A stretch of 58,180 nt of DNA, taken from NCBI GenBank assembly GCA_903828455.1, contig CAIKMJ010000034.1, positions 1 through 58,180 on the forward strand. Direction: 5' to 3'. Position 1 is the stretch's first letter; each line of letters starts with the position of its first letter. Shown here piece by piece: positions 1-58,180 of the stretch. A model generated the notes under the pieces. The model saw nothing but the letters and a program-made list of their open reading frames with translations. It did not search any database and had not been told where the DNA came from. Source of the stretch: an uncultured Acidobacteriia bacterium (GTDB lineage Bacteria; Acidobacteriota; Terriglobia; Bryobacterales; Bryobacteraceae). The translations under genes were made by a program, and so were the position numbers.

Positions 1-255
1 CAATCGCGCTATCCCGAACCGGACGAAGATTCACCCGATGCCGATACGCCAAACAGCCAAATCGCACCCGAAAATACCAAAGAACCCCAGAACCAGTTGA
101 AAACGCAGGACCGTCCAACCCAACCCGCACCCGCCGCAGCGCACAACGCGGCCCACAGCCCCCACCCGGCCACCCCGAACCCGGCCCCGTCGCCCGATTC
201 GCGCCCCGCCACCCCGCCGCATCCCCCGTTCGGAGGCGAAAAACGAGCCGCCTGA
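1..255 (+). CDS. 3' end of a protein with a Pro/Ala-rich tail (partial)
   Basis: The first frame of the window is open from base 1 to a TGA at 253-255, giving 84 residues of a C-terminus whose start lies outside the window. The stretch starts acidic (PEPDEDSPDAD) and then becomes a low-complexity Pro/Ala/His/Asn tail ending FGGEKRAA. Third codon positions are GC-rich, as in the neighbouring genes, and the direction matches the next gene. I do not recognise the family. The tail looks like a disordered or periplasm-spanning extension. A chance open frame in C-rich DNA is possible, so confidence is moderate. Confidence 0.45.
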   Translation, partial: QSRYPEPDEDSPDADTPNSQIAPENTKEPQNQLKTQDRPTQPAPAAAHNAAHSPHPATPNPAPSPDSRPATPPHPPFGGEKRAA

Positions 256-461
256 CCCACTCCCGCTCCTCCAGTCCGCAAGCAAGGCTCACAGGCACGC
301 TGCACGTGTGCCCGCCCGCAATCGCCACCCGCGCAAACCAGGCGGACCCGAATCTTCCGCAAGCCATTGCGTCCGGCCGCTTCGCATCGGTCAATTCAGA
401 TAAGCTGGATGCAGGAGTGAGCGTGCAACTTTTCACTGGCCGGCTTCGTCTGGACGCTTAT

Positions 462-2282
462 ATGGATCGCGGCAACCTGCTCTCTCGCAGCGGCGCTCTC
501 GCTGCGTTCGCGCTGCTCGCCGCCTCGGCCTGCCCGGCGCAGATCAGCTTCCCCGGCCAATACCCCGGCGGCCAATACCCCGGTGGCCAATACCCCGGCG
601 GCCAATATCCCGGTGGCCAATACCCGGGCACACAATATCCCGGCTCCCAGTCCCCCGCCAGCGGCCGCCGCGGCCAGCAGACATCGCCGAACTCCGGCAC
701 CACCAGCAGTTCTCAGACCTCCGCCTTCCACCAGACCATCGCCGGCATGCTGCGCCGCGTCTCCTCCGGCTCCGTCGTCGTCGAAGCGGACGACCGCCGC
801 ATCGTCTCCGCCACCCTCAACAGCTCCTCCCGTCTCTCCAAGATCGCCGACGGCCAGGGCACCGTCGTCGCCCGCCTCGCCGACTTCCAGCCCGGCGACC
901 ACGTCACGCTCGACGTCACGCAGGACGACAACACCTCTTTCCGCGTCTTCGAAATGAAGCGCACCCGCATCGGCACCGATGACGAACAGCGCGCCGCGCT
1001 CCGTCCCATGGATTCCGATTCCCTGCCCATCGCTTCCGGCGGCGGCATCTCGGCCACCGGCGGCGGCTCGTCGAACTCCGCCGCGGCTTCCTCCGGCGAC
1101 GACCCGGACCGCCCGCGCCTCAAGCGCTCCCCGTCCGCCAGTGACTCGGACGGCACGCCGGCACCGTCCGCCACAGCCGCTGATCGCCCCACCGTCGATC
1201 GACCCACCGCCGATCGACCCAGCGCTGATCGACCCACCGCCGTTCGTCCCACCGTCGTTCCGGATTACGATTCCTCTCGTTCCGCCACCATTGCTCGCCG
1301 CGCCGCCCCCGCGCCGGTCGCCGCCGCAACGCCCGATCCCGATGACCCCGGCCCGCCCCGTCTGACGCGCAATCGCGACGCAGCAACGCAGCGCGCCTCC
1401 GCCGCCCAGCCCGGCTACACCCAACCGGTCGACACCCAGCCGGTCGACACCCAGCCCGGCCCCCAGCAGACCGCCGCTCAGGACATGGACGACCTCTCCC
1501 CGCGCCGCCTCGACGCCCCGCCCGACCGCGGACTCCCCGTCGACCCCGGCGCCGCGCCTCTCCGCTCCAGCGGCAACAACATCATCGATCAGGCCCGCGC
1601 CGCCGCCGACGAGTTCGCCAATACCCTGCCCAACTACGAAGTCAAACAGTTCACCACCCGCTACCAGACCGAGCAGGCCAGGGGACGCCAGACCTCCTGG
1701 CGCGCCATCGACACCATCACCACCGACGTTAAGGCCGAAGGTGGCCGCGAAACCTACAGCAACCTGATGATCAACGGCCGCCGCTCCAATGAAGCGCCCG
1801 AAAAGACCGGTGCCTGGTCCACCGGCGAATTTTCCAGCGTCCTGCTCGACGTTCTCTCGCCCTGGACCGACGCGGAGTTTCGCAACAAACGCACCACCAC
1901 CATCGTCAACCACTCCGCCATCCGCTATGAGTTTTCCGTCGATCAGCCCAACTCGCACTGGCACGTGACCACCGAGTCACAGTCCTACGCCCCGGCCTAC
2001 AGCGGCGCCATCTGGATCGACGCCCAGAACTTCCGCGTGCTCCGCATCGAGATGTCCGCCCGCGACATGCCGCGCGGCTTCCCCCTCGACACCGTCGAAT
2101 CCGCCGTGGATTACGATTATGTCCGCCTCGGCGATTCGCAGCTCTACCTGCTGCCCACCCACGCCGAAAACCTGACCTGCGCCCGCGGCACCGCCGACTG
2201 CCAGCGCAACGTCACCGAATTTCGCAATTATAAGAAGTTCAGCGCCGACACCTCGATCACCTTCGGGACACCCGACCAGTAA
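462..2282 (+). CDS. secreted repeat-rich acidobacterial protein with a C-terminal globular domain
   Basis: This is a 606-residue protein of unknown function, probably secreted. The frame is open further upstream, but the ATG at 462 (GGA seven bases before it) starts a signal peptide with a basic N-terminus, a Leu/Ala core and cleavage near CPAQ. After that come six QYPGG-like pentapeptides (about residues 32-61), a disordered Ser/Pro/Asp-rich region, five DRPTx-type pentapeptides (about 240-264) and a short QPVDT repeat. The last roughly 230 residues are non-repetitive and beta-rich in appearance, and carry CARGTADC, a possible disulfide pair. The gene converges on lptB. The C-terminal domain resembles conserved acidobacterial secreted proteins that I know only as uncharacterised. 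Confidence 0.8.
   Translation: MDRGNLLSRSGALAAFALLAASACPAQISFPGQYPGGQYPGGQYPGGQYPGGQYPGTQYPGSQSPASGRRGQQTSPNSGTTSSSQTSAFHQTIAGMLRRVSSGSVVVEADDRRIVSATLNSSSRLSKIADGQGTVVARLADFQPGDHVTLDVTQDDNTSFRVFEMKRTRIGTDDEQRAALRPMDSDSLPIASGGGISATGGGSSNSAAASSGDDPDRPRLKRSPSASDSDGTPAPSATAADRPTVDRPTADRPSADRPTAVRPTVVPDYDSSRSATIARRAAPAPVAAATPDPDDPGPPRLTRNRDAATQRASAAQPGYTQPVDTQPVDTQPGPQQTAAQDMDDLSPRRLDAPPDRGLPVDPGAAPLRSSGNNIIDQARAAADEFANTLPNYEVKQFTTRYQTEQARGRQTSWRAIDTITTDVKAEGGRETYSNLMINGRRSNEAPEKTGAWSTGEFSSVLLDVLSPWTDAEFRNKRTTTIVNHSAIRYEFSVDQPNSHWHVTTESQSYAPAYSGAIWIDAQNFRVLRIEMSARDMPRGFPLDTVESAVDYDYVRLGDSQLYLLPTHAENLTCARGTADCQRNVTEFRNYKKFSADTSITFGTPDQ
555..644 (+). repeat. 15-bp minisatellite, six units
   Basis: Six consecutive 15-bp units (consensus GGCCAATACCCCGGY) encode QYPGG/QYPGT pentapeptides just after the signal peptide of the gene at 462. 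Units differ mainly at silent third positions. The unit length preserves frame, so copy-number change would lengthen or shorten the protein without a frameshift. Confidence 0.9.
1179..1253 (+). repeat. 15-bp minisatellite, five units
   Basis: Five 15-bp units of the type GCYGATCGACCCACC encode DRPTx pentapeptides (ADRPT, VDRPT, ADRPS, ADRPT, AVRPT) inside the gene at 462. A third, shorter 15-bp repeat (ACCCARCCGGTCGAC, about two and a half units from 1419) follows in the same gene. Confidence 0.85.
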
Positions 2283-2284
2283 TC

Positions 2285-2367
2285 GCATCGGCCCGCACGG
2301 CACATCGGCCCGCACGGCACATCGGTCCGCACGGCGCATCGGTCCGCGCGGCACATCGGCCGGCACG
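2285..2367. repeat. 17-bp tandem repeat between convergent genes
   Basis: Just after the stop of the gene at 462 there are five near-identical units of about 17 bp (consensus GCACATCGGCCCGCACG; the first is two bases short). They fill nearly the whole gap to the end of lptB. The unit is not a multiple of three and lies between converging genes, so it is non-coding. It could act in termination of both genes or simply be a minisatellite. Confidence 0.85.
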
Positions 2368-2377
2368 GCGCTTGCCG

Positions 2378-3109
2378 TTACGGCATCTGAAAGCTGAACG
2401 ACTCGCCCAGGTAGACCCGCTTCACTTCCGGGTCGCGCGCCAGCGTGTCCGGGCTGCCCGTGCGGAAGATCTTGCCGTCGTTGATGATGTACGCCCGGTC
2501 CGTCACGCTCAGCGTCTCGCGCACGTTGTGGTCAGTCACCAGGATGCCCAGCCCGTCGCGCTTCAGGTCCAGAATGATGCGCTGCAGCTCCAGCACCTGA
2601 ATCGGGTCGATGCCCGAAAACGGCTCGTCCAGCAGCAGGAAGCTCGGATCGATCGCCAGCGACCGCGCGATCTCCACCCGGCGCCGCTCGCCGCCCGACA
2701 GCACGTAGCCCTTGCTGCGCCGCACCGTCCCGAGGCCCATCTGGTCGATCAGCTGATTCATCCGGTCGCGCCGCTGCCGGCCCGGCATCTTGCGCGTCTC
2801 CAGAATCGCCATCAGATTCTCTTCCACCGACAGCTTCCGGAACACCGAAGCCTCCTGCGGCAGGTAACTGATCCCGTGCCGCGCCCGCTGGAACATCGCC
2901 ATATCGGTCAGGTCCGTGCCGTCCAGCAGCACCTTCCCCGAATCCGGGCTGATCAGCCCCACCACCATGTAGAACGACGTGGTCTTGCCCGCCCCGTTCG
3001 GCCCCAGCAGCCCGACAATCTCGCCCCGCTCCACGCGCAGCGACACGTCATTCACCACGCGCCGGCCGCGGTAGGACTTCGAGATCTCGACTGTTTCCAG
3101 CTTCTGCAT
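2378..3109 (-). CDS. lptB: LPS export ABC transporter ATP-binding protein LptB
   Basis: This is the cytoplasmic ATPase that drives lipopolysaccharide extraction by the LptB2FGC complex. It is 243 residues, the usual LptB length. Visible motifs are Walker A (GPNGAGKT, about residues 36-43), the LptB-typical [15 protein letters not shown]-loop region, the signature [13 protein letters not shown], Walker [14 protein letters not shown] and the switch His in VTDHNVRET. Its ATG overlaps the TGA of the upstream lptC-like gene by one base (TGATG), so translation is probably coupled. No lptFG genes are in the window. The identification is secure because the Q-loop and switch regions distinguish LptB from LivF-type ATPases. 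Confidence 0.95.
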
Positions 3110-5361
3110 CAGGACTTTTTGCGGAGGTGCGACTGCGTCTTCGGCTCTTTCGCGTCTTTCTTCTGATCCGGCGCGCCATCTACCAGCAGCCGGTCGTCGT
3201 TGGTAAAGTAAGTCAGCTTGTCGCCCTTTGTACTACCCCGCTTCGAGTCCTGAAGTTGCGGTGCGCCGCCGGAAAGGACGATTTTCCCCTCGCCCGTGTA
3301 GTACTCGGCGTGCTCGCTGTTCCCCACTCGCTGCCGGTCCGCGGCGAACTGCACAATCTCCACTTTACCGTCACTGAACGCGTGGTTCAGCCGCGAATCC
3401 GCGCCCGAATTTTCTTCGTTCAGCCACGCCTGCAGCGCTTCGCTCTTCACCGTCATCGACGGCCGCCAGAAATCCACCCCGCCCGTGTAGTGCGCCTGCC
3501 GGTCCGCATCGGTGTAGACCATGTGCTGCGCCTTCACCACGGTCGCCGTGGGACGCATCTCATCCTGGAACTGCGTCACCACTTTGCCATCCGCCAGCAG
3601 CGTCTTCCGGTCGCGGTCGATATCGATCCGCTCCGCCTGAATCCGGTTCGAAGCCTGCCACACCGCCGCATTGCCCGCATAATGCAGCACGTGATTGCGA
3701 TTGGCCGACGTTACGCGGTCCGCCGACCCCTGCGTCGGCGCGCTCTTATCCAGCATGGCCGAAGATTCGTTCTTCTGATCCGCCAGTCGCACCGTAACCG
3801 CGTGCCCGCGCGCGTCGAAGTCCCCGGTCGCCTGATCCAGCACAATCTGATCCGCCGTCGTGGACCCCGTGTCGTCGGCAATCCGCGCCCCGCGCTCCAG
3901 CGTCATCACGTTCTTCTCGTTCTCCAGCGTGGCGCTTTCCGCCTGCGCCTTGCGCTCCGCCTCCGCATAGCGGAAGTCGCCGCTCTGCTTCATCGTGCGG
4001 ACTTCGCCCTTTTCGTCGAACGCCACATCCAGCGTCCGGCTGCTGGTGTACGCCGTCGCCAGCGAACCACGCTTGCGCCGCAGGTCCTCTTCCGATGGAT
4101 ACGTCTCGGTGGACGCCGCCGTGGCATGGAACGTCTGAATCTCGTTGCGTGCCCCGTAGCCCACTGTGATCCGATCCGCCTTCAGCAAACGGCGATGATG
4201 TCCGGCCTGGTTCGGCACAAACTCCATCGTCCCCGGCGTCATCGTCTCCACCTTGTTCAGTTCCCGCCCGCCCGGCTTCATGTAGACCTCAATGTGCTCG
4301 GACTTCATCAGCCGCGTATCCGCCGTATTGCCCTTTGGATCAGGCACCGGCTTCGATTCCAGCGAGCCGTGGCCGGTCGCCGTGGCCGCCGTGAGCACGG
4401 TCTCTTTCTCCGCCGTGGCGAACGTCATCCAGACCTGATCGCCGTTGATCGTCGTCAGCGACGTCGTCGAGTTCGCAATCAGCTTTGCGTGCCCCGTACC
4501 GTTCACCGACTGGATCGCGCCGGCATCGTCGTAGGCCACATGCAGCGCATCCGCCGAATAGTCCACGTCGCGGCCCGGCGTCTTATCGGTTCCATGCCCC
4601 GCCGCCGCGTCGATCCACTGGATCAGGCTCCCGTCGATCTTCACCGTGCTCTTTTGCGCGTTGATGATGTTCTGCTCCCGCGTGAGTCGGGACCACGGCT
4701 GCAGCACAAGAATCCCGGCCGTCTCGTTCCACTCCAGTTCGCCCGCCTCCACCTTCATCGAAGCGCTGCCCGGTTCCTTGCCGCGCAGATTCAGCGTCAC
4801 GTCGTGCTCCAGATACAGCGCGTGTGTTTGCGGATCGTAGCGCGCGCCGGTGCACGTCCCGTCGCCATTCTCGAAGGTGAATGCCACGTGCTCATCGGTC
4901 ACCGCCTGGCCGCTTTTGCTGTCGAAGTTGATTCCCGCTGTCGTGATGGTCGTCAGCTGGTGCGGCGGTTCGCCCGAAACCGGCACGTCCAGCGTGATCT
5001 CCGCCGCGCCCGGCGAATACAGCCGGTTGTCGCTCGTGCTGAACTCCGCCGCCTTGCTCTTTACGCGGTCGAAGTGCAGCCCGTCCTTCTGAAAGATGCG
5101 CAGTTCGATGTCGCCCAGTTCGGCGCGCGAACCATCCGCCGACTGACGGAAGCTTTTGGCGAACATTTTGACCTGCGGCTGCCCGTTGCCGCTCTGCCCC
5201 CACTCCCAGTCGTTCGCCATCGTCTTGGTGTCGAGCGACACCGCCGATGGAACCGGCCGTTGCTGGCTCTTCCGAACGGTCTGCTGAACCTGGTAGATTC
5301 GGAAGACGGCGGCGGAAACGAGAACAATGGCCAGCAGCAGGAGCCAGCGCAGACTTCGCAT
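3109..5361 (-). CDS. lptC: long LptC/LptA-like LPS transport protein
   Basis: This 750-residue protein has a single N-terminal membrane anchor (about residues 5-22, [14 protein letters not shown]), then an LptC-like periplasmic domain ([21 protein letters not shown], followed by [26 protein letters not shown]). The rest continues with repeated OstA/LptA-type beta-jellyroll strands such as [14 protein letters not shown] and [21 protein letters not shown]. LptC is normally about 190 residues and LptA about 180, so this protein looks like LptC fused to several LptA-like repeats that could form much of the periplasmic LPS bridge. It lies directly before lptB with a one-base overlap. Family assignment is confident; the multi-domain reading rests on strand pattern only. 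Confidence 0.8.
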
Positions 5362-5421
5362 GGGGTCACTACCAGTTTAGCGGGCCTTCCGCTTTATGGA
5401 AGCCGGCCTGTTTCAGCCCGC

Positions 5422-5946
5422 CTACTTCAGCACGGCCGTCTTGAAGCTCGTCGTGATCTTCTTGAACGCTTCGAGCGCGTTGTAGACGATCGGGCAGTAT
5501 GTCGCCCGGTCCGGCATCTGCCACATCCGGCTCTCGAATGAGCCCGCCCCGCGCATCAGATGCGGGAAGTCCCGGCACGTATCCGGCCGCGCGTCATAGA
5601 TCGTGCAGTCGTTGCCGTCCAGAAAGATGCAGCCCGTCTCGCGCCGCCGCAGAATCGTCTCGTTCTTCTCGAATACGGACGAAGTCGTGTACTGCTCCAG
5701 CACCTGCTTCGGCGTAATCCGCAGATACTTCGCCAGGCGCTCGATGTCGCGCTTCGTGATGTCCGTCTCCGCCACCTTGCAGCAGTTGGCGCAGGCCCGG
5801 CAGTCGATCTGCTCCTCAATTTCTTCCGCCATCCGCCGAAAACGCAGCTCCGGAAAGTTCTGCCGCCGCAGATGCTTGCCGAAACGCTCGTTCTCCGGCT
5901 GGGCCTTTTCCCCCAGGCGTTTGATTTGGACCAGATCCGTTATCAC
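5422..5946 (-). CDS. YkgJ-type zinc/iron cysteine-cluster protein
   Basis: This 174-residue protein belongs to the CxxCxxCC family (YkgJ, annotated as putative zinc- or iron-chelating). The cluster CRACANCC is visible, with further Cys residues in RETGCIFLDGNDCTIYDARPDTCRDFPH and in the C-terminal YCPIVYNALEAF, the usual pattern for this family. The frame is open further upstream but would run into the divergent transporter gene. The GTG at 5946, preceded by GGAACAGA, gives the N-terminus VITDLVQIKRLGEK, which fits homologs as I remember them. Its biochemical role is unknown. It is divergent from the peptide transporter, with 37 bp between the starts. Confidence 0.8.
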   Translation of the reverse strand: MITDLVQIKRLGEKAQPENERFGKHLRRQNFPELRFRRMAEEIEEQIDCRACANCCKVAETDITKRDIERLAKYLRITPKQVLEQYTTSSVFEKNETILRRRETGCIFLDGNDCTIYDARPDTCRDFPHLMRGAGSFESRMWQMPDRATYCPIVYNALEAFKKITTSFKTAVLK

Positions 5947-5983
5947 TCTGTTCCAGCGTAGCGTGCCACAATGAGCGATAACG

Positions 5984-7477
<1,494 letters not shown>

Positions 7478-8596
7478 GTGGCCCTTTGGGAAAAATACGC
7501 CGACCAGTTCCCCGTAACGAAGAAACTGACTTACCTGAACCACGCCGCCGTGGCGCCGCTGAGCCGCCGCGCCGCCGAAGCTATGCAGCATCTGGCGCAG
7601 GATGCCCTCGAATACGGCAGCCAGCACTACGCCGAGTGGATGGAAACCTACGACGGCGTGCGCCGCGCCACCGCCAAGCTCATCAATGCCACGCCCGAAG
7701 AGATCGCCATCGTCAAGAACACCTCCGAAGGCATCGCCACCTTTGCCATGGGCTTCGACTGGCAGCCGGGCGACGTGGTGGTCGCGTTCCTCGAAGAATT
7801 CCCGGCCAACTACTATCCGTGGAAGCGCCTCGAAGCGCGCGGCGTCGAAGTGCGCTGGCTGTCCGTCTTCGATCCGCTCGATAAGATCGACGCCGCCGCC
7901 AAAGGCGCGCGCCTGCTCGCCATCAGCTACGTGCAGTACCTGAGCGGCTATCGCGTCAACCTGCAGGCCATCGGCGAAATCTGCGCCAGCCACGGCTGCC
8001 TGTTTCTGGTCGATGCCATCCAGGGTCTTGGCGCCTTTCCCATCGATGTGCATCTCGATGACATCGACGTTCTCGCCGCCGACGGCCACAAGTGGCTGCT
8101 CGGACCCGAAGGCTGCGGCGTCCTCTACATCCGCCGCGACCTGCAGGATGAAGTCGAGCCCCTCGAATTCGGCTGGACGAACGTCGCCGGCTACGCCGAT
8201 TACGCCTCACGCGACATGAAGCTCCGCTCCGATGCCGGCCGCTACGAATGCGGCACGCTGAATACCATCGGCTGCTACGGCCTCCGCGCCGCGCTCGATC
8301 TGCTGCTCGAAATCGGCGTCGCCAATATCGCGCCGGACGTGCAGGCGCTCGGCGACCGCATCTGGAACGGCGTGCGCGAACTCGGCTTCGAAACGCTCGG
8401 CGTGCGCACACCGGAAACCGGCGCGGGCATCGTGAGCTTCCGTAAGCCGGGCATCGAAAGCCCGGTGATCGTGCGCCGGCTGCGCGAGGCCGGCATCATC
8501 GCCGCGCCGCGCCAGGGCTGGGTCCGAACCGCGCCGCACTTTTACATCGAGCCGGCGAAGATCGACGAAATGCTCAGTCTGCTGAAGAGCGTGTAG
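7478..8596 (+). CDS. class V aminotransferase (PLP enzyme)
   Basis: This 372-residue fold-type I PLP enzyme belongs to the class V aminotransferase / cysteine desulfurase superfamily. It starts with GTG immediately after the transporter stop, with GGAG upstream inside that gene. Visible elements are YLNHAAVAPLSRRA near the N-terminus, the cofactor Asp in LFLVDAIQGLGAF and the Schiff-base Lys in ADGHKWLLGPEG (Lys205). I see no desulfurase Cys loop, and the C-terminal half lacks IscS/SufS signatures, so transamination, lyase or racemase chemistry on a small amino acid is more likely than sulfur mobilisation. The exact substrate cannot be read from the sequence. Confidence 0.88.
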   Translation: MALWEKYADQFPVTKKLTYLNHAAVAPLSRRAAEAMQHLAQDALEYGSQHYAEWMETYDGVRRATAKLINATPEEIAIVKNTSEGIATFAMGFDWQPGDVVVAFLEEFPANYYPWKRLEARGVEVRWLSVFDPLDKIDAAAKGARLLAISYVQYLSGYRVNLQAIGEICASHGCLFLVDAIQGLGAFPIDVHLDDIDVLAADGHKWLLGPEGCGVLYIRRDLQDEVEPLEFGWTNVAGYADYASRDMKLRSDAGRYECGTLNTIGCYGLRAALDLLLEIGVANIAPDVQALGDRIWNGVRELGFETLGVRTPETGAGIVSFRKPGIESPVIVRRLREAGIIAAPRQGWVRTAPHFYIEPAKIDEMLSLLKSV

Positions 8597-8601
8597 CCGG
8601 C

Positions 8602-10050
8602 TTACAGCCCGGCCTGCTTCCACAATTCGTCGACCCGCGCCTTCACGTCGGGAGCCATCTTCAGCACATCCGGCCACTCGCGCGTGAAGCCTTCGCCCGG
8701 CCACTTGCGCGTGGCATCCACGCCCATCTTGCTGCCGTAATTCACCAGCCGGCTGGCATGATCGAGCGAATCGATCGGCCCCATCGTGAACTGAATGTCG
8801 CGCTCCGGGTCGATGTTATTCAGCGCGCGCCAGGCCACTTCGCTGACGTTCTGCACGTCCACATCTTCATCCACCACCACGATGCACTTGGTGAACATCG
8901 CCTGGCCCAGACCCCAGATCGCGTTCATCACCTTGCGCGCGTGGCCCGGATAAGACTTGCGGATCGACACCAGCATGATGTTGTGGAAGATGCCTTCGGC
9001 CGGCATGCACATGTCGCGCACTTCGGGCAGCTGCAGACGCATCAGCGGCAGGAAGATGCGCTCGATTGCCTTGCCCATGTAGAAGTCTTCCATCGGCGGC
9101 GGACCAACAATCGTCGTCGCGTAAATCGGATCGCGCCGCTGCGTGATACACGTCACGTGGAAGACCGGGTACTGGTCGGCCAGCGAGTAGTAGCCGGTGT
9201 GATCGCCAAACGGCCCTTCCGTGCGCAGTTCGCCGAGGTTCACGTAGCCTTCGAGCACGATCTCCGCGTTCGCCGGCACTTCGATATCCACCGTCTGGCA
9301 CTTCACCATCTCCACGGGACTGCCGCGCAGGAAGCCGGCGATCATCATCTCGTCGAGGTCGGGCGGCAGCGGCAGAATCGCCGAATACATCGTGGCCGGA
9401 TCGGAGCCGATGGCCACCGCAACTTCCATGCGCGTCGACTTGCCGTCCGCCATCAGCCGCCGGTAGTGCTCGGCTCCCTGCTTGTGCGTCTGCCAGTGCA
9501 TACCGGTGGTGCGCTCGTCGAACACCTGCATCCGGTACATCCCGCAGTTGCGCTTGCCGGTCTCGGGGTTCTTCGAAAACACCATCGGCAGCGTGATGAA
9601 CGGCCCGCCGTCCTCCGGCCAGCACGTCAGCACCGGGTAATCGTAGAGCGAAAAGTTGTCGGTTTTGACGATCTCCTGGCACGGCCCTTTGGAAACAATC
9701 TTCGGAAAGAATGCGCCCATCTCGGCCAGCTTCGGCAGCATCTTCAGCTTGCCCAGCAGCCCTTCCGGCATGCGCATTTCCAGATATTCCGAAATGCGTT
9801 TGGCCACCGAATCGACCGAATCCACCTGCAGCGCAATCTCCATGCGCCGCATGCTGGCGAAGCTGTTGATCAGCACCGGAACATTCGACCCGCGCGGCTT
9901 CTCGAACAGCAGCGCCGGCCCGCCGCTCTTGACCGAACGGTCGGCAAATTCGGTGATTTCGAGACGCGGATCCACCTCGAAGGGGATCCGCTTCAGTTCG
10001 TTATTCTTTTCGAGTGCCGCGATAAATTCGCGAAGATCGTCGTAAGCCAT
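8602..10050 (-). CDS. UbiD-family prenylated-FMN decarboxylase
   Basis: This 482-residue protein is of the UbiD family, whose members (de)carboxylate unsaturated or aromatic acids using prenylated FMN. It has the full family length and the motif EGPFGDHTGYYS, which contains the Glu-Asp catalytic pair region, plus VGPPPMEDFYMGKAIERIFLPL in the middle and GHARKVMNAIWG further on. In quinone-making bacteria such enzymes serve ubiquinone or menaquinone synthesis. Acidobacteria use menaquinone, so a menaquinone-related decarboxylase is a reasonable inference. No ubiX-like flavin prenyltransferase is in the window. It converges on the aminotransferase with five bases between stops. Confidence 0.9.
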   Translation of the reverse strand: MAYDDLREFIAALEKNNELKRIPFEVDPRLEITEFADRSVKSGGPALLFEKPRGSNVPVLINSFASMRRMEIALQVDSVDSVAKRISEYLEMRMPEGLLGKLKMLPKLAEMGAFFPKIVSKGPCQEIVKTDNFSLYDYPVLTCWPEDGGPFITLPMVFSKNPETGKRNCGMYRMQVFDERTTGMHWQTHKQGAEHYRRLMADGKSTRMEVAVAIGSDPATMYSAILPLPPDLDEMMIAGFLRGSPVEMVKCQTVDIEVPANAEIVLEGYVNLGELRTEGPFGDHTGYYSLADQYPVFHVTCITQRRDPIYATTIVGPPPMEDFYMGKAIERIFLPLMRLQLPEVRDMCMPAEGIFHNIMLVSIRKSYPGHARKVMNAIWGLGQAMFTKCIVVVDEDVDVQNVSEVAWRALNNIDPERDIQFTMGPIDSLDHASRLVNYGSKMGVDATRKWPGEGFTREWPDVLKMAPDVKARVDELWKQAGL

Positions 10051-10057
10051 GGGTTCA

Positions 10058-10100
10058 GTTCGCGCCTGTGCCTGTGCCTTCTATCATCGCAGGCGCGAAC
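10058..10100 (-). terminator. 11-bp perfect hairpin between genes
   Basis: GTTCGCGCCTG (10058-10068) pairs perfectly with CAGGCGCGAAC (10090-10100) across a 21-base loop, between the stop of the metallophosphoesterase at 10111 and the ATG of the UbiD gene. No U-run follows on the minus strand, so it may be a weak terminator, an attenuator or an mRNA-stabilising hairpin. Confidence 0.5.
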
Positions 10101-10110
10101 GCAAACCGGA

Positions 10111-11625
10111 CTATTTGCGCGGCTTCACCGCGTAGGAGTACGCCACTTCGCCCTGCTTGTGCGCGGGCGTCTCATCCTTCGGCAGATAGGACCGGATGTA
10201 ATCCACCTTCACGTTGTCCGGTGTCACCGACACGCGCAGGTGCCCGCCGCCCGGCAGGATGTCGCCGGCGTACGCGTCGGGGAACGGCGTCGAGTTGCTC
10301 GGGTCCGCCGGATTAGGCGTCTCCTGATACACGATGCCGTCCTTCACTTCATGCGCGAACAGATGATCGTGGCCCTGGAAGAAGATGGTCACGCCGGTCT
10401 TCACCATCAGCTGATGGATCGGCAGTTCCCAGCCCGGCCGCATCTTGTCGAACTCCCACTCGCCCTTGTGATTCTTCCCGCCCCACTCGTACAGATCGGC
10501 CAGTTTGATGCCGCCGCGATCGATCCCCATCACGTGGTGCGTGAAGATGAACTTGTACTTTGCGTGGCTCTCTTCGAGCGTCTTCTTCAGCCACTTGTAC
10601 TGCGCGTCGCCGAGGGTGCTGCCCCAGCCGATGCTCTCGAGCGTGTACGTGTAACCGTTCTTCGCTCCCTTGCGGTTGCTCTTGTCCTTATCCGGCCGCT
10701 CGAAGCCCACCTCGGTGCCAACCTGCGTCGGCGACTGCCAGTAGGGATCGATGGTCACGAACAGCGCGTCGCCCCAGGTCCACGCGTAATAATCGCGGCG
10801 CAGACCGACGAACTGGACGGGCTCGGTATCGCCCGTGTAAAAACCATCCGGCTCCGGCTGCGGATAGTAGAGGTTGCGCGCCTTGCCGGCCCACACGGCA
10901 ACGTTATTCGGCGTGCCGTCCAGCAGGTACTTCGCCGCCTGCTCGTGATTGCCGTTGACCAGGAACAGCGGCGCCGAACTGGCCACCTTGCCGAAGAAAG
11001 CGCGCTGATTGATGTACAACTGGTTCACCACTTCGGGCGTCAGCGTCGTCAGCGTGTCCACGCTGAAGTCATCGCCGAGCGCGATATAGAAGTCGGGTTT
11101 CTCGCCGCGGACCTGCGCCAGCGTGCGGTCGAACATTGCGGCGTCGTACATCCGGTTCACGCGTTCGGGATGCGAATCGCCCTCCACGCCGAACACGAAC
11201 GAACTGCCCGCCGGCCGCTGCGTCTGAAACGAATTTGCCTCGCCCGCCGTGTAGGCCGCCGCGCCCGGTTTGCGGTAGCGGAGACGGTAGCTGTAATGCG
11301 TATTGGGTTTCAGTTTGTCGACGACGAACTCGACCGGCACACCGCCCTTCGTGGTCTTCGCGGCCACCTTCGACGGATAGCTTCCCGCCTTCACGCCGTA
11401 TTCAATGTACGCATCCATGTCGTCGGGCGCCAGCACGCTGAGCGTGATGGAATGGTCGGTCGGCCGCCCCAGCACCTGCGTCAGCGTCGTCACCACGGCT
11501 TTGGTGTCCGCCTTCATCGATTCCGGCGGCTGCTGCGCCTGCGAAAGCGTCACCACCACCGCCAGCATGCTGGCGCCGAAGATGGCGATCCCGGCCATCC
11601 CGTAATTGATCCGCGTGAGTTTCAT
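10111..11625 (-). CDS. secreted metallophosphoesterase with fibronectin-like N-domain (copy 1)
   Basis: This 504-residue protein is probably exported: an N-terminal hydrophobic stretch (GIAIFGASMLAVVVTLSQAQ) is a signal peptide or anchor. Residues about 45-135 form a purple-acid-phosphatase-like or fibronectin III domain ending in YSYRLRYRKPG. The calcineurin-like phosphoesterase core follows, with FGVEGDSHPER in place of the first DxH motif, LGDDF, NGNHE, FTHH and QGHDHLFAHE. The substrate, a phosphomonoester or diester, is unknown. It lies next to a paralog upstream (11734-13314) with the same domain order and a similar C-terminus; a strong hairpin separates the two, so they may be separate transcripts. 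Confidence 0.85.
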   Translation of the reverse strand: MKLTRINYGMAGIAIFGASMLAVVVTLSQAQQPPESMKADTKAVVTTLTQVLGRPTDHSITLSVLAPDDMDAYIEYGVKAGSYPSKVAAKTTKGGVPVEFVVDKLKPNTHYSYRLRYRKPGAAAYTAGEANSFQTQRPAGSSFVFGVEGDSHPERVNRMYDAAMFDRTLAQVRGEKPDFYIALGDDFSVDTLTTLTPEVVNQLYINQRAFFGKVASSAPLFLVNGNHEQAAKYLLDGTPNNVAVWAGKARNLYYPQPEPDGFYTGDTEPVQFVGLRRDYYAWTWGDALFVTIDPYWQSPTQVGTEVGFERPDKDKSNRKGAKNGYTYTLESIGWGSTLGDAQYKWLKKTLEESHAKYKFIFTHHVMGIDRGGIKLADLYEWGGKNHKGEWEFDKMRPGWELPIHQLMVKTGVTIFFQGHDHLFAHEVKDGIVYQETPNPADPSNSTPFPDAYAGDILPGGGHLRVSVTPDNVKVDYIRSYLPKDETPAHKQGEVAYSYAVKPRK

Positions 11626-11664
11626 GTCGTTATCCGTCCTGCTATTTTATGCCAATAAACAGTT

Positions 11665-11705
11665 GCGGCGCGGACTGCATCGTGATCCGATACAGTCCGC
11701 GCCGC
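11665..11705. terminator. 13-bp perfect GC-rich hairpin (terminator-like)
   Basis: GCGGCGCGGACTG (11665-11677) and CAGTCCGCGCCGC (11693-11705) form a perfect 13-bp stem with a 15-base loop between the two metallophosphoesterase genes. On the minus strand it is followed by AACTGTTTATT, a modest U-rich stretch, so it probably ends the transcript of the gene at 11734-13314. Confidence 0.7.
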
Positions 11706-11733
11706 GCTGGCTGCGTTTTTTGAGTGAAGCGGG

Positions 11734-13314
11734 TTACTTCTTCGGCAACACGACATAAGAGTCGGCAATTTCGCCGTTCTTATGCTGTGCGGTTTCCTTG
11801 GAAGGAATCCAGGTTTCCACGTAATCCACCTTGGTCTTTTCCGGCGAAACGGTCACGCGAAGGTAACCGGTGCCGCCGAGAACGGTGCCGTGAATGTAGT
11901 TGTACTGCTTGCCGCGGTTGCCGAGTTCGGTGCCGCTGGCGCTCGGCTGAGGGCCTTCCTGATACACGATGCCGTCCAGATCCTGCTTGGCATACGTGTG
12001 ATCGTGGCCGTGGAAGTAGATGGACGCGTTGTTCTCCACCAGCAACTGGTGGATCGGCTTCGCCCAGCCCGGACGCGCCTTATCCCATCCCCACGTGCCA
12101 TCGAGATTGTAACCGCCCATTTCGAGGTACTTCACCACTTCCACGCCGCCGCGCATCGCGCCGTCCATATCGAGACCGCCGATCAGGTTGTGCGAGAAGA
12201 TGAACTTGTACTTCGCCTTGCTGCCTTCGAGCGTCGTCTTCAGCCAGTCGTACTGTTCCTTGCCGAGCGTCAGATTCCAGTCGCCGGCCATCTCGGGCGC
12301 CTGCGGGTGATTCCAGTACGGATCGAGCACGATGAAGAGCGCATCGCCCCACGTGAACGCGTAGTTGGCCTGGCGGACGCCGACGATCGCTTCTTCCTTC
12401 GTGCTGCCGGTGTAGAAGTTATTCGGAATCGGATTCGGGAAGTAGCGTTTGCGGGCCAGCGCATCGAGGATACCGATGTTGACGCCGTTGTTGCCGCCGC
12501 CCTTCTTACCAGCATCGGCATTGGCGTTGGCCGCCACGGCTGCCGTCGCGCCCTTTTCACCTTCGTGGTTGCCCATGGAAAGGAACAGCGCCGCCGAGTG
12601 GTTCAGGATGTCGTAGTAGGAGCGCATCAGCAGCATGCGGTCTTCCACGCCTTCCTTCGACTTCGGATTCAGCTTGTCGACGAAGAAGTTATCGCCGAGA
12701 TCGACCATGAAGTCCGGCTTATCGGCCAGCATGTTCTTCAGGCTGAGGGCGTAGGTTTCGTCGCTCGAGCGTTCGTCCATGTGCGGGTCGAACTGCACCG
12801 TGAAGGTGTAGGTGCTGCCGGCGGGACGCGCGGTGTGGAAGGTGTGCTCGGCGCGGGCGATGTATTCGCCGTTGCCTTCGCGATAACGCATCCGGTAGAA
12901 GTATTGAGTATTCGCCTTCAGCTTCTGGATCTCGACGTTGAACGGCTCGCCGGCCGGATACTTCGCGGGCGCGGTCTTGCCCGTATACGAACCCGGCTTG
13001 GTGCCGTATTCGTAGTAAGCTTCGATCGCCTTCACCGGAGCCGCGTCGATCGTCACCGTGGTATCGGTGGGACGCCCGATCAGTTCCTGCGCCGAAAACA
13101 TGGGGTCGGGATTGTACCGCTTATGCTCGCCGAGGCCGCTGTTCGAGGGAGCCGGGTGCGTCACCAGAGCAGGATTCACCGAATCCGCAAAGTCCGAACC
13201 GCCCTTCTTTTCCTGTTTGCCCTGCTGGCCGGCTGCGTTCGGGGCCTGGATCACCAGCACCACCGCCGCAGTGAGCAGCGCGGCGCCGACGCCGATTTTT
13301 TGACTTGCCTTCAT
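11734..13314 (-). CDS. secreted metallophosphoesterase with fibronectin-like N-domain (copy 2)
   Basis: This 526-residue paralog of the gene at 10111 has an N-terminal signal sequence (ALLTAAVVLVIQAPNAAGQQ), a fibronectin-like domain (IEAYYEYGTKPGSYTGK ... YFYRMRYREGNGEY) and a calcineurin-like phosphatase core. Its metal motifs are more canonical than in copy 1: QFDPHMDE (DxH), LGDNFF, MGNHEG, FSHNLIG and FHGHDHTYAK. An Ala/Asn/Gly-rich insertion (AAVAANANADAGKKGGGNNG) follows the NHE motif. Both copies end with a similar segment (VKVDYI/VDYVETWIPSKET), pointing to duplication. A good promoter is seen just upstream at 13369-13396. Confidence 0.87.
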   Translation of the reverse strand: MKASQKIGVGAALLTAAVVLVIQAPNAAGQQGKQEKKGGSDFADSVNPALVTHPAPSNSGLGEHKRYNPDPMFSAQELIGRPTDTTVTIDAAPVKAIEAYYEYGTKPGSYTGKTAPAKYPAGEPFNVEIQKLKANTQYFYRMRYREGNGEYIARAEHTFHTARPAGSTYTFTVQFDPHMDERSSDETYALSLKNMLADKPDFMVDLGDNFFVDKLNPKSKEGVEDRMLLMRSYYDILNHSAALFLSMGNHEGEKGATAAVAANANADAGKKGGGNNGVNIGILDALARKRYFPNPIPNNFYTGSTKEEAIVGVRQANYAFTWGDALFIVLDPYWNHPQAPEMAGDWNLTLGKEQYDWLKTTLEGSKAKYKFIFSHNLIGGLDMDGAMRGGVEVVKYLEMGGYNLDGTWGWDKARPGWAKPIHQLLVENNASIYFHGHDHTYAKQDLDGIVYQEGPQPSASGTELGNRGKQYNYIHGTVLGGTGYLRVTVSPEKTKVDYVETWIPSKETAQHKNGEIADSYVVLPKK

Positions 13315-13368
13315 AAGTTACTCAATACCTCTTCTTCAGAATGAGCGTTCGGGGGGACCCGGTCGCCA

Positions 13369-13396
13369 ATTATATATCAAATATTCCGGGACCCAA
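13369..13396 (-). promoter_or_regulatory. sigma-70-type promoter for the phosphoesterase at 11734-13314
   Basis: Read on the minus strand, TTGGGT (13396-13391) is followed after 16 bases by a perfect TATAAT (13374-13369), about 55 bases before the ATG at 13314. The AT-rich patch stands out in this GC-rich DNA. A 15-bp tandem repeat array abuts the -35 box on its upstream side. Confidence 0.6.
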
Positions 13397-13469
13397 TACT
13401 CAGAAGCCCGGCACTTCCGAACCTGCTGCGCAAAAACCTGGTACTTACAAACCTAGTACTTCGGAACCT
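13395..13469. repeat. degenerate 15-bp tandem repeat, five units
   Basis: Five 15-mers in a row: AATACTCAGAAGCCC, GGCACTTCCGAACCT, GCTGCGCAAAAACCT, GGTACTTACAAACCT and AGTACTTCGGAACCT. They run from the -35 box of the phosphoesterase promoter into the last codons of the moeZ-like gene. They could be a minisatellite or a set of regulator sites upstream of the promoter. The plus strand can be read as pentapeptides, but that frame runs antisense to moeZ and is not called as a gene. Confidence 0.7.
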
Positions 13470-14613
13470 TCGGATCGACCTTGTCGCTCCATGCCAGGAT
13501 TCCGCCTGTCATGTTACGCGCCTGCGTAAATCCGTTCTGTTTCAGGAAGTCGACCGCTTTCGCGCTCCGGCCGCCCATCTTGCAATGCACCACCAGCTCC
13601 GCGTTCTTGTCGCCAAGCTCCGCGTAACGCTTCGGCAGTTCGTTCAGCGGGATCAGCACCGACCCCGGGATCCGGCAGATCTGGAATTCATGCGGCTCGC
13701 GCACATCGAGCAGCGTGAACCGATCGCCGCGATCCTGCTTCGCCTTCACTTCCACCGGATCGATATCGCTCGTCATCACAGCCGCCTCCGCCGGACCTTC
13801 GGCGTGTGGCACGCCGCAAAACTGCACATAGTCGATCAGCGCCTTCACCGTCGGGTTGTCGCCGCAGACCGGGCACTCGGGATCGCGCCGCAGCTTCATC
13901 TCGCGGAACTTCATCCCGAGAGCGTCATACAACATCAGCCGCCCGACCAGCGTGTCGCCGATCCCGAGAATCAGCTTCACCGTTTCCGTCGCCTGCACCA
14001 GACCGATGATGCCGGGCAGAATTCCCAGCACTCCGCCCTCGGCGCAGCTCGGCACAAGACCCGGAGGCGGCGGCTCCGGATACAGGCAGCGATAGCACGG
14101 CCCGCCCGGATAGGCGAACACCGTCGCCTGACCTTCGAAGCGGAAGATGGAACCGTAAACGTTCGGCTTGCCCATCAGCACGCAGGCGTCGTTGACTAAG
14201 TAGCGCGTGGGGAAGTTATCCGTGCCGTCCACGATGATGTCGTAGTCGCGGAAGATCTCCATCGCGTTCTCGCTCGAAAGCGCCGTCTCATGACGGTCCA
14301 GCTTCACGAACGGGTTGATGTCGGTCATCGTCTCAATGGCCGAATCGAGCTTTTTCTTGCCCACGTCCTTGGTGCCGTGGATCACCTGGCGCTGCAGGTT
14401 GGTGAAATCGACCACGTCGAAATCCACCAGGCCGATGCGCCCGATGCCCGCCGCCGCCAGATACATGCCGAGCGGCGCACCGAGTCCGCCCGTGCCCACC
14501 AGCAGCACGCTCGCCTGCTTCAGCTTCAGCTGGCCTTCCATACCCACTTCGGGCATGATCAGGTGCCGGCTGTAGCGAAGGATCTCTTCTTTGGAAAGGG
14601 TTACTTCAGACAT
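13453..14613 (-). CDS. moeZ: MoeZ/MoeB-like sulfur-carrier adenylyltransferase with rhodanese domain
   Basis: This 386-residue enzyme activates the C-terminus of a ubiquitin-like sulfur carrier by adenylation and then sulfurates it. The N-terminal E1-like domain shows RYSRHLIMPEVG, the nucleotide loop GTGGLGAPLGMYLAAAG, DGTDNFPTRYLVNDAC, CYRCLYPEPPPPG and the zinc-ligand pair CPVCGDNP. The C-terminal rhodanese domain (about residues 280-386) has DVREPHEFQICRIPGS and the active-site loop HCKMGGRSA with Cys344. In mycobacteria the MoeZ protein of this architecture activates CysO. Here its ATG overlaps the end of the CysO-like gene by eight bases, which ties it to that carrier. A general role in molybdopterin or thiouridine sulfuration is also possible. 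Confidence 0.92.
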   Translation of the reverse strand: MSEVTLSKEEILRYSRHLIMPEVGMEGQLKLKQASVLLVGTGGLGAPLGMYLAAAGIGRIGLVDFDVVDFTNLQRQVIHGTKDVGKKKLDSAIETMTDINPFVKLDRHETALSSENAMEIFRDYDIIVDGTDNFPTRYLVNDACVLMGKPNVYGSIFRFEGQATVFAYPGGPCYRCLYPEPPPPGLVPSCAEGGVLGILPGIIGLVQATETVKLILGIGDTLVGRLMLYDALGMKFREMKLRRDPECPVCGDNPTVKALIDYVQFCGVPHAEGPAEAAVMTSDIDPVEVKAKQDRGDRFTLLDVREPHEFQICRIPGSVLIPLNELPKRYAELGDKNAELVVHCKMGGRSAKAVDFLKQNGFTQARNMTGGILAWSDKVDPKVPKY

Positions 14614-14884
14614 GACCGCCTGCGATGCTGGGCACGATGGACACGGTATCGCTGTCCTTCACCGCGGTCGCCACTTTATCCATAAATCGAATGTCTTCGT
14701 CATTCAAATAGACGTTAACGAAACTTCGAAGTTTCCCCTCGTCTGTAAATAAATGTTTTTTGAGGTCGGGGAAACGCGCGGTAAGTGCTCCCAGCACTTC
14801 ACCGACGGTTGCGCCGCCCAGTTCAATGCTGTCATTCTTCTCCGCGAACTGCCGGAGGGGCGTGGGGATCATGATACGGGCCAT
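14606..14884 (-). CDS. cysO: CysO-like ubiquitin-fold sulfur-carrier protein ending GGHV
   Basis: This 92-residue MoaD/ThiS-fold protein is the sulfur carrier of the operon. The segment LRSFVNVYLNDEDIRF and the tail VSIVPSIAGG closely match mycobacterial CysO as I recall it, and differ from MoaD of molybdopterin synthase. The unusual point is the C-terminus: the di-glycine (Gly89-Gly90) is followed by His-Val before the stop. Carriers must end in a free Gly-Gly carboxylate to be adenylated, so two residues have to be removed first, presumably by the JAMM peptidase encoded just upstream. AGAGGA six bases before the ATG is a strong ribosome-binding site. It overlaps the JAMM gene by 16 bases and moeZ by 8. 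Confidence 0.9.
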   Translation of the reverse strand: MARIMIPTPLRQFAEKNDSIELGGATVGEVLGALTARFPDLKKHLFTDEGKLRSFVNVYLNDEDIRFMDKVATAVKDSDTVSIVPSIAGGHV

Positions 14885-15294
14885 GTTAGTTCCTCTTTAT
14901 CTGCGTGTGTCTGCTCGGCATTGGGTAGCCAGCTGTTGGCGTGGTCGAATTTGCCGTTCTGAATCGACAGAACGACAAACGAGTACCACGGACAGGAATT
15001 CTTCAAATCGGTTTCCGAAAAATATGCGCCGCAATCGGGATGCGAATGGTAGATGCCGATCAGATCCAGCTTCCGTTCGCGCGCTTCGCGGTCGGCGCGC
15101 AGCAGGTCTTCCGGACGCAGTTCGTAGCGGGCGGCCTGCGATCCGGCCGAAACGTTGTCCAGCGCCAGCGCAATCGTCACCACCTTCTTCTCGCCGTCGA
15201 TGGTGCCGATCATCGCGCCGCAGCATTCGTTCGGATACGCCGCCTGCGCATGGTTCACCATTTCGCGCCAGGGGCCGCGTTCAATATCGATCAT
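14869..15294 (-). CDS. mec: JAMM/MPN+ metallopeptidase (Mec-like)
   Basis: This 141-residue zinc isopeptidase is of the JAB1/MPN/Mov34 family. All metal-site residues are visible: Glu23 in PNECCG, His83 and His85 in YHSHPDCG, Ser93 and Asp96 in FSETD, which is the HxHx7Sx2D signature. In Mycobacterium the homologous Mec+ releases cysteine from the CysO-cysteine adduct. JAMM enzymes in other pathways (HcyD, QbsD) instead trim extra residues from a sulfur carrier to expose its Gly-Gly. Both jobs are plausible here because the carrier ends GGHV. The gene sits three bases after cysM and overlaps the carrier gene, so coupled expression is likely. Confidence 0.92.
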   Translation of the reverse strand: MIDIERGPWREMVNHAQAAYPNECCGAMIGTIDGEKKVVTIALALDNVSAGSQAARYELRPEDLLRADREARERKLDLIGIYHSHPDCGAYFSETDLKNSCPWYSFVVLSIQNGKFDHANSWLPNAEQTHADKEELTWPVS

Positions 15295-15297
15295 GAT

Positions 15298-16245
15298 TCA
15301 GTCTTCCGTTTCGTCCCAGAAATGTTCGCTCAGATACTTATCGGCGCTGTCGCAAAGGATGGTCACGATCACACCCTTTTTGCCCTGCGCGTGCAGTTCG
15401 CGCGCAACCTTGACCGCCGCCACCACGTTACCGCCCGCCGAAATGCCGCCCAGAATGCCTTCCACCCTGGCCATGCGCTTCACCATTTTGTGGCAATCCT
15501 CGGTTTCGATTTCCAGATTGCGGTCGGCCACGGTTTCGTCGTAGATGCCCGGCACAATCGCGGTCGGCATGTGCTTGGTGCCTTCGATCCCGTGGAAGCC
15601 CACCGAAGGCTGCGCCGAGAAGCACTGCACGCCCGGCACATCCCGCTTGAGCCGCCGGCTGTTGCCGATGAACGTTCCGCTGGTGCCGAGCAGCGCCACG
15701 AAGTGCGTGATGCGTCCGCCGGTCTGCGCGATGATCTCGGGCGCGGTGGTCTCGAAGTGCGCCTGCCAGTTGGCCGGATTGTTGTACTGATCGGGATAGA
15801 AATACCGGTCCGGATCCTTCGCGTACATTTCGCGCACGCGGCGGATGGCTCCGTCCGAACCCTCGTCGCCCGGCGTCAGCACCAGTTCCGCGCCATAGGC
15901 GGCGAGGATGCGCTTGCGTTCCATTGACGCGTTCATCGGCAGGCAGAGCTTCACCTTATAACCGCGCGCCGCGCCGAACATGGCGTACGCGATGCCGGTG
16001 TTGCCGCTGGTGGCGTCGATCAGCGTCTTGTCTTTGGTCAGCTTGCCGGTGCGCTCGCCGTCCTGAATCATGTTCAGCGCCGCGCGGTCTTTGACGGAAC
16101 CGCCCGGATTGAAGTACTCGGCCTTGGCGTAAATCTCAATGCCGGGAAACTCCGCCGCGATCTTTTCGAGCCGCAGCAGAGGCGTGTTGCCCACATTTCC
16201 GATTACATCGTGCGCCATGCGAGGCGCGAATTGGGTGCCGGTCAT
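15298..16245 (-). CDS. cysM: CysM-like cysteine synthase (thiocarboxylate-dependent type)
   Basis: This 315-residue fold-type II PLP enzyme is of the cysteine synthase family. The Schiff-base Lys is Lys52 in FNPGGSVKDRAAL, the substrate loop is ATSGNTGIAYAMFGA and the phosphate-binding region is LLGTSGTFIGNSRRL. Its first position in an operon with JAMM, CysO-like and MoeZ-like genes makes it the likely partner that adds the carrier thiocarboxylate to activated serine (O-phospho- or O-acetylserine), giving a carrier-cysteine adduct. That donor is inferred from context. A sulfide-using O-acetylserine sulfhydrylase cannot be excluded from sequence alone. The ATG at 16245 leaves a 135-bp divergent region to the glycosyltransferase. 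Confidence 0.9.
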   Translation of the reverse strand: MTGTQFAPRMAHDVIGNVGNTPLLRLEKIAAEFPGIEIYAKAEYFNPGGSVKDRAALNMIQDGERTGKLTKDKTLIDATSGNTGIAYAMFGAARGYKVKLCLPMNASMERKRILAAYGAELVLTPGDEGSDGAIRRVREMYAKDPDRYFYPDQYNNPANWQAHFETTAPEIIAQTGGRITHFVALLGTSGTFIGNSRRLKRDVPGVQCFSAQPSVGFHGIEGTKHMPTAIVPGIYDETVADRNLEIETEDCHKMVKRMARVEGILGGISAGGNVVAAVKVARELHAQGKKGVIVTILCDSADKYLSEHFWDETED

Positions 16246-16380
16246 GGATTCTGGACTTTCCCCATCTTACAATTGGTCCGCGCACAACGCCCGCCCGAGT
16301 GCTAGCCTGTGCGCTCCGTCACCGGCCTGCGCACCGACGCTGCCCAATTCGCCGTCCCTGCGCGTACAATATGGATTCTC

Positions 16381-17127
16381 TTGCGACGCCTTTTGATTCG
16401 CCCCGGCGCGATCGGCGATTTCATCGTCAGTCTCCCCGCGCTCGAAGCGCTCCGCGCTGACTATACAGAAGTCTGGTGCGCCGCGCCCAACGTCCCGCTC
16501 GCCCGCTTTGCCGACGCCGCCCGCTCCATCGCCTCCGTCGGCCTCGACCGCCTCGGCATCCTCGCCGCCGACGACGTCATCGAACGCCTGCGCGGCTTCG
16601 ACTCCATCGTTTCCTGGTACGGCACACGGCGGCCGGACTTGCGCGAACTTGTCGCCCGCCTGAAACTGCCGTTCACCTTCTTCCCTGCCCTGCCTCCCGG
16701 CACTGCCATCCACGCAACGGATTTCTACAACAGTCAAGCCCGCAGTCTGGGTGCCGCACCCGCCTGCACGCCCCGCATCGCAGTGCCGCCCCTGCCACGA
16801 ACCTTCGGCGTCATCCACCCTTTCGCCAGCGGCCCGGCCAAGCGCGCGCCTTTTTGCACGTTCGAAGCCAATTTTGCCGAACTGAGCCGCTCCATGCCCG
16901 TCCACTGGCTGGCCGGACCCGAAGACGGCCGCCCGGACTGGATGCGCTTTCCCGACCTCTACGACCTCGCCTGCTGGCTCGCCGGCGCGCGCATCTTCAT
17001 CGGCAACGACTCCGGAATCTCCCACCTCGCCGCCGCCGTCGGCACCCCGGTGCAGGTGTACTTCCGCGCGACCGACCCGCGCGTCTGGTCTCCGCGCGGT
17101 CATTCGGTCAACGTCATCCGGCTCTGA
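16381..17127 (+). CDS. family 9 glycosyltransferase (heptosyltransferase-like)
   Basis: This 248-residue protein is of the GT9 family, whose members add heptose or similar sugars to the LPS core. The typical N-terminus RRLLIRPGAIGDFIVSLPAL follows the chosen TTG directly, and the sugar-nucleotide site FIGNDSGISHLAAAVGTPV is near the C-terminus. The protein is shorter than WaaC/WaaF (about 320-350), mainly in the middle. The frame continues upstream to a GTG at 16309, but that stretch has rare codons and no homology-like sequence. TACAAT at 16365-16370 looks like a -10 box, which would give a leaderless or nearly leaderless message. The start is therefore the least certain part. Confidence 0.78.
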   Translation: MRRLLIRPGAIGDFIVSLPALEALRADYTEVWCAAPNVPLARFADAARSIASVGLDRLGILAADDVIERLRGFDSIVSWYGTRRPDLRELVARLKLPFTFFPALPPGTAIHATDFYNSQARSLGAAPACTPRIAVPPLPRTFGVIHPFASGPAKRAPFCTFEANFAELSRSMPVHWLAGPEDGRPDWMRFPDLYDLACWLAGARIFIGNDSGISHLAAAVGTPVQVYFRATDPRVWSPRGHSVNVIRL

Positions 17128-17239
17128 CGGCCCGCCAGTCACAGGCAGTTTTCGTTGAAGAAAAAAGACTTACACAGCGAGCCCGGCCCAGGCAATTTAT
17201 AATCGGGGCGTCGTGAACCAGCGCATCGGGCTGCCGAGA

Positions 17240-17317
17240 TGGCTTTGTTTTTTCGAGTCGCCCGGAGCTGCGGCGTCGTTGTGCGGCTTCAATCCGTGGC
17301 TTCGTTTTTTCAAATCG
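17240..17317. repeat. pair of 21-bp direct repeats in a gene-free stretch
   Basis: TGGCTTTGTTTTTTCGAGTCG (17240-17260) recurs as TGGCTTCGTTTTTTCAAATCG (17297-17317), 57 bases on, with three mismatches. On the minus strand the copies read as FEKTKP-like and LEKTKP-like peptide fragments. From memory, such fragments recur in spurious small ORFs of Solibacter-like genomes, so this may be a dispersed non-coding repeat family. The 253-bp gap between 17128 and 17381 holds no convincing gene. Confidence 0.55.
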
Positions 17318-17381
17318 GCGTATTCCCGGATCGCGGGTCGCCATCCGGAGCAACTGCCTTGCTCAATCCGGGAAAATACCG

Positions 17382-18026
17382 CTAAGGCCGCAACAGCGGC
17401 ACCACATGGCGGCGGCAGCATTCGGGCATTTCGGCACGCAGCGCATCGACCGCCTGCGCCGCCTTGCTCAGAAAATCCGGCGTCGCCTCGATCACCGTCC
17501 GACGCGGGTGGCTCGACCACGCTTCGGCGATCTTGCGGTCGGCCTCCACAGCCTCGGCTGCCGACTCGATGCGCAGCGGGTTCTCGTGGTTATAGCCGTT
17601 CGCCGCCGCCGGCGTCCGCAGATGGATCACCGCGTCATACCGCCGAATCTGCTCCTCGAGCGTTGTGCCGACCGAGGACCACAGGTCGTCGCCGTCGCCA
17701 TCGCCTTCCGGACGCGGCCAGTACGCCGCGCCGTCCACCGTGCCGCGGTCGCAGATCAGGATCGCCGGCGCGTCGTGCTCCGCCATGCGCTCCATTTCGC
17801 GCTGGATATAGAAGATCGCGCGCTGCGACGCCTTGCGGTGCTCCGGTCCGCCGCCGCGCGGGAAGCCGCCGCCGAATACGATGCCCGCCGCCTCCGGCAG
17901 CACCCGCATGTGGCTGCAGAAAAAGTGGCGGATCACTTCGAGGATGGCCGTCTTGCCGGCGCCGGGTCCGCCCGTGAGCACAACGCGCCGGCGCTCATGC
18001 GGCTCTTTGCAGTCGCAGCTTCGCAA
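17382..18026 (-). CDS. AAA-type P-loop ATPase (NadR/TTD14-like kinase fold)
   Basis: This 214-residue protein has a clean Walker A at its start (TGGPGAGKT, Lys25-Thr26) and ILICDRGTVDGAAYWP as a likely Walker B or lid region. HLRTPAAANGY is followed by a C-terminal helix set (VEADRKIAEAW, RTVIEAT), a layout known from AAA_28/NadR-type small P-loop ATPases and kinases. No partner domain is attached. It ends the transcript of the upstream secreted-protein gene, three bases downstream of that stop, so co-expression is likely though no shared function is evident. Substrate unknown. Confidence 0.8.
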   Translation of the reverse strand: MRSCDCKEPHERRRVVLTGGPGAGKTAILEVIRHFFCSHMRVLPEAAGIVFGGGFPRGGGPEHRKASQRAIFYIQREMERMAEHDAPAILICDRGTVDGAAYWPRPEGDGDGDDLWSSVGTTLEEQIRRYDAVIHLRTPAAANGYNHENPLRIESAAEAVEADRKIAEAWSSHPRRTVIEATPDFLSKAAQAVDALRAEMPECCRRHVVPLLRP

Positions 18027-18029
18027 GGT

Positions 18030-18851
18030 CTACTTGACCCCCACGTAATGGGTGCGGTCCTTCTCGTTTTCGTTGCAGTAGGTTTCGAGGATGTCGGTGG
18101 CCGGCTGCAGTTCGTCGGTGAATTTGATGCTGAAGGGCCGCGTGTACATCTTCGGGTCGTTGAACGTCATTTCGATGTCCATGTGGCCGAAGTCGCGGCG
18201 CCGGTAGCGCTCGGTGAGGTGCAGCGCATCGCTGTGCGAGTGCCCCGCCGAATCGAGCCACGTCTTATCGTTGAAGCCGATGGTTTCCACCACGAAGGTG
18301 TCGCCGTCCCAGCGGCCGGTGGAATAGCCGAGCCACGCGGGGGTGGGGTCTTCGGGCAGTTTGCGGCCGTCGGTGTAGATCTGCCGGTAGGTGCCGTCGA
18401 CCTCGTACAGGATCATGGTGATGCTGCGGCTCTGGATGATCTTGATGACTTCGTTGACGAAGTTGGTGGCCGGGATGCCCATGGGCAGGCAGAGGCTGCT
18501 GGTGGCATCGGGCGGCTCGGTGTTCTTCACGCCGGGCGGGACGCGCTGCAGCCGGACCTTCTTGCCGAGCTCGGTTTCGGGAACATCTTCGGGCTTCGTT
18601 TCGCGGAACAGATTGTTGGCGTAGGATTCAACGCGCGGCTGTCCGGCGCCGCCGGGCGTTCGCTGCTGGTGCCAGACGCCGCTGAGGTCGGGCCGGCCGT
18701 AAGGGTCTTTGGGAGTGGGGGCGGAAAGGTTCGGCTTGCCGTCGGCGGTCAGCGGTGTCCCCGCCGGGACGTAGTTCAGCCATTGCGCCTGCGCGGCGCC
18801 GGCGGAGATGGCGAGCGCTGCGTAAAGCAGGACATGTCGCATAGCAATCAT
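18030..18851 (-). CDS. secreted 'WDGDT' acidobacterial protein (copy A)
   Basis: This 273-residue protein has a signal peptide (YAALAISAGAAQAQ). It shares a set of motifs with two other proteins in this window (27334-28452 and 53493-54323): GRPDLSGVW near the start, a Cys-containing LCLPMGIP segment, YRQIYTDGR, GRWDGDTFVVET, the DALHLTERYRR segment and a closing MEMTF/NDPKMYTRPFS stretch. I know this family only as an uncharacterised and heavily expanded one of Acidobacteria. It is periplasmic or extracellular. Either ATG (18851 or 18842) could be the start; the longer is given. The ATPase gene follows three bases after its stop. Confidence 0.8.
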   Translation of the reverse strand: MIAMRHVLLYAALAISAGAAQAQWLNYVPAGTPLTADGKPNLSAPTPKDPYGRPDLSGVWHQQRTPGGAGQPRVESYANNLFRETKPEDVPETELGKKVRLQRVPPGVKNTEPPDATSSLCLPMGIPATNFVNEVIKIIQSRSITMILYEVDGTYRQIYTDGRKLPEDPTPAWLGYSTGRWDGDTFVVETIGFNDKTWLDSAGHSHSDALHLTERYRRRDFGHMDIEMTFNDPKMYTRPFSIKFTDELQPATDILETYCNENEKDRTHYVGVK

Positions 18852-18899
18852 CGTATATCAGGCGGCGGCCGACGGTGGCGCTTTGCCGCCGGCGGCAGG

Positions 18900-19088
18900 C
18901 TATTGGCGCGGATGCAGGGCCTGCGGATACTCGCTGGCGAGAAGCTGCCGGAGCTTCAGGCCGCCTTTGAGCGTGAAGCCGTTCATCCACGGCGTCTTTG
19001 GTTTGCGTTGCCGCGGAACGCCGGCCGGGGGCGAAGGCGGGGCTTCATTTCGCGTCGTTTTCGATCGGGTGGAATTCTGCGAGGGCAT
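18900..19088 (-). CDS. possible small basic protein, 62 residues
   Basis: This small open frame lies in the 329-bp stretch between the WDGDT gene and the TonB receptor, which otherwise holds only a hairpin. A strong ribosome-binding site (AAAGAGG) lies ten bases before the ATG and five before an in-frame TTG at 19094. Codon use is similar to that of neighbouring genes. The protein is Lys/Arg/Pro-rich at first and ends in TLKGGLKLRQLLASEYPQ, which could be a short helix. I do not recognise it. It could also be chance coding in GC-rich DNA. Confidence 0.4.
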   Translation of the reverse strand: MPSQNSTRSKTTRNEAPPSPPAGVPRQRKPKTPWMNGFTLKGGLKLRQLLASEYPQALHPRQ

Positions 19089-19117
19089 GGCCAATGGACC
19101 TCTTTCCGTTTTGATCT

Positions 19118-19162
19118 GCGCGGCGCGAACGGTTCACTTTGCGAAAACCGTTCGCGCCGCGC
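19118..19162. terminator. 17-bp perfect hairpin after the TonB receptor gene
   Basis: GCGCGGCGCGAACGGTT (19118-19134) and AACCGTTCGCGCCGCGC (19146-19162) pair perfectly over 17 bp with an 11-base loop, 19 bases after the receptor stop on the minus strand. No clear U-run follows, but the stem is long enough to act as a terminator or RNA-end protector for the receptor operon. Confidence 0.7.
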
Positions 19163-19180
19163 CGGGCTGCTCCTGACCGC

Positions 19181-22100
19181 TTAGAATCCGAACCGCAGAC
19201 CGAACTGAATCTGCCGCGCGTTGCCGACCGTGGCCGTCACCTGACCCGCCGTGGGGTTAATGGTGCCGTTCGGGCCGGAGCCGTTCTGGAATACGTTGGT
19301 GTTCGGCGCACCCCAGTTCGGATGGTTCGGCAGGTTGAAGATCTCGGCCCGGAACTGCACGTTGAACTGTTCGGAAATCTTCTTCACCGCGACATTGCGG
19401 AGAAGCGCGAGATCGAGGTTGGAAAGTCCGGGGCCCGTCAGCGTGTTGCGGCCCAGGTTGCCGAGCGTTCCGGGCGTCTGCAGCTGGAACGCCTTCGGAT
19501 CGAAGTACTGGTTCGGCCCGCCGAGAATCGGGTTATTGGAATAACCCGGCGCAAGGTTGGGCCGCGGCGAAGCGCCGTTGCCGAGACCGGAACGGTCAAA
19601 GCCGTCCAGGATATCGAGCGGCTGGCCGGTAAAGCGGGTGTAGATTCCGGTGAGCCGCCATCCGCCCGCAATCGCGTTGCGCCACGGAGTTTCCCACGTG
19701 CCGCTGAGGCGGAAGGCCTGTTTGCGGTTGAAGTTGGAAGGAGCGTAATCGATGCGGGCGTTGTAAGGATTCGACGGGATCACCGCCGAGCCGCCGCCGG
19801 CTTCGTTCATGGCGCCGGCCGAGCCGTTGTCGAGCGACTTGGAGTAGGTGTAGGAGGCCTGCATCTGCCAGTGCTGCGAGAAGCGATGGTTCATGGTGGC
19901 GAGCAGGCCGTTGTAGTTGGAGTTGCCGACCGTGTTGCGCAGAACCATGCCGGAGAAGTTGACATCAGCGCGCGGGTTCGGCGTCGTATTGCCGTTGGAC
20001 GCAAGCGTACCCCACGTGCCGTTGAGCAGCTGTGGGGTGTTGAAGTCGCGACCCTGCAGCAGGTGGCGGCCCAGCCCGCCGGTGTAGCCGAGGGTGAAGA
20101 TCATGCCGCGGCCAAGGTCGCGCTGCACGTTGAGGTTGTACTGCGTGTTCAGCGGCGTGCTGCCGGCGCCGTAGTACAGGCCGCCGTTGGTGCCGGGGAG
20201 CGGAGCCGCGGCGCCCGCGCCGAGGAACGGATTCGGGAAAGTGGGGTTGGTGCCGGTGCCGGCCAGGAACGGCAGCGTTCCCCAGTAAGAGGACGCCAGA
20301 TCCTTCGCCGTCAGCAACTGATAGAAGATGCCGAAGCCGCCGCGAATGGACGTCTTGTGATCGGCAAACGGCGACCAGGCAAAGCCGGCGCGGGGGGCGA
20401 AATTCTTCTTCGAGATGTTGCTCTGCAGCACGTTCGGAACGGGGACGAAACTGTTGCCCGTTACGTAACCGCTGTTGAACTGCGTCACGTTGCTGAGCAG
20501 GTTGTTCACTTCGTTCGGGTTCGAACTCCATTCGTATCGCAGCCCGAGGTTCAGCGTGAGATTCCGGCTGTACTTCCACTCGTCCTGAATGTAGGGAGCG
20601 AGGAACGTGGTCCGCAGACCGCGGTTGGCATTGGTGTGGCCCGGCAGCGGCAGGGTTACCGACGACGGCTGCGCTTCGAGGAAAGTGAGGACGGTATTGA
20701 ACGTGTAGGTGCCGCCGAGGTTGGTCGGGACAAATTCGTTGTCGTCAACACGGTCCATAGAGACGCCGGCGCGAATGTTGTGAGCCCCGTGCGTCAGGAT
20801 GATGTCGTCGCCAACAATGTAGTGGGCCGGCCGCAGATAACTGGGCACGTTCTGGGAAATGCCGGCCACATTGCCGCCGACGCTGACGCGGCCGTTGGGC
20901 TGGGGCGGCGCGAAGGTCAGGGCCGCCAGTTGCGGACCAGACTGGGTTTCATCTTCGAGCGGGCGGCTGAAACTGACGCGCGCCAGGTTCACGAGGTTCG
21001 CCGACACGATGTGGCGTTCTTCGATGCTGGCGAAGTAGTTGGAGGTGATGTCGACTTCGGGGACGTCGTACACCGAACCCGGGCCGCCGGACTGCGTGGC
21101 GAAGGTGCCGTGATCGCGCACGGCGCGAACGAAGATGGAGTCTTTGTCGGAAATGGTGTAGTCGAGGCGGCCGAGCATGTAGTCTTCATTCGAGCGGCTG
21201 ACGACGACCTGCGTGAGATTGCCGACGCCGTACTGCGTCGTGGGGCCGGTGGGGAACAAAGCCATGATGGGCGCGATGGAAGCCGGCAGGCCGACAAAGG
21301 CGAGACCGGTGGCGTTATTGCACGCAAACGTCTGCGGCGCGGGCGCGGGCGCGCCGCCGGGACCGGGAGGCGGGGGCGGCGGCGCACCGGGCACCGTGAC
21401 GGTTCCGTTGGCAACGCCGCACGGCAGGTAGCCCTGATGAGCATTGGCATCCGGCAGGTTCGGCATCAGCTGTGAGCGGCCGGTGGGAGCGCGGAGGCCT
21501 TCGTAGTTCACAAAGTAGAAGAGTTTGTCCTTTTTGATCGGCCCGCCGAGGCTGCCGCCGAACTGATTGCGGTGATAGGTGGGAGGATGGGCGGTCGTGT
21601 TGCCTGGCCGGATGGTTGTATCGAACGGGCTGCGGGAATCCATGGCGCTGTTGCGGAAGAATTCGTAGAGCGAGCCGTGAATGCCGTTGCTGCCCGACTT
21701 GCTGGCTGCATTCATCACGCCGCCGTTGCCGCCGAACTGCGCAGTGTACGTATTGGTGAGAGTCTGGAACTGCGAGATGGCTTCGACGCCGAGCTGCGAA
21801 CCCGTGGCGGCCGAGCCGGTGGCGTGGCCCCAGAAGCCGACGAAATTCTGGTTATCGATCAGCAGGCCCTGGCCGAGCGGGCGGGAGCCGGCCACGGAGT
21901 AGTTGTCCTGTTTGCCGTAAAAGCCGCCGCCTGTCGTCGGAACTGTGATGACGCCGGGAGCGAGCGTCATCAGCTGTTCGAAGTTGCGGCCGTTGAGCGG
22001 AAGATCCGTCATCTGCTGCGGTTCGACCAGAGTGGAAATTGCGGTCGACGACGTTTCCACCTGCGACACCTGGGATTCGACCGTGACCGTCTGCTGCGAT

Positions 22101-22462
22101 TGACCGACAGGGAGAGAGAAATCGACAGTGGCTTCGGAGCCGACCGTGAGGTTAATCCCCTTATGCAGGACCGTTTCGAAGCCTGTCTGCGAGGCCTGGA
22201 CCGTGTAATCGCCGACGATCAGTTCATCGACGCGATAGCGGCCCTGTCTGTCGGTGACGCGGTTCTCGGCAACGCCGGTGCCGACGTTCTTCACCGCCAC
22301 TTTGGCGCCGGCGATGGCCGCGCCGGAAGGGTCGGTCACAGTGCCTGCGATGGTCGATGTGACGGTCTGCGCGAACACGCTGCTGAGCGTTGCCGTGGCG
22401 AACAGAAGTACGGCCGCCGCCGACAGCCGCCGCCGTGAATGCTGATTGGCTGTTGAAATCAT
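19181..22462 (-). CDS. Oar-like TonB-dependent receptor with carboxypeptidase-regulatory-like domain
   Basis: This 1,093-residue outer-membrane protein has a signal peptide (SAAAVLLFATATLSSVFAQ), a carboxypeptidase-regulatory-like Ig-fold domain (TSTIAGTVTDPSGAAIAGA ... GRYRVDELIVGDYTVQ, about residues 25-110), a plug region (DLPLNGRNFEQLMTLAPGV) and a long beta-barrel. The barrel ends with the aromatic C-terminal signal RQIQFGLRFGF. A Pro/Gly-rich loop (PGAPPPPPPGPGGAPAPAP) is seen at about residue 350-375. The ATG at 22462 is chosen because GGGAG lies just before it. This class is hugely expanded in Acidobacteria and is thought to import large or glycan-derived ligands. The FG-GAP gene stops 38 bp upstream, so the two are probably one operon. 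Confidence 0.93.
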   Translation of the reverse strand: MISTANQHSRRRLSAAAVLLFATATLSSVFAQTVTSTIAGTVTDPSGAAIAGAKVAVKNVGTGVAENRVTDRQGRYRVDELIVGDYTVQASQTGFETVLHKGINLTVGSEATVDFSLPVGQSQQTVTVESQVSQVETSSTAISTLVEPQQMTDLPLNGRNFEQLMTLAPGVITVPTTGGGFYGKQDNYSVAGSRPLGQGLLIDNQNFVGFWGHATGSAATGSQLGVEAISQFQTLTNTYTAQFGGNGGVMNAASKSGSNGIHGSLYEFFRNSAMDSRSPFDTTIRPGNTTAHPPTYHRNQFGGSLGGPIKKDKLFYFVNYEGLRAPTGRSQLMPNLPDANAHQGYLPCGVANGTVTVPGAPPPPPPGPGGAPAPAPQTFACNNATGLAFVGLPASIAPIMALFPTGPTTQYGVGNLTQVVVSRSNEDYMLGRLDYTISDKDSIFVRAVRDHGTFATQSGGPGSVYDVPEVDITSNYFASIEERHIVSANLVNLARVSFSRPLEDETQSGPQLAALTFAPPQPNGRVSVGGNVAGISQNVPSYLRPAHYIVGDDIILTHGAHNIRAGVSMDRVDDNEFVPTNLGGTYTFNTVLTFLEAQPSSVTLPLPGHTNANRGLRTTFLAPYIQDEWKYSRNLTLNLGLRYEWSSNPNEVNNLLSNVTQFNSGYVTGNSFVPVPNVLQSNISKKNFAPRAGFAWSPFADHKTSIRGGFGIFYQLLTAKDLASSYWGTLPFLAGTGTNPTFPNPFLGAGAAAPLPGTNGGLYYGAGSTPLNTQYNLNVQRDLGRGMIFTLGYTGGLGRHLLQGRDFNTPQLLNGTWGTLASNGNTTPNPRADVNFSGMVLRNTVGNSNYNGLLATMNHRFSQHWQMQASYTYSKSLDNGSAGAMNEAGGGSAVIPSNPYNARIDYAPSNFNRKQAFRLSGTWETPWRNAIAGGWRLTGIYTRFTGQPLDILDGFDRSGLGNGASPRPNLAPGYSNNPILGGPNQYFDPKAFQLQTPGTLGNLGRNTLTGPGLSNLDLALLRNVAVKKISEQFNVQFRAEIFNLPNHPNWGAPNTNVFQNGSGPNGTINPTAGQVTATVGNARQIQFGLRFGF

Positions 22463-22500
22463 GCTTTCTCCCGAAAAAGTAAAATCATCCTGCGGTTCTC

Positions 22501-23985
22501 TCACTGCTTTCCTGCTGACTTGTTTGCCGATGTACTGCGAGGCTTGCCGTAATAAACACGGGCCCAGCCTGTCTTTGGATCGCCGCCGGTGGGCGCGCCG
22601 ACGGCGATGTCCGGCACGCCGTCGCCGTTGATGTCGCCAACGCCCATGCCGAAGCCGAGTCCGGTGGACGGGCCTTCGGCGTTGATGATGATGGGATCGG
22701 CGCCAAAACCTTTGGGACCGCCAAAGAAGACGTACACACCGCCGCCCGATTCGGCGGTAGCGACGGGACCGGACGTCACGAAGTCCGCATAACCGTCACC
22801 GTTCAGATCGCCGGCCGGCTGGACTTCGCGACCCAGACCGCTGCGGCCTTTGCCGAGCACGGTCCAGACACGGTCGGCGGAGAAGCCTTTGGGACCGCCG
22901 AGGTAGACGTACATCTTGCCCGCGGGGCCGGAGCCGCAGGAAAAGTCGCGGGCGCCGATGGCGACATCTTCAAAGCCGTCGCCGTTGACGTCGCCAACAC
23001 CGGCCATGCCTTCGCCGAGATGGCTGCCGGGCGCTTCGCCGGAAATCTTCAGCGGAGTCTTGCTGATGCCTTTGGCGCTGCCGGCGTAGATGTACATGGC
23101 GCCGGGAACGGTGGTGTGGGTCCCGCCGCGGGTGAGGCCGGGAGCGCCGACGATCAGGTCGCGGTGGCCGTCGTGGCGGGAATCGGCGGCGCCGACCGAG
23201 CGGCCGAATTCGTCATTCGAGTGTTCGCCGACGGCGGTGAAGATGGGTTTGGGGTCGAAGCCCGTTTTGGTGCCCTTGTAGACGTAGACTTTGCCCTGAT
23301 ACTCGAGATCGCCGTTATAGCCCGACGCGCCGACGATCAGGTCTTTGATGCCGTCGCCGTTCATGTCGGCGAGAGCGAACGTGCGGCCATACTCGTCACC
23401 TTTGTGTTCACCCACCAGCGTCTGCGCGGGCGTGGCGCTGAGACCTTTGGGGCCGCCGAGGAAGAGGTAGACTTTGCCCTGATGAGTGCCGAGTCCGGCG
23501 TCGAAGCCATGCGCGCCGACGATGAGGTCGACGTAACCGTCGCCGTTGAAGTCGCCGGAAATCAGGGAGCGGCCGAATTCCCCGCCCTCGCCGCTGAGCA
23601 CGATTGTAGGGGTGGCGGAAGCGCCGGTGGCGGATCCGGCGTACACGTATACCTTGTTTTTACCGGTGGCGCCGATCATCACGTCGGCAAAGCCGTCGCG
23701 ATTGACGTCGCCGACCGCCACGTGTTCGCCGAACGAGTCGCGGGCGTCGGTGCCGTTGAATTGTACGAATGTCGGATTGAAGAGGCTGCCGAGGGGTTGG
23801 GTGGCGGACACCGCGCCGGGGCAATCCACGATCGGGCCGGGGGGCGGACCGGGGGGCGCGCCGGGACCTCCGCGGCCGGCGGGAGCACCGGGGGGCGGGG
23901 GGGCGTTTTGGGCGATCCCGTGGAACACGGTCGCCGAGAGCAGAATACAGCCTGCGACAACCGGGAGGTACTGGCGCGTTTTCAG
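22501..23985 (-). CDS. secreted seven-bladed FG-GAP (integrin-alpha-like) propeller protein with probable CTG start
   Basis: This protein of about 494 residues has seven FG-GAP/VCBS repeats with calcium-loop motifs such as DVNRDGFADVMIGA, DFNGDGYVDLIVGA, DMNGDGIKDLIVGA, DVNGDGFEDVAIGA and DINGDGVPDIAVGA, enough for a complete beta-propeller. A Pro/Gly-rich linker (NAPPPPGAPAGRGGPGAPPG) precedes them. The frame upstream contains no ATG. A GTG at 23928 would cut off the signal peptide, whereas CTG at 23985, with GAGG six bases upstream, gives KTRQYLPVVAGCILLSATVF, a standard signal peptide. CTG is therefore the likely start. The gene is co-directional with the TonB receptor and may provide a surface or periplasmic partner for it. 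Confidence 0.85.
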   Translation of the reverse strand: MKTRQYLPVVAGCILLSATVFHGIAQNAPPPPGAPAGRGGPGAPPGPPPGPIVDCPGAVSATQPLGSLFNPTFVQFNGTDARDSFGEHVAVGDVNRDGFADVMIGATGKNKVYVYAGSATGASATPTIVLSGEGGEFGRSLISGDFNGDGYVDLIVGAHGFDAGLGTHQGKVYLFLGGPKGLSATPAQTLVGEHKGDEYGRTFALADMNGDGIKDLIVGASGYNGDLEYQGKVYVYKGTKTGFDPKPIFTAVGEHSNDEFGRSVGAADSRHDGHRDLIVGAPGLTRGGTHTTVPGAMYIYAGSAKGISKTPLKISGEAPGSHLGEGMAGVGDVNGDGFEDVAIGARDFSCGSGPAGKMYVYLGGPKGFSADRVWTVLGKGRSGLGREVQPAGDLNGDGYADFVTSGPVATAESGGGVYVFFGGPKGFGADPIIINAEGPSTGLGFGMGVGDINGDGVPDIAVGAPTGGDPKTGWARVYYGKPRSTSANKSAGKQ

Positions 23986-24161
23986 ATGGAGCCTCGTTTC
24001 GACATTTTCAGGTCGGGGAAATGGTGCTTTACGACTGGAAGAGATCCCCTCTGTAAATCTTTGTGGAACTAATTTATTTCAGTTCGGAGGCAAAATGGGT
24101 TTTTGACGGCTACGAAACAGCTACATGCGACAACATTTTGTTTTTCAATAAGTTAAGCCGT

Positions 24162-24237
24162 TGTTACAGGAAGCGGATACAGCTCGGCGGAGGTGGATTT
24201 CGCCTGTTACGGCGCAAGTTACAAGGGATGTTACAGG
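24162..24237. promoter_or_regulatory. cluster of GTTACA-type direct repeats upstream of the FG-GAP/TonB operon
   Basis: The 295-bp gap between the FG-GAP gene and the regulator gene contains TGTTACAGG at 24162 and 24229, with variants TGTTACGG at 24205 and AGTTACAAGG at 24217. The GTTAC cores at 24206, 24218 and 24230 are 12 bp apart. Regular spacing suggests a binding array for a regulator of the operon that starts at 23985. No clear -35/-10 pair could be fixed. Confidence 0.4.
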
Positions 24238-24280
24238 GCGGATCGGGGGGCGCTCGACCGGGCGGGATTCTGCCGGATGA

Positions 24281-25633
24281 CTAATTCGGGCGCAGCGCGA
24301 CCAGTTCGCTGTCGACGGGGACACCATGCTGGACGCGCACGCGGATTACGGCGGAGAAGGCGGGGATCTTGCCGTTCGTCCAGTCGAGGCGCTTCAGGAG
24401 AGCGGCCATTTGGTCTTCGGAACAGAGAAAGTCGGCGGCGGCCTGGGTGCCGTAGGTGGTGGTGCCGGCGGCAAACAGCATGTTCTGGGGATGCGCGCCG
24501 CTGCCCGGCCCGGATTCGATCAGCGCGTAATCTTCCATAACGGAGTAGGTGCCGGAAGCAAAGTAGACCGGCTCTTCGCCGGCCTGCGGCTGCAGGTTCA
24601 CAATGCTGCGCTCGCCGCGGTGCGCGGGATCGGCCGAAGATCGCAACACAAAGTGCCGGCCGCGCGGAAGGTTCTTCGCCAGCAGATTTTCCGAAAGCGC
24701 GCCGACAAACATGAGGTCGCGGCCGCGGGTTTCATCCCAGTTCAGCATCCGCCCCTGCTCCACGAGGACGCGCCGCCCCATTTGCCGGTAAAGCTGCTCA
24801 AAGGAATCGACGGCCATCAGTTCGCCGACGCCGGTGTAGCCGCCAAAGATGGAATCCGCCGGGTCTTCGGCCTTCCTGCGCCGCATACCGGTTTCCGGCC
24901 GGCCGACAAATTCGGCGCTGCTGAAGATGACCAGCGGGGCATCGGGATTCTGCGAATAAGCGGTCCAGAAATTAGCGAGCTGCGGGTGGGCGCTGCGGAG
25001 GACCTCGATCGGCGTGGGAGCCGGGGGCCGCGGCGGGAGCTGCGTCCTGACACCGGACTGCGCCGGCACCGCGACGGTCGCCGTGCCGCGGTGGTAAACG
25101 AAATAAGCGAGCAGACAGGCAGCCACGCCGATTCCGAGGAGAGCGAGCCAGACCGGTGCGCGCGACGCGGCCGGGCGCGCCGGAGCGTGGGGCAGCAGCG
25201 GGGGCCGCGCCTCAAGGACGGGGCCGCGCATCTCAATCGCGATGGCGTTTGTGGGCGGGTGAACGGCCTCGCGGCGAACGAAGGTCACGCAGTAACCACC
25301 ACGCGGCAGTTCCACGCGCCAGGGGTCTTCCGCGCCCGGACCGGCGTAGTATTCGGCAAGCTTGGCGCGCAGACGGCTGGCCTGCACGCGGGCAATGGAA
25401 TCGAGACGGGGGTCGAAGTCTTCCGAACGGCCGAAGACTTCGCGGGCGATCTGATATTCCTTCACCGCTTCGGTGTCACCGGCGAGAGCGGCGTCGGCGA
25501 GAAAGCGCAGCAGGTGGCAGAGCGACTCCGATCCGCGAAGCAGCGGGCTGGCCAGAACGCGGTCAACACACTCCCGCTTTTCGTCGGATTGGCCGACGCG
25601 CGGCTCGGTTCGCGTCAATGCAGAAGTTCCCAT
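24281..25633 (-). CDS. membrane-anchored acidobacterial regulator-like protein
   Basis: This 450-residue protein has an N-terminal cytoplasmic domain of a type common in Acidobacteria: VDRVLASPLLRGSESLCHLLRFL, LKEY-like AVKEYQIAREVFGR, DFDPRLDSIARVQASRLRAKLAEYY and WRVELPRGGYCVTF. It is predicted to be a winged-helix-like or effector-linked regulatory domain. One transmembrane helix follows (about residues 161-180), then a periplasmic domain of about 265 residues. The layout resembles CadC/ToxR-like one-component sensors, but I see no classical OmpR recognition helix, so DNA binding is inferred. It lies 295 bp upstream of the FG-GAP/TonB operon, on the same strand, which makes that operon a candidate target. 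Confidence 0.75.
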   Translation of the reverse strand: MGTSALTRTEPRVGQSDEKRECVDRVLASPLLRGSESLCHLLRFLADAALAGDTEAVKEYQIAREVFGRSEDFDPRLDSIARVQASRLRAKLAEYYAGPGAEDPWRVELPRGGYCVTFVRREAVHPPTNAIAIEMRGPVLEARPPLLPHAPARPAASRAPVWLALLGIGVAACLLAYFVYHRGTATVAVPAQSGVRTQLPPRPPAPTPIEVLRSAHPQLANFWTAYSQNPDAPLVIFSSAEFVGRPETGMRRRKAEDPADSIFGGYTGVGELMAVDSFEQLYRQMGRRVLVEQGRMLNWDETRGRDLMFVGALSENLLAKNLPRGRHFVLRSSADPAHRGERSIVNLQPQAGEEPVYFASGTYSVMEDYALIESGPGSGAHPQNMLFAAGTTTYGTQAAADFLCSEDQMAALLKRLDWTNGKIPAFSAVIRVRVQHGVPVDSELVALRPN

Positions 25634-25831
25634 GGAAGCGGCTGGTTGTCCGAGGAGTATATCACCAAAATTGCCCGAAAAACGCGGGCGCCGCGCACCT
25701 TGTGATGCCGATCACGCGCCCTGAACCGCACCCACATCAACTTGTTAAGAAAACATGAAGAAGCTGTGATAGACTCTATCCCCGGAGCCCTCAATTACGG
25801 TGCTCCCTTTCACGAAAGGATTCATCAGACG

Positions 25832-27181
25832 ATGAAATTCAAACCAGCATTTTTGGGCATGACGCTATCGGTCAGCGCCCTGTTTACGCTTGCGGGAACG
25901 GCGTTTGCTGCCCAGGGGGATCCGGTCGCCGGCTACCAGCTGATCGCCACGATTGCGGTGCCGGGGGGCCTGACGAAGGATGACATCGTCTGGGCGGATG
26001 CTTCGACCGGCCGCGTGTACTATGCCGATGCGGGCCAGGCGACGGCGAATCCGGTTGTGCCGCCGCGGATCGTTGTCATCGACACGATCAACAACAAATT
26101 TGTGACGGCTATACCGCTGCCGGCGGCGCCGAACGGCGTTCTTTCGATCTCGCGCGCCCGTGAAATCTGGACGGGGCTTGCGGACAGCACGGTAGCAGTG
26201 ATCAATACCGACACGAACACGATCACCAATATCATCAATGTGGGCGGAACGGGGCGCGCCGACGAACTCGGCTACGACCCGATCGACCGGCTGATCATGA
26301 TCGCCAACGACAAGGACACTCCGGCCTTCGTCACATTCATCAATCAGCAGACCAAGGCGATCGTCAAGCGGCTGAATTTCGACGGCGTGCAGGCGCCGAA
26401 CGCGACGGCCGGTCTGGAGCAACCGGTTTGGGATGCGGCGGCGGGAAAGTTCTACTTCACGGTGCCGGCGACAACGCCCAATCCCAAAGGTGAAGTGGAG
26501 GAAATCGACCCGGTGCAACTGAAGGTTGTGCGCTCGTTCCCAACCACGTGCGGGCCCGCCGGACTGGCACTGCTGCCGGCGCAGCGGCTGATTACGAGCT
26601 GCGGCGACGTGATCGACATTGCTTCGGGCAAGATTGTCACTACGGTAGCGGGCGTGGGCGCGGATGAAATCTGGTACAACTCCGGCGATAACCGCGTGTA
26701 TTTTGGCGGCGGCACGGACAAGACGACGGTTCCGGTTGTGGACGGATCGACGTACGCGCTGCTTACGTCGCTTCAGGCGGGCGCACTGGCCGCGGCAGGA
26801 GCGCCGGCGCAGGCGGCGCAACGCGTGGCGGCGGATTCGGAATCGAACGAAATCGTCGTGCCCGTATCCAACCTGGGCGGAGTAGGCGCGGTGCAGATCT
26901 GGCGCAATGGCGCCTTCCTGAACGCGTTCCCCAGCCCGGTGCCGACCACCGGACCCGGCGCCTACACGACGACGCTCACCTGGTACGCGCCGAACGCGAC
27001 CGAGGTGGAGATTCACGTGGGCAGCCCGAACGGCGTTTTATTCGCGCAGAACAGCAATCGCGGATCGGCCACCACCGGCCCGTGGGCAGTTCCGGGAACG
27101 AAGTTCTTCCTGCAGGACGTGACGGGCAACAAGGCGCTGACGGCGGATAATACGCTGGCCACCTACGTTGTTGGGCCGTAA
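25832..27181 (+). CDS. secreted YVTN-type beta-propeller protein
   Basis: This 449-residue protein has a signal peptide (FLGMTLSVSALFTLAGTAFAAQ) and repeated propeller-like segments: GRVYYADAG ... RIVVIDTINNKFVTAIPL, STVAVINTDTNTITNIINVGG, GKFYFTVPA and NRVYFGGG. This is the pattern of the YVTN/NHL-like seven-bladed family. The last roughly 80 residues are a separate beta-sandwich-like domain (TLTWYAPNATEVEIHVGSPNG ... KFFLQDVTGNKALT). The ATG at 25832 is chosen because the frame upstream has no signal-like sequence and GAAAGGA lies 11 bases before it. Ligand and partner are unknown. A strong terminator follows. Confidence 0.85.
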   Translation: MKFKPAFLGMTLSVSALFTLAGTAFAAQGDPVAGYQLIATIAVPGGLTKDDIVWADASTGRVYYADAGQATANPVVPPRIVVIDTINNKFVTAIPLPAAPNGVLSISRAREIWTGLADSTVAVINTDTNTITNIINVGGTGRADELGYDPIDRLIMIANDKDTPAFVTFINQQTKAIVKRLNFDGVQAPNATAGLEQPVWDAAAGKFYFTVPATTPNPKGEVEEIDPVQLKVVRSFPTTCGPAGLALLPAQRLITSCGDVIDIASGKIVTTVAGVGADEIWYNSGDNRVYFGGGTDKTTVPVVDGSTYALLTSLQAGALAAAGAPAQAAQRVAADSESNEIVVPVSNLGGVGAVQIWRNGAFLNAFPSPVPTTGPGAYTTTLTWYAPNATEVEIHVGSPNGVLFAQNSNRGSATTGPWAVPGTKFFLQDVTGNKALTADNTLATYVVGP

Positions 27182-27214
27182 TTCGCGATCGAAACAGACG
27201 GCAGCACGGGTACG

Positions 27215-27266
27215 GAAAAGCCGGGCAGCGACGCCTCGAAGGAGGTCTCGCTGCCCGGCTTTTTTC
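27215..27266. terminator. bidirectional rho-independent terminator
   Basis: A stem of GCCGGGCAGCGA with TCGCTGCCCGGC is preceded by AAAA and followed by TTTTTT, so it can work for the propeller gene on the plus strand and, through the A-run, for the convergent gene at 27334-28452. Confidence 0.88.
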
Positions 27267-27333
27267 GCCGCAGAGTTTTTGCGGAAGTGTGTGTGCCGCA
27301 GTGTTTTTGCCGAAGTTTGTGTGCCGAAAATGC

Positions 27334-28452
27334 TTAGTTCGGACGAACGTTGTTCTTGCCGGAGAGTTCCTTGCAGCCGTAAGCCACGTGCGGTTCGGCG
27401 GAGAGGCGGAGCACGTCGCTGCCGGTGAATTCCGTCTTCCAGTACACGGGATCCTGCGCGGCGTAGCTGCGCGTCAGGGTGAGCGCCCTCGGATCGAAGA
27501 CGAAGCGCTCTTCCGCGTGCATCTTGTCGCTGAACGGCGTGCCGACCAGGTGCGCGAGGGTGCCGCTGGTGAAGCCGACCGTATCGACCACCAGCGTGTC
27601 GCCGTCCCAGCGGCCGATGGAGTCGCCGCCGAGGCTGGGCTTGATGGTTTTGGGGTGCTGCGAGTTCAGGCGAATGGTGCGGACGAAGTCCATGAAGCCG
27701 TAGGTGAGGACGATTTCCTTATCGGTCTGGGTGATCATGTTGACGTGCTGGTCGTAAGGCCACGCAAGAAAGATGTTGGAGATGGCGCACCTGAGGGTGG
27801 GGTCGTCATAGCGGGGATCGTACTTCGCGACGATGGCTTCGCCGGCGGGGGTCAGCTGCGGATAGTTGACACCGCCCCGGACTGCGATGCCGGGAGCGGC
27901 AACGGTTCGGCCGAAGCCGAGCGCGCCGCCCGGTCCACCGACGGAGAGCCAGTTGCCGGCGATATTCGGCTGACCGTTCGGCAGGCGTGCGGGACGGTTG
28001 CCGGCATCGGTCAGGAACTGCGGGCCGCGGGGGGCTTCGGGCGTGACGGTATCGCGGGCGGAGAATTCCTTGCCATCTTCACGAACCCAGGACGACATGA
28101 CGCACACGTTGTCTTCGCGGCGGGCGGGCGAGCCTTTCACCGTGATGGTCGTGCCAGGGGCGAAGGTCTCCTGCGTCCAGCCGTTGCGGGCGAGCGAGAC
28201 GCGCGCGGCCAGTTCGCAGCGCCACGGAGTCTTTTTGCCGTCGGCTCCGGTCACATCGAAGAAGACATACGAGTGCGGATTGACGAACTCGAATTTGGTG
28301 ACCGTGCCTTTCACGGTGATTTTCTTTTCCAGATCGTAGTGCGGCGCGCCGGAATGGTGGGCGGCGGCCGGCGGCACAACGCTGAAAAGCAGGGCGGCGG
28401 CAAAGGCGAATGAACCGGCGCGGCAGGAAAGAATGGTCAGGGCAGGGCGCAT
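27334..28452 (-). CDS. secreted DUF6152-WDGDT fusion protein
   Basis: This 372-residue exported protein (signal peptide FAFAAALLFSVVPPAAA) has two parts. The N-terminal part (about residues 30-125) is a DUF6152-type domain: HHSGAPHYDLEKKITVKGTVTKFEFVNPHSYVFFDV, matching the stand-alone protein at 53063-53470 (HHAFTAEYDQTKPVSVTGTV, then WKNPHIWWYVDV). The C-terminal part is a WDGDT-family domain (NGQPNIAGNWLS, IGRWDGDTLVVDTVGF), matching the stand-alone protein at 53493-54323. A gene fusion that mirrors a neighbouring gene pair suggests that the two domains act together. The function of either is unknown to me. Confidence 0.82.
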   Translation of the reverse strand: MRPALTILSCRAGSFAFAAALLFSVVPPAAAHHSGAPHYDLEKKITVKGTVTKFEFVNPHSYVFFDVTGADGKKTPWRCELAARVSLARNGWTQETFAPGTTITVKGSPARREDNVCVMSSWVREDGKEFSARDTVTPEAPRGPQFLTDAGNRPARLPNGQPNIAGNWLSVGGPGGALGFGRTVAAPGIAVRGGVNYPQLTPAGEAIVAKYDPRYDDPTLRCAISNIFLAWPYDQHVNMITQTDKEIVLTYGFMDFVRTIRLNSQHPKTIKPSLGGDSIGRWDGDTLVVDTVGFTSGTLAHLVGTPFSDKMHAEERFVFDPRALTLTRSYAAQDPVYWKTEFTGSDVLRLSAEPHVAYGCKELSGKNNVRPN

Positions 28453-28553
28453 ATTTCTCGACCGATACTAGCAGAGAGTCCGGCACGAATGAGAGCTGCG
28501 TTAGGGTTGTCATGTGAGAGACGTGCTGAGGCGGTTTGCATGAGGGAAGCGGC

Positions 28554-29921
28554 GTGAACTTACGGCGTAAGAATGCGGCGGAGGGGGAGAGCGGCCCTGC
28601 GACCCGGGCCGCGATCCGGGCCGTGCTGCGCATCGCGCTGCCGCTGGCGCTGGCGGAACTGGGCTGGATGGCGATGGGGGTGGTCGACATCCTGATGGTA
28701 GGGCGGCTGCCGGACAGCGCGGTGGCGATCGGCGGGGCGAGCCTCGGCAATGCGATCTTCTTCGGCATCGCGGTGTTCGGGATCGGGCTGATGTCGGGGC
28801 TCGACACGCTGGTTTCGCATGCGTTCGGGGCCGGGGACATGAGGGATGCGAGGCGGTCGCTGGCCGGTGGAATCGGGCTGGCGCTCGGGGCATCGGCGAG
28901 CCTCGCGCTGGCGATCTATGCGGCGTTGCCGGTGCTGGGCCTGCTGCAGGTGACGCCGGAGGTGCGCGGGCAGGCGGAGGTTTACATCCGAATGCTGCTG
29001 TGGAGCCTGACGCCGCTCCTTCTCTATACGGTCTTTCGCCGCTACCTGCAGGGGATTCACTTCGTGCGGCCGGTGCCGTTTGTGCTGGTGACGGCGAATC
29101 TGGTGAATCTGGCGGGCAACTGGCTGTTCGTGTTCGGACACGGGCCGTTTCCGGCGATGGGGCTGAAGGGGTCGGCACTGGCCACGCTGTGCGCGCGCGT
29201 CTATCTGGCGGGTTGCCTGCTGGCGGCGGTGAAGTGGCGGGACCGGGCGGCATTCGGCGAGTTCCGGCCCGACTGGGCGCGGATGGTTCAACTGATTCGG
29301 CTGGGCTTGCCGGCGGCGATGTCGGTGGCCTTCGAAGTTGGCGTGTTCTGCGTGGTCACCGCGCTGGTGGGGACGCTGGGGGCGGTGAGTCTGGCGGCGC
29401 ATACGGTGGCGCTGAATGCGGCTTCGCTCAGCTACACGGTGCCGCTGGGGATTTCGTCGGCGGCGGCGGTTTCGGTGGGGCGGGCGGTGGGGGCCGGCGA
29501 CCGGCGGGGGGCGGCGCGAGCGGGATGGATGGCGATCGGGCTGGTGGTGGCGTGGGAAGTGATGACGTCGGTCTGCCTGCTGGTGCTGCCGAGGCAGATA
29601 GCGGGGGCTTATACAAGCGATGACCGGGTGATTTCCTTCGCGGTGACGCTTTTGGGGATCGCGGCCCTTTTTCAGGTTGGGGACGGATTGCAGGTGGTGG
29701 CGACGGGGGCGTTGCGGGGTTTGGGGAATACGCGGACGCCGATGGTGTGGAATCTGGTGGGGTATTGGGGGATCGGGCTGCCGCTGGGGTACTGGTTGTG
29801 TTTCGAGCGGGGGTTGGGGGCGCGGGGGCTGTGGTATGGGCTGTGTGCGGCGTTGTTGTTGATAGGTATAGGTTTAGCTGGAGTTTGGCGGCGCGCGGCG
29901 GGTTCCGGAGTAAATACTTGA
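28554..29921 (+). CDS. MATE-family multidrug/metabolite efflux transporter
   Basis: This 455-residue inner-membrane antiporter is of the MATE family, with about 12 hydrophobic helices in two similar halves. Typical segments are ALPLALAELGWMAMGVVDILMVG at the first helix, MSGLDTLVSHAFGAGD and the second-half counterpart ISSAAAVSVGRAVGAGD. Substrates are usually cationic drugs or plant/microbial metabolites, exported with Na+ or H+. The GTG at 28554 is chosen over an upstream TTG because GAGGGA lies suitably before it. Its stop codon overlaps the -35 box of the downstream hsp20 promoter. Its third positions are very G-rich, slightly unlike its neighbours. Confidence 0.93.
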   Translation: MNLRRKNAAEGESGPATRAAIRAVLRIALPLALAELGWMAMGVVDILMVGRLPDSAVAIGGASLGNAIFFGIAVFGIGLMSGLDTLVSHAFGAGDMRDARRSLAGGIGLALGASASLALAIYAALPVLGLLQVTPEVRGQAEVYIRMLLWSLTPLLLYTVFRRYLQGIHFVRPVPFVLVTANLVNLAGNWLFVFGHGPFPAMGLKGSALATLCARVYLAGCLLAAVKWRDRAAFGEFRPDWARMVQLIRLGLPAAMSVAFEVGVFCVVTALVGTLGAVSLAAHTVALNAASLSYTVPLGISSAAAVSVGRAVGAGDRRGAARAGWMAIGLVVAWEVMTSVCLLVLPRQIAGAYTSDDRVISFAVTLLGIAALFQVGDGLQVVATGALRGLGNTRTPMVWNLVGYWGIGLPLGYWLCFERGLGARGLWYGLCAALLLIGIGLAGVWRRAAGSGVNT

Positions 29922-29946
29922 CACAAACACACGCATATTTTATTAT
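29918..29946 (+). promoter_or_regulatory. strong sigma-70-type promoter for hsp20-clpB
   Basis: A perfect TTGACA (29918-29923) and TATTAT (29941-29946) are separated by exactly 17 bases, 56 bases upstream of the hsp20 ATG. The -35 box overlaps the MATE stop codon (TGA 29919-29921). No CIRCE-type inverted repeat is visible, so heat-shock control, if any, uses another mechanism. Confidence 0.8.
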
Positions 29947-30001
29947 CGACTTAGATTCACATTAAATGAATCCTACGCCAACGAAAGGAGTCGAAAATAC
30001 C

Positions 30002-30436
30002 ATGAGCACATCTGTTACTTTGGATCCATTTCAGGGCCTTCGCCACTTCGAGGACGCCATGACGCGGCTGATGAGCGAGCCGCGGGCGAGCCGTCCGTGG
30101 TCGCCGGCCGTGGACATTATTGAGAATGCCGACGCGCTGGTCCTCAAGGCGGACCTGCCGGAAGTGAAGATTGAAGACATCGACATCAGAGTGGAGAACC
30201 AGACGCTGACGCTGCGAGGCCAGCGGCGGTTCGAGAAGGACGACGCGGTGAAGGGCTATCACCGGATCGAGCGCAGCTACGGCGAGTTCGTACGGAGCTT
30301 TTCGGTCCCTTCCACGGTAGACACCGAGAACGTGCAGGCCGATTATAAAAACGGCGTGCTGACGATTACGCTGCCGAAGAAGGAAGCCGCCAAGCCGCGC
30401 CAGGTGAAAGTCGCGGTTCACAACTCGGAGAATTAA
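30002..30436 (+). CDS. small heat-shock protein Hsp20
   Basis: This 144-residue alpha-crystallin-type chaperone binds unfolding proteins and hands them to refolding machines. The alpha-crystallin domain spans about residues 35-130 with [20 protein letters not shown] at its start, [27 protein letters not shown] and the family signature [12 protein letters not shown]. The ATG at 30002 is preceded by AAAGGAG at a spacing of 11. An earlier in-frame ATG at 29966 has no ribosome site. The clpB gene follows 70 bp downstream without a visible terminator, so hsp20 and clpB probably form one stress operon. Confidence 0.93.
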
Positions 30437-30506
30437 ACCGGTTCGGAGAACCAAGTGCAGGGAGAATACGCGGGGCGGTGCTGCACCGCCTCGCTGGAGA
30501 AAACAT

Positions 30507-33158
<2,652 letters not shown>

Positions 33159-33190
33159 CGGGCTTCAACGGGAAGCGATTCGTAAGCAGG

Positions 33191-33232
33191 AAAAGAGCGC
33201 GGAGCGAGCCAATCGCCCCGCGCTTTTCTTTT
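33191..33232 (+). terminator. rho-independent terminator after clpB
   Basis: AAAAGAGCGCGG pairs with CCGCGCTTTTCTTTT around a GC-rich loop, 33 bases after the clpB stop, giving a stem followed by a T-rich run. Confidence 0.82.
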
Positions 33233-33366
33233 GCGCGGCCATCCGATTGCCGCCGCGAAGACGTGCCGCGGGCCGTCCCCGAAAAACTACGAGGCGGTGG
33301 GGTATGATTCTAGATGGGTCAAAACGACCTGAAGTTGAGCTATTTCAGGGAGAAACACTTAAGGTA

Positions 33367-34527
33367 ATGATGCAGTTTCGTGGCAACAAACTACCGGTCT
33401 TCGCCGCCTTTACGGCCGCCGCCGGACTGATGTCGTTGACGCTTGCGCCCTCCGCCCATGGACAGGCCGTCAACACCAAGGAAGTGGCAAAAGGGGAGAC
33501 GTCCGGTCATTACTATAAGAACGTCACTTCCGCCGCGCTGAAGGACACCACGCCGAGCGATTTCATCGCCGCCATGGGCGTGATGACCGCGGCGCTGGGC
33601 TATGACTGCTCCAACTGCCATCCCGGCGCCGGTACCGATACCGTGGATTGGGTCACGGATAAGGACCGCAAGAAGGTTGTCGCCCGCAAGATGCTCGACA
33701 TGGTGGTAGCCATCAACAAGACGCATTTTGCCGGCGTGCAGCAGGTGACCTGCTTCACCTGCCATCACGGGCTCGATCTGCCGACCACCAGCATCCAGCT
33801 GGACAAGCTCTACGGTGAGCCGCCAGACGAAAAGCGCGACATTGTGCCGGTGCAGGCGGGCGAACCGCCGGCTGCGCAGATTCTCGACGAATACATTACG
33901 GCTCTGGGCGGCGCGGCGAAGCTGGCGACCCTGAAGAGCTACGTGGCGACCGGCCTCAGCGTCGGTTACGAAGGCGCGGGCGGCAACGGCAACTTCCAGA
34001 TTTTCGCCGAAGCCCCGGCCAAACGCGGCGTGTGGATCAGCTTCCCGGAACACCCGGACCGCGGCACGGCGGCCTGGACGTACGACGGCACGACTGGCTG
34101 GATCAGCCAGCCCCGCGCGTATCTGGGCAAGCTGCACCTCGACGGTAACGATCTGGCCGGCGCGAAGCTGGATTCGGTCCTCGCCTTCCCCGGCAATATC
34201 AAGACGGCCTTCAACACATGGCGCGTGGGACCGGAGGACGTGATCCACGACCACGAAGTGTATGTGGTGCAGGGCAGCAGCAACGGCCTGGTCGGCACGT
34301 TCTACTTCGACAAGAAGACCCACCTGATGGTGCGCTATGTGCGGCAGACGCCGACGCCTGCCGGACGCGTGAGCATCCAGCAGGATTTCGACGACTACCG
34401 CGAAGTACAGGGAATCAAGTTCCCCTTCAAGTACGCGTTCCTGTGGCTCGACGGACGCTTCTCCGCCGAAATCAAGGACGTGAAGATCAACGTTCCGGTG
34501 GAAGCGGCGAAGTTCGGCAAGCCGTAG
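33367..34527 (+). CDS. exported di-heme cytochrome c (reaction-centre cytochrome type), copy 1
   Basis: This 386-residue exported protein (signal peptide VFAAFTAAAGLMSLTLAPSAHG) has two c-type heme sites: CSNCH (Cys81-His85) and CFTCH (Cys129-His133). They sit in a region like the photosynthetic reaction-centre cytochrome subunit family (FIAAMGVMTAALGYDCSNCH ... KMLDMVVAINK). The remaining two thirds are a beta-rich domain resembling LolA/LppX-type lipoprotein carriers (VYVVQGSSNGLVGTFYFDKKTHLMVRY). No photosynthesis gene is seen, so it is likely an electron carrier of another respiratory or redox system. The ATG at 33367 is chosen for the signal peptide; AAGG lies close upstream. Confidence 0.85.
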   Translation: MMQFRGNKLPVFAAFTAAAGLMSLTLAPSAHGQAVNTKEVAKGETSGHYYKNVTSAALKDTTPSDFIAAMGVMTAALGYDCSNCHPGAGTDTVDWVTDKDRKKVVARKMLDMVVAINKTHFAGVQQVTCFTCHHGLDLPTTSIQLDKLYGEPPDEKRDIVPVQAGEPPAAQILDEYITALGGAAKLATLKSYVATGLSVGYEGAGGNGNFQIFAEAPAKRGVWISFPEHPDRGTAAWTYDGTTGWISQPRAYLGKLHLDGNDLAGAKLDSVLAFPGNIKTAFNTWRVGPEDVIHDHEVYVVQGSSNGLVGTFYFDKKTHLMVRYVRQTPTPAGRVSIQQDFDDYREVQGIKFPFKYAFLWLDGRFSAEIKDVKINVPVEAAKFGKP

Positions 34528-34555
34528 TTTTACTCATCAACACAAACGCAGGCAG

Positions 34556-34592
34556 AACGCGGGACGGACCCAATCCGTCCCGCGTTTTTTAT
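34556..34592 (+). terminator. rho-independent terminator between the cytochrome genes
   Basis: ACGCGGGACGGA pairs with TCCGTCCCGCGT followed by a T-run at 34585-34591. It separates the two cytochrome paralogs into different transcripts. The whole gap 34528-34863 (336 bp) otherwise shows only a 10-bp palindrome, TGCTTAAGCA, at 34761-34770 and no gene. Confidence 0.88.
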
Positions 34593-34863
34593 TGCGGCGG
34601 CGCGGACGGGCCCGCCGAACATGGCCTGGCGTGATCGCACAACGGTCTGCGCCATTTGCCGCAACCGGACGGAAGACGGCCTCCCCGGCCGATGCGCATT
34701 CACCGCTAAACCGAATATGATAAAGGGGATACCCATCATCATCGAGAACGGCTCAATTATTGCTTAAGCAGACTCAGCCGTTCGCAGTTCGCGACCAGGC
34801 CTGGGTTTGGTCCGATGCGGGTCGATGCCAGAAGCGAAGCAACTTGAGGAGAGAAATAAGAAA

Positions 34864-36039
34864 ATGATGATGCAGGTTCGCCGTAAAGAACTAGCAATGG
34901 CCGCCACCGTCACGGCCTTCGTTGGACTGGTGTCCGTCTCGCTGGTGAGTCCGGCACAAGGACAGGTGGTTCACCCGCCGCCGGCTGCGAAGGGCGAGAC
35001 GGCTGGTCACTACTACAAGAACGTCACCACGGCCACGCTGAAAGTGCTCTCGCCCAGCGATTTTCTGGGTGCGATGGGCGTGATGACCGCGGCGCTGGGC
35101 TATGACTGCTCGAACTGCCATCCGGGCGCCGGTACGGACGCGATGGACTGGGTGACGGATTCCAACCGCAAAAAGGTAGTGGCGCGCAAGATGGTGGACA
35201 TGGTGGCCGCCATCAACAAGCAGAATTTTGCTGGTGCGCAGGCAGTGACCTGCTTCACGTGCCATCACGGACTCGATCTGCCGACCACCAGCATTCAGCT
35301 GGATAAGCTGTACGGTGAACCGCCGGACGAAAAGCGCGACATCGTTCCGGTGCAGGCGGGCGAGCCGCCGGTTACGCAGATTCTCGACGAATACGTGACG
35401 GCGCTCGGCGGCGCGGCGAAACTGGCGGCGGTGAAGAGCTACGTGGCGACCGGCGTCAGCGTGGGCTACGCGGGTGTGGGCGGCAATGCCAACTTCCAGG
35501 TGTTCGCCGAAGCTCCCAACAAGCGCGGCATGTGGATCAACTTCCCCGAGCACCCGGATCGCGGCATCGGCGCCTGGACCTTCGACGGCACGAATGGCTA
35601 CATCAGCCAGCCCCGCGCCTACATGGGCGTGTGGAACCTCGACGGCAGCGACTTGCTGGGCGCGAAACTGGACGCGGTGCTGGGCTTCCCGCAGGGGATC
35701 AAAGCGTCGTTCCCGAACTGGCGCGTGGGCCCGGAAGATGTCATTCAGGGCAAGGAAGTCTACGTGGTGCAGGGCAGCACGGTGGGCAACACGCTGATCG
35801 GCACGTTCTACTTCGACAAGCAGACCCACCTGCTGATCCGCTACGTGCGGCAGACGCCGACGCCGATCGGCCGGGTCAGCATCCAGCAGGATTTCGAAGA
35901 CTACAAGGAAGTGAACGGCGTGAAGTTCCCGTTCAAGTACTCGTTCCTGTGGCTGGACGGCCGCTTCACTGCCGAGATCAAGGAAATCAAAGTGAACGTC
36001 CCGGTAGACGCGGCGAAGCTCGGCAAACCGCAGGTCTAA
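34864..36039 (+). CDS. exported di-heme cytochrome c (reaction-centre cytochrome type), copy 2
   Basis: This 391-residue paralog of the preceding gene has the same architecture: a signal peptide (VTAFVGLVSVSLVSPAQG), heme sites CSNCH (Cys82-His86) and CFTCH (Cys130-His134), and the LolA-like C-domain. The two proteins are collinear and very similar, with long identical runs such as LDLPTTSIQLDKLYGEPPDE, and diverge most in the signal peptide. GAGGAG lies about a dozen bases before the ATG. Each copy has its own terminator, so the pair may be expressed under different conditions. The membrane pyrophosphatase gene follows under its own promoter. Confidence 0.85.
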   Translation: MMMQVRRKELAMAATVTAFVGLVSVSLVSPAQGQVVHPPPAAKGETAGHYYKNVTTATLKVLSPSDFLGAMGVMTAALGYDCSNCHPGAGTDAMDWVTDSNRKKVVARKMVDMVAAINKQNFAGAQAVTCFTCHHGLDLPTTSIQLDKLYGEPPDEKRDIVPVQAGEPPVTQILDEYVTALGGAAKLAAVKSYVATGVSVGYAGVGGNANFQVFAEAPNKRGMWINFPEHPDRGIGAWTFDGTNGYISQPRAYMGVWNLDGSDLLGAKLDAVLGFPQGIKASFPNWRVGPEDVIQGKEVYVVQGSTVGNTLIGTFYFDKQTHLLIRYVRQTPTPIGRVSIQQDFEDYKEVNGVKFPFKYSFLWLDGRFTAEIKEIKVNVPVDAAKLGKPQV

Positions 36040-36061
36040 AACCCAAAACAACGGCAACAGA

Positions 36062-36098
36062 GATCGGGGGGCTGGAGAAATCCGGCCCCCGATTTTTT
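36062..36098 (+). terminator. rho-independent terminator after cytochrome copy 2
   Basis: ATCGGGGG and CCCCCGAT form the outer stem around a GC-rich loop, followed by a run of seven T residues. Confidence 0.85.
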
Positions 36099-36202
36099 TG
36101 TGCCCTGCGAATTGCGTGCCGGATGGCGCCCGCAGCGGCGCGCCGGGAGAGACCCGAGGGCCGCCGGACTCGTCCGATTCGGGCGACTTTTGTCGGGCTT
36201 CG

Positions 36203-36230
36203 TTGCGCGGGCGCTATTCATTCATATAAG
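36203..36230 (+). promoter_or_regulatory. promoter and structured leader of the pyrophosphatase gene
   Basis: TTGCGC (36203-36208) and TATAAG (36225-36230) are 16 bases apart, about 70 bases before the start codon. The leader then contains a 7-bp hairpin, TTGCCGG (36240-36246) with CCGGCAA (36259-36265), ahead of the GGGAGG ribosome site. The hairpin may influence translation. Confidence 0.5.
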
Positions 36231-36299
36231 CTAGGGTGCTTGCCGGTTGGGCATCTGGCCGGCAATATCCGTTTTTACACCTTTGGGAGGAATTGCCGC

Positions 36300-38753
<2,454 letters not shown>

Positions 38754-38776
38754 GCTCAGTTCATCGTCAACCATCG

Positions 38777-38808
38777 GGGCCCGGAGCGATCCGGGCCCCT
38801 TTTTTTGC
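38777..38808 (+). terminator. rho-independent terminator after the pyrophosphatase gene
   Basis: GGGGCCCGG pairs with CCGGGCCCC over a 6-base loop, followed by a long T-run, about 25 bases after the stop codon. Confidence 0.9.
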
Positions 38809-38991
38809 TGCCAGCGAGGGAACCGCGACCATCTTCTCCACGGATTTATCTGGTTTTTGCCATAAGGCAAACAGGCCCGCCAGGTCATTTCCCTGCAATC
38901 CATGAGTACTACCACGCGGCCCTGGTACTACGTATCCGGGCCGTGCCGGCGTAGTCGGTCGCGGCGCGTCGGCTAAACTTGAGGGCGGATT

Positions 38992-39804
38992 ATGTTCACT
39001 CTGGAATCGAAGACAGCTCTGGTTACCGGCGCGGCGCGCGGCATCGGGTTCGCCATCGCGGCACAACTGGCGGCAGCGGGCGCGCGCGTGATGATGAACG
39101 ACCTCGACGAAGACGCTCTCGCCGCAGCGGCTGCCGGATTGCCGGGCGCGGCGTATCTGGCGGGTGACATCACAGATCCGGCGTTACCGCAGAAGCTGGT
39201 GGACCGGACGGTGGCGGAGTTCGGCGGGCTGGACATCGTGGTCAACAACGCCGGCTACACCTGGGACTCGGTCATTCAGAAGACCAGCGACGAGCAGTTC
39301 CAGGCGATGCTGGACATCCACATTGTGGCGCCGTTCCGGGTGCTGCGCGCCGCTGCCGGCTTCATACGCGACGCGGCGAAGCGCGAGGCGGCGGAAGGAC
39401 GCCGGGTGCAGCGCAAGGTGGTCAACATTACGTCGATCTCAGGTACCGACGGCAGTCCGGGGCAGGCAGGATACGCGTCGGGCAAGGCGGCGGTGATCGG
39501 GCTGACGAAGACGATGGCAAAGGAGTGGGGCCGCTACAACGTGAACGTGAATGCGGTGGGCTTCGGGCTGATCGGGACGCGACTGACGCAGGCGTGGACC
39601 GAAGATTCGAAAATCGAGGTCAAGGGCCGCGAGATCCGGGTGGGCGTGCAGCAGACGGCCATTGACAAGATGGTCGCGGCAAGCGCGTTGGGCCGGGCTG
39701 GCACAGTGGAGGAGGCTGCGGGAGCGGTGCTGTTCTTCTGCTCGCCGCTGAGCGATTTTGTCACCGGCGAGACGCTGATTTGTTCGGGCGGAATGCGGTT
39801 TTAG
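38992..39804 (+). CDS. short-chain dehydrogenase/reductase (FabG-like)
   Basis: This 270-residue NAD(P)-dependent oxidoreductase is of the classical SDR family. It shows the cofactor loop TGAARGIGFAIA, DI in GDITDPA, NNAGYTW, the catalytic Ser in NITSISGTDG, the YxxxK motif in YASGKAAVIG and the C-terminal FVTGETLICSGGMRF. In YASGKAA the spacing Tyr-x3-Lys is kept. The family reduces 3-oxoacyl groups or oxidises alcohols; the substrate is not evident. GAGGG precedes the ATG. The following SET-domain gene is separated by about 110 bp with a repeat array, so it is probably a separate unit. Confidence 0.9.
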   Translation: MFTLESKTALVTGAARGIGFAIAAQLAAAGARVMMNDLDEDALAAAAAGLPGAAYLAGDITDPALPQKLVDRTVAEFGGLDIVVNNAGYTWDSVIQKTSDEQFQAMLDIHIVAPFRVLRAAAGFIRDAAKREAAEGRRVQRKVVNITSISGTDGSPGQAGYASGKAAVIGLTKTMAKEWGRYNVNVNAVGFGLIGTRLTQAWTEDSKIEVKGREIRVGVQQTAIDKMVAASALGRAGTVEEAAGAVLFFCSPLSDFVTGETLICSGGMRF

Positions 39805-39840
39805 GTTGTCACAGAGGTGAAACGGAAATAGTCTCGCCCA

Positions 39841-39889
39841 AGACTTCCCGCAAAACTTCCCCCAAAACTTCCCGCAAAACTTCCCAAAG
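39841..39889. repeat. 12-bp tandem repeat upstream of the SET-domain gene
   Basis: Four imperfect copies of AAAACTTCCCGC lie head to tail (39841-39889), followed by overlapping palindromes GACCGGTC and GGTCCGGACC before the ATG at 39918. The array is non-coding as far as I can see and sits where a promoter or operator would be expected. Confidence 0.65.
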
Positions 39890-39917
39890 ACCGGTCCGGA
39901 CCCTTACAATTTGTAAA

Positions 39918-40397
39918 ATGCCCCGGCGTACGGTATCCAGCGTTTCCCAGAAAAAGAAAAAGGTTCCCCAGATCAATCCGGAATTTGCGAGCTTCCAGCT
40001 GGAGATCCGGCCCTCGAAAATTCACCGCTGGGGGGTTTACGCGCTGGAGGATATTCCCGCGCGCCGCAAGGTGATGGAATACACCGGCGAGCGCATCAAC
40101 CGGAAAGAGACTAAGCGGCGGAGCGAGGAGCAAGGCAGGCTGATCTACCTGTTCACGCTGGACCCGTACTGGACGCTGGATGGCGCGGTGGGAGGCAGCG
40201 GCGCCGAATATATCAACCACTGCTGCGACCCGAATATCGTGACCGTGATCCGGAGCGGCCACATTCTTTATATGAGCCGGCGGGCGATCAAAAAGGGCGA
40301 AGAACTGACGGTGGATTACCATTTCGACAAGAACGTGGAGCGGATCAAGTGCGCGTGCGGGGCCGAGACCTGCCGGGGCACGATCAACCTGACGTAG
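39918..40397 (+). CDS. SET-domain protein lysine methyltransferase with post-SET motif
   Basis: This 159-residue protein has a complete, compact SET domain. HRWGVYALEDIP (about 36-47) is the first S-adenosylmethionine loop, YINHCCDPNI (98-107) is the NHxCxPN pseudo-knot motif and EELTVDYHF (128-136) supplies the catalytic Tyr134. CACGAETC (145-152) is a post-SET Cys cluster that binds zinc. The N-terminus (MPRRTVSSVSQKKKKVPQ) is strongly basic. The enzyme should methylate lysines on a protein; the target is unknown and could be a host, ribosomal or DNA-binding protein. The ATG at 39918 is chosen because the frame upstream only covers the tandem repeats. Confidence 0.88.
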   Translation: MPRRTVSSVSQKKKKVPQINPEFASFQLEIRPSKIHRWGVYALEDIPARRKVMEYTGERINRKETKRRSEEQGRLIYLFTLDPYWTLDGAVGGSGAEYINHCCDPNIVTVIRSGHILYMSRRAIKKGEELTVDYHFDKNVERIKCACGAETCRGTINLT

Positions 40398-40479
40398 CGG
40401 CGGGGCTCTCGCGCCGGCCGGACTATCACTGCAAATAAGTGAGATAAACCGCCGGGCCCGACACTAGAACTGCATCCGG

Positions 40480-40524
40480 CCGAAAATTTTCGGAATAGCG
40501 CTTTAGGGCTAAAGCTTCCGAAGC
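40480..40524. promoter_or_regulatory. three adjacent perfect palindromes before the LuxR-type gene
   Basis: CCGAAAATTTTCGG (40480-40493), GCTTTAGGGCTAAAGC (40500-40515) and GCTTCCGAAGC (40514-40524) follow each other within 45 bp, 38 bases before the start of the LuxR-type regulator. A further inverted repeat, TCACT...AGTGA, lies near 40426-40443. Such a cluster suggests dimeric regulator sites, perhaps autoregulation. Confidence 0.5.
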
Positions 40525-40561
40525 GTTTGGCCGATGTATGTCTCGTGAGGGCAAACGAACA

Positions 40562-41275
40562 ATGAACGATTCTCCCGCGAAAGCGGGTTCCACTGATTCT
40601 TCCGCGAAAGCGGCGTCGAATAAAGCGGCGTTGAATAATGTCAGGGCTGTTCTGATCTGCGACACGCAGCCGGTCGCCGTCGAAGGTGTGCGCGGGCTGC
40701 TGGGCCGCTGCGCCGATCTCAAATTTGCCGGAGCCGTCGCCAGCCTGGGAGCGGCGTTTGAACTGGCCCGCAGCATGAACCCGGCGGCGGTAGTGATCGA
40801 TAAGGCGATGGGGACTCCTGCCATCATTGACTGGCTGCATCACATTGGCTCGGCCGGAGTCAGTGCCGCGCCGGTGGTGTGGGGAACGGCTGTGAATGAA
40901 GCAGAGGCGCTCCGGTTGCTGCAGGCGGGTGCAAGAGGCGTGCTGCGGCGGACGTCATCGGCGGAAGCACTGCTGACGTGTCTGCGCGCCGTGACGGCGG
41001 GCAACACCTGGCTGGAGGACGGGATCTTCGGTGAAGTGGACAAGCCCAGCCAGCCGCGCCGCTCCCAGCTCACGCCGCGCGAGTGCGAAATCGTGGAACT
41101 GGTGGAAAAAGGCCTGCGCAACCGGGACATCGCCCGATCGCTCGGCATCCAGACCGGCACCGTGAAGATCCACCTGAAGCACATCTTTGAGAAGACGGGC
41201 GTCCGCGGGCGCTACGGACTGGCGCTGAACGGTCTCCGCGAAAAAGGTGCGCTGAGTCCCCAGCCGGCCATGTAA
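40562..41275 (+). CDS. LuxR/NarL-type response regulator with an atypical receiver domain
   Basis: This 237-residue cytoplasmic transcription regulator has a receiver-like domain (about residues 25-145: VRAVLICDTQPVAVEGVRGLL ... VVIDKAMGTPAIIDWL) and a C-terminal GerE/LuxR helix-turn-helix (LTPRECEIVELVEKGLRNRDIARSLGIQTGTVKIHLKHIFEKTG). The receiver keeps the start and a possible phosphoacceptor Asp, but the acidic pocket is reduced (CDTQP in place of DDxx), so phosphorylation is uncertain. The ATG at 40562 follows GTGAGGG; an ATG at 40538 is an alternative. It converges with the phosphorelay operon, 16 bases between stops. Confidence 0.85.
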   Translation: MNDSPAKAGSTDSSAKAASNKAALNNVRAVLICDTQPVAVEGVRGLLGRCADLKFAGAVASLGAAFELARSMNPAAVVIDKAMGTPAIIDWLHHIGSAGVSAAPVVWGTAVNEAEALRLLQAGARGVLRRTSSAEALLTCLRAVTAGNTWLEDGIFGEVDKPSQPRRSQLTPRECEIVELVEKGLRNRDIARSLGIQTGTVKIHLKHIFEKTGVRGRYGLALNGLREKGALSPQPAM

Positions 41276-41291
41276 AGCGGCGCGGCGCCTG

Positions 41292-42662
41292 CTACAGGAG
41301 TCCGTGCTTCTTCATCTTGTAGCGGAGCGCATCGCGGCCAATCCGCAGTGCGCGGGCGGCCTGGGACTGGTTACCGGCGGCCTGCGCCAGGGTATCGGCG
41401 ATCAGACGCTTTTCGTGCTCATCGAAAGTCGCCTCGTCCTCAGCGGGCAGCGTCGCAGTTGGCGCGGCCCCGTGCTGCGGCGATCGCAGATAGTCGGGCA
41501 GGTCCTGCACGTCGATCATGGAGCCCAGTGCCATCATGCAGCCGTGGCCGAGGACGTTCTCCAGTTCGCGGACGTTGCCGGGCCAGTTATGACGTGAAAT
41601 GACGATCTGTGCCCGCTGGGTCAGGCCGCGAACCTCTTTGCGGAACTGGTGAGAAAACTTATCCAGCAGGTAGCGGGTGAGCAACGGAAGATCTTCCTTG
41701 TGCTCTTCGAGAGACGGAACGTGAATCTCGACCATGGAGAGCCGGTAATAGAGGTCTTCCCGGAAACGCTTTTCGGCGATCGCCTTGCGCAGATCCTGAT
41801 GGGTGGCCGCAATCACGTGGACATCCACCTTGCGCGGCGTCAGCGAACCGACGCGCAGCACTTCCTGATTCTGCAGGGTACGCAGAAGCTTCGCCTGGGT
41901 GCCGAGCGGCATATCGCCGATCTCATCGAGGAAGATGGTGCCGCGGTCGGCGTATTCGAACAGGCCCATTTTGTCCTGTGAGGCGCCCGTGAAGGAGCCG
42001 CGGACGTGGCCGAACAGTTCGCTCTCAAACAGCGTTTCGACTACGGCCGAGCAGTTCAGCACGACAAAGTGGCCGCTCGAAACCGGGCTCAGACTGTGCA
42101 GGGCGCGCGCCGCGAGATCCTTACCGGTTCCGGTTTCGCCGGTGATGAGCACGGTGCGGTAGTGCGGAGCGACCCTGCGGATGCGGGAAAAGGTCTCGTA
42201 CATCGCCGGGCTGCGGCCGATCATGCCCTCGAACTGCGACGTCTCCAGCATCTGGTTTTCGAGAGCCGCATTTTTGTCGCGCTTGCGGGCCTCCTCCACC
42301 AGACGCCCGATGCGTTCGCGGAGCGCGGCAATCGAGACGGGCTTGTTCAGGTAATCCGACGCACCCTTGCGGATCGCTTCGACGGCGGTCTCACTGGTGT
42401 AGTGGGCCGTCATGAGAATCACATCGATGGAGGGATCGAATTCAACGATGCGTTCCAGAACTTCCAGTCCGCTGAGACCGGGCATCACGAGGTCGGTCAA
42501 CACAATTTGGGGATGCTCGCGGAAAACGAGCTCGATGCCCTCTTCGGGATCCTGCGCAGTAAAGATACTCACACCCTCCCGCGCCAGGGCGGCGGAGAGC
42601 ATTTCGAGGCTCCCGGGGTTGTCGTCAATAATAACGAGTGACACGTTGGATTCGGTACTCAT
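41292..42662 (-). CDS. sigma-54-dependent response regulator (NtrC family)
   Basis: This 456-residue regulator has a receiver domain (phosphoacceptor Asp57 in LTDLVMPGLSG), an AAA+ sigma-54 activation domain with GETGTGKDLAARALH and GTIFLDEIGDMP, and a Fis-type helix-turn-helix (NQSQAARALRIGRDALRYKMKKHG). It remodels sigma-54 RNA polymerase holoenzyme at -24/-12 promoters. The sigma-54 contact loop reads GSFTGA instead of the usual GAFTGA; this variant occurs in functional members of the family, but it is worth noting. Its ATG overlaps the stop of the upstream CheY-like gene (ATGA), so it forms a unit with that gene and the hybrid kinase. Confidence 0.94.
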   Translation of the reverse strand: MSTESNVSLVIIDDNPGSLEMLSAALAREGVSIFTAQDPEEGIELVFREHPQIVLTDLVMPGLSGLEVLERIVEFDPSIDVILMTAHYTSETAVEAIRKGASDYLNKPVSIAALRERIGRLVEEARKRDKNAALENQMLETSQFEGMIGRSPAMYETFSRIRRVAPHYRTVLITGETGTGKDLAARALHSLSPVSSGHFVVLNCSAVVETLFESELFGHVRGSFTGASQDKMGLFEYADRGTIFLDEIGDMPLGTQAKLLRTLQNQEVLRVGSLTPRKVDVHVIAATHQDLRKAIAEKRFREDLYYRLSMVEIHVPSLEEHKEDLPLLTRYLLDKFSHQFRKEVRGLTQRAQIVISRHNWPGNVRELENVLGHGCMMALGSMIDVQDLPDYLRSPQHGAAPTATLPAEDEATFDEHEKRLIADTLAQAAGNQSQAARALRIGRDALRYKMKKHGLL

Positions 42663-43168
42663 AAAGATCCTCCCGCCCTTGCGGTACGGGCATCGTCGGT
42701 CAAATCATCGGACTCTTTGCAGGCCACCGGCAACAGCTTCTCCGATGAATCCGGCCCCGATGAATTCTGCTCCAATGAATTCTGTTCCGGCGAACTCTGT
42801 TCCGGCGAACCGAGCAGGCGATGGATTTCGCGCCGCAGGTATGCCATGTTCACCGGCTTGCTGATGTATTCGGAAAAGCCGGATTCGATGGCGCGCTCGC
42901 GATCGCCGGCCATGGCGCTGGCCGTCAGGGCGATGACCGGGACATGCGCGTATTCGGCGCGGGCACGCAATGCGGCGAGCACGGCGAAACCATCGAGATG
43001 CGGCATATACAGATCGAGCAGAACGAGGTCGGCGGTTGTGGCAACGGCGCGCTCCACGGCCTCTTGTCCGTCGCGGGCCTCCACCACGTTATAACCGGCG
43101 GCCGTCAGAACGGTACGGATCAGTTCGCGGCTTGCATCGCGGTCTTCGGCCACCAGAATGGTTTTCAT
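42659..43168 (-). CDS. CheY-like single-domain response regulator with repeat tail
   Basis: This 169-residue protein is one receiver domain (about residues 1-122): acidic pair in AEDRDA, phosphoacceptor in LVLLDLYMPHLDGF, TASAMAG and the conserved Lys in YISKPVNM. A disordered tail follows, with pentapeptide repeats (SPEQN, SLEQN, SGPDS types) from a 15-bp minisatellite. It has no output domain, so it probably relays phosphate between the hybrid kinase upstream and the sigma-54 regulator downstream, or acts by protein contact. The kinase stops 16 bases upstream. Confidence 0.9.
   Translation of the reverse strand: MKTILVAEDRDASRELIRTVLTAAGYNVVEARDGQEAVERAVATTADLVLLDLYMPHLDGFAVLAALRARAEYAHVPVIALTASAMAGDRERAIESGFSEYISKPVNMAYLRREIHRLLGSPEQSSPEQNSLEQNSSGPDSSEKLLPVACKESDDLTDDARTARAGGSL
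42744..42803. repeat. 15-bp minisatellite in the CheY-like gene
   Basis: Four 15-bp units (GATGAATCCGGCCCC, GATGAATTCTGCTCC, AATGAATTCTGTTCC, GGCGAACTCTGTTCC) encode pentapeptides in the C-terminal tail of the gene at 42659. Length changes would stay in frame. Confidence 0.8.
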
Positions 43169-43184
43169 AGCGATCAGTTACCGC

Positions 43185-45125
43185 TTATATGTTGCCAAAT
43201 CGCGCGGGCGCGTGCTCACGTAACGCGCGAAGCAGAGCTTCCTTCTTCACCGGCTTCCGCAGATACCCGGTAGCGCCCTGTTCGGCGGCGGCGCGGGCAT
43301 CATCAAGAACAGAGATGACAAAAATAGGCGTCGCGCTGGTTTCCGGCATGGACCGGAGTTCCTTCAGCAAATTCCAGCCGCTCCGGCCCGGCATCACCAC
43401 ATCGAGGGTGATCGCATCGGGACGGAGCTGGCGGGCCATCGCCACGCCTTCCTCCGCGTTCGGAGCACATTCGGTTCGTATACCCAGAGGATTCAGATAG
43501 CTGGAGAGCAATTCGCGGGCCGATGGCTCGTCTTCCACCACGAGCACGACCGGCTGGCCGCTGCGCCCGCGGGCATCGACCGGCATGGTAAAGCTAAACC
43601 GGCTGCCGACACCGGGCTCGCTTTCGAGGCGTATGGTGCCGCCGTGCATTTCGACCAGATTCTTCACGATGGCGAGACCGAGGCCGGTACCTTCACGAAC
43701 GCCCCGCGTGGTGGATCCCACCTGGCGGAACTTGTCGAATACGGCCTCGTGATCTTCGGGAGCAATGCCGACACCGGAATCGACGACGGAAAAACAAACC
43801 AGGTTGGTTTCGGCCTGCAACAACTCGATCCGCACGGTGCCGCCATCCGGCGTGAACTTCACGGCGTTGCTGAGCAGGTTATTGAGGATTTCGCGGAACC
43901 GCACGCGGTCGGCCGCGATGAAGGCTTCGCGGGTCACACCGTTCTTCAGCGCGATCTTCTTGGAATCGGCGAGCGGGCGGATGCCCATGATGGCATCGGC
44001 GACAATCCGGCGGGCATCGAAATTCTCGATGTTCAGTTCGAGGCGGCCGGCTTCGATGCGGCTCAGGTCGAGCACGTCGTTGATCAGTTCCAGCAGATGC
44101 AGCGAATCCCGGTGGACGTGATCGAGAAAGCGTTTCTGCTTGTCGTTGAGCGGCCCTTCCAGCTCTTCGGCCAGCAGTTCGGTGAAGCCGATAATGGTGT
44201 GGAGCGGCGTGCGCAGCTCGTGGCTCATGCTGGCGAGAAATTCGCTCTTCAGGCGGTCGGCGCGCTCGACCTCGCGGTTACGCAGCTCCAGCTGAAGATT
44301 GGCCGCGCGGAGTTTCTCCTGCGCCAGTTTCTGCTCGGTGACGTCGCGGATAATCGCGGTGACACGGAAGCCGTCGCCGCTCTTGACGGGGCTGAGGCTG
44401 ATTTCCACCGGGAATTCCGAGCCGTCCTTGCGGCAGGCCACGAGGGTCAGGCCCTGGCCCATGGGCCGGGTGGAAGGATTCGCCCAGTAATTGGCGCGGT
44501 GCTGCCCGTGGCGCGCGCGGGCGGCGGCCGGAATCAGCGCGTCGACGGTGAGGGCCGCCAGTTCCTCGCGGCTGAAGCCGAAGAGGCTTTCGGTCACCGC
44601 ATTGCAAAGAACAATACGGCCGTCCTCGTCGACCTCAATGATGGCGTCGGGCGCCGCTTCCAGCAATTCACGGAAACGCCCCTCGGCCCGGGCGCGCGCG
44701 TTTGCGTCACGCTCCCTTTCGAGGAGGTCGTTCCGCTCCTGAGCGGCGCGGTCCTCGTCGGTGATGTCAAAACTCACAAGCAACCATCCGGCACGAGGCT
44801 CGGCGCGGTCGCGGACGGGCATCCCGGCGAACAAGCTGTCGCGGGACGACGAGTGGAGTTCAATATCCAGCCAGTTTCCATTTTCGCGGCGCGCACGAAC
44901 CCTCTGGATCCGCACTGGGACCGGAGGCTCATCCGGCAAGGCAAATGCCAATCGCAGCGACTCGGGCAACTGCTGCCCCCGCAAGGCAGCTTCGCTCCAG
45001 CCGAACAGGCGTTCGGCCGCCGGATTCCACAAATCCACCTGTTTTTCGGCGTCCAGGCCGATGACAGCCGCCGGCAGAATGCGGCAGAGCGCTTCGAGGG
45101 TGCTGGCGGAAAGGGCAGGCGTCAT
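43185..45125 (-). CDS. PAS-domain hybrid histidine kinase
   Basis: This 646-residue cytoplasmic-looking sensor (no transmembrane helix seen) has two PAS domains (about residues 10-125 and 150-268), a HisKA domain with His302 in MSHELRTPLHTIIGF, and an HATPase domain with N-box-like LNNLLSNAVKFTPDGG, DSGVGIAP and GTGLGLAIVKNLVEMHGG. A C-terminal receiver (about 525-640) carries its Asp in ITLDVVMPGRSGW and Lys in YLRKPVKK. With the single receiver and the NtrC-type regulator downstream it forms a likely phosphorelay. The signal is probably intracellular; no heme or flavin site could be identified. Confidence 0.94.
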   Translation of the reverse strand: MTPALSASTLEALCRILPAAVIGLDAEKQVDLWNPAAERLFGWSEAALRGQQLPESLRLAFALPDEPPVPVRIQRVRARRENGNWLDIELHSSSRDSLFAGMPVRDRAEPRAGWLLVSFDITDEDRAAQERNDLLERERDANARARAEGRFRELLEAAPDAIIEVDEDGRIVLCNAVTESLFGFSREELAALTVDALIPAAARARHGQHRANYWANPSTRPMGQGLTLVACRKDGSEFPVEISLSPVKSGDGFRVTAIIRDVTEQKLAQEKLRAANLQLELRNREVERADRLKSEFLASMSHELRTPLHTIIGFTELLAEELEGPLNDKQKRFLDHVHRDSLHLLELINDVLDLSRIEAGRLELNIENFDARRIVADAIMGIRPLADSKKIALKNGVTREAFIAADRVRFREILNNLLSNAVKFTPDGGTVRIELLQAETNLVCFSVVDSGVGIAPEDHEAVFDKFRQVGSTTRGVREGTGLGLAIVKNLVEMHGGTIRLESEPGVGSRFSFTMPVDARGRSGQPVVLVVEDEPSARELLSSYLNPLGIRTECAPNAEEGVAMARQLRPDAITLDVVMPGRSGWNLLKELRSMPETSATPIFVISVLDDARAAAEQGATGYLRKPVKKEALLRALREHAPARFGNI

Positions 45126-45164
45126 GGCGTCGGGTAACAGTGCTAACAGCCTATCAGTGCGCTA

Positions 45165-45192
45165 TGACGCAACGAGTGAGTCATTTGACGCA
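45165..45192. promoter_or_regulatory. direct repeats TGACGCA 21 bp apart before the kinase gene
   Basis: TGACGCA occurs at 45165-45171 and 45186-45192, spaced by two helical turns, inside the 92-bp gap upstream of the hybrid kinase ATG. This is a candidate regulator site for the phosphorelay operon; a -10/-35 pair was not clear. Confidence 0.3.
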
Positions 45193-45217
45193 GGCAGGAC
45201 TGGTCAGGCACGGTGGC

Positions 45218-45697
45218 TCAGTTCGCGCGGGCACGGGCAAACTCGCCGGTGACGGCATGGAGCGCACGCAGATAGTCGTCCGGCGCGAGCAGGATCTGCG
45301 TGCCGCGCGCGCCGGCCGAAACCGAGATGACGTCGAAAAGGATGACCGTCTCATCGACGAAAACCGGATAGGCCTTCTTACAGCCAAAGGCCGTGACGCC
45401 GCCCCGGATATAGCCGGTGAGCGGCTGCACCTCTTTCAGTGGCACCATTTCGACGCGGCGGTCGCCGGTGAGTTTGGCGAGCGCCCTGGGATCGAGTTCG
45501 GCGTCGCCGGGCACGACCGCCAGGCAGACGCCGTTGCGGTCGCCGCGAACAACCAGCGTCTTAAAAACCTGCTCGGGAGGAAGGCCGACTTTGCGGGCGA
45601 CGGTGGCCGCGGTCAGGTCGTCCGGATCGACGTCGTAGTGGCGGAGTTCGAAAGGAATGCCGAGTTCTTCGAGGATGCGTACGGCGTTGGTCTTCAT
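45218..45697 (-). CDS. ybaK: YbaK/EbsC-type Cys-tRNA(Pro) deacylase
   Basis: This 159-residue protein of the YbaK/ProX editing family removes cysteine wrongly loaded on tRNA-Pro. The full fold is present: MKTNAVRILEELGIPFELRHYDV, AATVARKVGLPPEQVFKTLVV (with the catalytic-region Lys in VFKTLV), VVPGDAELDPRALAKLTGDRRVEM, PLTGYIRGGVTAFGCKK and ISVSAGARGTQILLAPDDYL. The ATG at 45697 matches the family N-terminus; the long open frame upstream is antisense-like and ignored. It follows the Old Yellow Enzyme gene by 26 bp on the same strand. Confidence 0.92.
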   Translation of the reverse strand: MKTNAVRILEELGIPFELRHYDVDPDDLTAATVARKVGLPPEQVFKTLVVRGDRNGVCLAVVPGDAELDPRALAKLTGDRRVEMVPLKEVQPLTGYIRGGVTAFGCKKAYPVFVDETVILFDVISVSAGARGTQILLAPDDYLRALHAVTGEFARARAN

Positions 45698-45723
45698 CGT
45701 TCGCGCGTTGCCGGGTTCGGCGA

Positions 45724-46785
45724 TCAGGCCCAGGCCCGCCCGTAGCGGACGGTCACATCCACGTTCTGGCCGAGCGCCTTTGCCGCGTGCAGAGGCCAGT
45801 AGGGATCGCGCAGCAGTTCGCGGGCGAGGAACACGAGGTCGGCACGGCCCTGGCGCACAATCGCGTCGGCCTGCGCCGGTTCGGTAATCAGGCCGACCGC
45901 GCCGGTCATCATCCCGCTCTCCTTGCGGATCTTTTCGGCGAAGGGCACCTGGTAGCCGGGCGCCGGCTGAATCTTCGCCCACGGTACGAGTCCGCCCGAA
46001 GAGCAATCGATCAGATCGACGCCCAGCGCACCCACTTCATAAGCGAGCGCCACGGAGTCGTCCGGTGTCCAGCCGCCATCCGCCCAGTCCGTGGCAGAGA
46101 TGCGCAGGAAGACCGGCAGATGCTGCGGCCATTCGGCGCGCACGGCACGCGTCACTTCGAGCAGGAAACGGATGCGGTTTTCAAACGGGCCGCCGTATTC
46201 ATCGGTCCGGCGGTTGGAAAGCGGGGAAAGAAACTCGTGACAGAGGTAGCCGTGAGCGCCGTGGATTTCCACCACCTGAAAGCCGGCCTGCAGGGCGCGG
46301 CGGGCGGCGTCGGCGAAAGCGTTGACAATGCCGGCGATGTCGAACTGGGTCAGCGCCATGGGCGCGGGGTCCCGCTCATCGAACGGAAGAGCGCTCGGGG
46401 CTACCGGTTCCCATCCGCCCTGTGCCGGATAGAGCAGTTTGCCGCCCTCCCAGGGGCGCGCCGAACTGGCTTTTCGCCCGGCGTGGGCCAGTTGAATGCC
46501 AGGGACAGAGCCCACCGAGCGGATAAAGTCCGCCACGCAGGCAAGGCCAGGGATCTGTTCATCCTTCCACAGGCCGAGGTCGCCCGGCGAGATGCGGCCG
46601 CGCGGTTCAACAGCCGTGGCTTCGGCGATGACGAGGCCCGCGCCACCCACGGCACGACTGCCGAGGTGCACCAGATGCCAGTCGGTGGCGAAACCGTCTT
46701 CCGACGCGTACTGGCACATGGGAGAGACAGCGATGCGGTTCCGGAAGCGGACGCCGCGAATTTCGAGCGGGTCGAACAGGTGCAT
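45724..46785 (-). CDS. Old Yellow Enzyme-family ene-reductase (YqjM type)
   Basis: This 353-residue FMN-dependent TIM-barrel oxidoreductase reduces activated C=C bonds with NAD(P)H. It starts MHLFDPLEIRGVRFRNRIAVSPMCQYASEDG, and the Cys of SPMCQYAS is the flavin-tuning residue of the YqjM class. QLAHAGRKAS and the His pair of HGAHGYLCHEFLSPLSNRRTDEYGG are the substrate and FMN site. RADLVFLARELLRDPYWP is close to the end. The ATG at 46785 is a few bases from the start of the divergent aminopeptidase. The physiological substrate is unknown. Confidence 0.93.
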   Translation of the reverse strand: MHLFDPLEIRGVRFRNRIAVSPMCQYASEDGFATDWHLVHLGSRAVGGAGLVIAEATAVEPRGRISPGDLGLWKDEQIPGLACVADFIRSVGSVPGIQLAHAGRKASSARPWEGGKLLYPAQGGWEPVAPSALPFDERDPAPMALTQFDIAGIVNAFADAARRALQAGFQVVEIHGAHGYLCHEFLSPLSNRRTDEYGGPFENRIRFLLEVTRAVRAEWPQHLPVFLRISATDWADGGWTPDDSVALAYEVGALGVDLIDCSSGGLVPWAKIQPAPGYQVPFAEKIRKESGMMTGAVGLITEPAQADAIVRQGRADLVFLARELLRDPYWPLHAAKALGQNVDVTVRYGRAWA

Positions 46786-46810
46786 GGAAATCTCATGGTA
46801 CTCTCTGCAC

Positions 46811-49456
46811 GTGCGGTTCCGCCCGCGTTTGTGTTCCATATTGCGGTTTGTCTGCCTGCAGGCTGTCTGCGCCGCGCCATTCGTGTGCGCGGCCGAAGGA
46901 GCGTCGAAAGTGGAAGAGGGAGTTTCAAGAGAGCTGGCGAGAGAGCGGGCGCGCCTCGTGACCAACCTGCGCTACGCCGTGCACCTGAATCTGGAAAAAG
47001 GCGCATCGCGATTGCAGGGCCGCGAAACCGTCACGTTCACGCTCTCTGAAGCACCGGCAGAACTGGCGCTCGATTTCCGCGATCTGGATGCCAAAGGCCT
47101 CGCGACGGCGGGCGAGGCGGGCAATCTGAAGGTCAACGGCGCGGCGACCGGACTGGTTCACAGCAACGGACACATTCTGCTTGCGGGAAGCCATCTGCAC
47201 CGCGGCGAGAACCGAGTGGAACTGGATTTTTCCTCGGGCGTGGCCGAAGCCAACCGCGCGATCACCCGCTACGTGGATACGCAGGATCAGAGCGAGTATC
47301 TGTACTCGCTGTTTGTGCCGATGGACGCGAGCCTGGCGTTTCCCTGCTTCGACCAGCCGGATCTCAAAGCCCGCTTCACCCTGACCGTCACCGCGCCCGC
47401 CGACTGGCAGGTCGTCGCCAACACGGAAATCGTCTGGCGGCTCCACCGCGGGCAGCAGCGGATGTTCAAATTCGCCGAAACGAAGCCAATCAGCACATAT
47501 CTGTTCGCGTTTGCGGCCGGCCCGTTCGTGAAACTGAGCGCCGCGCCGGGGGCGGCGCCTCTTGCCCTTTACGTGCGCAAGTCGCAGGCCGCGCGGGCGC
47601 AGGAGGAATGGGCGGGCGTCGCGGAAACCACGCGCCGCGGCATGGGGAAGATGGTCGCCTTCTTCGCCCAGCCGTTCCCGTTTTCCAAATACGATCAGGT
47701 GCTGCTCCCCGGCTTTCCGTACGGCGGCATGGAACACGCCGGCGCAACGTTCCTGAATGAAGATGCCGTTCTCTTCCGCAACGCGCCCACGGTGAACGAT
47801 TACAGCCGCCGCACCGAACTGGTGCTGCATGAACTGGCGCACCAGTGGTTCGGCGACTTCGTCACCATGCGCTGGTTCGACGATCTCTGGCTCAAGGAAG
47901 GCTTCGCGCAGTACATGGCTTTCCATACGCGGGCCGAACTGGAGGAGCCCGGGCCGGTCTGGAAGCGGTTCTATGAATCGATCAAACCGCTGGCCTACCG
48001 GATCGACGCCACGCGCGGGACCACGCCGATCTATCAGGAGATCGCGAACCTGAAAGATGCAAAATCGGCCTACGGAGCAATCGTTTATCAGAAGGCGCCG
48101 AGCCTGCTGCGGCTGCTCAGCTTCAATATCGGCGAAGATAGTTTTCGCGAAGGCGTACGGCTGTTTCTGAAAGAGCATGCCTGGGCGAACGCGGAGTGGA
48201 GCGATCTGATCGGCGCGTTTTCGCGGGCATCGCGGCGGGATCTCACGCCGTGGGCCGACGCGTGGGTGAAACGGCGCGGCATGCCGGTGGTGGAAGCGAA
48301 GTGGGAGTGCGACGACGCCGGCCGTATCGCGTCGTTCGGCCTGTCGCAGCGCGACGCACTCGATGAAGGCCGCGTCTGGCCGGTGCGGACGCAAATCCTG
48401 CTGGGGTACCGCGACGGCCGCACCGAACCGATGACGGCTTCTTTCGACAGCGCACGCGCATCTCTCGCCGAAGCCATCGGGAAAAGCTGTCCCGCGTGGG
48501 TGTTCGGCAACAACGAAGATCACTCGTACGGTCTTTTTCTGCTCGATGAGACAAGCCGGCAGGCCATTGTGGAACAACTGCCCCGCATCGCCGACTCCTT
48601 CCGCCGCACGCTGCTGTGGGGCGCGCTGTGGGACAGCCTGCGGGAGTCACGCATGGCGCCGCTCGATTACATCAGGCTCGGGCTGAAGTTGCTGCCGGCG
48701 GAAAACGATGCGGAGCTTGGGATTTCCATCCTCGGCCACGTGCGGGCGGCGTGGTCCGATTACCTGTCCGCGGAGCAGCGCGCCGCGATGGCGGAAGAGC
48801 TGGAAGATTTTCTGATCGAGCGGATGCAGCAATCGGAGTCGCTCGACGCGCGCACCGCAAGTTACCGCGGCCTGGTCGGTTCCGGCGCCACCGGGCGCGC
48901 GCGCAGCGTACTGAAAGACCTGCTGGCGGCGCGCATGGAAATTCCTGGCGTCCCGCTGCGGCAGCGCGACCGCTGGAACATCGTCGCGTCGCTGCAGGCG
49001 CAGGGCGACAGCGACGCAGCAGATCTGCTAGAAGCCGAAGCGAGGCGCGACAACAGCGCGGACGGGCGGAAGTACGCGTGGGTGGCGGGTGCGGGAGTGG
49101 CACGTGCGGAGAACAAGCAGAAGTACTTCGAACAGTTCCTCGGCGGGTCCGTTCCGGAAGACTGGGTGACGGCCGGCATGCCGTACTTCAATTACTGGAC
49201 ACAGCCCGACCTGACACTGCCTTTTCTGAAGCCGGCGCTCGAAGCTCTGCCGAAACTCAAGCGCGAGCGCAAGATCTTCTTCGTGCTGAACTGGCTCGAT
49301 GGCTTCCTCGGCGGGCAGAACTCGCCGGCCGCGCTCGGTGCGGCAGATGATTTTCTGCAAAGCGGCGAGATCGATGGCGACCTGCGGCTCAAAGTGCTCG
49401 AAGCGCGCGACGAACTGGCGCGGACCGTGAAGATTCGCGAGCGCTACGCGAAGTAG
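46811..49456 (+). CDS. exported M1-family zinc aminopeptidase
   Basis: This protein of about 881 residues is of the M1 (gluzincin) family and removes N-terminal amino acids from peptides. The zinc site is intact: HELAH (His340, His344) and Glu363 in WLKEGFAQY, exactly HEx2Hx18E. The substrate N-terminus motif usually written GxMEN reads GGMEH here. An ERAP1-like helical C-domain fills the last 350 residues. The GTG at 46811 begins a signal peptide (RFRPRLCSILRFVCLQAVCAA), and an in-frame ATG at 46784 would overlap the divergent gene's start. It probably digests peptides in the periplasm, consistent with the peptide transporter elsewhere in the window. Confidence 0.9.
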   Translation: MRFRPRLCSILRFVCLQAVCAAPFVCAAEGASKVEEGVSRELARERARLVTNLRYAVHLNLEKGASRLQGRETVTFTLSEAPAELALDFRDLDAKGLATAGEAGNLKVNGAATGLVHSNGHILLAGSHLHRGENRVELDFSSGVAEANRAITRYVDTQDQSEYLYSLFVPMDASLAFPCFDQPDLKARFTLTVTAPADWQVVANTEIVWRLHRGQQRMFKFAETKPISTYLFAFAAGPFVKLSAAPGAAPLALYVRKSQAARAQEEWAGVAETTRRGMGKMVAFFAQPFPFSKYDQVLLPGFPYGGMEHAGATFLNEDAVLFRNAPTVNDYSRRTELVLHELAHQWFGDFVTMRWFDDLWLKEGFAQYMAFHTRAELEEPGPVWKRFYESIKPLAYRIDATRGTTPIYQEIANLKDAKSAYGAIVYQKAPSLLRLLSFNIGEDSFREGVRLFLKEHAWANAEWSDLIGAFSRASRRDLTPWADAWVKRRGMPVVEAKWECDDAGRIASFGLSQRDALDEGRVWPVRTQILLGYRDGRTEPMTASFDSARASLAEAIGKSCPAWVFGNNEDHSYGLFLLDETSRQAIVEQLPRIADSFRRTLLWGALWDSLRESRMAPLDYIRLGLKLLPAENDAELGISILGHVRAAWSDYLSAEQRAAMAEELEDFLIERMQQSESLDARTASYRGLVGSGATGRARSVLKDLLAARMEIPGVPLRQRDRWNIVASLQAQGDSDAADLLEAEARRDNSADGRKYAWVAGAGVARAENKQKYFEQFLGGSVPEDWVTAGMPYFNYWTQPDLTLPFLKPALEALPKLKRERKIFFVLNWLDGFLGGQNSPAALGAADDFLQSGEIDGDLRLKVLEARDELARTVKIRERYAK

Positions 49457-49472
49457 GTGCGACCGGCGTGGC

Positions 49473-50705
49473 TCAGGCTGCCGGATGAACGCCGAAAACA
49501 TGCGCCCGATTTTCGCGTCCGAGGGCAGCCACAATGCAGCCGCCCGCGAACACCACGCCGGCCGTGATCGCCATGGTGGCGGAATACGACATGTGTTCGG
49601 CAAACGTCGCCTGAATCAGCGCAATGGAACCGGAGAGCAGCACGCCGCACTGATAGGCAAAGCCGGGCAGGAAGCCGCGCACCCGGTCCGGCGAAAGTTC
49701 GGCCAGATGCGCCGGAATCACGCCCCACGCCCCCTGCACCATGAACTGCATGAGAAACGCCCCGGCCAGCAGCAGCGGAGTCACCGGCGAAAGCGCCCAC
49801 AGAGGAATCACCGCCACGCCGAGCAGCAGTGCCGTAATGATCGCGCGGCGACGCCCTTTGAGATCCGAATAGTAGCCAAACACGATGCCGCCGATCAGAG
49901 CGCCGCAACTGGCAATCATCGAAGCCGCCGAGCGCATGGAAGGATCGAAGTTGCGGAAGCGCTGCAGGAAGGTCGGGTACATGTCCTGCGTGCCGTGCGA
50001 GGTGAGGCTCATGAAAGTCATCAGCACCACCATATAGAGGAAGACTTTCCAGTTGCCGAGGATCGCGCGGCGCAGATCGCGCCAGTCGCGTGTGCGCGTC
50101 TTCTCCCAGACTTCCGATTCCTTCACGTGCATGCGAACGAAAACGGCGAGGATCGCCGGCAGTCCTCCCAGCAGAAACATGGGCCGCCAGCCCCAGCGAT
50201 TGAAGAACGTGAAATAACAGAGCGCGGCCAGAAGATTGCCGGCCGCGTAGCCTTGCTGCAGAAGACCGGAAAACACGCCGCGCAGCCGTGGCGGCACCTT
50301 TTCCATTGTGAGTGACGCGACCACGCCCCACTCGCCGCCCATCCCGATGCCGAACAGCGCCCGCAGAATGAGAAACACCCGGTATGTCGGCGCGAATGCG
50401 GTGGCGACTTCCACGATCGAATAAAAAATGAGATCCAGCATCAGCGGCAGACGGCGGCCGTAACGATCGGCCAGCAGGCCGAAGAGGAATGCGCCGATCG
50501 GGCGAAACGCCAGCGTGAGCGTGATGGAAAAGGCCATCTCCTTATCGGAGCGATGGAATTCGTTGCCGATGGCCGTGAGGCAGTACACCACCAGAAAGTA
50601 GTCGAACGCATCGAGCGTCCAGCCGAGAAAGCCCGCGGCCACGGCGGCGTTCTGATCCGGCGAGATTTTGTCGGCCCCGGCGGGACGTGCGGCGTTCACT
50701 CGCAC
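49473..50705 (-). CDS. MFS carboxylate/sugar-acid transporter (SHS-like)
   Basis: This 410-residue 12-helix carrier is of the major facilitator superfamily, similar to the sialate/lactate:H+ symporter (SHS) group: FLGWTLDAFDYFLVVYCLTAIG in helix 1, the signature loop GLLADRYGRRLPLMLDLIFYS, ALFGIGMGGEWGVVASLTMEKVPPRLRG in helix 4-5, and a second-half counterpart YYSDLKGRRRA. The GTG at 50705 has GGAG eight bases before it; the longer open frame upstream is not protein-like. A short organic acid is the likely substrate by family; which one is not evident. It converges with the aminopeptidase, 16 bases between stops. Confidence 0.87.
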   Translation of the reverse strand: MRVNAARPAGADKISPDQNAAVAAGFLGWTLDAFDYFLVVYCLTAIGNEFHRSDKEMAFSITLTLAFRPIGAFLFGLLADRYGRRLPLMLDLIFYSIVEVATAFAPTYRVFLILRALFGIGMGGEWGVVASLTMEKVPPRLRGVFSGLLQQGYAAGNLLAALCYFTFFNRWGWRPMFLLGGLPAILAVFVRMHVKESEVWEKTRTRDWRDLRRAILGNWKVFLYMVVLMTFMSLTSHGTQDMYPTFLQRFRNFDPSMRSAASMIASCGALIGGIVFGYYSDLKGRRRAIITALLLGVAVIPLWALSPVTPLLLAGAFLMQFMVQGAWGVIPAHLAELSPDRVRGFLPGFAYQCGVLLSGSIALIQATFAEHMSYSATMAITAGVVFAGGCIVAALGRENRAHVFGVHPAA

Positions 50706-51166
50706 GATTGTATCTCCGCAGCCAAACCATCCTTCGCCGGCGCTGCGGCGCGAGCGGAATAGCCAATGGTTGACAGGGCAGCGATACGTTCCGGCGCCGC
50801 GCCGCGATCCGGCGTTCGAAAAGAATTTTCCGAATGCTTCCAGCCGGCGCGCCGAAGCGCGGAAGCGGCCTGTTTTGATAGTGGTCCGCACGCACAAACC
50901 GCCTCCGTCACTGCGCCGCGCCGGCGTAGAGAAATAGTGCTCTTGGTTAGCGATTGCTACTTCTACTTCCGGCGGATTTTACTCGGTACCACAGGACTTT
51001 TACGTACCGAACTTTTCCAACACAATCAGGTTGTGCAGAAGACCAAACAGATCGCGAACACAACCCGGCGAGTTTACGACCGGAAGAACGCGAACGTGGC
51101 GATGCACGGCACGGCGTGCCGGCCGGAAGCACAATCGGCGGCCGGGCGTGTCGAAGGAGGGTCCAA
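50706..51166. other. gene-free region with inverted repeats upstream of the PEP-CTERM gene
   Basis: This 461-bp divergent gap holds no convincing gene; the open frames in it lack coding character. It contains an inverted repeat TCGGTAC (50983-50989) / GTACCGA (51004-51010) and a second one, CACAA TCAGG TTGTG, near 51021-51035. They may be operators for the secreted-protein gene at 51167, whose ribosome site (AAGGAGG) closes the region. No clear promoter hexamers were seen. Confidence 0.5.
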
Positions 51167-51913
51167 ATGAACAAACATTTTCTGTGTGTGACGCTGGCGC
51201 TCGGCCTCTGCTCGGCAGGACAGGCAGCCACCACGCTTTCGTTTCCCAATCTCAATAACGTTCTCTACAACGGCAGCGAACCCATCAGCCCTTACGCGGG
51301 CTCGCTGGGCGGCCAGGCTGTGACTTTGTTCTGCGACGATTTCAACGACGCCATCAGCATCCCGGCCACCTACCAGGTCAACATCACGGCGGACAACGCC
51401 AGCAATCTTTCGCTGACGCGCTTCGTCTCAACCAACTACAATTCGGCGTATCCCACAGGCAGCACGCTGTACGAAGAGATGGCGTGGCTCTTTACGCAGA
51501 TGATGCAACCGGGCCAGACCACGGCCAACCAGATCGCTATTCAGGAAGCTGTCTGGCACATGACCGCTTCAACGCCGGGCGCTGTCTCCACCACGTCGCT
51601 CTCCAACTCGGGATCCAACCTGACTTATCTGCAGTGGATCACGGATGCCGGCAACGATTACAACAAGACCGTCAGCGGCTTCGCCACGCCGAATTATTCC
51701 AACTGGATGATCCTGACCGACGTCGCCAACGCCAGCGTGAAAACGCAGGGCACCGGAAATCAGGAACTGCTGGCGTACTACACTTCGGGCTCGTCGATCA
51801 CGAGTGCGGCTGCGACCCCTGAACCGGGTACGATCGTGACGCTGGCCACCGGCCTCGCTCTGCTGGCTGCCGGTTTGTATCGGCGGGATCGCGCCGGCAA
51901 GCCGCGAATCTAA
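51167..51913 (+). CDS. PEP-CTERM sorted secreted protein
   Basis: This 248-residue protein has an N-terminal signal peptide (MNKHFLCVTLALGLCSAGQA) and a C-terminal PEP-CTERM anchor: TPEPGTIVTLATGLALLAAGLYRRDR, that is PEP, a hydrophobic helix and a basic tail. The anchor is normally cut by an exosortase, which would place the protein at the surface or in the extracellular matrix. The middle is Asn/Ser/Thr-rich and beta-like, with a conserved-looking LFCDDFND stretch. AAGGAGG six bases before the ATG is a strong ribosome site. No exosortase gene lies in the window. A terminator follows. Confidence 0.9.
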   Translation: MNKHFLCVTLALGLCSAGQAATTLSFPNLNNVLYNGSEPISPYAGSLGGQAVTLFCDDFNDAISIPATYQVNITADNASNLSLTRFVSTNYNSAYPTGSTLYEEMAWLFTQMMQPGQTTANQIAIQEAVWHMTASTPGAVSTTSLSNSGSNLTYLQWITDAGNDYNKTVSGFATPNYSNWMILTDVANASVKTQGTGNQELLAYYTSGSSITSAAATPEPGTIVTLATGLALLAAGLYRRDRAGKPRI

Positions 51914-51962
51914 GTCCAGCCGCTTCGGCCAAACCATTTCCCATAGCAGTGAACCTCCACGC

Positions 51963-52003
51963 GGGTGGCACCGGGTAAAACCGGCGCCACCCTTTCGTTT
52001 TTT
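51963..52003 (+). terminator. rho-independent terminator after the PEP-CTERM gene
   Basis: GGGTGGCACCGG pairs with CCGGCGCCACCC (one internal mismatch) over a GTAAAA loop, followed by TTTCGTTTTTT. Confidence 0.88.
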
Positions 52004-52094
52004 GCGCCGCTACTTATTCGCGTTGTTACTCCCCTTTTCCCGCAGGCGCGCACCGCGTTCTCTCGCGCCTTCTGAGTCTGTTAACTCCCGCGCC

Positions 52095-52110
52095 GATGTA
52101 CCGGTACATC
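52095..52110. promoter_or_regulatory. perfect 16-bp palindrome just upstream of a promoter
   Basis: GATGTACCGGTACATC is a perfect palindrome lying 5 bases upstream of a -35 box. The position suits a dimeric regulator. The half-site shares GTACCG with the inverted repeat at 50983-51010 near the PEP-CTERM gene. Confidence 0.55.
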
Positions 52111-52115
52111 AAGGG

Positions 52116-52144
52116 TTGAATCCAGCCTGTATGCCGACTAACAT
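52116..52144 (+). promoter_or_regulatory. promoter of the small membrane protein
   Basis: TTGAAT (52116-52121) and TAACAT (52139-52144) are separated by exactly 17 bases, 46 bases before the ATG at 52191. Confidence 0.55.
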
Positions 52145-52190
52145 CAGTCCATAGTTATCGATCATTCGTTATCAGCAAGGGAGTTATCCG

Positions 52191-52349
52191 ATGAGTGCTA
52201 CAAACCTGGGCGCGGTGGCGCTGTTTCTGATGGTGTTCGGCGCGGTGCTGTTTTCCAACATCGATGTCACGCGGCCGATGATCGCAGCCGCGGCCTTCCT
52301 GCTCGTGTGCACGGTAATCGTAACCCACGCACAGGACGAATTCTTCTAG
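52191..52349 (+). CDS. 52-residue membrane protein with two helices
   Basis: This short gene has GGGAG seven bases before its ATG, a promoter and palindrome upstream, and codon use matching the neighbours. The product has two hydrophobic segments, LGAVALFLMVFGAVLFSNI (about 6-24) and MIAAAAFLLVCTVIVTHA (30-47), joined by DVTRP, and ends DEFF. That is a helical hairpin with both ends on one side of the membrane. I do not recognise a family. Small membrane proteins of this form often modulate a transporter or kinase; that role is only a suggestion. Confidence 0.7.
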   Translation: MSATNLGAVALFLMVFGAVLFSNIDVTRPMIAAAAFLLVCTVIVTHAQDEFF

Positions 52350-52519
52350 AAAGTATCTGTCCGGTCGCCGCCGCCGCGCGCTGCCGTTGCGCCGCTTCCT
52401 GATCCGTTTCCCGATCTGTTCCCGTTCTTTTTCCGATGCGGCCCGTGCCGGGCGTGATAGCATTTTTTCAGCCCCGGCACTGTGATGCGGCGGGCCGACA
52501 GAAAAGGCAGGATTCCCTC

Positions 52520-53050
52520 ATGCGCAAATATAAATTTCTACCCGCGATCGCCGCAATCACGGCGACGCTTCTCTCCGCCCAGCAGCCCGCGCCCGCACCG
52601 GCAGCAGGCGGCGGACGTGGCCCCGCGGCTCAGCCCGCGAAAGATTACATGTCGGCGGCCGACGTCGCCGCTCTGATCGCCGAAGCCAGGGCCGAACACA
52701 AGGATGGTCAGTCTCTCCAGAACAAGCGGCTTGTCTCGGTTCCGCCGCTGAACGCCAGCCTCGAATACCGCACCGGCATCACGGGCGCATCGGTTCACGA
52801 AACCGACGCGGAACTCATGTACGTCGTGGAAGGCTCCGGCACCATCGTGACGGGCGGCAAGCTCACGGAAGAGAAGCGGCAGAATCCCACCAACCTGAGC
52901 GGCACCGCGGTGGAAGGCGGCACTTCGCGCCACGTCGGCAAGGGCGACTTCATCATGATTTCCGAAGGCACGCCCCACTGGTGGAGTTCGGTAGACGGCA
53001 CCGTGGTGCTGATGACGCTCCACATCCCCCACACCACCGAAAAGAAGTAA
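52520..53050 (+). CDS. secreted single-domain cupin
   Basis: This 176-residue protein has a signal peptide (LPAIAAITATLLSAQQ) followed by an Ala/Pro/Gly-rich linker and a cupin domain (about residues 65-170). The cupin motifs are VHETDAELMYVVEGSGTIVTGG, which aligns with motif 1 although the first His pair is reduced to His-x4-Glu, and KGDFIMISEGTPHWW with a metal-type His in motif 2. Metal binding is plausible with a non-standard ligand set. AGGA lies nine bases before the ATG. The DUF6152 gene follows after 12 bases, then a WDGDT gene, so three secreted proteins probably share one transcript. Confidence 0.85.
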   Translation: MRKYKFLPAIAAITATLLSAQQPAPAPAAGGGRGPAAQPAKDYMSAADVAALIAEARAEHKDGQSLQNKRLVSVPPLNASLEYRTGITGASVHETDAELMYVVEGSGTIVTGGKLTEEKRQNPTNLSGTAVEGGTSRHVGKGDFIMISEGTPHWWSSVDGTVVLMTLHIPHTTEKK

Positions 53051-53062
53051 AGGAACGCCCCG

Positions 53063-53470
53063 ATGAAGGCTGTCCGGATACTGCTCGCGACCGGCGCGGC
53101 GCTGCTGACAGCGTCGGCGCCGGCGCTTGCGCATCACGCCTTCACTGCGGAGTACGACCAGACCAAACCCGTGTCGGTAACCGGCACGGTCAGCAAAGTG
53201 GAGTGGAAGAATCCACACATCTGGTGGTATGTCGACGTGAAGGATGAGACCGGGAAAGTCATCACCTGGGGCTTTTCCGGCGGCCCCCCCGGTATGCTGA
53301 TGCGCCGCGGCATCACGAAGGACGTTCTGAAACCCGGCGACGTGATTACCGTCTCCGGCTTCCGCGCCAAGGACGGCTCGTACAACGCCTCGGGCGGCTC
53401 GGTCGTTTTTGCCAAAGACGGCAGGAAAGTGTTCACCGCCGGAGCCGAAGATACCGTTCCGAAGAATTAG
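53063..53470 (+). CDS. secreted DUF6152 protein
   Basis: This 135-residue protein has a signal peptide (ILLATGAALLTASAPALAHH) and a single DUF6152 domain: AHHAFTAEYDQTKPVSVTGTV, KNPHIWWYVDVKDETGKV and LKPGDVITVSGFRAKDGS. The OB-fold-like beta pattern and the invariant N-terminal His pair right after the signal cleavage site suggest that the mature protein begins AHH or HH, which could bind copper or another metal. That is an inference. It matches the N-terminal half of the fusion protein at 27334-28452. Confidence 0.87.
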   Translation: MKAVRILLATGAALLTASAPALAHHAFTAEYDQTKPVSVTGTVSKVEWKNPHIWWYVDVKDETGKVITWGFSGGPPGMLMRRGITKDVLKPGDVITVSGFRAKDGSYNASGGSVVFAKDGRKVFTAGAEDTVPKN

Positions 53471-53492
53471 TTCGGCACATCGACTGCGGAAA

Positions 53493-54323
53493 ATGACGAT
53501 GCATCGTTTGAGTCCTCTTGCCGCCCTGCTCGCCCTCTGCATTTTGCAGCCGGCTCAGGCGCAGGACCGCGCTTCCCTCCCCCAACCCGGCGGCGGGCAA
53601 GCGGCCATCCCGCGCCTCAGTGACGGCAAGCCGGACTTCACCGGCGTCTGGGCCGGGCCCGGCTTCGGCCACAAGCCGGATGGCCCCGGCGATACCGACA
53701 CCCCTCTGGTAGTTCGTTTCGACCGCAAGAAGATGTCGCCCTTCAAGCCCGGCGGCGAGGCGCTGATGATCCGTCCGCTGACCGGCGACGTCATGCAGGA
53801 CGACCCCGGCGCGCTTTGCTTCCCCAACGGCCTCACTCGCCAGCTTCTTGCACCATATTCACAGCAGATTGTGCAGATGCCCGGCCGCCTGGTCATCCTC
53901 TACGAATACATGCACTTCTTCCGCGCCATCCCGACCGACGGCTCGCCGCACGACGCGGACGCCGACACCACCTGGATGGGCGATTCGGTCGCCAAATGGG
54001 ACGGCGACACGCTCGTCATCGACACAACGAACCTGAAGGAATGGGTCTTCGATTCCACCCATGACGAAGAAGGCGAGGGCTCCCGCTGGCACAGCGACCA
54101 GCTTCACGTCATCGAGCGCCTGCATTACCTCAACCCGAATCTGGTCGCATACGACATCACCATCGACGATCCCGCCATCTTCACCGCCCCCTGGACCCAG
54201 AATTTCCAGATGATGCGCCACCCCAGCTGGAAGTTGTTCGAGTCCATCTGCGAGGAGAACAACCGCTGCGAAGCAGGCAAATGTACGGTTTCGGACATTC
54301 AAAAGAACAACAACAGCAAGTAA
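53493..54323 (+). CDS. secreted 'WDGDT' acidobacterial protein (copy B)
   Basis: This 276-residue protein has a signal peptide (LAALLALCILQPAQAQ) and the family motifs DGKPDFTGVWAGPG, LCFPNGLTRQLLAPY, VAKWDGDTLVIDTTN, DQLHVIERLHYLNPN and ITIDDPAIFTAPWT. It ends with a Cys-rich stretch (ESICEENNRCEAGKC) that copy A at 18030 shares in part (ETYCNENEKD). It is the third gene of the cupin/DUF6152 cluster, 22 bases after the DUF6152 stop. Two ATGs (53493 and 53499) could start it. Function unknown; enzymatic roles have not been shown to my knowledge. Confidence 0.82.
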   Translation: MTMHRLSPLAALLALCILQPAQAQDRASLPQPGGGQAAIPRLSDGKPDFTGVWAGPGFGHKPDGPGDTDTPLVVRFDRKKMSPFKPGGEALMIRPLTGDVMQDDPGALCFPNGLTRQLLAPYSQQIVQMPGRLVILYEYMHFFRAIPTDGSPHDADADTTWMGDSVAKWDGDTLVIDTTNLKEWVFDSTHDEEGEGSRWHSDQLHVIERLHYLNPNLVAYDITIDDPAIFTAPWTQNFQMMRHPSWKLFESICEENNRCEAGKCTVSDIQKNNNSK

Positions 54324-54416
54324 TATTCCGATCCCGAACGGCATATGGCGGCGAAAGCCACTGCAGGCCTTGAATTTGCGCCCGACCCACATCCCCCCAT
54401 GTTTTAATCGGAGTAT

Positions 54417-54476
54417 GCAGAATTGAAGTGACGTAATGTGTCACGGGAATTCTGCGCCGCCACGCGGAGTTGGCGG
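54417..54476 (+). promoter_or_regulatory. structured leader before the large Ig-like gene
   Basis: GCAGAATT (54417-54424) pairs with AATTCTGC (54448-54455). Inside it, GTGAC (54428-54432) pairs with GTCAC (54440-54444) across a 7-base loop, with a 3x3 internal loop (GAA/GGG). A second hairpin, CCGCCA (54457-54462) with TGGCGG (54471-54476), follows. A run of eight G residues (54491-54498) then lies where the ribosome site should be. I could not match this to a known riboswitch class. Confidence 0.5.
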
Positions 54477-54505
54477 TCGAGTCATTTCCCGGGGGGGGAC
54501 TAGTC

Positions 54506-57500
54506 ATGGGCGTAGTTCGAAATACGCGGGACCGCAGTGAGCTGAAGTCGTGCGAGGGGGGCCTTCCGTGGCCGTTGTGGGTCGCCGGTCCTGCCGGGTC
54601 GGCTGCAACTGCGCTCCAGCGGAGCGGCCTCCGGAAGCTTTGGCGCCTGCAGGCATTCGCCCGCGCGGCCACCCTGGGAGTCCTGGCCCTGTGCGCGGCC
54701 GCGACCAGCAGTGCGGCTCTTTTATACGACATCCCGTCCACGTCCTCCGGTAGCCCATATGCCGGATATGCCGGGAACTGGGGCTTCAACTTCACGCTGA
54801 CGACGGCAACAACGTTCAGTTCGATCGGGCTGTGGGACGAAGGCGGCGATGGTCTCGCCGGCTCCCACCAGGTCGGTATCTTTGCCAACGGCACCACGCT
54901 GATCACGTCGGCCACGGTCAGCAACAGCAGCAACGTTGTGTCATCTACCAGTACGAACGGGCGATGGCTGTTCACCGATATTACTCCCGTAACGCTGCAG
55001 CCCGGCACCTACACGCTGGGATTTTTCAATCCGTCGAGCGGCAACGATACGTTTCGCGGGGGCGTCACAGCTTCCTTCCTGAGCGGGGCCAGCTTTGCCA
55101 CCGGCAAGGCGCGCAGCGGAGCAACGTCGTTCGCATGGCCGGACGCGAACAGCGCATCGGGCGGCGGTTGGTACGGGCCCAATCTGAGCACCACGTCGAC
55201 CACTCCCCCGCTCCAGATCGTCGGGAACAACAACCTCGGCAGCGTCCCGTTCGGCCAGACGATCTCCGGAGGCTTCACCGTCATCGGCGGCACGCAGCCG
55301 TACACGTGGTCGGCCAGTGGCGTGCCGGCCGGTATCACCGTGAACAACGGCGCGTTCACCGGCACCCCCACCGCAACGGGCGCGTTCAGCTTCACCATCA
55401 CCGTTACCGACGCGCAGAATAACTCGCAGACCGGCACGGTATCCTACACCGTCTCATCGGCTACCACAACCTGCTCCAGCCTTTCCACCTTCAACAACCT
55501 GGTTCGCGCGGAAAGTAAGACCGAACTCGTCGGCGACGTCATTCTGGGTTGCACCAATACTTCCACTTCAACCGTCACCGGCACGCTGACCGTCACGCTC
55601 AACGCACCGGTCACCAGCAAGGCCGTCAGCGGCAGCATCACCGAAGCGGCCGTGGTCATTACCGATACCAGCGGGACGAATTCAACGCAACAGCTACTCG
55701 GAACGGTCTCAGGCAGCGTGGTGACCTTCACCAACGTGGCCATTCCGCCGAGCACGCTGCGGAGTACTACGTATCTGCCGTTCACGCTGCAGATCACCAA
55801 TATCCGTGTGGACGCCACGACGCTCGGCATCAGCGTCTCGCCGCTGCACGTGACGGAATCGATTGCCTTCACCGGCGTCAATATTTCGGCATCGGGACTG
55901 ACCGGCCTCTCCACGGGAGCGGTATCTGCCGGCCTCGCGGCCCAAAGCGTGACGTCCGTTCAGAATTTCCCGACAGGCAGTGCGGTAACGGCCGCAGCGC
56001 CGATTTTCAATGTGAAGTTCGGCGAAAATATTCCCAATGCGTTCAAGACGCAGGGAAGCACGGGCGCCAATTCCGCGCTGAACGTCTGGCTGCAGAACAA
56101 TACGGAAACCGGTTATTACGTTTCGACCGGAACGGGTAACCTCGCCACCTCCGCCACCCGCTTGCGCGTCATTTTCACCAACGTGCCGGCCAATCTGCTC
56201 CTCTATGTGCCCCTCACTGTGGCGACCGATCAGAGTGGCGCGGGTTCCATGACACTGACGTCCACCGAAGGCGGAGCTTACTACCCCGTTTCGCCGGCCG
56301 GCAGCCTGCAGGGATATCAAGGGTCGGCACCCCTGGGCCTGGTCTCCATTTCCGGGGGCACGGGCGAGGCGGTCTATGAAATTACGGCGGCCAGCATTTC
56401 GACCCAGGAATCCTACACCGTACCGGTTTACGCACTCGGCACAGAGACGGGCGGAGCAAGCGTCATCAACGCAGTGGTGAGCTTTGCGCCGGTCACCGCG
56501 ACGACGGACCTGCCCTACTTTTCGCAGCTTTCGAGCAGTACGACTCTCGTCGGCAGCACCTTCATCGCGCCCCTCTCCTTCACCACCAGCACAACGCTGC
56601 CCATCGCCGAACTGAGTACGCCCTATTCGCAGTCGATCGGCGTCACCGGCGGCCTCGCGCCCTATACGTGGGGATACCAGTACACACTGCCCCAGGGGAT
56701 CAGCGTGAATCCTTCGACCGGCGCCATCACCGGCACGTTCACCTCAACCGGAACGTATACCATCACCGTGACTGCCACCGATCAGGCCAATACTGTGATC
56801 TCGCAGGCCTTCTCGGTGACGGTGAATCCGGCTCTGGTAATTCAGCCAACCACGCCACCGGCGGGCGCGCTGAACGAAAGCTACACGTATACGCCAGTCG
56901 CGACCGGGGGCGTTCAGCCGGTCAGCACGTGGGCGATTTTCTCCGGCAGCATCCCGACCGGCCTGAGCTTCAACACCAGCACCGGTAAGATCAGCGGCAC
57001 ACCGTCGGCATCGGGCACCTTTAACTTCACGCTCAAAGCATTCGATTCGGGCGGCTACTCCGCCACGCAGGCTTTCACCATCACGATCAACGGGGCACTG
57101 ACCATCAGCACCACGTCGTTTACGCTGGTGCAGGGCGTCACGACCGGCAATCCCAGCCTCACGGTGACAGGCGGCGTCGGCGGCTATACCTGCTCGCTCG
57201 TCCCGCAGACGGCCCTGAACGGCACGGGCCTCTCGTTCAGTTCGAGCTGCGTCCTTTCGGGCACGCCAGCCACCGCGGGCACGCTCAGCCTCACCTTCCA
57301 GGCCAGCGACACTGCCACGTCCGTCACCAAGGTGATCCCCGTGCAGATTATCGCCCCGGTTTCCATCACCACCACGACGCTGCCGAATCCCGTTCAGGGC
57401 GCCAGCTATTCCCAGACGCTGGCAACTTCCGGCGGCAACGGAACCAACACCTGGAGCATTTACTCCGGCGGTCTGCCGGCCTACCTGACGCTCAACGCCA

Positions 57501-58180
57501 ACACCGGCGTCATCAGCGGGACAGCCAGCGGCACGGGCACCTATAACTTCACCGTTCAGGTCAGTTCCGGCGGGACAACGGCAAATCAGTCCTACCAGGT
57601 AACGCTGGTTCCCGCCGTTTCTTTTAATTTCCCCTCCACGGTGGATGCCTCCTCGCCTCTCGCCTTTTTCCAATTCGCCACCGGCTCTGCCGGCACCAGC
57701 GACACAAACAGCTACACATACAACTTCGCCGGCTCGGCCGCTTACGTTACGGGCCCGACCGCCATACCCAACAGCGGCTCAGCCTATCTGAACGGCACAT
57801 CCGCCTACGTCAGCACCAATCTGAGCGGCGGCATCACGACCGCCGGGTCGATCATGGCGTGGTTCAACCTGGTCCAGTTGCCGTCGCTGACCGGCCACGT
57901 CAACTACGTGGCGGGCGAATCGCAGGTCGGGAACGATCTCGATCTGCAGATCGAAACCGATAATTCCATCCGCTTCTACACAACGAACAACAGCCAAAGC
58001 CTGCAGTACGCACCGAATGTGAACGGCTTCGCCGGCTCCTGGCACTTCCTCGTGGCGACGTTCGACAATGTCGCCGGCAAGCGGGCTATCTACCTCGACG
58101 GCGTCCAGGTCGCCAGCGACACCACGCAGTCGATCCCGAACAAGACGACCGCCTTCCAGATCGGCTCCAGCCCGGTTTTC
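54506..58180 (+). CDS. large secreted Ig-like/LamG protein (partial, cut by window end)
   Basis: At least 1,225 residues are open without a stop to the end of the window. A signal-like segment (LQAFARAATLGVLALCAAATSSAA) lies at about residues 48-71, after an unusually long N-terminus, so a start further in is possible. The next domain (about 72-215) is a beta-sandwich like those of PEP-CTERM proteins (GIFANGTTLI ... YTLGFFNPSSG). At least five putative-Ig (He_PIG) domains follow, each with the pattern GxPYTWS ... GITVNNGAFTGTP ... GTYTITVTATD (about residues 230-315 and 700-1035). A LamG/concanavalin-like domain (SAYLNGTSAYVSTNL ... IYLDGVQVASD) starts at about 1075. It is probably a cell-surface adhesin or glycan-binding protein. 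Confidence 0.85.
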   Translation, partial: MGVVRNTRDRSELKSCEGGLPWPLWVAGPAGSAATALQRSGLRKLWRLQAFARAATLGVLALCAAATSSAALLYDIPSTSSGSPYAGYAGNWGFNFTLTTATTFSSIGLWDEGGDGLAGSHQVGIFANGTTLITSATVSNSSNVVSSTSTNGRWLFTDITPVTLQPGTYTLGFFNPSSGNDTFRGGVTASFLSGASFATGKARSGATSFAWPDANSASGGGWYGPNLSTTSTTPPLQIVGNNNLGSVPFGQTISGGFTVIGGTQPYTWSASGVPAGITVNNGAFTGTPTATGAFSFTITVTDAQNNSQTGTVSYTVSSATTTCSSLSTFNNLVRAESKTELVGDVILGCTNTSTSTVTGTLTVTLNAPVTSKAVSGSITEAAVVITDTSGTNSTQQLLGTVSGSVVTFTNVAIPPSTLRSTTYLPFTLQITNIRVDATTLGISVSPLHVTESIAFTGVNISASGLTGLSTGAVSAGLAAQSVTSVQNFPTGSAVTAAAPIFNVKFGENIPNAFKTQGSTGANSALNVWLQNNTETGYYVSTGTGNLATSATRLRVIFTNVPANLLLYVPLTVATDQSGAGSMTLTSTEGGAYYPVSPAGSLQGYQGSAPLGLVSISGGTGEAVYEITAASISTQESYTVPVYALGTETGGASVINAVVSFAPVTATTDLPYFSQLSSSTTLVGSTFIAPLSFTTSTTLPIAELSTPYSQSIGVTGGLAPYTWGYQYTLPQGISVNPSTGAITGTFTSTGTYTITVTATDQANTVISQAFSVTVNPALVIQPTTPPAGALNESYTYTPVATGGVQPVSTWAIFSGSIPTGLSFNTSTGKISGTPSASGTFNFTLKAFDSGGYSATQAFTITINGALTISTTSFTLVQGVTTGNPSLTVTGGVGGYTCSLVPQTALNGTGLSFSSSCVLSGTPATAGTLSLTFQASDTATSVTKVIPVQIIAPVSITTTTLPNPVQGASYSQTLATSGGNGTNTWSIYSGGLPAYLTLNANTGVISGTASGTGTYNFTVQVSSGGTTANQSYQVTLVPAVSFNFPSTVDASSPLAFFQFATGSAGTSDTNSYTYNFAGSAAYVTGPTAIPNSGSAYLNGTSAYVSTNLSGGITTAGSIMAWFNLVQLPSLTGHVNYVAGESQVGNDLDLQIETDNSIRFYTTNNSQSLQYAPNVNGFAGSWHFLVATFDNVAGKRAIYLDGVQVASDTTQSIPNKTTAFQIGSSPVF

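What the first reader, a model, noticed from the sequence alone, without database searches (positions are those of the whole stretch)
13453..16245. CysO-type cysteine operon whose carrier protein ends GGHV and needs trimming
The sequence shows four tightly packed genes (cysM-like, JAMM peptidase, CysO-like carrier, MoeZ-like activator), and the carrier ends Ala-Gly-Gly-His-Val-stop. Known CysO ends in Gly-Gly, and MoeZ-type enzymes need that free end. In related systems (HcyS/HcyD for homocysteine; QbsE/QbsD) a JAMM enzyme removes extra C-terminal residues first. I infer that this JAMM protein may both activate the carrier (removing His-Val) and release cysteine from it, joining two known roles in one enzyme.
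Basis: partly seen in the sequence, partly recalled or inferred. Interest (0 to 1): 0.78.

Follow-up and report, generated by a model that had tools for sequence, protein, structure and literature searches.

The report
Capped cysteine carrier needing protease trimming
In this soil bacterium and the relatives examined, the small protein that carries sulfur for making cysteine seems to be made in a blocked form, with extra residues or the whole next enzyme attached, so the protease encoded beside it probably has to cut it free before it can work.

Summary
On the minus strand, cysM, a JAMM peptidase, a CysO-like carrier ending AGG-His-Val and a MoeZ-like activator are packed head to tail. The tail is no error. 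Every sampled acidobacterial carrier with JAMM immediately upstream (231 of 231) carries something after its invariant Gly-Gly: 116 have 1-25 extra residues, 115 are fused in frame to MoeZ, the enzyme that must adenylate that glycine. In the window's family no clean GG end was seen (150 loci), although tail length changed at least 27 times. The 14 clean GG carriers found in the phylum have no JAMM immediately upstream. The window genome has one Prok-JAB match, and its MoaD is also fused, to MoaE. Trimming by the JAMM is well supported by comparison; its second role, cysteine release, rests on homology to the known pathway. Capped carriers trimmed by a JAMM protease are known (QbsD; capped PtmS2), so this is a new variant of a known kind. 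I found no description of such consistent capping in cysteine operons, of carrier-MoeZ fusions, or of the one JAMM-carrier-MoeZ frame. Nothing was tested biochemically.

The parts
15298..16245 (-). cysM-like PLP cysteine synthase (first gene)
   Evidence: PF00291 E=1e-62; TIGR01136 cysKM 344.4 bits, cut-off 344.15; TIGR01138 cysM 352.7 bits, below its cut-off 394.2; best solved relative cysteine synthase B 2bhs
14869..15294 (-). JAMM/MPN+ metallopeptidase, proposed maturation and release protease
   Evidence: PF14464 E=1.3e-26; E23, H83, H85, S93, D96 invariant in 29 aligned sequences; model pLDDT 90.3 matching 2kks, 2kcq and PfJAMM1-SAMP2 5lda; the only Prok-JAB match in the genome at E<=0.001
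14606..14884 (-). CysO-like sulfur carrier, 92 aa, ends AGGHV
   Evidence: PF02597 E=1.4e-13; closest solved chain 3dwg_C, which ends at the GG
14615..14620 (-). codons of Gly89-Gly90, predicted cleavage after Gly90
   Evidence: AGG invariant in 125 of 125 fused and 123 of 123 tailed acidobacterial carriers
14609..14614 (-). codons of the His-Val cap, overlapping the moeZ start codon
13453..14613 (-). MoeZ-like E1 (ThiF) plus rhodanese, predicted to adenylate and thiocarboxylate the trimmed carrier
   Evidence: PF00899 E=8e-81 and PF00581 E=8.5e-20; solved relatives Uba4 6yub and MoeB 1jw9

Best explanation
A CysO-type cysteine operon in which the carrier is made as a blocked precursor. The adjacent JAMM metalloprotease cuts after Gly90, removing His-Val here and separating the carrier from MoeZ in the many relatives where the two are one protein. 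The free Gly-Gly end is then adenylated and thiocarboxylated by MoeZ, CysM couples the sulfur to an activated serine, and the JAMM releases cysteine from the carrier-Gly-Gly-Cys adduct, which to the protease looks like a carrier with a one-residue cap. Shown here by sequence: gene order, capped end, intact catalytic motif, capping and fusion across the family and phylum. Inferred: the cut itself, its position, the order of steps and the cysteine-releasing role. Since the window genome has one Prok-JAB match and also a MoaD-MoaE fusion, the same JAMM probably cuts that too (inferred).
For: Acidobacteriota, 262 unique carriers: with JAMM on the same strand within 1.3 kb upstream 116 tailed, 115 fused to MoeZ, 0 clean; without it 14 clean, 10 fused, 7 tailed. 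The 17 capped or fused ones without JAMM upstream all lie in genomes with a Prok-JAB match, one of them only weak (G376, E=7.8e-4). In 42 non-acidobacterial genomes, 25 of 26 capped or fused carriers have a JAB match in the genome at E<=0.001 and 8 of 16 clean ones do, Fisher p=7.8e-4; at E<=1e-8 it is 24 of 26 against 6 of 16, p=2.5e-4. AGG is invariant before a variable linker; residues 86-95 (carrier end and start of the linker) of a fusion model have pLDDT under 50. 38 of 128 linkers contain no ATG, GTG or TTG, so a separate MoeZ start there is unlikely in those. One genome (L295) has JAMM, carrier and MoeZ in one 619-aa frame. Precedents in passages read: capped carriers and QbsD (PMC6006322); DRJAMM cutting MoaD-MoaE (PMC8832034); MoaX cleavage at Gly-Gly (PMC4326299).
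Against: No biochemical test. JAMM does not force a cap outside Acidobacteriota: L049 and L351 are clean with JAMM upstream, L024 and L029 clean with JAMM downstream, L075 clean with JAMM on the other strand; L024, L025, L041, L062 and L071 are clean in genomes with strong JAB matches. Twelve of the 14 clean acidobacterial carriers also lie in genomes with a JAB match. L026 is tailed with no JAB found in its (possibly incomplete) genome. The eight clean genomes without JAB are all planctomycete MAGs (seven titled Phycisphaera or Phycisphaeraceae) and many tailed ones are Brocadia or close kin, so the Fisher tests overstate independence; the tree-corrected pair test on the carrier tree was inconclusive (2 usable pairs). 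Half of the acidobacterial tails overlap the moeZ start, so overlap may explain their letters.
Confidence: 0.8

Rival explanations
1. The tail is a by-product of packing: stop and moeZ start overlap (translational coupling, with Shine-Dalgarno-like GGAGG in the Gly codons), and the extra residues are simply tolerated because something trims them.
For: 62 of 123 tailed acidobacterial carriers have all candidate moeZ starts before the carrier stop, the window among them; many Gly codons read GGAGG.
Against: 50 of 123 have no overlap and keep the tail (2 ambiguous, 9 without a MoeZ hit); in 19 of 123 the MoeZ profile match begins 90 nt or more after the GG; GGA-TGA would give both a clean GG and an overlap; the fusions have no stop at all; at least 27 changes of tail length in the family never reached zero.
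Confidence: 0.2
2. Another protease or carboxypeptidase trims the cap and the JAMM only releases cysteine, as Mec+ does in Mycobacterium.
For: Mec+ acts on a carrier that already ends in GG (PMC3227635, passages; 3dwg_C).
Against: Of 43 capped or fused carriers without JAMM immediately upstream that were checked genome by genome (17 acidobacterial, 26 others), 42 lie in genomes with a JAB match, two of these weak, and one (L026) does not; a carboxypeptidase could not split carrier-MoeZ fusions; JAMM precedents for this kind of cut exist.
Confidence: 0.12
3. The carrier is (also) a protein modifier and the JAMM is chiefly a deconjugating enzyme, as for archaeal SAMPs.
For: Carrier scores over the SAMP1 cut-off (65.7 against 60) and the JAMM hits the desampylase model below its cut-off (63.2 against 130); fold match to PfJAMM1-SAMP2.
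Against: Conserved neighbourhood with cysM and an E1 with a rhodanese domain points to sulfur transfer. Conjugation partners were not searched for. Not exclusive of trimming.
Confidence: 0.1
4. The fused carrier works uncut, its GG serving another purpose.
For: Ub-like domains fused to ThiF in Campylobacter were thought to play a different role from standalone ThiS (PMC1779556, passages).
Against: AGG invariant in 125 of 125 fused acidobacterial carriers; adenylation needs a free carboxylate (established chemistry of MoeB and MoeZ); fused and tailed forms replace each other at least 22 times on the MoeZ tree.
Confidence: 0.04

Closest known systems
CysO / CysM / MoeZ / Mec+ cysteine pathway of Mycobacterium (PMC3227635, passages)
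   Same: Same four activities predicted; carrier homologous over its whole length (3dwg_C, E=1.9e-17)
   Different: CysO ends in GG; here the end is capped, and in relatives often fused to MoeZ
Row 4c operon of Iyer 2006: ThiS/MoaD, E1-rhodanese, JAB, cysteine synthase, listed for Solibacter usitatus (PMC1779556, passages)
   Same: Same gene set in the same phylum; that paper already suggests JAB could free ThiS or MoaD from fusions
   Different: The passages read do not describe capped ends or carrier-MoeZ fusion in this operon
Capped carriers: PtmS2 (GG-MV), PtmS3 (GG-C) with JAMM PtmS1, and QbsE/QbsD (PMC6006322, passages; the QbsE ending is recalled)
   Same: Residues after GG, JAMM gene beside PtmS2, trimming said to be needed before activation
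   Different: Natural-product pathways; no carrier fused to its E1 in the passages read
JAMM-cut MoaD-MoaE of Deinococcus and MoaX of Mycobacterium (PMC8832034, PMC4326299, passages)
   Same: Carrier freed from a downstream protein at GG
   Different: Partner there is the sulfur-using enzyme MoaE; here it is the activating enzyme itself
HcyS/HcyD of Wolinella (recalled only; the listing showed papers on homocysteine, none on this system)
   Same: JAMM trimming a carrier in amino-acid biosynthesis
   Different: Homocysteine rather than cysteine synthase context

Membership tests
JAMM/MPN+ metallopeptidase (Prok-JAB) | Family profile and Glu plus HxH...S..D metal site | tested here: met
   PF14464 93.1 bits, cut-off 25; E23, H83, H85, S93, D96 invariant in 29 sequences; HxH...[ST]..D in 238 of 241 neighbouring JAMM frames, the other 3 being short pieces near the end of the fetched stretch
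JAMM/MPN+ metallopeptidase (Prok-JAB) | Cleaves after Gly-Gly of a ubiquitin-fold protein | not testable with these tools
   needs protein
CysO carrier | ThiS/MoaD-type ubiquitin-fold protein related to 3dwg_C | tested here: met
CysO carrier | Ends in a free Gly-Gly as translated | tested here: not met
   ends GGHV; hence called CysO-like
CysO pathway | CysM-like synthase, MoeZ-type E1 with rhodanese and JAMM protease in one operon | tested here: met
CysO pathway | CysM accepts carrier thiocarboxylate and O-phosphoserine | not tested
   specificity residues not examined
Capped sulfur carriers needing a JAMM protease (QbsE, PtmS2 type) | Residues after GG in a carrier encoded beside a JAMM gene | tested here: met
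Capped sulfur carriers needing a JAMM protease (QbsE, PtmS2 type) | Trimming shown | not testable with these tools
   needs protein
SAMP/desampylase system | JAMM over the desampylase cut-off | tested here: not met
   63.2 bits against 130

The most novel reading that the evidence does not exclude
In Acidobacteriota the carrier of this operon is obligatorily born blocked, often as a carrier-MoeZ polyprotein, so one JAMM protease gates sulfur activation. In the window organism its single JAMM would do three jobs: mature the cysteine carrier, split MoaD-MoaE for molybdenum cofactor, and release cysteine. The cap is selected for its presence rather than its sequence.
Probability: 0.45. Interest if true: 0.72.

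Novelty: new variant of a known kind. Interest (0 to 1): 0.6.

Why it matters
If true, it makes a deubiquitinase-type protease an obligatory maturation step of a primary-metabolism pathway across much of a major soil phylum, much as eukaryotic ubiquitin is made as fusions that must be cut. It also gives a natural experiment, 22 or more switches between tailed and fused forms, for asking why a carrier stays blocked when a clean end is one stop codon away.

Tried and rejected
Sequencing error or one-off tail: rejected (150 family loci from 51 genera, none clean). Tail letters as a conserved signal: rejected (43 different tails among 81 rows, at least 47 changes of sequence). Fused carriers without any JAB in family f19 (G389, G450; suspected from long frames and absence from the list): rejected, L317 and L318 are not fused but clean GG, without JAB. 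Tree-corrected association of JAMM and capping on the carrier tree: inconclusive. Promoter- and terminator-like sites: none above the shuffles; Rfam families in the window: none. Literature search for HcyS: only papers on homocysteine in the listing. Plasmid records: 14 with a match, all under 60% identity, not followed. Rows dropped before counting: 339 carrier hits in 334 of 336 loci became 318 unique ones; L254 and L256 are the own-genome ThiS and MoaD loci and hold no carrier of this type; hits of 20 bits or less and of 50 bits or less were not taken; the 30 loci L337-L366 were counted apart. Not read: matches below the listing limit.
Full report
What is there. The minus strand of 13453-16245 carries cysM, JAMM, carrier and moeZ in that order, with a 3-nt gap and overlaps of 16 and 8 nt. 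Pfam and NCBIfam support each gene. The carrier (92 aa) aligns to mycobacterial CysO (3dwg_C) up to Gly90, where CysO ends, and then continues His-Val-stop. The bases of His-Val include the moeZ start codon.

The organism. The window lies in a 4.4-Mb genome (G000). The nearest named relatives of the carrier are Bryobacteraceae and Bryobacterales MAGs (81% identity and less), so it is an acidobacterium (inference). The genome has one Prok-JAB match at E<=0.001 and three ThiS-family frames: this carrier, a ThiS ending clean ...VGGG, and a 248-aa MoaD-MoaE fusion. In the family, 212 of 237 genomes have MoaE; most of the listed MoaE frames are 230 aa or longer, which suggests that the fusion is usual, but only the window's own was read.

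C-termini in the family. A profile search (alignment A1) found the carrier in 204 of 237 family genomes. I read 30 loci from that search and 120 more, 150 loci from 51 genera; places below the listing limit were not read. None ends in GG: 91 tailed, 59 fused to MoeZ. After dropping duplicates, also of loci already held, 133 remain: 80 tailed, 53 fused. Tails of 1 residue (33) and 2 residues (20) prevail. Among the 123 tailed carriers of the phylum arginine is the commonest first residue (40), then alanine (25). On a family MoeZ tree (132 rows, 81 of them tailed) tail length changed at least 27 times and tail sequence at least 47 times; zero was never reached. If each change had a 20% chance of landing on zero, the chance of none would be 0.002 (an illustration, not a model).

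C-termini in the phylum. Of 396 genomes drawn evenly, 197 have the carrier. I read the 30 loci given there (27 of them new) and 80 fetched. With the family and the named loci this makes 262 unique acidobacterial carriers: with JAMM on the same strand within 1.3 kb upstream 116 tailed (1-25 residues), 115 fused, 0 clean; without it 14 clean, 10 fused, 7 tailed. Two of the 14 clean ones (L282, L322) are the first of two carriers in one locus and have the JAMM gene 1.5-2.1 kb downstream, beside the second, fused carrier; in L292 the JAMM gene is on the other strand 4.3 kb away. Twelve of the 14 clean ones lie in genomes with a JAB match; the two without (G389, G450) are both of family f19. The 17 tailed or fused ones without JAMM upstream all come from genomes with a Prok-JAB match, one weak. 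In nine genomes I read a second carrier: the first is fused in 9 of 9, the second is clean in 5 and tailed in 4; a tenth genome (G456) has two clean carriers and a weak fused match (66 bits) and is left out of this count. Eight of the 14 clean carriers have a weak PALP hit 1.2-1.7 kb upstream; in the one annotated, L282, it is a threonine synthase gene.

Fusions. Carrier and MoeZ share one open frame in 125 acidobacterial carriers (one of them, L327, a weak 66-bit match; 7 run off their contig stretch). A, G, G is invariant in all 125, followed by a variable linker, 16-21 residues long in 96 of 128 fusions (other phyla included), up to the RYSRH motif; 38 of 128 linkers have no possible start codon, 11 have an ATG. 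The AlphaFold model of one fusion (L007; mean pLDDT 81) has pLDDT under 50 at residues 86-95, the carrier's end and the start of the linker; other low stretches lie at 280-288 and 365-374. Fused and tailed states need at least 22 changes on a FastTree MoeZ tree of 237 rows, and 7 in the family, 5 of them forced by strongly supported branches. L295 has JAMM, carrier and MoeZ in one 619-aa frame; L204 has JAMM and carrier in one frame. Since E1 chemistry needs a free glycine carboxylate (established for MoeB and MoeZ), such proteins could not be activated without a cut.

Outside the phylum. In 42 non-acidobacterial genomes, chosen because their carrier locus showed no JAMM or a weak one, 25 of 26 capped or fused carriers have a Prok-JAB match in the genome and 8 of 16 clean ones do (Fisher p=7.8e-4). 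This is not corrected for phylogeny: the eight clean genomes without JAB are all planctomycete MAGs, and many tailed ones are Brocadia or close kin. L026 is the exception, tailed with no JAB found; the matches for L076 (E=5.6e-4) and G376 are weak. Clean carriers in genomes with strong JAB matches are L024, L025, L041, L062 and L071. Clean carriers with JAMM in the locus are L024, L029, L049 and L075. In a Chloroflexota class (120 genomes, 68 with matches) the 30 loci given are 20 tailed, 6 fused and 4 clean, one of the clean (L351) with JAMM upstream. So JAMM permits a cap; it does not demand one. The strict rule is seen only in the acidobacterial sample.

The protease. The catalytic set is invariant in 29 aligned sequences, and its HxH...[ST]..D part is present in 238 of 241 neighbouring JAMM frames, the other three being short pieces near the end of the fetched stretch. 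The predicted fold (pLDDT 90.3) matches bacterial JAMM proteins and the archaeal PfJAMM1-SAMP2 complex.

Mechanism. I commit to JAMM maturation: cut after Gly90, MoeZ activation, CysM coupling, then JAMM release of cysteine. The adduct carrier-GG-Cys and the precursor carrier-GG-Arg have the same shape for the protease, which makes a shared activity plausible (inference). Why capping never lapses in this operon is open. Overlap with moeZ may explain the letters of about half of the tails (62 of 123) but not the 50 without overlap. Gating of activation by the protease, or making carrier and activator in fixed ratio in the fusions, are possible reasons.

What is known. The operon was listed in 2006, including Solibacter (PMC1779556, passages), with the suggestion that JAB might free fused ThiS or MoaD. 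Capped carriers and their trimming by a protease such as QbsD are described in work on thioplatensimycin (PMC6006322, passages). JAMM cutting MoaD-MoaE is described in Deinococcus (PMC8832034, passages). The paper searches that ran (open-licence library only, listings and starts of abstracts seen) showed no carrier-MoeZ fusion and no obligatory capping in cysteine operons; most subscription papers are not in that library. Hence: new variant of a known kind.

Noticed in passing
G000:C14:47664-48290 (L256, 248-aa frame): The window organism's MoaD is fused to MoaE (ThiS plus MoaE domains), with GG at the joint, so a second protein that would need a cut; the genome shows a single Prok-JAB match.
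   Followed up: partly
L295, 619-aa frame, minus strand: JAMM, carrier and MoeZ in one open frame: a protease carrying its own proposed substrate.
   Followed up: partly
L186, L220, L208 carrier ends: Tails that repeat the cleavage motif (IAGG-SPSIAGG-R, IAGG-KIAGG-K, IAGG-TPGG-TN), each again followed by extra residues.
   Followed up: no
L067, L260, L265, L291 carrier ends: The encoded one-residue cap is cysteine (GGC-stop), the same make-up as the CysO-cysteine adduct.
   Followed up: no
L043 and L061: Carrier followed in frame by about 80 residues; in L043 these match the NIL domain (PF09383).
   Followed up: partly
L282, L038, L023: Carriers of a second type lie beside a threonine synthase gene, clean in L282 and L023, tailed in L038; the purpose of the pairing is unknown.
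   Followed up: no
window 10111-11625 and 11734-13314, minus strand: Two long neighbouring proteins that look alike, with phosphoesterase-like GNHE and GHDH motifs (by eye, not searched), next to a UbiD-like gene at 8602-10050 (by eye).
   Followed up: no
L006: Record titled as a Bordetella parapertussis MAG carries an acidobacterial-type operon; probably a mislabelled bin.
   Followed up: no
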